A stretch of DNA of 35,111 bases from an uncultured Treponema sp. (GTDB lineage Bacteria > Spirochaetota > Spirochaetia > Treponematales > Treponemataceae). How positions within the stretch are numbered: the stretch's first letter is position 1; every line of letters starts with the position of its first letter. Positions 1 through 35,111 of the stretch are shown here, piece by piece. Below the pieces are notes generated by a model. It saw only the letters and a program-made list of their open reading frames with translations. It did no database searches and was not told the DNA's origin. The DNA is taken from contig CAMJNC010000006.1 of assembly GCA_946407195.1 (NCBI GenBank), forward strand, positions 1 through 35,111, read 5' to 3'. The position numbers and the translations under genes were made by a program.

Positions 1-851
1 ATTTTTTGTTTTATTTCTTTTGAAACCTTTTTAAGTTTCTGTTCATCACTTGCTACCAAGAGTTCTGAACCTTTTCTATTTGCAATAGAATTTACTGTAT
101 ATGATAGAGTAAACTCATATTGTTTAAATTCTTTGTAAATCTCAGATATCGCAGGAACATTATCGTATGTTAATAACCATGGAGTCTTTATTTTAGTAAT
201 CTCTTTAAAAATTTTTAAATGATCTTCTTTTTCTAAGAAATTCGTATAAAGTTTTTTACCCTTAACAAAATACGGAGGATCAAAATAAGTAAATATTTTT
301 TTCTTCTTTTTTTCAACTTGCTTTATAAACTCTAGAATATCAAAATTGTATATTGCAATGTTAGAAGAATTTTCAGCAACTGTTTCAATCTTTTTTATTA
401 AATCTTCTTTATTAAATCTGGCAGTAATCAAATTAGTTCCAGTCTGATTATAACCACCTATAGGTCCAGCATTTAATACGCCAGAAAAATTCGTTCTATT
501 AAGAAAGAAAGTTGCAAACCCAAGTTCTAGGGAAGGCTCCTTTTCATTTTCATATATTTGCTTTTGGATCAGGTAATTATCAATATTGACTTCTGTATCA
601 TTCAATAACCTAAGAAAATCTTCTGTATCATTACATATAGAATTCCAGAAAGAATAAACTCCTGTATTAATATCATTAATAATTATTTTTTTTATTCTCT
701 TATTTTCTAACAGCTTTAACGCAATACTTGCTCCACCTGCAAAAGGTTCTACATACGTATCGACAGTATCACCATATTGAGAAATAATAGATTCTACCAA
801 ACTGTATAATTTCGATTTCCCACCAGGATATCGAAGTGGAGAATTGTTCAA
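1..851 (-). CDS. D12-class adenine-specific DNA methyltransferase (Dam type), 3' end beyond window
   Basis: Transfers a methyl group from S-adenosylmethionine to the N6 of adenine in duplex DNA. The N-terminal SAM-binding motif reads SPLRYPGGKSKL (about residues 4-15), followed by YVEPFAGGASIALKLL and, near residue 190, the catalytic motif in TYFDPPYF. These are the hallmarks of the D12/Dam class. The C-terminus is cut by the window edge and no stop codon is seen. No ATG lies near the family N-terminus. I chose the TTG at 851, giving MNNSPLRYPGG, because AAGGGG lies 9 nt upstream; a second TTG is at 857. The frame stays open upstream to ATGs at 965 and 971, but that extension (hydrophobic, AT-rich) has no family counterpart. 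No restriction endonuclease is visible, so it may be an orphan methylase or half of a system continuing outside the window. Family confident, specificity unknown. Confidence 0.9.
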   Translation of the reverse strand, partial: MNNSPLRYPGGKSKLYSLVESIISQYGDTVDTYVEPFAGGASIALKLLENKRIKKIIINDINTGVYSFWNSICNDTEDFLRLLNDTEVNIDNYLIQKQIYENEKEPSLELGFATFFLNRTNFSGVLNAGPIGGYNQTGTNLITARFNKEDLIKKIETVAENSSNIAIYNFDILEFIKQVEKKKKKIFTYFDPPYFVKGKKLYTNFLEKEDHLKIFKEITKIKTPWLLTYDNVPAISEIYKEFKQYEFTLSYTVNSIANRKGSELLVASDEQKLKKVSKEIKQK

Positions 852-995
852 AATCAAATACCCCTTTACAATATTATAAATAAAAAGAAAGCATATATCT
901 ATAATAATGAGCCTTTCATAATTGTTTTTTTTGTTTCTATATGAATAACAAGAACTATTCTCCATATGCATCTCTTCATGAAGTATTATAGTTTC

Positions 996-1018
996 ATTAT
1001 AAAGGTTATAAGTGCCAA
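996..1018 (-). promoter_or_regulatory. Promoter-like TTGGCAC / TATAAT pair upstream of the methyltransferase
   Basis: On the minus strand TTGGCAC (1018-1012) is followed by a perfect TATAAT (1001-996). The distance from TTGGCA to TATAAT is 11 nt, too short for a normal -35/-10 pair, so TTGGCAC may be an operator rather than a -35 box. The same arrangement with a nearly identical spacer occurs upstream of the gene at 1429-2127. TATAAT itself is a good -10. Confidence 0.5.
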
Positions 1019-1029
1019 ATAATGACACT
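1011..1029. promoter_or_regulatory. Dyad AGTGCC-N7-GACACT, candidate operator
   Basis: The imperfect dyad AGTGCC AAATAAT GACACT sits just upstream of the -10 box at 996-1001. A near-identical element with the same 7-nt spacing lies in front of the WYL regulator gene (6470-6488), suggesting a common binding protein. This is an inference from two sites only. Confidence 0.4.
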
Positions 1030-1053
1030 ATATTTTCTTTATATATAAAAAAC

Positions 1054-1183
1054 GTTAGGCTATGGAGCACCGCCGTAAGGCGTCCACCGCAGCGAGCGTA
1101 AGCGAGCGAGGAGGATGAGCGGCAGCGAAGTGCGGAACAGCCGACCGGGCGCCCGAAGGGCGACCGGGAACGCCCTGTTCAAC
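1054..1183. repeat. GC-rich palindromic block with nested inverted repeats
   Basis: The block starts with CGTTAGGC and ends with GTTCAAC. Inside are GAACAG (1135-1140) pairing with CTGTTC (1175-1180), enclosing a perfect hairpin CGCCC-GAA-GGGCG (1150-1162) flanked by two copies of GACCGGG (1143-1149, 1162-1168); further left is the repetitive GCGAGCGTAAGCGAGCG. Its composition differs sharply from the AT-rich flanks. The ends recall integron core sites but are in the wrong relative order for a normal attC. It may also act as a terminator for the gene ending at 1185. Confidence 0.5.
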
Positions 1184-1184
1184 T

Positions 1185-1424
1185 TTATTGCTCATACTCT
1201 CTGTTAAATGCTTCTGACAGCATTGGAGCAATCAGTCCAAGAACTTCCAGGTTCCACTGATACTGAACGTCAGGTCCTGGAGAAACATTCCAGTCAAGCT
1301 CTTTTCTGTCAGAGTCATTTTCAAATTTCGCAATATCAGAAATTAATTCATTCTTGAATTTTAAAATATCCTGATACGAAGCATTCTTAAACTGTCCTAC
1401 ATAGTGTTTTGGATCCATCATCAT
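1185..1424 (-). CDS. Hypothetical protein, 79 aa
   Basis: I do not recognise this protein. It is a small acidic, soluble-looking protein without signal peptide or membrane segment; the middle (KFKNELISDIAKFENDSDRK) looks helical. I start it at the first of three consecutive ATGs (1424) because GGAGG lies 9 nt upstream, inside the last codons of the preceding gene. Only 4 nt separate it from the stop of the 1429-2127 gene, so the two are almost certainly translated from one mRNA, and their products may work together. It ends directly against the GC-rich palindromic block. Real gene likely, function unknown. Confidence 0.7.
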   Translation of the reverse strand: MMMDPKHYVGQFKNASYQDILKFKNELISDIAKFENDSDRKELDWNVSPGPDVQYQWNLEVLGLIAPMLSEAFNREYEQ

Positions 1425-1428
1425 AATT

Positions 1429-2127
1429 CTATTCCTCCAATAAAAATGGTTCATCTAAATATTCATTGAACTTATTCCGGAACTTTTTGAATAAACGCTG
1501 GAACTGCAAAAGCTCTGCTTCCCAGCCCATTTCTACTGCATTGTATTTCTTCAGATCCTCTTTGTAGCCTTCCATTGATACGGTAAGAATATTCGAACCT
1601 TCAAATTTCATATTTCCGAATCTGAAAGTTTCTACTGCTCCATCACAGATAGTGGGATTCGAAATATCTCTTGAGATTTTTCTCAGTTCTTCTTTGTTTT
1701 CTTTTATAAGCTTCTTGATTTCTTTTACAAGTTCTGGACTATTCAGCAGGATGAATTCTTCATCATCGAACATACGGTCTTCTGGTCCTAATCTGGAATA
1801 AGCATATTCATATCGGACCAATCTGCCATCTTCCAGAAGCACAATTGCATAACTGTTTCCAAAAAAAGCAGCACAATCATATTCAAAAATAATTTTTGGA
1901 AGTTTTTTACAGGAATCCAGGATTTTGAGAGGGTCGCTCTTTTCATCAAGTTTTACAGTTTTTCCATCTGTCAGGATGATTTGCGGAAGACCGACTACAG
2001 AGTGGACTTTATATCCGCCTGTATAAACTTCGAAATTATTAAGCATTCCCTGGAAATGAACTGTATCAAAGCCATTTCGTTTTGCGAAATCTAATGCTAT
2101 CTTTCTAAACTCTGGTCGTGTTTTCAT
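1429..2127 (-). CDS. Hypothetical protein, 232 aa
   Basis: Unrecognised. The sequence is soluble with no signal peptide or membrane helices. The first half is beta-rich (for example FEVYTGGYKVHSVVGLPQII and NSYAIVLLEDGRLVRYEYAY), followed by a charged helix around residues 135-155 (KEIKKLIKENKEELRK) and a C-terminal helical part. I start at the ATG at 2127, preceded by a strong GGAGGTG, rather than at the in-frame ATG at 2190, which would add a segment encoded by the promoter region. A TATAAT box lies about 31 nt upstream. First gene of a two-gene operon with the 79-aa protein downstream. Lineage-restricted accessory gene is my best guess. Confidence 0.75.
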   Translation of the reverse strand: MKTRPEFRKIALDFAKRNGFDTVHFQGMLNNFEVYTGGYKVHSVVGLPQIILTDGKTVKLDEKSDPLKILDSCKKLPKIIFEYDCAAFFGNSYAIVLLEDGRLVRYEYAYSRLGPEDRMFDDEEFILLNSPELVKEIKKLIKENKEELRKISRDISNPTICDGAVETFRFGNMKFEGSNILTVSMEGYKEDLKKYNAVEMGWEAELLQFQRLFKKFRNKFNEYLDEPFLLEE

Positions 2128-2157
2128 TCTGACACCTCCTTCAGCCTTTCTGTTTTT

Positions 2158-2180
2158 ATTATAAAGGTCAAGGGTGCCAA
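2158..2180 (-). promoter_or_regulatory. Promoter-like TTGGCAC / TATAAT pair for the 1429-2127 gene
   Basis: TTGGCAC (2180-2174) and TATAAT (2163-2158) on the minus strand, again 11 nt apart, with the shared spacer end ACCTT. The twin of the element at 996-1018. The start codon at 2127 is about 31 nt downstream with its own Shine-Dalgarno sequence. Confidence 0.5.
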
Positions 2181-2215
2181 GGAACGGCATTGTGAAATAA
2201 TTTTATTTTAGTCTC

Positions 2216-2232
2216 TTCGCCATTTTGGCGAA
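2216..2232. promoter_or_regulatory. Small perfect hairpin TTCGCC-N5-GGCGAA
   Basis: Six-base-pair perfect inverted repeat with a 5-nt A/T loop, upstream of the 1429-2127 gene. Could be an operator, or a weak terminator for transcripts arriving from the ATPase side. No long T run follows on the minus strand. Confidence 0.35.
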
Positions 2233-2246
2233 TGTTTTAACGTGGC

Positions 2247-2311
2247 TAAAAGCGAGTTAAAGGGGTAAAAGCATAATATTATACAAAACATACCCCTTTA
2301 ACTTGCTTTTA
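2247..2311. repeat. Long hairpin with 21-bp arms
   Basis: Arms at 2247-2267 and 2291-2311 are complementary at 20 of 21 positions (left arm core GCGAGTTAAAGGGGTA, right arm core TACCCCTTTAACTTGC). The 23-nt loop contains a second perfect palindrome, ATAATATTAT. It lies just after the stop of the broken macro-domain frame. It may be the end of a lost element, or a terminator for leftward transcripts. Confidence 0.6.
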
Positions 2312-2362
2312 TCTCTAAATTCACAAGAATATGCCGGAACTTATGCGGGAAGGAGATCTGTT

Positions 2363-2476
2363 TTAATTAGGTGCGAAGCATTCTTCGCCGTGGTCGTAAG
2401 GAAGCGGATTCGCCGTGTTCACAATTGCATCGGCCCAAACTCTGGTAATGTCGTTGCGTTCAATCTTAAAAGACAT
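2363..2476 (-). pseudogene. N-terminal remnant of a macro-domain (ADP-ribose binding) protein
   Basis: The frame from ATG 2476 encodes MSFKIERNDITRVWADAIVN followed by TANPLP, which matches the conserved start of macro-domain / O-acetyl-ADP-ribose deacetylase proteins (I-x-x-x-DIT-x-x-x-x-DAIVN-x-AN). A stop follows after 37 residues, before the glycine-rich ADP-ribose binding loop, and I see no continuation in the other frames; the downstream DNA is the long hairpin. I read this as the stump of a deleted gene. The fold cannot form from 37 residues. Confidence 0.55.
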
Positions 2477-2508
2477 GATTATAGTATATCACACTTTAGT
2501 GCCAAGGA

Positions 2509-3735
2509 TTACCACCCCATCGCAAGCAGCCACAATGGAATTGCTTTATCTGCCGGGTAGTCTGTATTATCGCGAATTACCAAATCGGACTGTTTAAGTA
2601 CCTTATCCTTACCGCCTACTTCAATTTTGATTTTTGGCGAGTTTCCGAGATTAAGAGTGCCGGTATTTTTCATAATTACAAAATCTCCATCAGTTTCGTT
2701 CTTACATGCATTTACAGTGTAGCCTGATTCCTGCAGTAAAACAGTGACAAAGGCCTCCCGCATATTTCCGGCACTTCCTTGTAAAACAGAATACAAGCAC
2801 GGATCTGCAAAGAAAAGTTTTGCCCCGGCACTTTTTGCCTTTGTGTCATTTGGATAGCGGATAATACGAACAACGCCAACTGCTTCCATAACTTCTAAAA
2901 GCTGATAAAGCTTATCGGCACTCACATTCCAGTCTGCACATAAAGAGCGAACCTGGAGTCGCGGAATTGATGACATTGAAAGAGATCCTACAACTGCACT
3001 CATCAGGCGAATATTATCCTCGGTAATCTGAGGAACAAAAAATGGTACATCAGAATTAAGAGTCTTATCCAGGACAGCCAGACTTCGGCTCTCATAATCA
3101 CCTTCTGTATAGAACGGACGAGTTCCATAAGTCTTATATTTTTCAAACAAATCAAGAATAGAAGCTTCCGGCTTTACAGGCAGAGAATCTCCCTTTTTCA
3201 TTTTAAAAGGATTTATTGTATTATAGACTTCTCCTGTCTCGATATACAAAAACTCTCGGAACGACATAATCGGCATATGAACAAAAACATAACGTCGCGA
3301 AAGGTCTGCTGTTCCACTTCTTAAAACTAAAGCGGAAGAATCACTTGCCCAAACATATCGGTCTGGATAATCATCATACAAAGATTTTAACTGAGCGCTC
3401 CAGTTCCTGGCAAAATGAACTTCATCAATTATTACACCTTCATACCCCTGCATAAAAACAGCCGCAATAACATCATAAAGATTAAGAGCAGTCAGACGCG
3501 GATTATCCGCAGAAAAATAAAGCATCTTTTTGCCACTCTGGTTTGCATGATGCAAAAGAAAGGTTGATTTTCCTATTCCCCGCAAACCAGTAAGAATCAT
3601 ATTTTTTGGAAGTTTATTTTTTGAGTTAAATTCAGTTGTCCAAAGACGAATTCGCTGAGGCATAGCAGCAAGCTTGCGCTCCATAATCGTCTTTAAATTT
3701 TCAATGAGTTCTAAAAGATTTTCTGTGTTATCCAT
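2509..3735 (-). CDS. AAA ATPase, AAA_14/DUF4143 type
   Basis: Predicted ATP-dependent DNA-associated or effector ATPase of the widespread AAA_14 plus DUF4143 family; its cellular role is not established. Walker A is GLRGIGKST (residues 50-58), Walker B is GVIIDEVH (100-107), and the family block DSSALVLRSGTADLSRRY follows near 132-149, then the typical MSFREFL. The C-terminal part has a winged-helix-like region and a nuclease-fold-like end with D-x-x-IMK and IEVGGKDK, compatible with a degenerate PD-(D/E)xK core. Length (408 aa) fits the family. The ATG at 3735 has no Shine-Dalgarno sequence; TTGACA stands 17 nt from TACCAT, itself 6 nt from the ATG, so translation may be leaderless. A concentric dyad lies upstream. 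Confidence 0.8.
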   Translation of the reverse strand: MDNTENLLELIENLKTIMERKLAAMPQRIRLWTTEFNSKNKLPKNMILTGLRGIGKSTFLLHHANQSGKKMLYFSADNPRLTALNLYDVIAAVFMQGYEGVIIDEVHFARNWSAQLKSLYDDYPDRYVWASDSSALVLRSGTADLSRRYVFVHMPIMSFREFLYIETGEVYNTINPFKMKKGDSLPVKPEASILDLFEKYKTYGTRPFYTEGDYESRSLAVLDKTLNSDVPFFVPQITEDNIRLMSAVVGSLSMSSIPRLQVRSLCADWNVSADKLYQLLEVMEAVGVVRIIRYPNDTKAKSAGAKLFFADPCLYSVLQGSAGNMREAFVTVLLQESGYTVNACKNETDGDFVIMKNTGTLNLGNSPKIKIEVGGKDKVLKQSDLVIRDNTDYPADKAIPLWLLAMGW

Positions 3736-3755
3736 GATTATATGGTATTATCAAA

Positions 3756-3808
3756 GTGTTCGTCTGTCAAGAACGTTTTTAATAATATTGTTCTTTTACG
3801 ACGAACAC
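3756..3808. promoter_or_regulatory. Concentric dyad between the ATPase and the small gene
   Basis: Outer arms GTGTTCGTC (3756-3764) and GACGAACAC (3800-3808) and inner arms AAGAAC (3769-3774) and GTTCTT (3790-3795) are all perfect and share exactly the same centre (3782). The left half overlaps the probable promoter of the ATPase gene. It could be the operator of a dimeric or tetrameric repressor, or a cruciform. The left outer arm is about 20 nt from the ATPase start codon. Confidence 0.55.
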
Positions 3809-3845
3809 CAGAAGGTAAACAAAAATCTTGATACAGGCTGTTTTT

Positions 3846-4046
3846 TTATTCTTCCAGACTTTCGCCGTGCTGTTCTTCTATTTCGGCGATTTCGGTCTGG
3901 AGGGTTTTGTCCAGGGCTTCGTCGAAGCCGGTGAGGGCGGCAAAGGGTAAAAAGATTTTGGCGCGCTGAGAAAGGGGCATGCGGTTGGGCAGGGAGTCGC
4001 GGGTCCAGTTGTGGTTTATGATATCGTCGTAGTTTTTCTCGTTCAT
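3846..4046 (-). CDS. Small Y-family polymerase partner (YolD-like, UmuD analogue?), 66 aa
   Basis: The protein has the signature YDDIINHNW...MPLSQRAKIFLPFAALTGFDEAL, found in short proteins encoded beside UvrX-type Y-family polymerases in Firmicutes. Such YolD-like proteins have been proposed to act like UmuD as polymerase partners; that link is family knowledge plus inference. The acidic tail (EIAEIEEQHGESLEE) is helical. I start at ATG 4046 (MNEKNYDD). The longer frame to 4091 only translates the palindromic repeat (WLSLSKPP) and is not credible. It lies 46 nt downstream of the polymerase gene stop, in the same operon, with the repeat in between. Shine-Dalgarno is weak. Confidence 0.7.
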   Translation of the reverse strand: MNEKNYDDIINHNWTRDSLPNRMPLSQRAKIFLPFAALTGFDEALDKTLQTEIAEIEEQHGESLEE

Positions 4047-4059
4047 GGTCGTCTCACAT

Positions 4060-4084
4060 GGTGGTTTCGACAGGCTCAACCACC
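4060..4084. repeat. Palindromic repeat, short variant
   Basis: GGTGGTT (4060-4066) and AACCACC (4078-4084) form the stem around TCGACAGGCTC. Same outer arms as the copies at 28124, 29565 and 29631 but without the inner stem. It fills the gap between the polymerase gene and the small partner gene, where it could form a hairpin in the mRNA. Confidence 0.75.
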
Positions 4085-4092
4085 GCAGCAAT

Positions 4093-5478
4093 TTAAGCTT
4101 TGTGGCCTCCTATCTGGACGTTGCGGTCGCGGGTGGTGGCGCCTTCTTCGAAATTAGTTCCCTTGAGGATGGCATTCTTGCCGTACTTTCTGATTATCTC
4201 AAGGCGGGCTTTCTGCAGGCTGTCTTCCTTGTGCTGACTTGTGCCGCCCTCCTCTGTTTCCACTTCGTCAAAGAGGCCCGGCTGTCTCTGGCTTGCATTT
4301 TTGATATTGTTTGCGGTGATATTGATGCGGCGGTAGAGCCAGGCGGGTTTTGCTATCTTTTCGAAAATTGAAACAAAGCCTTCAACTATCTGCTTTGAAG
4401 AATTGGTTTCGTCTCCAAAGCTCCAGCTGCCGTGGGCGGGCTTTGGCATTTCGCGGCCGTAATAGTCGCGCACTACTTCGCCGTCGAAGCCGGGAACATA
4501 AAGGCTTTCCTGGTCGTAACCGGCGTGGAGGGTAATTGAATCTGTAACAAGATTTTTCTTATAGAGGTCCAGGGCTAAAAGCTCGGCCATTTCGCGCACT
4601 ATGATTTTTGCCTTTTCGTAATCGTAAGGCTCGTGAAGCACCTGGCCGCTTCCAAGGCTCTTTGCTTCTGACTTGTAATTTTTGATATCTTTCATGCCCA
4701 CTGGCTCTATGCCCCAGGCATGATCTATCAGAATCTCTGCATCAATTCCAAACTCCTTATACAAAAGCTCGGGGTTCTGCAAGGAGGTGCGGGCTATGTC
4801 TCCCATTGTGCGGATAAAATATTTTTCGAGCCGGCGGGCTGTTGCGCGGCCTACCCTCCAGAAATCTGTAAGCGGCTGATGGGTCCAGAGCTGGCGGCGG
4901 AAGCCTTCAACGTCCAGCTCTGCTATGCGAACTCCGTCCTGATCTGCGGGAATATGCTTTGCAACAATATCCATGGCGGCCTTACACAAAAAAAGATTTG
5001 GCGCGATTCCGGCTGTGGCTGTGATTCCGGTTTCTGCAAGTACCTCGCGAATTACCTTTACGGCAAGCTCGCGGGCTGTCAGCTTATAAAAAGAAAGATA
5101 GCTTGTGGCGTCTATAAAAACTTCATCTATCGAATAAACGTGAATATCTTCGGGCGCAAAGTAACGAAGGTAAACATTATAGATTCGTGTGGAATACTGA
5201 ATGTAAAGGGCCATACGGGGAACTGCAACTATGTAGTCCAGTTCTTTGCCGGTCTGGCGTTTGATTTCGCGGGCCTTGGCTTCTACCTCGAAAAGGCGGG
5301 AGCGGCCGCTGAGCCCGTAGGCTTTGAGCGCGGGTGTAACGGCCAGGCAGATGGTTTTGCTGGTGCGGCTTTTGTCGGCAACTACGAGGCGCGTTGTAAG
5401 CGGATCTAAGAGGCGTTCGCGGCATTCAACTGAGGCGTAGAAGGATTTGAGGTCAATGGCGATGTAGGTTCGCTCCAT
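4093..5478 (-). CDS. Y-family DNA polymerase (UvrX/DinB-UmuC type)
   Basis: Error-prone polymerase that copies past damaged template bases. Catalytic metal ligands are visible as D9 (YIAIDLKSFYASVE) and D118/E119 (VYSIDEVF). The palm/fingers region, a helix-hairpin-helix thumb (FWRVGRATARRLEKYF, about residues 205-220) and a little-finger domain follow. The protein ends with GTNFEEGATTRDRN and QIGGHKA, the characteristic C-terminus of the Firmicutes-type polymerases; it carries a possible clamp-binding motif QPGLFDE near 405. At 461 aa it is full length. ATG 5478 begins 1 nt after the stop of the WYL regulator, so the two are translationally linked. It differs clearly from the UmuC encoded on the other side of the regulator. 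Confidence 0.92.
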   Translation of the reverse strand: MERTYIAIDLKSFYASVECRERLLDPLTTRLVVADKSRTSKTICLAVTPALKAYGLSGRSRLFEVEAKAREIKRQTGKELDYIVAVPRMALYIQYSTRIYNVYLRYFAPEDIHVYSIDEVFIDATSYLSFYKLTARELAVKVIREVLAETGITATAGIAPNLFLCKAAMDIVAKHIPADQDGVRIAELDVEGFRRQLWTHQPLTDFWRVGRATARRLEKYFIRTMGDIARTSLQNPELLYKEFGIDAEILIDHAWGIEPVGMKDIKNYKSEAKSLGSGQVLHEPYDYEKAKIIVREMAELLALDLYKKNLVTDSITLHAGYDQESLYVPGFDGEVVRDYYGREMPKPAHGSWSFGDETNSSKQIVEGFVSIFEKIAKPAWLYRRINITANNIKNASQRQPGLFDEVETEEGGTSQHKEDSLQKARLEIIRKYGKNAILKGTNFEEGATTRDRNVQIGGHKA

Positions 5479-5479
5479 T

Positions 5480-6460
5480 TTATTTCAGCCTCTTCGCCAT
5501 CTTTTTTACTTCATCAGCATAAAGTTTTTTCAGCTCGGGAGGATTGAGCACTGTAACGGCCGCGCCAAAACGCAGGCACCAGAAGAGAGTTTCCTGTATC
5601 TGATTTGACTCAAAACTAAGGGAAACGGTGCCGTCTTTATTCTGTTTGCACTTCTGATTTTTATGCCAGGTTCTTTCGAGGATATAGGTGTTGATGGATT
5701 TATCGAAAAGAAGTTCAATTTTCTGCGGCCTGGTTTCGTTGTTCCAGATTCCAAAGTTAGGATCTATATGAACCTTCTGCTGATAATTTTTGTCGTATTT
5801 AAACTCAGCTCCAAGCTCAATGTTTTTCATTCGGGCAAGGGTAAAGGTTGCAAACTTTTCGTGCTTTGGTGAATAGCCCAGAATATACCAGTCGCCTTTC
5901 TGATTATAAATCTTATACGGATAAAGCTCGTGCGGAACATAATCTGTTGCCTTTATTGAACGATAATCAAACTTCATGATTTTATGAAGCTTGGTTGCCT
6001 TAAAAACATCATTAAAAGTTTCTTCTGCAATAACCGGAATGGGGTCTGCAATAAACTCTACGTCGTTTGTAAAACTGGACTGCACTTCTACCTGATTCGG
6101 AAGCATCTGCGACAGTGTGTCATAAACCTTTTCTATTGTCTTTTTAAGCGGAGTATTATTATAGCGTTCCATCAAAGGAAGGATTCCTGTTACTGCAAAC
6201 ACTTCGCTTTCTGTAAGCATCATGTTCTTTACAAAATAAGTGTTGTCGCTGTAATAGTAGCCCTTGCGCATACGGTCATATTCAATGGGCGCGTTGTAAT
6301 AGATTTTGAGTTCATCAATATCGCGAAGGATTGTGCGGCGGGAAACTTCCAGCTCCTTCATGAGTCGTTCAACACTAGGGTATCCCAGATTCTGGATAGC
6401 CTGCTCAATCTTAAATAATCTTAATGGTTTTGTGTGATTTTCCCTGATTTTTGCACTCAT
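5480..6460 (-). CDS. HTH/WYL-domain transcriptional regulator
   Basis: Predicted DNA-binding regulator. Residues about 12-65 form a DeoR-type helix-turn-helix (SVERLMKELEVSRRTILRDIDELK) and the middle to C-terminal part is a WYL domain, with the namesake motif as GDWYILGY and following FTLARMKNIE. WYL proteins often bind single-stranded or damaged nucleic acid and control DNA repair or defence genes (for example PafBC). It heads an operon with the polymerase at 4093-5478 and faces the umuD/umuC-like pair, so control of both mutasomes is the natural inference. A textbook promoter TTGACA-N17-TATAGT lies at 6524-6496, and a dyad (6470-6488) covers the leader, consistent with autoregulation. Confidence 0.88.
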   Translation of the reverse strand: MSAKIRENHTKPLRLFKIEQAIQNLGYPSVERLMKELEVSRRTILRDIDELKIYYNAPIEYDRMRKGYYYSDNTYFVKNMMLTESEVFAVTGILPLMERYNNTPLKKTIEKVYDTLSQMLPNQVEVQSSFTNDVEFIADPIPVIAEETFNDVFKATKLHKIMKFDYRSIKATDYVPHELYPYKIYNQKGDWYILGYSPKHEKFATFTLARMKNIELGAEFKYDKNYQQKVHIDPNFGIWNNETRPQKIELLFDKSINTYILERTWHKNQKCKQNKDGTVSLSFESNQIQETLFWCLRFGAAVTVLNPPELKKLYADEVKKMAKRLK

Positions 6461-6469
6461 AATTTTTTC

Positions 6470-6488
6470 AGTGCCTTTCTATGACACC
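6470..6488. promoter_or_regulatory. Dyad AGTGCC-N7-GACACC in the WYL gene leader
   Basis: Lies 10-28 nt upstream of the WYL gene start, between promoter and ATG, overlapping its weak ribosome-binding site. Shares 11 of 12 arm positions and the 7-nt spacing with 1011-1029. Good position for a repressor. Confidence 0.45.
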
Positions 6489-6492
6489 TAAA

Positions 6493-6540
6493 ACTACTAT
6501 ACTTTAATACAGAATAACTGTCAAACATTTTTATAGTAGT
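6493..6540. promoter_or_regulatory. Inverted repeat ACTACTATA ... TATAGTAGT in the divergent control region
   Basis: Perfect 9-bp arms at 6493-6501 and 6532-6540, 30 nt apart. The left arm contains the -10 box of the WYL promoter; the right arm abuts the Shine-Dalgarno of the umuD-like gene. Either a pair of symmetrical -10 elements or the half-sites of one operator. Confidence 0.5.
6496..6524 (-). promoter_or_regulatory. Sigma-70 promoter of the WYL/polymerase operon
   Basis: TTGACA (6524-6519), 17-nt spacer, TATAGT (6501-6496) on the minus strand. Best sigma-70 match in the window; expected start about 6489, giving a leader of roughly 29 nt that contains the dyad at 6470-6488. Confidence 0.75.
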
Positions 6541-6549
6541 GAGGTAATT

Positions 6550-6855
6550 ATGATTACAGGATTTCCAAGCCCGGCGCAGGGTTATGAACAGCATCAGATT
6601 GATTTTAACTCATACATCATTAAGCATCCTTCTGCAACTGTGGTTATGCGGATTGAAAGCTCGCACTACACTAACATGGGAATTTATTCTGGGGATCTGA
6701 TTGTTATTGACCGCGCCAAAAAGATAAACCGCAATTCTCTTGTGGTTTACGAATCGGAAGGGCATTTTGTTCTGGGAAGGGTTTACACCATAAGGTGTGA
6801 AACAATTATCACGGGCGCCATAACTCATGTGCTGCATACGGTAAAAGATTTATGA
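6550..6855 (+). CDS. umuD: UmuD'-like protein lacking the cleavable arm and the catalytic dyad
   Basis: Partner subunit of the UmuC polymerase (Pol V). E. coli UmuD is cut between C24 and G25 to give active UmuD'. This 101-aa protein begins MITGFPSPA, so its G4 aligns with G25. The alignment continues without gaps over IDFN, HPSATVV and SGDLIVID. The catalytic Ser60 position is His39 (SSHYTNMG instead of GDSMIDGG) and the Lys97 position is Gly76 (HFVLGRV). No upstream start exists: the in-frame stop at 6505 leaves only 14 codons without ATG, GTG or TTG. GAGG lies 5 nt before the ATG. It overlaps umuC by 4 nt. It therefore appears to be made directly in the processed form and cannot self-cleave. 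Confidence 0.85.
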   Translation: MITGFPSPAQGYEQHQIDFNSYIIKHPSATVVMRIESSHYTNMGIYSGDLIVIDRAKKINRNSLVVYESEGHFVLGRVYTIRCETIITGAITHVLHTVKDL

Positions 6856-8108
6856 TTTTACATGCTGATGGAAATGCTTTTTTCGCTTCCTGCGAGCAGA
6901 TTTATCGGCCGGATCTTCGTGGAAAGCCAGTGGCTGTTCTTTCTAATAATGATGGAATTATTGTCGCGCTGAATAAAGAAGCAAAGGCCTGTGGCATAAA
7001 ACGCGGCGACCCGTACTTTAAGGTAAGGAACATCTGCGACTATAAGGGTGTTACAATTTTTTCGAGCAACTACACTTTGTATGCTGATATCAGCCGGCGC
7101 ATTACCTCCATTTATATGGAATATGCCCCGGATATTGAATGCTACTCCATCGATGAATCTTTTTTATTTTTTGATGACTGCAACTGGAGTATTTCTGATT
7201 ACGAAGAAATTGGCCGGGAACTGAAAGACCGTGTTTACAGGGAAGTTGGCATTCCTATTTGCGTTGGTGCCGGCCCTACAAAAACTCTGGCAAAGCTTTA
7301 CAACAAAAAAGCAAAGGAGCATGACGGCGTTTTTGTATATAATCCGGATTCAGTAGACGCGCTGCTTGCGGAAACGGACTGTGCAACCATCTGGGGAATT
7401 GGCCCGGCACGTGCAAAAAAGCTTGAGCTTCATGGAATTAAAAATGCGCTGATGCTTAAGCACATGCCGCTGTGCGACGCAAAAAGACTTCTTACCTCAC
7501 AAGGCTTTGAAACTGTTATGGAGCTGAACGGCAAGCGCTGTATGGATAAAATCACCCGTCAGAAAAAAGACATAATTACTTCGAGCCGTCAGTTTTCAAA
7601 AAAGGTTTATGACCTTGCAACGCTTGAATGCGCCCTTGTTGAATACACGGAACTTGCCGTAGAAAAACTTCGTAAACAGAACTCGGAATGTAAGATGATT
7701 CAGATCTGCATTTCCACCTGCAACTATTATTCTGATAATCCGGATGAGCAGTATTCAAACGCAGCCTTTGCAGAGCTTCCGCGCCTCACCTCTTACACTC
7801 CGGATTTAGTAAATGCTGCCCGGCTGATTCTCCCTTACATATACCGCCAGGGCTACGGCTACAAAGTAATTATGGTTTCGCTGTTAGACATTATGCCCGC
7901 ACAGTATCAGGGCTGGCTTTGGATAGACCCCAAAGAAGACATAAAAAAACGAAGGCTCATGGAAGCAGTAGACCAGATAACAAACAGCTACGGCCGCCGC
8001 TCCATCACCCTTGCAAAATTCTGGACTAAAACCGGCTGGGAAATGAAACGCGAATTTTTAAGCCCAAACTTTACTACAGACATAAACTGTGCGCCGTGTG
8101 TTTTGTAA
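6852..8108 (+). CDS. umuC: UmuC, DNA polymerase V catalytic subunit
   Basis: Y-family translesion polymerase of the proteobacterial UmuC type. Metal-binding residues are D6 (HADGNAFFASCE) and D101/E102 (CYSIDESF), the same numbers as in E. coli UmuC. The thumb helix-hairpin-helix is TIWGIGPARAKKLELHG (about 180-196), followed by the little finger (SSRQFSKKV) and the C-terminal segment with YGRRSITLAKF. The length of 418 aa is typical. It overlaps the umuD-like gene by ATGA, giving tight translational coupling. The gene downstream is convergent, so this operon has two genes only. Together with the polymerase at 4093-5478 the island encodes two different translesion polymerases. Confidence 0.95.
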   Translation: MILHADGNAFFASCEQIYRPDLRGKPVAVLSNNDGIIVALNKEAKACGIKRGDPYFKVRNICDYKGVTIFSSNYTLYADISRRITSIYMEYAPDIECYSIDESFLFFDDCNWSISDYEEIGRELKDRVYREVGIPICVGAGPTKTLAKLYNKKAKEHDGVFVYNPDSVDALLAETDCATIWGIGPARAKKLELHGIKNALMLKHMPLCDAKRLLTSQGFETVMELNGKRCMDKITRQKKDIITSSRQFSKKVYDLATLECALVEYTELAVEKLRKQNSECKMIQICISTCNYYSDNPDEQYSNAAFAELPRLTSYTPDLVNAARLILPYIYRQGYGYKVIMVSLLDIMPAQYQGWLWIDPKEDIKKRRLMEAVDQITNSYGRRSITLAKFWTKTGWEMKREFLSPNFTTDINCAPCVL

Positions 8109-8142
8109 AAAGCCGTTCGCGATGCAGGTTCTTTCAGGCACT

Positions 8143-9288
8143 TTATTTATCTGCCCTTTTTATCCAGGTAATAAACTGAAGCTTTGTTACAACCTTATCC
8201 GGGTTAAAGTTCTTACCATCCGGAAGCTCCATAAACTCACTTTCTACCACGCCGAGTACAGCATCAAAATCTGCATCCTCTACAGAAACGTCTGCAACAG
8301 GGCTTTTTGTTCTGCCGGATTTTTTATACTTTTCGGAATAGCGCGAAAGCATTCTCAAATTTCCGCTGTGGCGCACATAAGCGTTCCAGATAAAACGTGC
8401 ACACATTTTGCGAGTAAGCTCTCCTGCCCCTGTGAGATACGAAGAGGAGCCTGCCGCATTCTGCTGATCTGAAGCAGAAGAAAAATAACCGCCGCGTTCA
8501 AGGTTTGCAACAAGTTTCTGCTTTTTCTGATTGCGGTAACTGTCCAAAAGCTTTGTGTTATCAAGGGTAAGGCTCACAAGAGAATCCAGAGTAAGGTTTC
8601 CCTGCAGGGCTGCCATATCATGCTTCTGGTCTGAATCAGCTGAGCTGCCATAAATTGTATTTAAGTCCCAGATATAACTTCGCAGAGGATTATAAACAGT
8701 GCGGTAACTTCGAAGACCTTCGTTATCAAAAAGTACAAATGCATTGTCTATTACAGAAATTGCCTGGTCATATTTTTTCTGCTGATATAAAAGCTTGCCT
8801 TTTTCAAGCTGAAGAACGGCATTTTTCGAATCATATTTTAATATGCCTTCTATCTGCAAAAGACTCTCTTCTGAATTTTTTGCAAGCCGACATCCCAATA
8901 ACAAAACGTACCGGTCGCCCTTCTGCAGCGCCCTCGCCTCAGTATAAGCCGCCTCCGCCTCGCGCTTCTTCCCCGCCATCTTAAACAAGAGTCCCTCAAA
9001 CGCGCGCATTCGCGCAATAAGCGCCGGCTCCGTCACTTTTGTCGACGACTTATAAGCCGCTATATCCGCCAGAAGTCCGTTAATCTGAACGAGGGGGGCC
9101 GAGCTCTCCATCTGGTATCGTACATCAATATTAATAAACCGGTCTTCATAAACTTCAATGGAGCTGTAGATATACTCGTTCTCTTCGGTAGAGGTATAAA
9201 TATCCTGCTGCAGCGTTGCACACGAAGCAGCTCCAAGCATAACCGCAAGTAAACCGGCCACGCCGGCCATCAGCTTAAACTTTTTCAT
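8143..9288 (-). CDS. TPR-containing lipoprotein with SLH-like C-terminus
   Basis: Exported lipoprotein of unknown role. The signal peptide ends in a lipobox LGAASC with C23 as the lipid site. The middle (about 85-185) has TPR-like helices (MAGKKREAEAAYTEARAL, LLYQQKKYDQAISVIDNAF). The last 40 residues (ELPDGKNFNPDKVVTKLQF) resemble the second half of an S-layer-homology repeat, which could bind cell-wall polymers. It overlaps the stop of the large propeller protein by 4 nt (ATGA), so both are one operon and probably work together at the envelope. No Shine-Dalgarno is needed if translation is coupled. A scaffold or assembly factor is a guess. Confidence 0.8.
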   Translation of the reverse strand: MKKFKLMAGVAGLLAVMLGAASCATLQQDIYTSTEENEYIYSSIEVYEDRFINIDVRYQMESSAPLVQINGLLADIAAYKSSTKVTEPALIARMRAFEGLLFKMAGKKREAEAAYTEARALQKGDRYVLLLGCRLAKNSEESLLQIEGILKYDSKNAVLQLEKGKLLYQQKKYDQAISVIDNAFVLFDNEGLRSYRTVYNPLRSYIWDLNTIYGSSADSDQKHDMAALQGNLTLDSLVSLTLDNTKLLDSYRNQKKQKLVANLERGGYFSSASDQQNAAGSSSYLTGAGELTRKMCARFIWNAYVRHSGNLRMLSRYSEKYKKSGRTKSPVADVSVEDADFDAVLGVVESEFMELPDGKNFNPDKVVTKLQFITWIKRADK

Positions 9289-11951
9289 TTTCTTTCACCC
9301 TTCAGCACATTGGCTGCAGATATTTTATTATCAAAAGTAATTGCAATACAATCGTTATTGTTGTCGCCGTTTAAGTCTATAAACAGCGGGTTACCATAAC
9401 CAGAAACAGGAAATTCCGGAAGCAGCTCCATGTTGCTGCTAAAGCCATAAAGTGAATTGCCCTCTCCGGAAATAAATATTTCCTGTCCGCCTTTTCCGTC
9501 ATAATCACAAACTGTAATGCGGCCGGTTTTAGCAGTAAAATATGGTATTTTTACCTTTAAGGTTTTTCCATCCAGAGAAACTCTGTAAAGCTCGCCTGCG
9601 GCAGAAAGTGCAAATAAGTAGCCGTCTGCCATTTTTACATTCAGATAGAAAACTCCGTCCAGAGTAACCGGGAACGGCTGTAAAAGTCTTCCATTAAAAT
9701 CATAAACATAAAGCTCGCCGGCCTGAGTAATCATTGCTGCATACTGTCTTCCGCCTGCCGAAAAAATACACGGAGAACCATAAGCAATTCCGTCCAGCTC
9801 AAAAGGCCCCTCTTCTGTTACAGGCTTTAAGTCCTTGTAAATATGTATGCCGCCAAAAAAGCCCTTTTCGTAAAAGGCAATAATGTCTCCGTTTACTTCC
9901 GGGGTAGACTTTATTCCATCTTCAATATCAGTTTCAAGAACTGTAATTTCTCCTGTATTTGAAACAAAGCAAAGCTCACCTTCTCTGCCAACAAGTACGA
10001 CAGAATCCTTGTAAGTAAACGGACCGCAGGTCATTGTAATGCCTGTAAGCACCGGATACCCCAGAACACTTTCCAGCTTTGAATTCAAAAGATAAACCAT
10101 TCCGCTTTTTGTTACTGCCCAGATTTCGCCGCCGTTTGCCTTTGTTGTGTTTTCGCTTGCCGCAACAATAAAACGAACCTCAGGCATATCTATGCTTGCC
10201 TTCTCAAAGGTTCCGCAGTCCAGAGAGTTTACTGTATTATCAGTTTCTACCCAGTAAACCATGCTGCTCTTTTTTGCGTTTGATTTTATAAGCTGTGCAT
10301 TAGATTTTTTTTCAAGCTCAATCGGGAAGCCTGGAATTTTTCGCGAAGACTCAAGCGCAACTGCCGAAGCCTGCAGCTGAACATTTACAATATTATCCTT
10401 AATGCGTAAATCAAAGCGGCCCGAATTATAAAGCCCAAGCACCTTTGACATTGCAGTATTTCCCTTGATAAAAAAAGGTACACTGCGTTCCAGATTGTAA
10501 TAAAGCGAAAGCGTAGAATACGGCGACTGCTCGGAAGAAACACGCATCCAGTTTTCGCTGCCAGAAAGCTTCTTCGCCTTCTGATAGTCAAAATTAATTG
10601 CAACAAGATTTTCCGGCGACTGGCTCAGGTATAAAAAATTATCCTTAATAAGATAATATGGCTTTGGCACATTTATGTTCATTGCCTGTAAAACCGAAAG
10701 TAAAAAGCCCGGCATCTGCATGCATGGCAGGCGCACTCCGTCTACTAAAAGACTGTCGTTTGTCTGAACAATATATGACGAAAAAACTCTGTCGAAAATT
10801 TCGCGGCGTTTATCTTCATCAGCTATTTTAATTGCAAAAACCGGTTCAGATTTTCCTTCAATTCCAAACACGGCAAACTCGTCTGCTGTCCACGAAAATA
10901 AAAGCTCGTCCAGGCCACGGTTAAACACAATGCGGCTTACTGTGTCAGACTTGTTCCAGGTTTCTTCAAAATTCTTTTCGGCAGGAATTACCTTTGAAGC
11001 AGCTGCGCAAAGCTCGCGCAAAGTGCCCGAAGAAATCAGTGTATAATACTGAACATTCTCGCTGAACTTTGGAAGCAGCGCCGGTACAACTGATTCCTTT
11101 TTGGCAAGCTTTATAACCGGATGCTCAGGCTCCTCGTCATTCATTGGAATGGAAATGCTTACGTTCAGCTCATTATTGTTAATGCCAAAATTAAGGCTTG
11201 TATAACTTGTCTGTGAAAGATACGGAAGAATATATTCCAGATATTTTTTAATAAAAGAATTTTCGCTTACAAGCGGAAGCAGGTTCTGTCCATTTGCAAA
11301 AATGCGCAGCGGCTCCTTAAGCTTTGCGTTTACTGCATCAAGCTCGGCCTTTTTATACAATTCGCTGTTGGTATAGGTCATTGCCTCTTCCAGAAGCGGC
11401 TTGCTTGTTGCAAAAATAATCAGGTTCTTTTTAACTACAAAGCAGCCTGTATCCTGCAGCTGATAAAAATTTCCATGTCTGTTTACAGAAATTTCTGTTT
11501 TTTTAGCAAGTGCTTTTATGCGCGGAATAATTACCGGGGCAAATCTTGTTACTCCGGAAAGAAAGCCAGAATCGAGTACAATTATTGCTTCCGGCTTTTC
11601 ATCAGCTCCGGCTCCATAAACTGCCGCATCAAGACGGCGCTGTAATGCCTTTTTTACAAGAAAATTCTTTCTGAATTTCGAGCTTTTTATTGCAAGATAT
11701 TTTGTTCGGTACTTCTGCAGTTCCGGACTTGTCATTGCAATAAGGGTTGCATCAAGATCCAGAAGCGGTTCGGCCGTGTTCCACACAGAATCTGTACGCA
11801 AATAAACTGCATAATCTGGCGGAAGCGCATCTGCAGGCTTTATTCTGTCAAAAAAGCAGAAGGTAAACCATACAAGTGCAATAATCAGCAAAACCAGTAT
11901 AAGCTTAAACGGAAACAAAACTATTCTTAATGCAAGAGGAAGCTTTTTCAT
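9285..11951 (-). CDS. Membrane-anchored protein with C-terminal PQQ-like beta-propeller, 888 aa
   Basis: One N-terminal membrane helix (about 9-32, IVLFPFKLILVLLIIALVWF) places the rest outside the cytoplasm. Residues 40-560 are a large region without a recognisable catalytic motif, resembling the exported proteins grouped as DUF3352-like. From about 570 to the end there are repeated propeller blades (GEIWAVTKSGMVYLLNS, GELYVYDFNGRLLQPFP, NSLYGFSSNMELLPEFP), ending with a calcium-loop-like DLNGDNNNDCIAI. The start ATG at 11951 has no Shine-Dalgarno; a TATAAT (11965-11960) lies 8 nt upstream, so the leader would be nearly absent. First gene of an operon with the lipoprotein at 8143-9288. Function unknown. 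Confidence 0.8.
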   Translation of the reverse strand: MKKLPLALRIVLFPFKLILVLLIIALVWFTFCFFDRIKPADALPPDYAVYLRTDSVWNTAEPLLDLDATLIAMTSPELQKYRTKYLAIKSSKFRKNFLVKKALQRRLDAAVYGAGADEKPEAIIVLDSGFLSGVTRFAPVIIPRIKALAKKTEISVNRHGNFYQLQDTGCFVVKKNLIIFATSKPLLEEAMTYTNSELYKKAELDAVNAKLKEPLRIFANGQNLLPLVSENSFIKKYLEYILPYLSQTSYTSLNFGINNNELNVSISIPMNDEEPEHPVIKLAKKESVVPALLPKFSENVQYYTLISSGTLRELCAAASKVIPAEKNFEETWNKSDTVSRIVFNRGLDELLFSWTADEFAVFGIEGKSEPVFAIKIADEDKRREIFDRVFSSYIVQTNDSLLVDGVRLPCMQMPGFLLSVLQAMNINVPKPYYLIKDNFLYLSQSPENLVAINFDYQKAKKLSGSENWMRVSSEQSPYSTLSLYYNLERSVPFFIKGNTAMSKVLGLYNSGRFDLRIKDNIVNVQLQASAVALESSRKIPGFPIELEKKSNAQLIKSNAKKSSMVYWVETDNTVNSLDCGTFEKASIDMPEVRFIVAASENTTKANGGEIWAVTKSGMVYLLNSKLESVLGYPVLTGITMTCGPFTYKDSVVLVGREGELCFVSNTGEITVLETDIEDGIKSTPEVNGDIIAFYEKGFFGGIHIYKDLKPVTEEGPFELDGIAYGSPCIFSAGGRQYAAMITQAGELYVYDFNGRLLQPFPVTLDGVFYLNVKMADGYLFALSAAGELYRVSLDGKTLKVKIPYFTAKTGRITVCDYDGKGGQEIFISGEGNSLYGFSSNMELLPEFPVSGYGNPLFIDLNGDNNNDCIAITFDNKISAANVLKGERK

Positions 11952-11959
11952 ATTCCGCT

Positions 11960-11965
11960 ATTATA
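11960..11965 (-). promoter_or_regulatory. -10 box of the propeller-protein operon
   Basis: Perfect TATAAT on the minus strand, 8 nt from the start codon at 11951. No good -35 is visible. It sits in a 66-bp divergent region shared with the cyclase promoter. Confidence 0.5.
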
Positions 11966-11982
11966 CTACAAAGTGAAAAAAT

Positions 11983-12011
11983 TTGCATTTATGCACAATT
12001 GGGCTGATAAT
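11983..12011 (+). promoter_or_regulatory. Promoter of the adenylate cyclase gene, apparently leaderless
   Basis: TTGCAT (11983-11988), 17-nt spacer, GATAAT (12006-12011). Exactly 6 nt separate the -10 box from the ATG at 12018, so the A of ATG is the expected transcription start. Confidence 0.55.
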
Positions 12012-12017
12012 ATTTGT

Positions 12018-15000
12018 ATGAAAAAAATACTTTTTTCTATATTATTTGTATCATTTTCACTCTCATGTTTCTCTCAAAGTAGTTTCTTTGATAATTATGT
12101 TTATCAGTCTTGGAGCGATTTCGGAGGGCTTTCAGGAACTACAGCAAATGACATTTATCAAACAAGCGACGGTTATATTGATATTGGAACATACGAAGGT
12201 CTTGTAAAATTCGATGGAGTTGAGTTTAGTACTATAAACCGCATTTCGGACAAAACCTATGGGTTTGCTTCTGTAAGAACTATAATTCAGGACGGCCGCA
12301 GAGATATATGGCTGGGCTCTAATGATGAAGGTCTTCATAAAATTTCAGAAGCCGGAAACAAGATTTATACTGTAGAAAACGGACTTCCTAACAATTCTGT
12401 GCGTACTCTCTGCGAAGATAAGCGCGGAAATATCTGGGTTGGAACTGCCAGTGGTGTTATTTATATCACCCCGGATGGAAAGCTTATTAACCCGCAGTTT
12501 AGTGCCGGAACCACTGCAAACGGTGTAATTGCTTCTCACCTTTACTGCGATTCAAGCGGACGAATCTGGCTTACAACCTCTAACGAAAACGGTCTTTTTT
12601 TCTGCGAAGACGGACTTTTTAAGCCTCTGGAGCAGATAGAAGCTTATTCAACTTATTTTGCAACTTCAATTTTTCAGGATAACGAAGGAACTTACTGGAT
12701 TGGTCTTGGAGAAAAGGGTATTGCAAAAATGAAGGGTGACAAGGTAACCCTCCTCAAAACAAATACTCTTCTTGATAAAACACCAACCAGTACAATTCTT
12801 CAGGACAGAAACGGAATTATCTGGTTTGGAACCGAGCATGGTCTTGTAATTTATGCAAACGATAAATTCGAAGAATACCATGGTGCACAGGAGCTTGCAG
12901 GTTCAAATATAAATAAAATCATTCAGGACCGCGAAGGAAACGTATGGTTTGCCACAGACAGAAATGGTATTGGTAAAATGACCCTCGGTAAATTTACAAT
13001 GCACAGACTCGGTGTTACCGTAAACTGTATGGCAGAAGCTCCAGACGGAAAAATCTGGGCTGCTACAGATAAAGGTGTTTTGTGTTTTAAGGATGATGAG
13101 CGCGTGGAAAATGAGCTTACAAAATACACAAAGGACCTCCGCGTTCGCCACGTTGAAACTACTTCCGACGGCAAGATTCTTGTAAGCTGCTACACAAAGC
13201 CTGGTCAGATTATTTACGATGGTAAAACAATCAGATCCTGGGATTCAGAGCATGGTCTTGCAGGAAACAAGGTTCGCGTTGCAATTCAAACCGCTAAGGA
13301 TGAATACTATGTTGGAACCACAACCGGCTTAAGCATTATTCATAAGGACGGTTCAATTAAATCTCTCAAGCAGATTACCGGAGAGCTTGAGACAGAATAT
13401 GTAATGGCAATTTACAAGGATACTCACGGAGTAATCTGGGTTGGTACAGACGGCGGTGGTATTTTCCTTATGAAGGATGAAAAGGTGTTCGCTCACCTTA
13501 CCTCTGCAGACGGAATTGCCGGCAACGTAATTTTTAAGATTAATCAGGATGCAGACGGCAACTTCTGGATTTGTACCGGAAGTGGTATTACCCGCATAGA
13601 CGATTATGATTCTACAAGAAAAACAAGACTTAACTGCAACTCAATAAACTCTGAAAACGGAATTGGTACAAACTCTGTTTTTCAGATTATGTTTGACAGC
13701 ATGAACAATGCATGGATTACAAACAACCACGGAATCGCTTCTCTTTCAATGGAAGAAGTTGCAGAGTTCTTTGCGGGCAAACGCGACATTCTTACAACAA
13801 AATATTACAACAGAAACGACGGTCTGGATTCGGACGGTCCAACCTCTACTGCCCGCGCAATTATAGACAGCCAGGGCCGCCTCTGGATTCCTCTTGTAGA
13901 CGGTATTGCAGTTTACGATCCTCAGAAGGTTCAGAAGAATTCTATTCTTCCTCTGGTTCAGATTGAAACCATTACGGTAGACTCTTACGTTTACAAGCAT
14001 TCAAGAGATATGATTATCCTCAAGCCTGGTACAAAGCGAATTGATATTAAATATACTGGAATCAGCTTTGATGCTCCTGAGCGTTTGATTTTCTCTCACA
14101 TGCTCACCGGCTTTGAAACAGACTACACTACTCCAAGTGCAGAACGTGTTGTATCTTACACAAACCTTACTCCGGGAAAGCATTCTTTCCTTGTTTACGC
14201 AATTAACGGAAACGGACTTCAGTCGAACAACGACGAGATGATGTTCTTCTATCAAAAGCCGTACATCTGGCAGCGTCCGCTTTTCTGGATAATTCTGATT
14301 GCTGTAATGGTTGGTACCGCAATCGGCTATTTCTTATGGCGTGAACAGAAAATCAAAATGGAAAATCTTCGTCTTGAAGCTCTTGTACAGGAACGCACTG
14401 CCGACCTCAAAATTGAGAAGGATAAATCAGATATGCTTCTGCGTTCCATTCTTCCAGATAAAATTGCAGACAAGCTTAAGGATATAGAAGGCAATAAATC
14501 CTTTGGTGATGACTTTGAAAATGTTACCCTGCTCTTTTCCGACATTGTGGGCTTTACAAAGGTTTCGAGCGGACACAAGGCTCAGGAAATTGTAAAAGCA
14601 TTGAACAATCTGTTCAGCCGCTTTGACGAGCGTGCCAAGGAAATGGGCGTAGAAAAAATCAAGACAATTGGAGATGCCTATATGGCTGCCTGCGGTGTAC
14701 CGGAGCCAAATGAAAATCATGCACGCATCATGGTTGATTTTGCAAAGGGTATGCTTAAAGATCTTGCAGACTATAACGAAACTGCAGACATTAAATTTCA
14801 GATTCGCATCGGCTTGAACAGTGGTCCTGTTACTGCCGGTGTTATTGGTACACATAAATTTATTTACGACGTCTGGGGAAATACTGTAAACGTTGCAAGC
14901 CGAATGGAAACAGCCTCTAACCCGGGCGGAATAAGAATTACAGAAACGCTTAAAAAAGAGCTTGCCGGACAAAAGGGCTTAAAGTTCAGCAAGGCAATAG

Positions 15001-15050
15001 AATGTGAAGTAAAAGGCAAGGGCCTTATGAAAACCTACGACGTTTTATAA
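12018..15050 (+). CDS. Transmembrane sensor adenylate cyclase: propeller + Y_Y_Y + class III cyclase
   Basis: Makes cAMP in response to an external signal. After a signal peptide (MKKILFSILFVSFSLSCFSQ) come many Reg_prop blades with the pattern IWVGT-x-x-G (for example NIWVGTASGVI, IWFGTEHGL, VIWVGTDGGGIF) to about residue 640, a Y_Y_Y domain (to about 740), one membrane helix (about 755-775), a short coiled coil, and a class III cyclase domain (about 830-1005). The cyclase has the metal motif LLFSDIVGFT, KTIGDAYMA and YDVWGNTVNVASRM; Lys and Asp at the base-recognition positions favour ATP over GTP. I start at ATG 12018 because it opens the signal peptide; the in-frame GTG at 11973 would bury it. 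22 nt precede the UrtA-like gene, so they may be co-transcribed. Confidence 0.9.
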   Translation: MKKILFSILFVSFSLSCFSQSSFFDNYVYQSWSDFGGLSGTTANDIYQTSDGYIDIGTYEGLVKFDGVEFSTINRISDKTYGFASVRTIIQDGRRDIWLGSNDEGLHKISEAGNKIYTVENGLPNNSVRTLCEDKRGNIWVGTASGVIYITPDGKLINPQFSAGTTANGVIASHLYCDSSGRIWLTTSNENGLFFCEDGLFKPLEQIEAYSTYFATSIFQDNEGTYWIGLGEKGIAKMKGDKVTLLKTNTLLDKTPTSTILQDRNGIIWFGTEHGLVIYANDKFEEYHGAQELAGSNINKIIQDREGNVWFATDRNGIGKMTLGKFTMHRLGVTVNCMAEAPDGKIWAATDKGVLCFKDDERVENELTKYTKDLRVRHVETTSDGKILVSCYTKPGQIIYDGKTIRSWDSEHGLAGNKVRVAIQTAKDEYYVGTTTGLSIIHKDGSIKSLKQITGELETEYVMAIYKDTHGVIWVGTDGGGIFLMKDEKVFAHLTSADGIAGNVIFKINQDADGNFWICTGSGITRIDDYDSTRKTRLNCNSINSENGIGTNSVFQIMFDSMNNAWITNNHGIASLSMEEVAEFFAGKRDILTTKYYNRNDGLDSDGPTSTARAIIDSQGRLWIPLVDGIAVYDPQKVQKNSILPLVQIETITVDSYVYKHSRDMIILKPGTKRIDIKYTGISFDAPERLIFSHMLTGFETDYTTPSAERVVSYTNLTPGKHSFLVYAINGNGLQSNNDEMMFFYQKPYIWQRPLFWIILIAVMVGTAIGYFLWREQKIKMENLRLEALVQERTADLKIEKDKSDMLLRSILPDKIADKLKDIEGNKSFGDDFENVTLLFSDIVGFTKVSSGHKAQEIVKALNNLFSRFDERAKEMGVEKIKTIGDAYMAACGVPEPNENHARIMVDFAKGMLKDLADYNETADIKFQIRIGLNSGPVTAGVIGTHKFIYDVWGNTVNVASRMETASNPGGIRITETLKKELAGQKGLKFSKAIECEVKGKGLMKTYDVL

Positions 15051-15072
15051 GTCGCAAAGGAGCTGGAGAGTT

Positions 15073-16269
15073 ATGAAAAAGCATCTTATTAATACAGCAG
15101 TTTTAGTTTTATCAGTAGCAGCCGCATTTACCCTGGTTTCCTGTAAAACTAAAAAATCTAAATACGTAAAGGTTGGTCTTCTGCATTCTCTTACCGGAAC
15201 CATGTCTATAAGCGAAATTGGTGTCCGCGATGCAGAGCTGCTTGCCATTAAAGAACTTAACGAAGCAGGAGGTGTGCTTGGCTGCCAGATAAAAGTTGTA
15301 GAAGAAGACGGAAAAAGTAACCCGCGCATGTTTGCAGAAAAAGCACGCAAGCTTCTGGAAGAGGATAAGGTTGCAACAATTTTCGGCTGCTGGACCTCTG
15401 ACTCGCGAAAGGCTGTAAAGCCAGTTCTGGAAGAGGACTACGGTCTTTTGTGGTATCCGCTGCAATACGAAGGCTTTGAAGCAAGCCCGAACATTATGTA
15501 CATGGGTGCCGCTCCAAATCAGCAGGTTGTTCCTGCCATAGATTACTGTGTAAAAAATCTTGGAAAAAACTTTTACCTTCTTGGCAGCGATTATGTTTTT
15601 CCTCGTACTGCAAATGCAATTATCAAGGCTCAGCTTAAACACCTTGGCGCAAACTGTATCGCAGAAACTTATGTTCCAATGCACGAGTCTGATTTTAACC
15701 AGATTGTAAAAGAAATCAAAAAGCTTAAGCCTGATGTAATTATAAACACTTTAAACGGAAGCTCAAATCAGTCGTTCTTCTCTCAGTTAAAATATTCCGG
15801 TATAGAAGCTGATGATATTCCTGTAATGAGTTTTTCTGTTTCCGACAGCGAAATTAAATCCATTGGTATAGACAAGCTTAAAGGACACTATGTTGCATGG
15901 AATTATTTTGAGTCTACTGCAACTGCAAAAAACACAAGATTTGTAAATGCCTACAAACAGGAGTTCGGTACAAATACTGCTGTAGGAGACCCCGAAGAAG
16001 CTGCTTACATTGCAGTTAATCTCTGGGCTTCTGCATGTACCCGCGCCGGCACCTTTGATGTTGAGCCTGTAAGAATTGCCGCAAAGGGACTCAGCTGCAT
16101 TGCACCGGAAGGTATTGTTACAATTGAAAGCTCAAATCAGCATTTGAATAAAATAACAAGAATTGGAAAAATAAACGGAAAAGGTCAGATAGATGAATTG
16201 TATGCTTCTCCGGAAGCTGTTCGTCCGGACCCCTACCTCAGCACTTACGCCTGGGCCCGCGGACTTTAG
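15073..16269 (+). CDS. UrtA-like substrate-binding lipoprotein (urea/short-chain amide family)
   Basis: Periplasmic binding protein of the UrtA/AmiC type (Peripla_BP_5). Lipobox TLVSC with C24 as lipid site; then VKVGLLHSLTGTMSISE, the ligand-binding start of this family, followed by EIGVRDAELLAIKELNEAGG, IFGCWTSDSRKAVKPVLE and LLWYPLQYEGFE, all typical of UrtA. The length of 398 aa is slightly short for UrtA. No urt permease or ATPase gene is present nearby, so it may serve as a ligand sensor rather than a transporter part. It follows the cyclase gene by 22 nt with a GGAG sequence in the gap, and its stop overlaps by 4 nt the stop of the convergent GGDEF-EAL gene. Urea as ligand is inferred from family only. 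Confidence 0.85.
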   Translation: MKKHLINTAVLVLSVAAAFTLVSCKTKKSKYVKVGLLHSLTGTMSISEIGVRDAELLAIKELNEAGGVLGCQIKVVEEDGKSNPRMFAEKARKLLEEDKVATIFGCWTSDSRKAVKPVLEEDYGLLWYPLQYEGFEASPNIMYMGAAPNQQVVPAIDYCVKNLGKNFYLLGSDYVFPRTANAIIKAQLKHLGANCIAETYVPMHESDFNQIVKEIKKLKPDVIINTLNGSSNQSFFSQLKYSGIEADDIPVMSFSVSDSEIKSIGIDKLKGHYVAWNYFESTATAKNTRFVNAYKQEFGTNTAVGDPEEAAYIAVNLWASACTRAGTFDVEPVRIAAKGLSCIAPEGIVTIESSNQHLNKITRIGKINGKGQIDELYASPEAVRPDPYLSTYAWARGL

Positions 16270-19184
16270 ATTCTTACATTATCTGCAAGCGTTGTATTCT
16301 TTTCAACATCTTCTTTCTTTGCGTAAAGATGCGGTAAGGTAACTGCGACCTTTGTTCCCTTACCCAGCTCACTTGTAATTTCAATTGTTCCATTCATAAG
16401 CGAAAGAAGGGTCTTTGCAATACTCAAACCAAGTCCGGCACTTGGAATTTGTGAGTTAATATCATTATCCTCGCGGGCAAAGCTTTTGCAGATATACGGT
16501 AAGAACTCCTCGGAAATGCCGATTCCTGTATCCTCGCAGTAAAAGATAATATTACATTCATTTTCAAGCTCATTTGAAACCTGTTTAAGGCCAAAGCGAA
16601 TTTTTCCGCCCTTTGGAGTATATTTTATTGCGTTTTGAAGAACATGCATAACAACATCGGTTGTATGAATTACATCCTGATAAATATACGGATAGTTTAT
16701 GTCCTTCCAGTATTCAACCTCAATGCCCTTCTCTTTTGCATTCTGTTCTATAAGCGCATAGATTTTTTCTACAGCATCTGTAAGGTCTGTTGGAGTCTCA
16801 TTAAATATAATTTCTTCGTTCTCCATCTGAACCAGTTCAGTTACGCTGTTTATAAATGAGAGCATATGCTCCTGTGTTTTTTCTATACCCTTTACTGCCT
16901 TTTCCGAAGCCTGAGTTACAGTTCCGGACTTTTTAACCTCATTTGTTATATCAATCATTTTCTGCATATCGTTGAGAATATTCTGTGCTACATTCTGCAT
17001 AAAAATATTCTTTGCACGATTTGCATTTGAGGCTAAATCTGCAGTTCTCTGTAATTCAATTTTGCGGACAAGCTCAGCTTCTGCCTCTGCCTTTGACCGC
17101 TCTTCCATTGTAATGTCGTTTAAGAATACGTAGAAAATGTCGCCGTAATTTTTGGTTTTTACAAAGCGGCCGTAATCCTTTACATATTTTACAGTACCGT
17201 CCTTACATCTGATTCTGTATTCTACATAATCAATATTGTTTTCTTCGGTAATCTGCATGTCTATGCTTCGCTGAACGCGGGTAAAATCATCCGGATGTAC
17301 AATACCACAGAACGAGTTACCAACAAACTCACGGAACTCCTCTGCAGTCTTACAGCCATACATTTTAATAAGCTCTGTATTAAAGGAAATCAGCTCAAGA
17401 GCACCGTCTGCATGGTAAGAGAAAAAGCCTCCAGGAATTCCTTCTGCAACCTCGTTGGCCGCAATAAGCATATTTTCGCTGAGAACAGTCTGTTCGCCAG
17501 TGCTTTCTTTAAGATGTATTCTGCCTGTAGAAACTACCGAAGACTTTTTAAGGTAGGCTTCAAAATCGTGGCAGGAAAGCGGCTTAGAAAAATAAAAGCC
17601 CTGAATATAATCGCAGCCAAGGGTCTTTAAAATCTTATACTGCTCAATAGTTTCGGCACCCTCTGCAATGGTCAAAAGCCCCATGCGGTGTGCCATTTTA
17701 ATAATATTTTCTATAACAATTTCGTTCTTTATGATATTTCGAACAAAGCTGATATCAAGCTTAAGAATATTTAACGGGAAGGTAGCCAGAGAACCAAGAG
17801 AAGAATAACCTGAACCAAAGTCATCCATCTCAATTGAAAAGCCCATATTCTGAGTCCTTTTTACCTGCGAAATAATCAGGTCTGTATTTTCAGAATACAA
17901 AGATTCAGTTACTTCCATATGAAGCAGACTGTGGTCTACGTTATATTTGTCTATAATCTTATACTGCTTTTCAATACAACCCTCTTCCATAAAGTCTCGT
18001 CGCGAAACGTTTACAGAAATTGGAACCAGAGGAAGCCCGTCCTGTTCCCAGCGCTTTATATCCTTACAAACCTGTTCAAGAACAAAGGTGTCCAGCTTTG
18101 TAATAAAGCCGTTGCGTTCGAAAAGAGGAATAAAGCTTGCCGGAGACATAAAGCCATATTCTGGATGATTCCAGCGAACAAGCGCTTCGGCTCCTGCAAT
18201 ATTGCCGGAAACTGTTTCATGCTTTGGCTGATAGAATACCTGGAACTGACTTTCTTCAAGAGCACGCTCCATGGTCTCTATAATTCTCTGTTCATTTAAA
18301 AGCTGATTCTGAAGTTCATCTTCAAAGAAGGCCAGGTTTTTGCCATATTTACCCTTAATTGCACCGATAGAAAGGAATGCACGGTCGCAGCAGATAACCA
18401 GAGGAAGCTCGCAGTCTATTGGTGCGTAAACACCCATCTTTACAATCTGGTGTGGAATAGGTGCCCTGTCGAGAATTAATTTTACAATATGGCTAAGACG
18501 TTCTTTATCTACCTTTTCATTGTATTCATAAAAAAGAATAAACTGATCTCCACCATAACGGCCGGCTATACCTGCAGGCATTGCCTTCATCATTTCCCGT
18601 GCAGAATAAGCAAGGAACTCGTTACATTTTTCTACACCATAAAGGCTGTTTGAAGATTTAAAATTATCAAAATCAAATGCAATTATACAGAAGTTCTTTT
18701 CGCGGTTGTGGCTTATAAACTCTTCAACCTTAAGCAGAAAAGCTTTGCGGGTAAAAAGACCAGTAAGCTCATCGCGTTCAAGCTCATCAATTGCTTTATT
18801 TGCAAGATTAAGTTTTATTGTAGTTTTAAGACGGTTTAATACACGGCGGCTGTCATATGGCTTTTTAAGAAAGTCTGTTACATCCAGATCCAGAAGCTGA
18901 TTTTCAAGCTCGGAATTATCTATATCTGTGCTTATTAATACCGGGAACTTTTCTGTAGGAATAAAGCTTCGTAACTGCTGAACTATAGCAGCTGCCTCGC
19001 GGATTTCAATAATTGCTGTGGCTATATCCTGCAGATTTTCTTTGATAAACGAAAAAGCCTGTTCTGGGGTTGTGGTAACTACTTGATGAAATGGAGAAAT
19101 AATCTGAACTAATTCAGATTTATTTGCCTCGTTGCTTTCAACTAAGAGAATCTTAAATTTTTCGTTACTCTCGTGTATACCCAT
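16266..19184 (-). CDS. Hybrid receiver-GGDEF-EAL-PAS-kinase-like protein with substituted signature residues
   Basis: Predicted cytosolic c-di-GMP hub. Domains in order: receiver (11-127), GGDEF (about 140-275), EAL (about 305-550), PAS (about 575-690), dimerisation helix and HATPase (about 705-955). The receiver has Glu60 (AIIEI) where Asp is phosphorylated, while Lys108 remains. The GGDEF motif reads GGDQF. The EAL domain looks active: EALVRW, SVNVS, EVTES, DDFGSGYSS, EGAET. The helix that should carry the phospho-His (HEIRTP) reads AQNILND, yet the ATP-binding boxes NAIKYTP, DTGIGI and GLGLSIA are intact. So phosphodiesterase activity is likely, cyclase activity doubtful and His phosphorylation impossible at the usual site. 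The start ATG at 19184 has only a weak Shine-Dalgarno. Convergent with the UrtA-like gene. Confidence 0.9.
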   Translation of the reverse strand: MGIHESNEKFKILLVESNEANKSELVQIISPFHQVVTTTPEQAFSFIKENLQDIATAIIEIREAAAIVQQLRSFIPTEKFPVLISTDIDNSELENQLLDLDVTDFLKKPYDSRRVLNRLKTTIKLNLANKAIDELERDELTGLFTRKAFLLKVEEFISHNREKNFCIIAFDFDNFKSSNSLYGVEKCNEFLAYSAREMMKAMPAGIAGRYGGDQFILFYEYNEKVDKERLSHIVKLILDRAPIPHQIVKMGVYAPIDCELPLVICCDRAFLSIGAIKGKYGKNLAFFEDELQNQLLNEQRIIETMERALEESQFQVFYQPKHETVSGNIAGAEALVRWNHPEYGFMSPASFIPLFERNGFITKLDTFVLEQVCKDIKRWEQDGLPLVPISVNVSRRDFMEEGCIEKQYKIIDKYNVDHSLLHMEVTESLYSENTDLIISQVKRTQNMGFSIEMDDFGSGYSSLGSLATFPLNILKLDISFVRNIIKNEIVIENIIKMAHRMGLLTIAEGAETIEQYKILKTLGCDYIQGFYFSKPLSCHDFEAYLKKSSVVSTGRIHLKESTGEQTVLSENMLIAANEVAEGIPGGFFSYHADGALELISFNTELIKMYGCKTAEEFREFVGNSFCGIVHPDDFTRVQRSIDMQITEENNIDYVEYRIRCKDGTVKYVKDYGRFVKTKNYGDIFYVFLNDITMEERSKAEAEAELVRKIELQRTADLASNANRAKNIFMQNVAQNILNDMQKMIDITNEVKKSGTVTQASEKAVKGIEKTQEHMLSFINSVTELVQMENEEIIFNETPTDLTDAVEKIYALIEQNAKEKGIEVEYWKDINYPYIYQDVIHTTDVVMHVLQNAIKYTPKGGKIRFGLKQVSNELENECNIIFYCEDTGIGISEEFLPYICKSFAREDNDINSQIPSAGLGLSIAKTLLSLMNGTIEITSELGKGTKVAVTLPHLYAKKEDVEKNTTLADNVRI

Positions 19185-19208
19185 CTTTAGTATTACTGTA
19201 TCTCTTTA

Positions 19209-19236
19209 ATTATATCACACATTTTTTGCAATACAA
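19209..19236 (-). promoter_or_regulatory. Promoter of the hybrid GGDEF-EAL gene
   Basis: TTGTAT (19236-19231), 16-nt spacer and TATAAT (19214-19209) on the minus strand, with an extended TGA before the -10. Leader of about 18 nt to the ATG at 19184. Confidence 0.55.
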
Positions 19237-19288
19237 AAAATAATTTTCTGTTAGCAATATTCTAAATAGGTAGACTTTTTAATGAAAT

Positions 19289-19744
19289 TTAAGATTTTTT
19301 GATTTTATTTAAAAAGGCTGAGCAGCCTTCTACAATATCTTCGTAGGTCTGGTCAAAATTTCCTGTATACCACGGATCTGCAATATCACGTGTTTTTCCT
19401 GCAAAAGCAAGAAGACGCACAATTTTCTTTTTTGGATCCGGACCCCAGCAGCGGTTCATATAGAAAATATTCTCGTCATCCATTGCAACAAGGTAATCAT
19501 ATTTATTGTAATCATCCGGGCGAATCTGGCGGGCAGCACGACGCTCAAAAGGAATTCCCTGCTCACGAAGCTTCTGCCGGGTTCCATAATGCATATCGTT
19601 TCCAAGCTCTTCGCGGCTTGTTGCAGCTGATTCAATTAAAAACTCGTTTTCTAAACCAGCCTTTCGTACCATATCCTTCATTACAAATTCTGCCATAGGA
19701 GAGCGGCAGATATTTCCGTGACACACAAATAAGATTCGAGTCAT
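19289..19744 (-). CDS. Low-molecular-weight protein tyrosine phosphatase
   Basis: Removes phosphate from tyrosine in proteins, or acts in related arsenate-reductase-like roles. The P-loop CHGNICRS starts at C8, the nucleophile, and the catalytic Asp is in ADPWYTGNF near residue 123. At 151 aa it is full length. Last gene of a three-gene operon after gltX and the DUF1295 gene: ATG 19744 lies 15 nt after the DUF1295 stop, with AGGA in the gap. No tyrosine kinase partner is visible here. Confidence 0.93.
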   Translation of the reverse strand: MTRILFVCHGNICRSPMAEFVMKDMVRKAGLENEFLIESAATSREELGNDMHYGTRQKLREQGIPFERRAARQIRPDDYNKYDYLVAMDDENIFYMNRCWGPDPKKKIVRLLAFAGKTRDIADPWYTGNFDQTYEDIVEGCSAFLNKIKKS

Positions 19745-19759
19745 TTTTCCTGCCCCATT

Positions 19760-20611
19760 CTAAAACAGCATTCGTGTTGCTTTCTTATATTCTTCAAAGC
19801 CAGGCTTTCGAGACTGTCGTTTGTCTGCCATTGGAATACTTACAGAAAAGAACATAACAGTATTAACAAGCGCACCGCAAAGCAGCCACCATTTTCCGCC
19901 TAAAGCAAATACACTCGCAAGTCCAACTCCCCACCACATGAGAATTTCACAGGCATAATTTGGATGGCGGCTATGCTTCCATAAGCCGGTGCGGATAAAT
20001 CCGCCGGTTCCCTGAGCACGGAAGCGGTGCATCTGAATATCTGCAATTCCCTGGAATACAGCAGAGCACAAGCTTAGCAAAAGAAAAACAATGCAAAGCG
20101 GATTAAAGGCAGCCGCTGTATAAACAGCAGTAACAGCCGGTAAAACGCAGAGATAAACTACAATTGTAGGAAAAAGATGAATGCCTAAAAAGTTGATAAG
20201 CGGATAAGCGCGGCCGGTCTTTTCCTTGAGCATAACATAGCGCCAGTCCTGATACTCAAAGCTTTTAAAATTGTAAGCCCAGTTTGCAGTAAGACGCAGT
20301 GCCCAGAAAAGTACAACTGCAAAAAGCAGCCAGCTCAAAAGTCTGTCACTTCCTGCAGGAATGCACTTATACAACGCAACAGCAAGAATAACCGGAGGCT
20401 GTACGCTCCAGTATGGATCATAAACAGAAGCATTGCCAAAAATCAGGCTAAAAAGAAAAACCAGCGCAGTTGCAGCTACATCAGCCAGCAGCAACGCTGC
20501 CTCAACAGAAAAGCTTTTACGGAAATAGTTATAGGCTAAGATTCCGCCAAAGGCAGCAATAACGTAAACAACAATTATTACTGCCAGTGACAATGTTCTG
20601 TTCTTAATCAT
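19760..20611 (-). CDS. DUF1295 family integral membrane protein (steroid reductase / isoprenylcysteine methyltransferase fold)
   Basis: Seven or so membrane helices, beginning with SLAVIIVVYVIAAFGGILAY. Family marks are SVYDPYWSVQPP in the first half and the conserved GLWKHSRHPNYACEILMWWG near residue 215, which in this superfamily lines the cofactor site. The members are related to 3-oxo-5-alpha-steroid 4-dehydrogenase; the bacterial substrates are mostly unknown, presumably a lipid. 283 aa is typical. Starts only 4 nt after the gltX stop and is followed by the phosphatase gene at 15 nt spacing, so all three share one transcript. Gene calling secure, function not. Confidence 0.85.
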   Translation of the reverse strand: MIKNRTLSLAVIIVVYVIAAFGGILAYNYFRKSFSVEAALLLADVAATALVFLFSLIFGNASVYDPYWSVQPPVILAVALYKCIPAGSDRLLSWLLFAVVLFWALRLTANWAYNFKSFEYQDWRYVMLKEKTGRAYPLINFLGIHLFPTIVVYLCVLPAVTAVYTAAAFNPLCIVFLLLSLCSAVFQGIADIQMHRFRAQGTGGFIRTGLWKHSRHPNYACEILMWWGVGLASVFALGGKWWLLCGALVNTVMFFSVSIPMADKRQSRKPGFEEYKKATRMLF

Positions 20612-20615
20612 AAGG

Positions 20616-22187
20616 CTAGAGTGCTGCTAAAGTGCGTTCGATTCTTGCGAGAGACTTTTCTTCGCCAAGAACCAGAATAGAACCGATGAGCGGAGGAGAA
20701 ACACGGCTGCCTGTTACTGCCATACGAATTGGCATCATAAAGTCACCGAGCTTAATTCCCATTGCTTCTGCTTTTGCCTTAGCAAGGTTTTCTGCACCCT
20801 CATGGTCGAGGTTGAAGCACTGATGTACAAAGTCTTTTGCAGCTTCAAGTACTTCCTTAGTTTTTGCAGCATCGAGTTTTTTAGGAATAATCTGTTCTGC
20901 AGGAGGAACAGCAGGCTCTGTAAACATAAAGTGAACCATTTCAGCAGCTTCTGTTAAGAACTTAAGACGTTCTTGAATAAGAGGCATAAGTCCCATAAGT
21001 GTTTTTTCAACATCTTCTGAACTCATGTTCATGCTCTTGTCTACACAGTAAGGCTTTCCATCTTCGCCGAGAGCGACACCAGAGAACTCAGGACCAACAT
21101 TTGGTTTTGGCTGTGGGTTTTCCGGATTAATTTCAAGAGTAGCATCACCGGTACCTGTAATAAACGGAAGGGTCCATTTGTAAAGCTCTTCTGTAGAAAG
21201 CTGACGGATATAGTTAGCATTGAAATATTCAAGCTTCTTGTAGTCAAATACAGCTGGAGCCTTGTTAAGGTGCTCAAGCTTAAATGCCTTTGCAAGCTCA
21301 TCGAGAGTATAGAACTCTTTTCCTTCCTCGTAAGAACAACCAAGCATAGCAACGTAGTTTACAATAGCCTGTGGGAGGTAACCGCGTGCACGGAACTCGT
21401 TCAAAGAAGTTGAACCGTGGCGCTTTGAAAGCTTCTTTCCGTCTGCACCGTTTACCATTGGAAGGTGACAGAACTCCGGATGCTCCCAGCCGAAAGCGCG
21501 GTACATCTGAACGTGGAGTGGAGTTGAAGGAATCCATTCCTGAGCTCGCATTACATGGCTGATTTTCATAAAGTGGTCATCAACAATGTTTGCAAGGTGA
21601 TAGGTTGGGAAGCCGTCGCTCTTAAGCAAAACCGGGTCTGGAGAAATATCTTCGTTCTTCCATACAATGTCGCCAAGAAGGTGGTCGCTGAACTTAGTCT
21701 CGCCTTCCATTGGAACCTTAAGACGGATTACATAAGGCTTTCCTGCGTCGAGATTAGCCTTTACTTCTTCCGGAGTAAGGTGACGGCAGTTGCGGTCGTA
21801 ACCAGGAGCCATCTTATTTTCTGTCTGAATCTTGCGGATGCGGTCGAGGCGCTCTGCATCACAGAAGCAGTAGTAAGCCTCTCCCTTTTCTACGAGTTCA
21901 TAAGCATATTTCTTGTAAAGCTCAAAGCGTTCGCTCTGAACATAAGGGCCGTATTCGCCACCCTTCTTTCCGCCTTCATCCCAGTCGATTCCAAGCCAAT
22001 CCATTGTATCGTAAAGGTTTTGAACATATTTTTCGTCGTAACGGGTGCGGTCTGTATCTTCCAGACGCAAAATAAACTTACCACCCTGGCTTTTTGCAAA
22101 AAGATAATTAAAAAGTGCAGTGCGTACACCACCAATGTGCTGCATTCCTGTAGGGGAAGGAGCGTAACGAACTCTAACTTCTGCCAT
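20616..22187 (-). CDS. gltX: Glutamyl-tRNA synthetase
   Basis: Charges tRNA-Glu with glutamate; class I synthetase. The HIGH signature is in APSPTGMQHIGG (residues 8-19) and the KMSKS counterpart is KKLSKRHG near 250. The tRNA-binding anticodon domain fills the C-terminal third, with an extra loop around 355-395 (NPENPQPKPNVGPEFSG) that looks lineage-specific. I start at ATG 22187 (MAEVRVRYAPSP), preceded by GAGG at a 6-nt distance, rather than at the ATG 12 nt further upstream. Whether it discriminates tRNA-Glu from tRNA-Gln cannot be read here. First gene of the gltX/DUF1295/phosphatase operon, with a promoter at 22249-22221. Confidence 0.97.
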   Translation of the reverse strand: MAEVRVRYAPSPTGMQHIGGVRTALFNYLFAKSQGGKFILRLEDTDRTRYDEKYVQNLYDTMDWLGIDWDEGGKKGGEYGPYVQSERFELYKKYAYELVEKGEAYYCFCDAERLDRIRKIQTENKMAPGYDRNCRHLTPEEVKANLDAGKPYVIRLKVPMEGETKFSDHLLGDIVWKNEDISPDPVLLKSDGFPTYHLANIVDDHFMKISHVMRAQEWIPSTPLHVQMYRAFGWEHPEFCHLPMVNGADGKKLSKRHGSTSLNEFRARGYLPQAIVNYVAMLGCSYEEGKEFYTLDELAKAFKLEHLNKAPAVFDYKKLEYFNANYIRQLSTEELYKWTLPFITGTGDATLEINPENPQPKPNVGPEFSGVALGEDGKPYCVDKSMNMSSEDVEKTLMGLMPLIQERLKFLTEAAEMVHFMFTEPAVPPAEQIIPKKLDAAKTKEVLEAAKDFVHQCFNLDHEGAENLAKAKAEAMGIKLGDFMMPIRMAVTGSRVSPPLIGSILVLGEEKSLARIERTLAAL

Positions 22188-22220
22188 AAAAAACCTCATT
22201 TATATAGAAAATAATGATTG

Positions 22221-22249
22221 ATTATAATGATTTTGCTGATTACTCGCAA
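22221..22249 (-). promoter_or_regulatory. Promoter of gltX
   Basis: TTGCGA (22249-22244), 17-nt spacer, TATAAT (22226-22221) on the minus strand; leader of about 25 nt ending in the GAGG ribosome-binding site. Confidence 0.65.
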
Positions 22250-22335
22250 TACAAAAGGCTAAGACTTTCACTTAATGCCAGTTCCGTAGCTTTGAATCAT
22301 ATCAAAAAAAACTTCCCTTATTTAAAAACTTACTT

Positions 22336-22341
22336 TATAAT
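22336..22341 (+). promoter_or_regulatory. -10 box of the chemotaxis receptor gene
   Basis: TATAAT 41 nt before the ATG. The -35 region is poor, and no FliA (sigma-28) type box was found, so motility-specific control is not supported by sequence. Confidence 0.4.
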
Positions 22342-22382
22342 GAAACAATGTAGATATTTATACACAAAATAGGAGAAAATTT

Positions 22383-24266
22383 ATGCACTCAAATAAAACA
22401 TACGCGAATGGCATCTATGTTCCGTGGTACGGATACTTAATGATATTCCTTCTATACGTAACACCACTTATTCTGATGACGCCTGTCGCTTTATTAACAG
22501 GCCTTTTATCTATGAATGAGTTTGGCTTGATTTTTACTTCACCATTAATCAACGCGCTTGCTGTTTTAATTTTTATTTTGGGTGGCACGATGAGTTTCAT
22601 GCTTCGCAGAATCATTAAAAATGCTAAGCTGGATGAAGATGGAATAAAGAAATTCAACAAGCAGCTTAAGCTTATTGACCTTTTAAACATTGTTTTCCCT
22701 ATTGCTTCGATCTTTCTTTTTGGTGAAGTGATGGATTCTTTCATGAAAAGTCATTCCATTAAGCTTGCTGCATTCCAGGGAGGCGACGCCGGTTTTTTCG
22801 TTCCTCTTATGCTTATTGGAACCATCTTTGACGTAAGCCTTTTGTTCTACATTCTTCATATACGAATTATCGAACCAAGACTCTATATAATTCCATTCTC
22901 AAGCAAGGAATTGCCTCTCAATATTTTCCAGAGAAACGTACTTACCCTTTCCTTTGCACTTCTTGGAGCAATCTTCCTTATTATCGTTACACTTTCACCT
23001 GCAAACCTTGCCGGTGGCTCTGCTGTAATCTACAAAAAAATAACTCCAATTATTATTTACAGTGTATTCTATTTTGCACTTACAACCTTCCTGCTTACTT
23101 CAGATATCAAGCAGTGTTTAAAGCAGATTGCAACTGTTACAGAGGCTCTTTCTGAGAAGGATTATACTGTAGGTGACAGTAAAGCTACTCACCGAAGTGA
23201 ATTAGGTATTATTATTGAACGAATCAACACCTTCAAAAATCAGGCTGCTGCAATTCTTCATGATATTGACGTTTCTACAAAGAAGACTTCTAATCAGTCA
23301 GATGATCTTGTTCACAACATGGATCTTACAAAAGACAATGTTGCAAGCATTGTTGAATCACTTACCAGCATCAGCCAGGAAATTGAAAATCAGTCTGCAG
23401 GTGTAGAAGAATCTAACTCTTCTATCGAGCAGATTATGGGTAACATCCGCTCTCTCAATAATTCCATTGAATCTCAGGCTGCAGGTGTAACACAGTCTTC
23501 TGCTGCAGTTGAAGAAATGGTTGCAAACATCCAGAGCGTTTCTCAGATTCTTGAAAAAAACAATCTGGTTGTAAATGCACTTACAGAAGCCGCAGAAAAA
23601 GGACAGGCACAGGTTAAGACAGCCGTTACAACAGCTGATGGAGTTCTTCAGCAGTCTGCCGGTATTCTTCAGGCTTCAAGTATCATTCAGAGTATTGCAA
23701 GCCGCACTAACCTTCTCGCTATGAACGCCGCAATTGAGTCTGCTCATGCCGGTGAAGCAGGTAAGGGATTCGCGGTAGTTGCCGAAGAAATTCGTAAGCT
23801 TGCAGAACAGTCTGGTGAACAGAGTAAGGCTATTGATGAAAATCTCCGTGCTCTTTCAGAAGCAATTGCCGGAATCACAACTGATATTAATCACGTACAG
23901 TCAGCCTTCGAAAACATCTATGAGCTTTCTCAGAAGGTTCGTGAACAGGAAACTGTTATTGCCAACGCTATGGATGAACAGACTGCAGGTAACCAGCAGG
24001 TGCTTGAAGCAATGCGTTCAATCAGCGATACAACTTCGGAAGTAAAGAATGGTTCTGCAGAAATGCTTATTGGTGGAGAACAGATTCTCAAGGAAATGAA
24101 AGCCCTTTCTGAAGTTACAAGAATTATTTCTGATAATATGACTCAGATTAATGACTTCTCTCAGCAGATTACTGATGCTATAACTGTTACTACTGCTTCT
24201 ACAAACAGCACTCAGGAAAATCTCCAGACTCTGTTGAAAGAACTGAGTATGTTCAAGCTGCAATAG
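22383..24266 (+). CDS. Methyl-accepting chemotaxis protein with a six-helix membrane sensor
   Basis: Chemoreceptor that signals to CheA/CheW. The N-terminal 240 residues have about six hydrophobic helices (starting near 16, 56, 97, 138, 185 and 221) and no large periplasmic domain, so the input is probably sensed within the membrane or cytoplasm. A HAMP-like stretch follows (about 240-290), then a long coiled coil with the highly conserved hairpin tip [20 protein letters not shown] near 442-461 and [13 protein letters not shown]. Several E-Q-A methylation-type helices flank it. No C-terminal CheR-binding pentapeptide is visible. AGGAGA lies 6 nt before the ATG. A strong terminator follows, so it is monocistronic. 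Confidence 0.94.
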
Positions 24267-24302
24267 TATATAAATACTTAAGCAAATTCAGCTGAATTGA
24301 GA

Positions 24303-24331
24303 AAGGTGGTTGCGTAAACCACCTTTTTTTT
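24303..24331 (+). terminator. Rho-independent terminator after the chemoreceptor gene
   Basis: Perfect 9-bp stem AAGGTGGTT / AACCACCTT with a 5-nt loop GCGTA, running into eight T. The stem shares GGTGGTT/AACCACC with the dispersed palindromic repeats. Confidence 0.92.
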
Positions 24332-24363
24332 GTTTCGATACGGCTATCGCCTACTCATCAAAC
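24332..24363. repeat. Degenerate copy of the palindromic repeat upstream of dnaE
   Basis: GTTTCGATACGGCTATCGCC followed by TACTCATCAAAC, in reverse orientation. The inner stem GGC-GATA-GCC is intact; the outer arm is reduced to GTTT/AAAC. It lies directly after the terminator and before the dnaE promoter. Confidence 0.65.
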
Positions 24364-24371
24364 GGATTCTA

Positions 24372-24380
24372 TGTTATACT
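24372..24380 (+). promoter_or_regulatory. Extended -10 promoter of dnaE, apparently leaderless
   Basis: TGT followed by TATACT (24375-24380), then 6 nt and the ATG at 24387. No -35 is visible and no Shine-Dalgarno precedes the ATG; the start codon falls on the expected +1. Confidence 0.5.
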
Positions 24381-24386
24381 GTAAGT

Positions 24387-27300
24387 ATGGCAGATTATCA
24401 CGAATTTCCCGCAGCACCGGAAGGAACTCCGGTTTCTAACTTTGTACACCTTCATGTTCACTCAGACTATTCTCTTCTGGACTCTTGTGCCACTTTAGAC
24501 AAGCTTGTTGCAAAGGCTAAGAGCCTTAACATGCCTGCCCTCGCACTTACCGACCACGGTAACATGTTTGGTGCACTCAACTTTGAAAAGCTCTGCCATG
24601 TAAACGGAATCAATCCTATTGTAGGAGAAGAATTCTATGTTGCCTACGGAAGTCACTACGAAAAAGAAGACGTTCCTTACAGCCACAAGGGAGAAGAAGG
24701 CGACCGTAAGGCTCACTACTTTCACCTTATTCTGCTTTGCGAAAACCAGAAGGGTTATGAAAATATGTGCTGGCTTTCCAGCCGTGCCTTTTGTGACGAA
24801 AACGCCCTTTATTACGGAAAGCCACGTATAGACTTTGAACTGCTTGAACAGTATCACGAAGGAATTATATGCTGCTCGGCCTGTATTCAGGGAGAGCTTC
24901 CTCAAATGCTGCTTGCCGGTATGGATAAGGAAGCTGAAGAACTTGCACTCAAATACAGTAAGCTTTTTGGACCAGACCATTATTACATTGAACTTCAGGA
25001 CCACGGAATTCCGGAGCAGAAAATTGTTGCCGAAAAGCTGATTGCTCTGGCTCATAAGCTTAATATCCCGCTGGTTGCCACAAACGATGTGCACTATGTT
25101 GAACGAGAAGATGCAATTGCGCAGGATGCACTTCGCTGTATCGGCTTTAAAAATCAGCTTCATGAAAAGCATGCAAAAATGGGCGGCGACATGGATCTGG
25201 ACAGCTGGTATTTCAAAACAGAAGAGGAAATGCGTTCTCTCTTCCCACAGTGCCCGGAAGCCTTTGACAATACAATTAAGATTGCCAATATGTGTAATCT
25301 TACAATTAAACAGTACTCTACTCCTGAGCTTAAGGAATGTCTTCCACGCTTTGAACTCCCTGCAGAATTCCGCACCCATGGCGACGATTACCAGAGCGAC
25401 CAGAACGACTACGTAAAATATCTTGTAGAAGAAGGCTTGAAAAAGCGCTACAAGGAAATTACTCCTGAAATCCGCGAGCGTGCAGATTACGAAATGAACA
25501 CAATCTTCAGCATGGGCTTCTCGGGTTACTTCCTTATCGTATGGGAATTTATTAACTGGTCTAAATCTACCTATGACAATGTAAATAAAAGGCCAAAGCC
25601 ATATATCCCGATTGGTCCGGGACGAGGTTCTGGTGCGGGTTCTCTTGTAGCCTACGCCATGACAATTACAGATATCGACCCATTCAGATATGGTTTGATT
25701 TTTGAGCGCTTCCTAAACCCTGAACGTGTTTCCATGCCGGATTTCGACGTTGATATGGACTTCGACTATCGCCAGGATATCATTCAGCATACCCGTGACC
25801 TTTACGGTGACGCAAACGTAGGACACATCGTAACATTTGGTACTCTTAAACCCAAGAACTGTATTGCTGATGTTGGACGAATCCTCAACATTCCGCTCAG
25901 TGAAGTAAACGAGCTCAAGAAATGTATTCCTGATAATCCTAAGGCAAAGCTTAAGGATGCCTTCAGCGAGCCTACAGAAAAAATGCCTGATGGCGGTCAG
26001 CTTATTAAATACAAGGATGATCCGCGTTATCAGGAGCTGTTTGACCTTGCCTTCCGTCTTGAAGGTGTAAAGCGAAACACAGGTCTTCATGCTTCGGGAA
26101 TGGTAATTGGTTTAACACCGCTTCCTAACTGGGCTCCGGTATTTAAGGATCCGAAAACCGGAGAAGTCGGTGTTCAGTACACAATGGATATTATTGAACC
26201 TTGTGGACTCGTAAAGTTTGACTATCTTGGACTAAAAACCCTCTCGCTTATCCGCTATGCAGAGGCAATCATCAATAAACACCGCCCGGCCGGTACTCCG
26301 GAGTTCATTACAGCAAACGTAAGTGAAACTGATGAAAAGACTTTTGACCTTTTTGACCGTGGCGACTCTGTAGCAGTTTTCCAGTTTGAATCACCTGGTA
26401 TGCAGAAAATTCTCCGCGAATGTAAACCACGCTGCATCGAAGAGCTTGTTGCCTTGAACGCCCTTTTCCGTCCGGGTCCATTGGCTTATATTCCAAAATA
26501 TATTGAAGGTAAATGGAATCCGGAAAAAATTGAATACCCTGACCCTGCTCTTGAAGACCTGCTTAAAGAAACCTACGGTATTATGGTTTACCAGGAACAG
26601 GTTATGAAGGTAGCCCAGATTATTTCTGGCTTCTCGCTTGGTGGAGCCGATATGCTTCGCCGTGCCATGGGTAAGAAAAAACTCGACGTTCTTATGAAAA
26701 AGAAGGAAGAGTTTATTGCCGGTGCTGTTAAAAACGGCCATACAGAAGAGCATGCAGGTGAAATCTTTGAAATCATGATTCCGTTTGCGGGCTACGGATT
26801 TAACAAATCTCATGCGGCGGCTTATTCGGTTCTTGCTTACCGTACAGGCTGGCTCAAGGCACACTATCCTGCCGAATTTATGGCAGCAAACCTTACAAAC
26901 GAAATCACCTCTACAGACGGACTTCCCTTCTACATCGAAGAAGCCCGAAAAATGGGTGTTGCAGTAGATGCCCCTGATGTAAACCGTTCCGATGTTATTT
27001 TTGACGTTGTTGACGGCCGCATTGTATTTGGTCTTAAGGGTATAAAAGGAATGGGCGAAGCCGCTGCCCAGGTAATTGTAAACGAACGCGAAAAGAATGG
27101 TCCATACAAAAACTTTATGGATTTTATTAAGCGTGTTTGTGCAATTGTTGAAAAGGACGAAGATGGTCGTGAGAAAACCTTCGTCAATAAAAAGGCAATA
27201 GAAGTTCTTATTAAAACAGGAGCTTTTGATCATCTTAAAGAAAAGGATGGTACAACCCTTAACCGCCCGACCCTTCTTTCAAATATGGAAGCAGCCCTGG

Positions 27301-28115
27301 ATTATGTTTCTGATTATCTTGAGGATCAGAAAAAAGGACAGGGAGATCTGTTTGGAGACCTTGCAGAAGAAGAAAAGAATTTTTCTGATTTCCAGTTTAA
27401 GAAAATTGCAGACATTCCACAGATGGAACTGCTCAATATGGAAAAGGAATGTATCGGCTGTTACGTAAGCGGACACCCTCTCGACAGCTACCGCAAGGCT
27501 ATTGAGCATGCCGTAACAGTACGTGCCAGCAATATCAACAGAATTGCAGAAGAAAGCAAAGCCGAGAAGGCGGCTCTGGAAGCAAGCGGTGTAAGGTCAT
27601 GGCAGATGCGCGATGCAGGAAAATCTTATGTTGCGCTTGGAATGCTCAGCGGAATCCATCAGATTACTACAAAGAAGGGCGCTCAGATGGCCTTTGCAAA
27701 GCTTAACGATATGGACGGCCAGATTGATTTAACCTTCTTCCCTAAAACCTGGGAGACCATGCGTGGTCAGATTGAAGACGGCAATGTTTATGCATTCCGC
27801 GGAAAGGTAGATGGCAGCCGCGACACACCTTCTTTGATTGTTGATTCTATTGAAGATGTTGAACAGATGGAAACTCATGCGGCACAGGCTGTACACATCA
27901 GGCTGGATTCAAATTTCACCTCAGAAGTAGCAATTTCGCAATTAAAAGATTTTTTATTTGATAAAATGGGTAAATGTTCAGTATATTTTCATATAGACAC
28001 GGGAAACAATCCTTATGTCGTAAAAGCAAACGACCAGATTTCCGTCAGTGCCGACGAGCAAACTCTGAAGGCGCTGAGAAACATCAACTTTGTACGAGAG
28101 GTCTGGACCGAGTAG
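24387..28115 (+). CDS. dnaE: DNA polymerase III alpha subunit
   Basis: Replicative polymerase of the C family. The PHP domain opens the protein (HLHVHSDYSLLDSC, LTDHGNMFG, residues about 15-270). The catalytic aspartates are in MPDFDVDMDFDYR near 450-462; PIGPGRGSGAGSLVAYA (about 408-424) and FRPGPLAYIPKYI (about 695) are other alpha-subunit hallmarks. The C-terminal part holds the helix-hairpin-helix, an OB fold (around 1060-1140) and a tau-binding-like end. 1242 aa is normal. I start at ATG 24387 because the frame further upstream only translates the repeat. A palindromic repeat follows the stop at 28115. Confidence 0.97.
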   Translation: MADYHEFPAAPEGTPVSNFVHLHVHSDYSLLDSCATLDKLVAKAKSLNMPALALTDHGNMFGALNFEKLCHVNGINPIVGEEFYVAYGSHYEKEDVPYSHKGEEGDRKAHYFHLILLCENQKGYENMCWLSSRAFCDENALYYGKPRIDFELLEQYHEGIICCSACIQGELPQMLLAGMDKEAEELALKYSKLFGPDHYYIELQDHGIPEQKIVAEKLIALAHKLNIPLVATNDVHYVEREDAIAQDALRCIGFKNQLHEKHAKMGGDMDLDSWYFKTEEEMRSLFPQCPEAFDNTIKIANMCNLTIKQYSTPELKECLPRFELPAEFRTHGDDYQSDQNDYVKYLVEEGLKKRYKEITPEIRERADYEMNTIFSMGFSGYFLIVWEFINWSKSTYDNVNKRPKPYIPIGPGRGSGAGSLVAYAMTITDIDPFRYGLIFERFLNPERVSMPDFDVDMDFDYRQDIIQHTRDLYGDANVGHIVTFGTLKPKNCIADVGRILNIPLSEVNELKKCIPDNPKAKLKDAFSEPTEKMPDGGQLIKYKDDPRYQELFDLAFRLEGVKRNTGLHASGMVIGLTPLPNWAPVFKDPKTGEVGVQYTMDIIEPCGLVKFDYLGLKTLSLIRYAEAIINKHRPAGTPEFITANVSETDEKTFDLFDRGDSVAVFQFESPGMQKILRECKPRCIEELVALNALFRPGPLAYIPKYIEGKWNPEKIEYPDPALEDLLKETYGIMVYQEQVMKVAQIISGFSLGGADMLRRAMGKKKLDVLMKKKEEFIAGAVKNGHTEEHAGEIFEIMIPFAGYGFNKSHAAAYSVLAYRTGWLKAHYPAEFMAANLTNEITSTDGLPFYIEEARKMGVAVDAPDVNRSDVIFDVVDGRIVFGLKGIKGMGEAAAQVIVNEREKNGPYKNFMDFIKRVCAIVEKDEDGREKTFVNKKAIEVLIKTGAFDHLKEKDGTTLNRPTLLSNMEAALDYVSDYLEDQKKGQGDLFGDLAEEEKNFSDFQFKKIADIPQMELLNMEKECIGCYVSGHPLDSYRKAIEHAVTVRASNINRIAEESKAEKAALEASGVRSWQMRDAGKSYVALGMLSGIHQITTKKGAQMAFAKLNDMDGQIDLTFFPKTWETMRGQIEDGNVYAFRGKVDGSRDTPSLIVDSIEDVEQMETHAAQAVHIRLDSNFTSEVAISQLKDFLFDKMGKCSVYFHIDTGNNPYVVKANDQISVSADEQTLKALRNINFVREVWTE

Positions 28116-28123
28116 CCGTGTCG

Positions 28124-28163
28124 GTGGTTGAGTAGGTTTCGTAAGAAACCGTATCGAAACCAC
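28124..28163. repeat. Palindromic repeat between dnaE and the YggT-family gene
   Basis: Outer stem GTGGTT / AACCAC; inner stem GGTTTC-GTAA-GAAACC is a perfect 6-bp hairpin. Spacer halves GAGTA and GTATCG match the other copies. Confidence 0.88.
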
Positions 28164-28178
28164 ATTTTGGAGGACAAC

Positions 28179-28772
28179 ATGATTCAAACAATTCTTTCAA
28201 TCTTAGCGGCAGCTTTGTCACTTTATACACTGCTGTGCTTTATTTATATTCTGATGTCCTGGTTCCCGGGCGCAAAGTTTACACGCTTCGGCCACTTTAT
28301 GACTTCAATCTGTGAGCCTTATATGGGGCTTTTTTCAAGAATGGGCTTTCTCAGAATAGGCAATATTGATTTTTCTCCTATTGTTTCACTTGGAGTTCTT
28401 TCACTTATTTCCGCAATACTCGCAGGCATTCAGCATACAGGAAGAATATTCTTTGGCGGAATTCTTGGAACAATTTTGAACTCCTTGTGGGGAATTGCTT
28501 CTTCAATTATCTGTATTTTCACACTTTTGATTTTTATCCGCTGGATTGTTCTTCTTATCAATAAAGGCAGAACTTCTTATGATTCGGGATGGAATCAGGT
28601 AGACATGCTTTTGAATAAAATCAGCTATAAGGTTGCAGGAACCTTTACAAAAAGCAGCATGAGCTACCAGCGTTCTCTTTTAATTTCCTGGATTGCTATG
28701 CTTGTTATTCTGATTGCAGGACATTTCTTAATTACAATTCTTGCTTCACTCTGTTACAGAATGCCGTTCTAA
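28179..28772 (+). CDS. YggT-family membrane protein
   Basis: Small integral membrane protein of the YggT family (PF02325), whose members are linked to envelope or osmotic functions and, in chloroplasts, cytochrome assembly; no firm function is known. The conserved stretch CFIYILMSWFPGAKFTRFG, then ICEPYMGLFSRMGFLRIG and NIDFSPIVSLGVLS, is the family signature; a second, weaker copy follows after residue 95. About five hydrophobic segments. I start at ATG 28179, preceded by GGAGG, instead of an upstream ATG inside the repeat. 197 aa. The recG gene starts 21 nt downstream, so both may be co-transcribed. Confidence 0.82.
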   Translation: MIQTILSILAAALSLYTLLCFIYILMSWFPGAKFTRFGHFMTSICEPYMGLFSRMGFLRIGNIDFSPIVSLGVLSLISAILAGIQHTGRIFFGGILGTILNSLWGIASSIICIFTLLIFIRWIVLLINKGRTSYDSGWNQVDMLLNKISYKVAGTFTKSSMSYQRSLLISWIAMLVILIAGHFLITILASLCYRMPF

Positions 28773-28793
28773 GCAGACTAAACGGGGCAGACC

Positions 28794-31031
28794 TTGAAAG
28801 TTTCTGAAATAAAAACTCCGGTTTCTTCGATTGCAGGAATTGGACCGCAGCTTACAAAAACTCTGGCAAAGGTAAATGTTTTTACTGTCGGAGATTTGCT
28901 GCAGTATTTTCCGCGCGATTACGAGGACAGAACCAGAAAGGTAAGCTTTTGTGAACAGGCAGCATATTACGGCAAGGTTCATACCGTAGCACAGGTAGTG
29001 GCCCACGAATGGTTCGGCTACGGCCGCATGAAAACCTTAAAAATCATTGTAAATGACGGAACCGGTACAGCCGAGCTCATCTGCTTTAACCGCGCCTTTC
29101 TGGAAAAAAGCCTTGTACCGGGTATAATAATTACAGTTACCGGAAGGTTCGAAGTAAAATACGGCAAGCTCCAGAGCACCGCGTTTGAAGTTGTAAAGCA
29201 TGATACGGTAGCTGAAGCTGTCGAAACTACCACAGGGCTCGACCTCTCTCAAATCGCACCAAAGGAAAGCGGCATCATTCCAATCTATCCGCTCACAGAA
29301 GGGCTCACCCAGAAGGCTGTTTCAAAAGCCGTTTCACATGCGCTCCAGCAATACTCGCTTGGCATAGAAAACGAAATTCCACAGGAGCTGATTGAAAAAC
29401 ACCAGCTTTTATCAAAACAGGAAGCAATCCGCCTTATTCACCGTCCCACCGAAATAACCCAGGCGGCGGCCGCACGCCGTACACTGGTTTACGAGGAGCT
29501 GTTTCAGTTTCAGAAGATTATCGCCGAGCGGGTTTATAAGAGGAAGGGACATACGGTGAGTGCGGTGGTTGAATGTTCGCAAAGCGAACGTATCGAAACC
29601 ACAGCGGCTCTCGACAAATCCACCGGCTCACAGGGTGGTTTCGATACGGCCTCCGGCCTACTCAACCACCCTGTCGTCGATGTCTCAACCTTCACCAGCT
29701 CCCTCTCCCCGCTCCAGCTCGACTTTTTTAATTCCCTGCCCTTCCCACTTACAGACGACCAGCGCAAGGTAATTTACGAAATGGATGCCGAAATAGACCG
29801 CAGCTATCAGGAACGAGAGCGTGTTCTTAATCAGCTGGACCGCGGCATGCCACCACCAACTACACCAACCTTTACAATGGCACGGCTTTTACAGGGCGAC
29901 GTTGGTTCTGGAAAAACCCTCGTTTCGCTTTTTGTATGTCTTAGAATAATCAGCTGGAAGGGCCAGTGTGCCTTTATGGCACCTACAGAAATTCTTGCCC
30001 GCCAGCATGCAGAAACTACTGCCCGTCTGCTCGCTCCGCTTGGAGTGCGTACGGCATTTCTTACGGGAAATCTCCGCGCCAAGGGGCGAAATCAGCTGCT
30101 TCGCGCCCTTAAAGAAGGTGAAATTGATATTGTCGTAGGTACACATGCACTTTTTTCCGCAAACGTAGAATACAAGGATATGGAGCTTGCGGTAATTGAT
30201 GAGCAGCATCGCTTTGGAGTTTTGCAGCGTCAGGCGATTGTAGAAAAGGGACGTCAGGTAATCAGTGGTTTTACCTTTGAACCGAACCTTTTGATGATGA
30301 GCGCTACGCCGATTCCGCAGAGCCTTGCCCTCACCGTTTTTGGCGACCTTGATATTTCTTCGATTCACACAATGCCGGCCGGTCGTAAACCAATCACTAC
30401 TTACCTAGTAAAAGAAGGCAACGAAATGAATGCCTATGAGGCCGTTCGTAAGGAGCTTTCACAGGGGCATCAGGCTTACTTTGTTTACCCGGCTATAGAC
30501 AGCGATGAAAATATAAAATCAGCCGAAAGAATATTTGCCCACCTGCGTGACCATATTTACCCTCAGTACAAATGCGCCCTCGTTCACAGCAAGATTGAAG
30601 AAGAGGAACAGGTTAATATTCTGCGGGCCTTCCGCGACGGAGCAATTCAGGTGCTTGCGGCCACAACCGTTATTGAAGTTGGCGTTGATGTTCCTAATGC
30701 TACCTGCATGGTAATAGAAGGGGCAGACCGCTTTGGAATGGCGCAGCTGCATCAGCTTAGGGGTCGTGTTGGTCGAGGCAATGCACAGTCGTACTGCTTT
30801 TTAATTTACAGCAAGGATATAACTGAAACCGGAATAGAACGTATGAAGGCACTCCGCCAGAGTACAGACGGCTTTTACATTGCCGAGCAGGATCTTAAAA
30901 CCCGAGGACCCGGAGAACTCAACGGCACAGTTCAGTCCGGCGAGCTTGGCTTCCGCATTGCAGACCTCTCTCGTGATATGGAGATCATGCAGCAGGCACG
31001 TACCGACGCAATTTCATTTATTTCCAGATAA
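28794..31031 (+). CDS. recG: ATP-dependent DNA helicase RecG, carrying two palindromic repeats in frame
   Basis: Branch-migrating helicase that remodels stalled forks and Holliday junctions. The wedge/OB domain is N-terminal (residues about 50-150); helicase motifs are LLQGDVGSGKT (about 365-375), DEQHRFG (about 468), MMSATPIPQSLALT, TTVIEVGVDVP and LRGRVGRGNAQSYCFLIY. Between the wedge and the helicase core, residues about 256-305 (VVECSQSERIETT, GGFDTASGLLNHPVV) are extra compared with the E. coli protein and are encoded by two copies of the palindromic repeat; the frame stays open. At 745 aa it is about 50 longer than E. coli RecG (693). Start is TTG 28794, chosen because MKVSEIKTPVSSIAGIGP matches the family start; Shine-Dalgarno is poor. 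Confidence 0.95.
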   Translation: MKVSEIKTPVSSIAGIGPQLTKTLAKVNVFTVGDLLQYFPRDYEDRTRKVSFCEQAAYYGKVHTVAQVVAHEWFGYGRMKTLKIIVNDGTGTAELICFNRAFLEKSLVPGIIITVTGRFEVKYGKLQSTAFEVVKHDTVAEAVETTTGLDLSQIAPKESGIIPIYPLTEGLTQKAVSKAVSHALQQYSLGIENEIPQELIEKHQLLSKQEAIRLIHRPTEITQAAAARRTLVYEELFQFQKIIAERVYKRKGHTVSAVVECSQSERIETTAALDKSTGSQGGFDTASGLLNHPVVDVSTFTSSLSPLQLDFFNSLPFPLTDDQRKVIYEMDAEIDRSYQERERVLNQLDRGMPPPTTPTFTMARLLQGDVGSGKTLVSLFVCLRIISWKGQCAFMAPTEILARQHAETTARLLAPLGVRTAFLTGNLRAKGRNQLLRALKEGEIDIVVGTHALFSANVEYKDMELAVIDEQHRFGVLQRQAIVEKGRQVISGFTFEPNLLMMSATPIPQSLALTVFGDLDISSIHTMPAGRKPITTYLVKEGNEMNAYEAVRKELSQGHQAYFVYPAIDSDENIKSAERIFAHLRDHIYPQYKCALVHSKIEEEEQVNILRAFRDGAIQVLAATTVIEVGVDVPNATCMVIEGADRFGMAQLHQLRGRVGRGNAQSYCFLIYSKDITETGIERMKALRQSTDGFYIAEQDLKTRGPGELNGTVQSGELGFRIADLSRDMEIMQQARTDAISFISR
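29565..29602. repeat. Palindromic repeat inside recG, copy 1
   Basis: GTGGTT at the left, AACCAC at the right, with perfect inner stem GTTCGC-AAA-GCGAAC. Same orientation as the copy at 28124. Translated in frame as part of VVECSQSERIETT. Confidence 0.88.
29631..29673. repeat. Palindromic repeat inside recG, copy 2 (inverted)
   Basis: Outer stem of 10 perfect bp, CAGGGTGGTT / AACCACCCTG, inner stem GGCC-TCC-GGCC. Opposite orientation to copy 1, 28 bp away. Translated as QGGFDTASGLLNHPV. Confidence 0.9.
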
Positions 31032-31074
31032 ATCAAAAAAATAATTTTTTATTTAAAAATTGAAACTTCTATAA

Positions 31075-31080
31075 TATAAT
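31075..31080 (+). promoter_or_regulatory. -10 box of the binding-domain/GGDEF gene
   Basis: Perfect TATAAT 7 nt before ATG 31088; another TATAAT overlaps at 31070-31075. No convincing -35. If either is used the leader is 0 to 6 nt long. Confidence 0.4.
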
Positions 31081-31087
31081 TATAGGT

Positions 31088-32986
31088 ATGAAAAGGCGTA
31101 TTGCTGTATTTGCAAACGGCTGGAACAATCTTGGTATTGCTCAGGCACTTAAAGGTATTCAGGAAGTAACTTATAACCTCAACGTCGATATCTTTCTGTT
31201 TTTAAGCTTTGCTGCATTTGGTCATCCAGAAGCTCGAAATCAGGGAGAAGATAATATTTTTAATCTTCCAGATTACAAATGCTTTGATGGTGCAATTGTC
31301 TTTTCAAATATGCTTAACTCTGAAAAAACTCCTAACCATATTGCAAGGCTTCTTGTTGAAAATAAGGTCCCTGGTGTAAGTATTGGTATTCCTCTTAAAG
31401 GCTTAAGTTATGTCGGTATAGACAACTTTAAGGGTATGTTCGAAATGGTAGACCATCTTGTAAAGGAACACCATATAAAAAATCCTGCCTTTTTTGCAGG
31501 AGCAAAAGAACACCCTGATTCTAACGAGCGCCTTGAAGCAACCAGACAGGCTCTAGCCATGAATGGAATTGAGCTTAAAAACGAAAACATCTGCTACACC
31601 AACTGGGAATATCTTATAAACCTGAACTATGCCATGGAGTTCTGCAAGCGGGATAATCCTCCGGATGCCTTTATCTGCGCCAATGACCATAATGCCATTG
31701 CAGTCTGTGTCGGCCTTAAAAAAATGGGCTTTTCTGTTCCCAAAGATTTTATTGTAACAGGATTTGACAAGATTTCTTTTGCAGAAACCTTTTATCCGTC
31801 CATTACCACCGTATATCAGGATTTTGAAAAAATAGGTTACATTGCTGCCTGGGAGCTTATAGAAAAAATAAATGGAACCTCAAAATCAGATAAAGTTGTT
31901 GTTTCTTCTTCCTTTGTAAAAAATGAAAGCTGCGGTTGTATGACCGAAAGCGAGGGTGATTCTTATCGTAAGGATTTCTGTGTTAATGCATATATGAAGG
32001 AAATGGAAAGTCTTATTTTCCAGGGACAGGAATCGGAAATGATTAATTCCATTTTCAACTGTTCATGCTATCCGGACTTCAAGAAATCACTCATGAATTA
32101 TTATAAAACACACAAAACCTTCCCAAAAAAAGATTTTTATTTTGTGTTTGATTCCGAAGCCAAAAAGTGTTTTATGGACGTTTCGAGCCCGAGTGTTACT
32201 AAGTATTCTGATACTATGGATTGTCTTGTCGCAATCAAAGGAAAAAGAATCTACACTAAAGAACAATTCACCCGCAAGGAATTGGTTCCGGATTTTATAG
32301 ACACAGGAAAGCCTGCAGTTTATACATTTACTCCTCTTCATTATGATGCTTCGATTTTCGGTTATATTGTTGTAAAAGACGGCATAGAATTTTTAATTGA
32401 CCAAACCTTGAATCATTACATGATTCAAATGAATGGTAATCTTGAGCAGTACCGTAAAAACTGTAAGCTCGACGAAATGAACAAGGCTTTAATCAGTATT
32501 TCAAACACTGACCAGCTTACCGGCCTCAACAACCGCTTTGGAATGGAACAAAACGGTATTCCGCTCCTGGAAAAAGCAAACGCTAAAAAAGAAAAATGCG
32601 CCGTTGTTTTTGTTGATATAAACCGTATGAAATATATCAATGATAATTTCGGTCATCTTCAGGGCGATCTAGCCATCAGAACCGTTTCATCGGCCATGCT
32701 CCAGGAAATACCTAAAAACTGGATTGGCATCCGCTATGGTGGAGACGAATTCATTGCACTTGGTGTCTGTAACGATGAAAAATCAGTTCAAAGATATATA
32801 AAAAGGATTACTGATAACCTCAAAAAACAGGTTACTTCCATGCAGCTTAATTACCCGCTCACCGCAAGCTGTGGTTATATCCTTACAAATCCTGATTCAT
32901 CTGATACTTTAATTGATTATATTAATCAGGCTGATAACCTGATGTACATCAAAAAGCAGGAAGCCCACAAATCAGAGAAAAAATAA
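31088..32986 (+). CDS. Soluble diguanylate cyclase with a LacI-type ligand-binding domain
   Basis: Predicted to make c-di-GMP under control of a small ligand. Residues 1-280 resemble the sugar-binding part of LacI/GalR regulators (RRIAVFANGW, YKCFDGAIVFS, GYIAAWELIEKI and GFDKISFAETFYPSITTV), but there is no DNA-binding helix-turn-helix and no signal peptide, so the sensor sits in the cytoplasm. A linker region (about 290-470) of unclear fold is rich in cysteine near 300 (ESCGCM). The GGDEF domain spans about 480-625 with NTDQLTGLNNR and an intact RYGGDEF at about 549-555. I see no EAL domain. TATAAT lies 7 nt before the ATG (31088) and no Shine-Dalgarno, so translation may be leaderless. Monocistronic by context. 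Confidence 0.87.
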   Translation: MKRRIAVFANGWNNLGIAQALKGIQEVTYNLNVDIFLFLSFAAFGHPEARNQGEDNIFNLPDYKCFDGAIVFSNMLNSEKTPNHIARLLVENKVPGVSIGIPLKGLSYVGIDNFKGMFEMVDHLVKEHHIKNPAFFAGAKEHPDSNERLEATRQALAMNGIELKNENICYTNWEYLINLNYAMEFCKRDNPPDAFICANDHNAIAVCVGLKKMGFSVPKDFIVTGFDKISFAETFYPSITTVYQDFEKIGYIAAWELIEKINGTSKSDKVVVSSSFVKNESCGCMTESEGDSYRKDFCVNAYMKEMESLIFQGQESEMINSIFNCSCYPDFKKSLMNYYKTHKTFPKKDFYFVFDSEAKKCFMDVSSPSVTKYSDTMDCLVAIKGKRIYTKEQFTRKELVPDFIDTGKPAVYTFTPLHYDASIFGYIVVKDGIEFLIDQTLNHYMIQMNGNLEQYRKNCKLDEMNKALISISNTDQLTGLNNRFGMEQNGIPLLEKANAKKEKCAVVFVDINRMKYINDNFGHLQGDLAIRTVSSAMLQEIPKNWIGIRYGGDEFIALGVCNDEKSVQRYIKRITDNLKKQVTSMQLNYPLTASCGYILTNPDSSDTLIDYINQADNLMYIKKQEAHKSEKK

Positions 32987-33002
32987 CCTGATTTTCTTAC
33001 CT

Positions 33003-33058
33003 CTGTGTCAAAATAACCCCAAATCACTCGGTTTTTAATGCACTGTGTCAAAATGACC
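33003..33058. promoter_or_regulatory. Two direct repeats CTGTGTCAAAAT(A/G)ACC, candidate activator sites
   Basis: Copies at 33003-33018 and 33043-33058, 15 of 16 identical, exactly 40 bp apart and 97-152 bp upstream of the sigma-54-type promoter. This position suits an enhancer-binding activator. A weaker third match (CTATGGGTCAATA) is at 33073. Confidence 0.5.
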
Positions 33059-33154
33059 TAGTAATTTCACCACTATGGGTCAATACGGTGGCTGGACATG
33101 CTGAAATCACCCGAAAATTCACTTTTTTTATCATTTTTAACTTGCCGTTTTTAG

Positions 33155-33171
33155 TTGGCACGATACTTGCT
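33155..33171 (+). promoter_or_regulatory. Sigma-54 (-24/-12) promoter of the sigma factor gene
   Basis: TTGGCACGATACTTGCT fits the sigma-54 consensus TGGCAC-N5-TTGC at every key position, including the invariant GG and GC with correct spacing. Expected start near 33182, just before the AAGGAG of the gene at 33201. An extended -10 (TGC-TATTAT) overlaps, so a sigma-70 contribution cannot be excluded. Confidence 0.8.
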
Positions 33172-33200
33172 ATTATATTAATGTATAAGGAGATTATGCC

Positions 33201-34040
33201 ATGACACGCGATGAAAACATTCTTGCTATGTATCTTAAAGAAATCAACAAAGTTCCTATGATTTCACACGAAGAAGAAGTTGAGCTTGCACAGAAGGCTC
33301 AGGCTGGCGATAAAGCTGCTAAAGATAAGCTTGTAAATGCTAATCTCCGCTTTGTAGTAAATGTTGCAAAAAAATATCAGAACCATGGTCTGGATCTTAC
33401 AGACCTTATCAGCGAAGGAAACCTTGGTCTCCTTACAGCTGTAGATAAATTTGACGTAACAAAGGGCTATCACTTTATTTCTTATGCTGTATGGTGGATT
33501 CGCCAGAGCATTCTTAAGGCTATCTGCGAAAAGAGCCGCGCTATCCGTCTTCCACTTAACCGCGCTAACGAGCTTGTTCAGATTGAACACGCACGCAAGG
33601 TTGTTGGTACAAAGAAAACTGAGCAGCAGGAATACGAAGAAATCGGTGCTATGCTCAACATGGAACCTTCACACGTTCGCGATATGATTAACATCAGCCG
33701 CGAAATGATCAGCCTCGATGCAGAGACAAACGATTCTGAAAACGGACATACAAAGGTTGCAGACTTCTTCGAAGACAGCGCTTACGACCGTCCGGAAGAA
33801 AAGGCTATCGAAAAGTCTATGCACGAAGAAATTGATAACGTTATTGATACTCTCCGCCCTAACGAAGCCCGCGTAATCAGAATGCGCTACGGCCTCAACG
33901 GTGCAAAGCCAATGTCTCTTAAGGAAGTTGGAGAGGAGTGTGATCTTACAAAAGAGCGCATCCGCCAGATTGAAAAGCACGCTATCGTAAGACTTCAGCA
34001 CCCTACCCGTGCCCGCAGACTTGAAGCATACGTAGCATAA
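33201..34040 (+). CDS. Group 2 sigma-70 family factor (RpoS-like position)
   Basis: RNA polymerase sigma subunit. It lacks region 1.1; region 1.2 is MTRDENILAMYLKEINKVPM, region 2 is NLRFVVNVAKKYQNHGLDL to AVWWIRQSILKAI (about 45-110), region 3 follows RLPLNRANELVQIEHARK, and region 4 is NEARVIRMRYGL to LTKERIRQIEKHAIVRLQHP. At 279 aa it is the size of an alternative (group 2) factor, not the main one. AAGGAG lies 8 nt before the ATG. The promoter at 33155-33171 is of the sigma-54 kind, an arrangement known from Borrelia, where RpoN drives rpoS. I therefore infer an RpoS-like role, but homology alone does not separate RpoS from other group 2 factors. Confidence 0.9.
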   Translation: MTRDENILAMYLKEINKVPMISHEEEVELAQKAQAGDKAAKDKLVNANLRFVVNVAKKYQNHGLDLTDLISEGNLGLLTAVDKFDVTKGYHFISYAVWWIRQSILKAICEKSRAIRLPLNRANELVQIEHARKVVGTKKTEQQEYEEIGAMLNMEPSHVRDMINISREMISLDAETNDSENGHTKVADFFEDSAYDRPEEKAIEKSMHEEIDNVIDTLRPNEARVIRMRYGLNGAKPMSLKEVGEECDLTKERIRQIEKHAIVRLQHPTRARRLEAYVA

Positions 34041-34049
34041 TTGTATCAA

Positions 34050-34096
34050 CTCCTCAAAAGTGATATTATGTTTTCACATTTACATTATTTGAGGAG
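34050..34096 (+). promoter_or_regulatory. Inverted repeat that can mask the asnS ribosome-binding site
   Basis: CTCCTCAAA (34050-34058) pairs perfectly with TTTGAGGAG (34088-34096); the right arm contains the asnS Shine-Dalgarno. The loop contains a nested GTGA/TCAC. A weak promoter TTGTAT-N17-TATTAT (34041-34069) overlaps, and transcripts from it would lack the left arm, so masking would affect read-through from the sigma factor gene only. Confidence 0.4.
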
Positions 34097-34105
34097 GGTA
34101 CATTT

Positions 34106-35111
34106 ATGGTACCAGTATTAATTAAAGATTTACTGTCTTCTAAGCCAGAGGGGCAGAAGGTTACAGTATGTGGTTGGGTGCGCACAGTTCGCGACTCAAA
34201 AGGTCTTGTTTTTATTCAGGTGAACGATGGAAGCTGCTTCGCTAATATCCAGCTCACCTTTGACCGCAATAATCCTTCTAATAATGCAAATGTAAATGAA
34301 ATTGAAGAAGAACTCAAAAAGCTCAACACTGGAGCAAGCCTTCGCGCTGAGGGTATTTTGATTGAATCACCTGCAAGCGGACAGGCCGTAGAAGTAACTC
34401 TCGAAAGCCTTAAGTGTCTTGGTGAAGCAAATCCTGATGAATATCCATTGCAGAAAAACAAGATGTCTATGGAATACCTCCGCGATGTTGCTCATCTTCG
34501 TGCACGTACAAACACCTTTGGTGCTGTTTACCGTGTTCGTAACCAGATGGCTTTCGCAGTTCACTCATTCTTCCAGGAGAGAGGTTTCCAGTACATCAAC
34601 GCACCGGAAATTACCTGCTCTGACTGTGAAGGGGCGGGAGAAATGTTCCAGGTAACAACTTTGAGCATGGAAAAGATTGCAGAGATGGCTGTAAAAGCTG
34701 GAAACGGCGGTATGAAGCCGGAAGATGCTTACAAGATTGTAGACTATAAAAAAGACTTCTTTGGAAAGAAGGCTTCGCTCACTGTATCAGGTCAGCTCGA
34801 AGCAGAAACTCTTGCTACAGCATTGAGCCGTGTTTACACCTTTGGACCTACCTTCCGTGCAGAAAACTCTAACACTCCACGCCACCTCGCTGAGTTCTGG
34901 ATGATTGAACCGGAAATGGCTTTCTTCGATCTCGACGACGACATGGACATTCAGGAAGACTTTGTAAAATATCTTTTGAACTGGGCTTTGACAAAGTGCC
35001 GCAGTGACCTCGAGTTCTTTGACAAGAGAATTCAGCCAGGCCTTATCGAAAGCCTTGAAAAGGTTGCTAAGGCTAAGTTCACAAGAATCAGCTATACTCA
35101 GGCAATTGAAG
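34106..35111 (+). CDS. asnS: Asparaginyl-tRNA synthetase, 3' end beyond window
   Basis: Charges tRNA-Asn; class IIb synthetase. The N-terminal OB fold binds the anticodon (VTVCGWVRTVRDSKGLVFIQ, about 18-37), followed by AHLRARTNTFGAVYRVRN and motif 1/2 regions, including TFGPTFRAENSNTPRHLAEF near 248-267 and EPEMAF, the standard AsnRS motif-2 neighbourhood. The internal segment AVKAGNGGMKPEDAYKIVDY is an insertion typical of this enzyme in many bacteria. Motif 3 lies beyond the window. ATG 34106 is preceded by GAGGAGGG. Separated by 65 nt from the sigma factor gene, in the same direction. Confidence 0.96.
   Translation, partial: MVPVLIKDLLSSKPEGQKVTVCGWVRTVRDSKGLVFIQVNDGSCFANIQLTFDRNNPSNNANVNEIEEELKKLNTGASLRAEGILIESPASGQAVEVTLESLKCLGEANPDEYPLQKNKMSMEYLRDVAHLRARTNTFGAVYRVRNQMAFAVHSFFQERGFQYINAPEITCSDCEGAGEMFQVTTLSMEKIAEMAVKAGNGGMKPEDAYKIVDYKKDFFGKKASLTVSGQLEAETLATALSRVYTFGPTFRAENSNTPRHLAEFWMIEPEMAFFDLDDDMDIQEDFVKYLLNWALTKCRSDLEFFDKRIQPGLIESLEKVAKAKFTRISYTQAIE

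Follow-up and report, generated by a model that had tools for sequence, protein, structure and literature searches.

The window analysed here, a 35,111-nucleotide stretch of an uncultured Treponema sp. genome (assembly GCA_946407195.1, contig CAMJNC010000006.1, positions 1 to 35,111), carries five genes in two divergent operons that together encode two polymerases. The minus-strand operon has, in order, a gene for a DriD-like WYL transcription factor (5480..6460; HTH_11, WYL and WCX domains, assigned from Pfam and from the nearest solved structures), a Y-family polymerase gene, probably of the YqjW/UvrX type (4093..5478; Pfam IMS and IMS_C domains and motifs) and a gene for a small protein of 66 aa (3846..4046). 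On the plus strand are genes for a UmuD'-like protein (6550..6855) and for UmuC (6852..8108), the catalytic subunit of a Pol V-type polymerase, and these two overlap by 4 nt. The gap between the operons, 6461-6549, is 89 bp. This layout had been put forward in a preliminary description of the locus and is confirmed on the sequence. The Y-polymerase gene begins 1 nt past the WYL stop codon, and a single transcript of the two genes is therefore likely.

The UmuD'-like protein starts where the N-terminus of E. coli UmuD' does (GFPSPA), lacks a cleavable N-terminal arm and, like all its aligned orthologs, is missing the catalytic Ser and Lys; an autoproteolytic UmuD was rejected on these grounds. 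Its NCBIfam score, 73 bits, is below the cut-off of 110. UmuC has the IMS domains, a DUF4113 tail and the catalytic Asp/Glu residues, and scores 301 bits against PRK03609, under the cut-off of 431. The pairing is that of E. coli Pol V, which is UmuD'2C (PMC6511836), but here the umuD' gene specifies a protein that is short from the start and has no protease residues. Because the protein is made already 'cleaved', RecA-driven processing of UmuD should be unneeded, and control should consequently fall on transcription.

The Y-polymerase has intact catalytic motifs, a clamp motif (QPGLF) and the tail QIGGHKA; its best NCBIfam match is PRK03103, at 168 bits and so below the cut-off of 381. A Y-family core and a small operon partner are both present, as in the YqjW/UvrX plus YolD mutasome of Bacillus (PMC6511836), but the small protein here has no YolD match. 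Not one of 20 orthologs matches YolD (PF08863), and the 66-aa protein of the window fits no Pfam model; the orthologs have 60-89 aa, with the conserved part limited to YDDII...RAKIFLPFAALTGY. Of the 'YolD-like' partner proposed in the preliminary description, the pairing with the polymerase stands, as it is found throughout the genus, and the YolD identity does not. A REP-like palindrome, GGTTGAGCCTGTCGAAACC (4063..4081, minus strand), separates the polymerase and small genes, in place of which these genes overlap in most relatives, and the GC content of the pair is 51% vs 40-45%. The position of the Y-polymerase beside the WYL gene looks like a late, local addition: the pair may have entered the WYL operon in the present lineage only, and would be transcribed from the WYL promoter.

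The intergenic gap and its palindrome

Prominent in the gap is a conserved 19-bp palindrome, AGTGCCTTTCTATGACACC (6470..6488), with the consensus AGTGYCA-N5-TGRCACT, i.e. arms of 7 bp and a spacer of 5 bp. It is non-random (dinucleotide-shuffle P 0.0005 for the gap sequence) and is proposed to be the site of the DriD-like WYL protein. Exactly 9 nt past it lies the umuD'C -10 hexamer TATACT (6498..6503, plus strand), which is conserved in T. bryantii and in genomes G116 and G011; the palindrome is oriented to serve umuD'C. The WYL-polymerase promoter, TTGACA-N17-TATAGT (6496..6524, minus strand; 11 of 12 matches), has a -10 that overlaps the umuD' -10 and a start on or beside the palindrome. 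With promoters overlapping in this way, activity of either operon would shut out the other instead of inducing it.

The preliminary description had listed a promoter, a dyad and an inverted repeat in the gap. The promoter and the inverted repeat are present, but the feature that is conserved is the palindrome and not the 9-bp inverted repeat, ACTACTATA / TATAGTAGT (6493-6501 / 6532-6540). The left arm of the latter coincides with the overlapping -10s, the right arm is not conserved, and dinucleotide shuffling of the gap produces an equally long inverted repeat in 4% of cases; the 9-bp repeat was set aside as an operator.

Recurrence of the palindrome and of the gene pair in Treponema

Two further copies of the palindrome (termed the box below) are found in the window, both on the minus strand and both 9 nt ahead of TATAAT. 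A perfect copy (1011..1029) lies upstream of a D12-class N6-adenine DNA methyltransferase gene (3..974, minus strand; PADLOC PD-Lambda-5_B / MTase_II), which reaches the contig edge and whose start codon is unsure. The other, AATGCCGTTCCTTGGCACC (2173..2191), precedes the gene of a 232-aa protein (about 1429-2127, minus strand). Genus-wide, a box 9-10 nt ahead of a -10 precedes methyltransferases, type I restriction-modification (R-M) genes, Wadjet, Septu and other defence genes. The spacing is tight: among 36 box promoters, 26 have a -10 with at least 5 of 6 matches at exactly 9 nt and a further six have one at 10 nt, any other offset being found in 0-2. The promoters of the Y-polymerase in G005 and G055 likewise have the box, 9 nt and TATAAT.

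How closely does the box follow the WYL gene? It is present in 11 of 21 promoters of the WYL clade, where 0.02 are expected, and in none of the promoters of distant WYL paralogs, the lone match (L227) being a clade fragment. Of 12 box-bearing WYL loci, eight have the -10 on the side of the divergent gene and two have it toward the WYL gene. The umuD' gene of G011, which is away from the WYL gene of that genome, retains the box, 9 nt and TATACT. A model trained solely on non-translesion targets matches 4/19 umuD' promoters vs 2/325 background sequences, and one of the two background matches is the third site of the window (2173-2191). Genomes with a WYL-clade gene have on average 2.0 boxes vs 0.95 in those without (Mann-Whitney 2e-4), a difference that persists when WYL and umuD' boxes are removed (0.002); no such per-genome difference is seen for a control pattern or for small XRE genes (p 0.26 for the latter). 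The excess in WYL-positive genomes is clear in the first genome set only and weak in the second. Outside WYL-positive genomes, boxes with at most one mismatch show no excess over the reversed control (73 vs 73), and the forward/control ratio does not differ significantly between WYL-positive and other genomes (Fisher 0.15). Genome-wide enrichment was rejected as proof of a large regulon, as forward and reversed control counts are about equal at up to two mismatches. DUF72 was also rejected as a regulon member: in G016 a box lies between DUF72 and WYL, but there is no -10 at 9 nt toward DUF72.

The five-gene block was found in no other genome examined and is not a conserved unit; in the relatives searched, WYL, the Y-polymerase and umuD'C are on different contigs or far apart. 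The core that recurs is the WYL gene divergent from umuD'C. It is present in Treponema sp. C6A8, whose UmuC is 91% identical to that of the window and forms one branch with it (88/99), and in T. bryantii B25 and G116, but with a decayed umuD'C. Among 21 WYL-clade loci, a count that excludes the window, five have a translesion-linked neighbour (UmuC/UmuD', Y-polymerase or DUF72), vs none of 37 loci of distant WYL paralogs. A link of the WYL gene to translesion genes beyond chance is thus supported by gene neighbourhoods, and the tie between this regulator and translesion genes envisaged earlier holds, with a conserved site in the shared region.

The usual neighbour of umuD'C in the genus is a divergent XRE-S24 autocleavable repressor, and the umuD' promoter then contains a dyad. 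This repressor resembles the HdiR-type XRE-S24 regulators that accompany umuC in Streptococcaceae (PMC8565304), but there is none in the present genome, where the WYL gene occupies its place. The regulator facing umuD'C may have been exchanged on this lineage, from the XRE-S24 repressor to WYL.

Control of umuD'C and competing explanations

DriD of Caulobacter crescentus is a WYL activator of an SOS-independent damage response, with didA, bapE, recJ and dnaG as targets; umuD'C and R-M/defence genes are the candidate targets of the WYL protein. DriD structures take Foldseek ranks 1-10 for the WYL protein of the window, DriD-ssDNA complexes being nearest (1e-14), and the C-domain aligns with DriD over 200 residues (VIA; Z 17.4, rmsd 4.4); the structure model itself is middling (pLDDT 76, pTM 0.48). 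Profile comparison with DriD gives 2e-18, PafBC scoring as well by profile. The two regulators share a wHTH, WYL and WCX architecture, a pseudo-palindrome of about 20 bp, a bidirectional promoter and a divergent target. The 20-bp DriD site has its centre on the -35 and keeps a constant distance to the -10, and DriD does not activate itself (PMC12340889); the site of the window matches it by geometry. SiwR of Mycobacterium smegmatis, a WYL activator responding to genotoxic stress, also has its palindrome, an imperfect one of 19 bp, between its gene and a divergent target operon, but that operon encodes DinB/YfiT metalloenzymes, not polymerases (PMC10693628).

The explanation that accounts best for the whole, and which has somewhat better than an even chance of being right, is that the WYL protein activates umuD'C and defence genes in the manner of DriD. 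Single-stranded DNA, arising from damage, stalled forks or phage, would bind the WYL domain; a WYL dimer would occupy the palindrome at 6470-6488 as a substitute for the -35 element and recruit RNA polymerase to the umuD' -10 (6498-6503), turning umuD'C on. Sensing, binding, activation and their timing are here predicted from sequence. The unit of box, 9 nt and -10 would place R-M and other defence genes in the regulon, and the two box-preceded genes near the left edge of the window are among the candidates. Since the site is common to a polymerase operon and anti-phage genes, mutagenesis and phage defence may share one signal in these rumen Treponema. The broader proposal, of one DriD-like activator with a damage- or phage-triggered regulon that is marked by this single promoter unit and joins translesion polymerases with R-M, Wadjet, Septu and other defence genes, the activator having replaced the autocleavable repressor of a Pol V with no need of UmuD' cleavage, falls a little short of an even chance. 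If true, spirochaetes would possess a circuit for the damage response that runs outside LexA and couples mutagenesis to anti-phage defence; DriD-type control, known in a few bacteria, would extend to R-M genes and Pol V; the locus would record a natural exchange of an autocleavable repressor for an ssDNA-type activator around a UmuD' needing no processing; and the promoter unit would be open to searching and mutation.

Could the WYL protein instead be a repressor of the BrxR/CapW type, released from umuD'C and defence genes by a phage or damage ligand? BrxR and CapW are likewise WYL regulators of defence genes (PMC9122601, PMC9122588), the genes behind the box are mostly R-M and other defence genes, the company that BrxR and CapW usually keep, and RNA polymerase could also be blocked by a site placed at about -40 to -22. 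The BrxR inverted repeat has the same 5-bp spacer, with arms of 11 bp rather than 7, and CapW sites are palindromes of 19-24 bp. CapW sites, however, cover the -10, whereas the box ends 9-10 nt upstream of it (9 nt in the window) and stands in for the -35, which is also the arrangement of DriD, and DriD is nearer than BrxR/CapW by sequence and fold. Repression of this kind is unlikely, if worth keeping in mind. Less likely again is that the box belongs to another regulator, e.g. a small XRE protein, with WYL and umuD'C only among its targets. Of 31 box loci, 11 (defence loci) have a small XRE gene whose end lies 4-23 nt ahead of the box, and G042 (98% complete) and G022 have a box ahead of a methyltransferase and no detectable relative of the window WYL; another protein may bind the boxes in such genomes. 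Box counts, however, track the WYL clade and not small XRE genes, the box lies between WYL and the divergent gene in most WYL loci, and G042 has no small XRE either, so that small XRE as the box binder is not favoured.

The preliminary description had the WYL protein co-inducing both polymerase operons as a LexA-independent damage module. A single conserved site flanked by both operons, the probable WYL-polymerase transcript and the element at the G005 and G055 Y-polymerase promoters are in keeping with this, but joint induction is unsupported because the box is directed at umuD'C alone and the two promoters overlap; the uniqueness of the block and the differing GC are further points against it. 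The genome also has a LexA, in which Ser, Lys and the cleavage site VAAG are all present. Its recA and lexA promoters yielded no definable LexA box, and a literature search on Treponema LexA/umuC turned up nothing useful. Co-induction is accordingly regarded as improbable. Lowest in probability is a chance neighbourhood, i.e. three unrelated modules in a variable island, each under its own control (e.g. LexA for umuD'C). All three modules are found apart in relatives, and with the REP-like element and deviating GC this is a fair account of the Y-polymerase part. It is not a fair account of WYL and umuD'C, which recur as a pair with a conserved promoter and with the excess of translesion-linked neighbours given above.

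The palindrome and its proposed regulator

The window, contig C6, belongs to a draft Treponema assembly of 2.73 Mb in 293 contigs with 75% completeness; related records are rumen and gut Treponema, including T. bryantii. When the gap between the WYL regulator gene (6460-5480, minus strand) and the umuD'-like gene (6550-6855, plus) is aligned with those of Treponema sp. C6A8, T. bryantii and genomes G116 and G011, what remains is a 19-bp palindrome, AGTGYCA-N5-TGRCACT (6470-6488), here called the box. With the WYL protein as query, genome contigs yielded 21 loci of close relatives (the WYL clade); the box lies at most 200 bp from 11 of these 21 promoters (0.02 expected) and at none of those of distant WYL paralogs. 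G011 retains it upstream of umuD', although its WYL gene is located elsewhere.

Thirty-six box promoters were oriented by their downstream gene, a -10 being counted with at least 5/6 matches. In 26 of them it is found exactly 9 nt past the box, in 6 more at 10 nt (other offsets, at most 2 each); the 9-nt spacers have many different sequences, though some of the 36 loci are near copies. Given a 17-bp spacer, the -35 position would fall mid-box. This is the geometry of DriD, the Caulobacter WYL activator, whose site is a 20-bp pseudo-palindrome in a bidirectional promoter, centred on the -35 at a fixed distance to the -10; DriD does not activate itself (PMC12340889). DriD is also the nearest structure to the predicted WYL model, and the clade profile matches PafBC and DriD far above the repressors BrxR and CapW. 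At box-bearing WYL loci the -10 is on the divergent-gene side in 8/12 and on the WYL side in 2/12. A promoter model whose training set held non-translesion targets alone matches four umuD' promoters (C6A8, T. bryantii, G011 and the window) and the Y-polymerase promoters of genomes G005 and G055, as against 2 of 325 background promoters, one being the window's third site (2173-2191).

Does the WYL protein act at the box? From sequence, we propose that it controls umuD'C and the box genes. Outside genomes with a WYL-clade gene, boxes show no excess over a reversed control pattern. Boxes do occur in G042 and G022, which lack such a gene, and a small XRE gene is often found upstream of the box; binding by another protein is therefore conceivable. 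As the genome encodes a LexA that appears functional, LexA might govern some of these genes.

Box-bearing promoters and defence genes

Intergenic box copies with at most one mismatch lie upstream of HsdM, D12 and C5 methyltransferases, JetA (Wadjet), PtuA (Septu), an SMEK/ABC-3C protein, and candidate defence ATPases and small membrane proteins. The window's left end looks like a defence island. A perfect copy (1011-1029) precedes a D12 methyltransferase gene (3-974, minus) at the contig edge, a third box-9-minus-10 unit (box 2173-2191) precedes that of a 232-aa protein (1429-2127, minus), and an AAA_14/DUF4143-like ATPase (PADLOC PDC-S01) is encoded at 2509-3735 (minus). The 232-aa protein likely starts at 2127; the start of its longest ORF (MPFLGTLDLYN) is translated promoter sequence.

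A relative of the ATPase has an upstream box in G049 (locus L260). The box-9-minus-10 unit also precedes small single-pass membrane proteins (L263, L264, L271, L253), several divergent from a WYL gene. At 11 defence loci (L179, L182, L184, L194-L196, L246, L248, L250, L254, L255) the box lies 4-23 nt past the end of a small XRE gene; at L203 (G042) and L259 (G022) the box precedes a methyltransferase in genomes with neither a WYL-clade gene nor the small XRE.

The shared region and the two polymerases

The predicted umuD'C promoter combines the box with a -10, TATACT, at 6498-6503 (plus); that of the WYL-polymerase operon has TTGACA (6524-6519) and TATAGT (6501-6496, minus). The two -10 elements have 4 bp in common, and the predicted WYL start point lies on or adjoins the box, so RNA polymerase could hardly serve both. 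T. bryantii has about 32 bp extra from box to WYL and a separate -10 near WYL, both missing in the window. Joint induction of both polymerase operons, as the preliminary description had it, is thus not expected; rather, umuD'C would be activated and the WYL-polymerase operon excluded or self-repressed.

UmuC (6852-8108, plus) and the Y-polymerase (5478-4093, minus; clamp motif QPGLF, tail QIGGHKA) keep their catalytic motifs; a third, DinB-type Y polymerase is encoded on another contig. To judge from its alignment with E. coli UmuD', which begins directly past the cleavage site (GFPSPA), the window's UmuD' is encoded already in shortened form; catalytic Ser and Lys are missing from it and all aligned genus orthologs. 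None of 20 orthologs of the small protein beside the Y-polymerase (4046-3846, minus) matches any YolD model; its pairing with the polymerase is kept in the genus. The REP-like palindrome GGTTGAGCCTGTCGAAACC (4063-4081) separates these two genes, which overlap in most relatives.

Conservation of the block

In 98 relatives searched, the three modules of the five-gene block (WYL, Y-polymerase, umuD'C) are on separate contigs or distant; the whole block is local, and what recurs is its core, WYL divergent from umuD'C. C6A8 has this core intact, its UmuC 91% identical to the window's and on a single branch with it (88/99); in T. bryantii B25 and G116 the umuD'C is decayed. The Y-polymerase is divergent from WYL in one MAG, umuC and WYL are tail to tail in Treponema sp. 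JC4, and in G016 the divergent gene is DUF72, a family noted near damage-response genes. The Y-polymerase and small gene, at 51% GC versus 40-45% for WYL and umuD'C, are probably a later addition. At 9 of 13 genus loci an XRE-S24 protein is divergent from umuD'C, several of the umuD' promoters having a dyad; the XRE-S24 proteins aligned carry Ser, Lys and an Ala-Gly cleavage site. The window genome lacks an XRE-S24 protein of this kind.

In other families of the order (L166-L169), DUF72 adjoins a Y-family (ImuB-like) gene, in some followed by a DnaE-like gene, and occupies the place held by imuA in other cassettes. A 1693-aa open frame (L126; G000:C73:4028-9109, minus) has a DinB-type polymerase as its N-terminus, its sole Pfam match; many genomes across the genus carry frames with this same head, about 1400-2080 aa long.

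Follow-up and report, generated by a model that had tools for sequence, protein, structure and literature searches.

The window, i.e., the whole stretch of 35,111 nucleotides from an uncultured rumen Treponema sp. that was analysed here (assembly GCA_946407195.1, contig CAMJNC010000006.1), encodes a umuD'C operon that is faced by a divergent gene for a WYL-type regulator and a second Y-family polymerase. The features are as follows, numbered from the first letter of the window:

996-1028, minus strand: WYL-type promoter box, before a D12 DNA adenine methyltransferase gene
2158-2190, minus strand: WYL-type promoter box, before the ORF 1429-2127
2483-2515, minus strand: WYL-type promoter box, before a short macro-domain-like fragment (2363-2476)
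3846-4046, minus strand: small protein of 66 aa, downstream of the Y-polymerase, resembling by eye the N-terminal arm of YolD/YqjX
4093-5478, minus strand: second Y-family polymerase, UvrX/YqjW-like, adjoining the WYL gene on the same strand
5480-6460, minus strand: WYL regulator, 326 aa, divergent, HTH, WYL and WCX domains
6471-6487, plus strand: 17-bp palindrome GTGCC-N7-GACAC, proposed WYL operator, at about -39 to -23
6498-6503, plus strand: -10 element TATACT, exactly 10 nt after the palindrome, with no -35 hexamer at 17-nt spacing
6541-6544, plus strand: Shine-Dalgarno sequence GAGG, 5 nt before the umuD' ATG
6550-6855, plus strand: umuD', 101 aa, ATG start; arm-less UmuD with Ser60 replaced by His, Lys97 replaced by Gly and the C-terminal hairpin region deleted
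6852-8108, plus strand: umuC, Y-family polymerase of full length (418 aa) with IMS, IMS_C and DUF4113 domains and the catalytic motif YSIDE kept

In E. coli, UmuD is converted to UmuD' by a RecA-stimulated self-cleavage that uses the catalytic dyad Ser60/Lys97. The ORF 6550-6855 encodes a UmuD homolog, as it matches PF00717 with 31.6 bits (Pfam cut-off 23.3) and finds E. coli UmuD and UmuD' as its best matches among solved structures (phmmer, E 5e-12); it misses the cut-off of the NCBIfam model PRK10276 for the UmuD subfamily (73 vs 110 bits). The AlphaFold model of the protein is weak (pLDDT 59) and too weak for detailed claims, and a Foldseek search with this weak model ranked UmuD' first (1ay9, 1umu). 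The initial annotation had read the ORF as a directly encoded, catalytically dead UmuD'. The alignment with E. coli UmuD bears this out: the N-terminal sequence MITGFPSPA falls on C24-G25, so that the protein starts at the cleavage point and the 24 N-terminal residues of E. coli UmuD are absent, and His39 and Gly76 take the positions of Ser60 and Lys97, respectively. The alignment had also been described as free of gaps, which holds to about residue 80; beyond this point a deletion of approximately 18 residues in the C-terminal hairpin region had been overlooked. This deletion might weaken folding or dimerisation of the protein. It is confirmed that a UmuD' form is directly encoded at 6550-6855, with its start at the cleavage point and with the dyad absent.

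Upstream of the umuD' ATG an in-frame stop codon is found at 6505-6507, and the 14 codons in between contain, as had been claimed and as inspection by eye verified, no ATG, GTG, TTG or CTG. A non-canonical upstream start was ruled out by the stop at 6505, the complete lack of NTG codons and an upstream sequence that is unconserved among the homologs. Moreover, the predicted -10 element at 6498-6503 places the start of transcription at about position 6510, i.e., downstream of the stop, and an N-terminal arm would thereby be excluded on that transcript. An inverted repeat in this region (6493-6501/6532-6540) was taken as a chance occurrence; comparison by eye with a single WYL-type relative (L057) did not show it there.

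Among 195 sampled genomes of the family Treponemataceae, 57 contain a match with an E-value of at most 0.01, the weakest of these matches being not all UmuD. The DNA of most matches was taken, distinct sequences were aligned and 61 distinct Treponemataceae loci were examined. Both catalytic residues are kept in none of the 61 loci; a serine at the aligned Ser60 position without the lysine is present in L018, L056, L024, L054 and L089, and the lysine without the serine in L069. Nearly all homologs start with M-x-TGFPSPAQGYE or a near variant thereof, the exceptions being a few that are broken or cut by contig ends and the divergent L089 and L090, which lack the motif. The comparison with UmuD of other spirochetes, which the initial annotation had suggested as a check, showed that most UmuD proteins found in the rest of the Spirochaetota have the canonical form, possessing the arm, a cleavage site of the Ala-Gly or a similar type, the serine and the lysine, and that an arginine occupies the Lys97 position in two of the sequences outside the family (L171, L172). 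Distant dyad-less UmuD proteins also occur in other Spirochaetota (L165, L167, L178), perhaps as separate losses, and their long branches make their places in the tree unsure. In a UmuC tree of 68 rows, built with a quick method and with SH-aLRT as its sole support measure, the 41 Treponemataceae UmuC rows with a dead UmuD partner form one branch (SH-aLRT 100). The reading of a directly encoded UmuD' with a dead dyad and a skipped proteolytic step is supported and extends to a clade of the Treponemataceae.

The loss of the catalytic residues, the deletion and the existence of a broken copy, found in T. bryantii B25 and in the closely related G090, might be taken to mark a decaying, non-functional relic of UmuD. 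However, the pairwise dN/dS of umuD' homologs amounts to 0.02-0.14 (pairs with measurable dS and some amino-acid change), i.e., the gene is under purifying selection and is maintained, and on these values the pseudogene reading was rejected. Furthermore, G4, P6-S7-P8-A9 and Q10-G11-Y12-E13 of the arm are invariant across 25 homologs and an intact umuC follows directly downstream, making decay scarcely credible. The strongly conserved N-terminal stretch is the part that enters UmuC in E. coli. Taken together, the clade, the selection and the N-terminal conservation show that the dyad-less UmuD' is a maintained, derived state.

In the window, umuD' and umuC overlap by 4 nt and form an operon, and umuC lies directly downstream of umuD' in most relatives. 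In L066 and L067, an arm-less umuD' without a downstream umuC is opposed by an operon encoding a small protein, a UvrX-like Y-polymerase and an XRE-S24 repressor. These two loci are in line with a UmuD' that has left pol V for another partner such as the neighbouring Y-polymerase, but the placement of umuC in most loci and the full-length, DUF4113-containing UmuC of the window make such a change of partner very unlikely, and UmuC is kept here as the partner of UmuD'. The Y-polymerase and the 66-aa protein of the window (3846-5478, minus strand), the latter without any match in Pfam or NCBIfam, are possibly a second mutasome as described in PMC12926913, beside umuD'C. One viral contig (L206) carries an arm-less Treponema-type umuD' whose S24 and umuC neighbours are of the same kind; a phage-borne origin of the system was not adopted, as this single contig is too little. 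In an unverified phage scaffold (L181, MT836424.1), one ORF seems to carry tandem UmuD domains, the first dyad-less and the second with the dyad.

The initial annotation had argued that a UmuD' made without cleavage must be controlled by transcription. This is supported by the neighbouring genes, namely a WYL regulator with a distinctive promoter in the window and, in most relatives, an S24 repressor that is intact. Classification of the 61 distinct upstream regions gave 35 with a divergent S24 repressor, 6 with a WYL-type box and 20 with neither. The WYL protein of the window scores above cut-off for PF08279, PF13280 and PF25583, i.e., it has an HTH-WYL-WCX architecture, and it shows a distant similarity to chains of PafBC and DriD (E about 1e-4). 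The six WYL-type umuD regions, including L016, share GTGNC-N6-TGRCAC followed 10 nt further on by TATACT or TATAAT. The motif TGRCAC-N10-TATAMT occurs five times in the 2.73-Mb draft genome, four of these in the window, compared to two occurrences of the reversed pattern used as control; it was first spotted by eye in the same regions, and its genome counts do not constitute an independent test. The palindrome was searched alone in 10 genomes, since the fuller pattern already contains the -10 element. This resulted in 32 sites, some of them close homologs of each other, with TATAMT at offset 10 in 14, at offset 15 in 2 and at offset 21 in 1. The palindrome thus stands at a fixed spacing from a -10 element in 14 of 32 sites, and the WYL protein would be its binder. 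In agreement with this assignment, all checked genomes with the box at umuD (G000, G103, G100, G090, G189, G180) encode an ortholog of the WYL protein (81-92% identity), which is located on another contig in G189 and G180. The association of box and WYL protein is not strict, as G093 has a WYL ortholog beside an S24-type umuD'C.

The box also occurs apart from an intact umuD'C. The copies at 996-1028, 2158-2190 and 2483-2515 on the minus strand are possibly a local regulon, and in L100 (G000:C32) the same box and a paralog of the ORF 1429-2127 come immediately after another WYL gene (353 aa). In T. bryantii B25 and G090 (L057/L096, L111), the WYL gene and the box are kept next to the broken umuD'C, and an additional S24-type copy is present elsewhere.

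The arrangement resembles that of DriD from Caulobacter and PafBC from mycobacteria, which are likewise HTH-WYL-WCX proteins with an operator at a fixed distance from the -10 element. The binding site of DriD is an N7-spaced palindrome, which overlaps the -35 position at a fixed distance from the -10 element, and DriD activates a divergent operon (PMC12340889); PafBC uses a -26 element and single-stranded DNA (PMC11804915). The N7 spacing, the overlap with the -35 position and the divergent target operon are shared with DriD; the half-site differs, being GTGYC here and ACGAC in DriD, and the target in the window is umuD'C, unlike those of DriD and PafBC. By analogy, the WYL protein may also sense single-stranded DNA. 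Some characterised WYL proteins act in the opposite sense, as BrxR and CapW are reported to be repressors (PMC9122601, PMC9122588). The WYL protein might accordingly repress umuD'C, with the palindrome overlapping the -35 hexamer (TTGGCA/ATGACA) of a sigma-70 promoter, a second -10 element at 16-17 nt and derepression upon damage. L057 and the window contain a -35/-10 pair spaced by 16 nt, with scores of 11/12 and 10/12, respectively, and a second -10 element in some copies, e.g., TTGGCA-16-TATAAT, fits a normal promoter with a WYL repressor. However, this second element is poor in L005, L006 and L016, all six umuD boxes retain TATACT/TATAAT at offset 10 and this offset dominates the scan with the palindrome alone, in which boxes before other genes are included. 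Repression by the WYL protein is an unlikely reading that nevertheless deserves serious weight; activation is preferred.

A further candidate for control of umuD'C is LexA acting via an unrecognised box, the WYL gene being incidental. The genome has an intact LexA gene with the dyad, and a LexA site upstream of the humD-type gene is annotated in the records of P1 and phiKO2. Against LexA, no clear LexA-like palindrome shared with the recA or lexA upstream regions was seen, in a weak test that yielded no LexA box. Moreover, the conserved intergenic element is the WYL-type box and it is found together with WYL orthologs, so that control by LexA is improbable, more so than repression by the WYL protein.

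In most relatives the divergent gene encodes a protein resembling LexA/CI-like XRE-S24 repressors with dyad, Ala-Gly site and LexA-like spacing, whereas no XRE-S24 repressor adjoins umuD'C of the window, where the WYL gene stands in its place. In 39 divergent S24 proteins, a GDSM serine is followed by a lysine 36 residues later and preceded by Ala-Gly 38-39 residues before. The S24-type umuD promoters of the genus are mostly of the form TTGACA-17-TATCAT/TATAGT, ending 4-10 nt before the ATG, and an AT-rich palindrome was seen upstream by eye. In many S24-type loci (e.g., L008:1501-1863), the distance from the predicted -10 element to the ATG is just 4-10 nt, suggesting a leaderless or near-leaderless mRNA. 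Small protein and Y-polymerase are followed by the WYL gene facing umuD'C in the window, and by the S24 repressor facing the arm-less umuD' in L066 and L067. As judged from gene order, this swap of regulators is the clearest sign that both may share the same job. The cultured rumen Treponema strain C6A8 has both types.

We consider it likely that the window encodes a UmuD' of a pol V-type mutasome directly and that gating occurs at transcription, via the WYL protein here and via an S24 repressor in most relatives. As anatomy, conservation, clade and selection show, umuD' is translated without the inhibitory arm, the Ser/Lys dyad having been lost as self-cleavage no longer occurs. From the biology of UmuD', the protein should dimerise and load on the downstream-encoded UmuC once it is made; by the same analogy, it should form UmuD'2C and support mutagenesis. 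A UmuD' that is active as soon as it is made would place the gating at transcription. The palindrome, spanning about -39 to -23, is most likely the binding site of the divergent WYL protein, which would recruit RNA polymerase to a promoter without a standard -35 element in the manner of DriD and PafBC and is probably activated by sensing single-stranded DNA. In most relatives the XRE-S24 repressor may do the same job; because it keeps the dyad and the Ala-Gly site, the self-cleavage switch appears to have moved from UmuD to the repressor. The 20 of 61 loci with neither regulator count against this scheme. As the draft of the host genome is 75% complete, another umuD or an S24 repressor could be encoded elsewhere.

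It had also been claimed that mutagenic synthesis is no longer gated by RecA at the protein level. This may hold for the cleavage step. However, beyond cleavage, catalysis by E. coli pol V still requires RecA and ATP (PMC12926913), and the probable target of RecA in the S24-type relatives is the repressor. The wider proposal that gating by RecA at the protein level was lost family-wide, with the lineage of the window relying on a WYL activator that senses single-stranded DNA and dispenses with LexA-family self-cleavage, is advanced tentatively and falls somewhat short of probable.

Pol V is the textbook example of a mutator that is restrained by a proteolytic timer. In this lineage of the Treponemataceae, the timer was lost in the protein and the polymerase subunit was kept under strong selection, while similar loci are coupled in some cases to a WYL regulator and in others to a repressor with the look of a self-cleaving protein. 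With these loci, the purpose of UmuD cleavage and the restraint of SOS mutagenesis by transcription alone become testable.

Compared with known systems, the protein shares with E. coli UmuD/UmuD' of pol V the fold family, the post-cleavage motif of the N-terminal arm and the operon with umuC. Unlike E. coli UmuD, it lacks the N-terminal 24 residues, Ser60/Lys97 and the hairpin region and would not cleave itself. A directly encoded UmuD' is a known principle with a precedent in HumD of phage P1, described in PMC7092418 (citing McLenigan 1999) as a short, already activated UmuD. P1 HumD begins with MGFPSPAADY and has, in the alignment, a histidine at Ser60 with Lys97 kept, as do N15 gp26 and the HK140 homolog; phiKO2 Gp23 has a cysteine at Ser60. 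This group shares the GFPSPA start and the absence of the arm with the protein of the window, which misses the cut-off of the NCBIfam HumD model NF051876 (56.6 vs 120 bits). However, the HumD proteins keep Lys97 and the C-terminal hairpin region, both of which are missing here, and they are phage-carried, whereas the umuD' described here and its own umuC belong to a bacterial contig. A search covering part of the literature found no description of a lineage-wide dyad-less UmuD'. What is new is the chromosomal, lineage-wide and fully dyad-less form, paired with its own UmuC.
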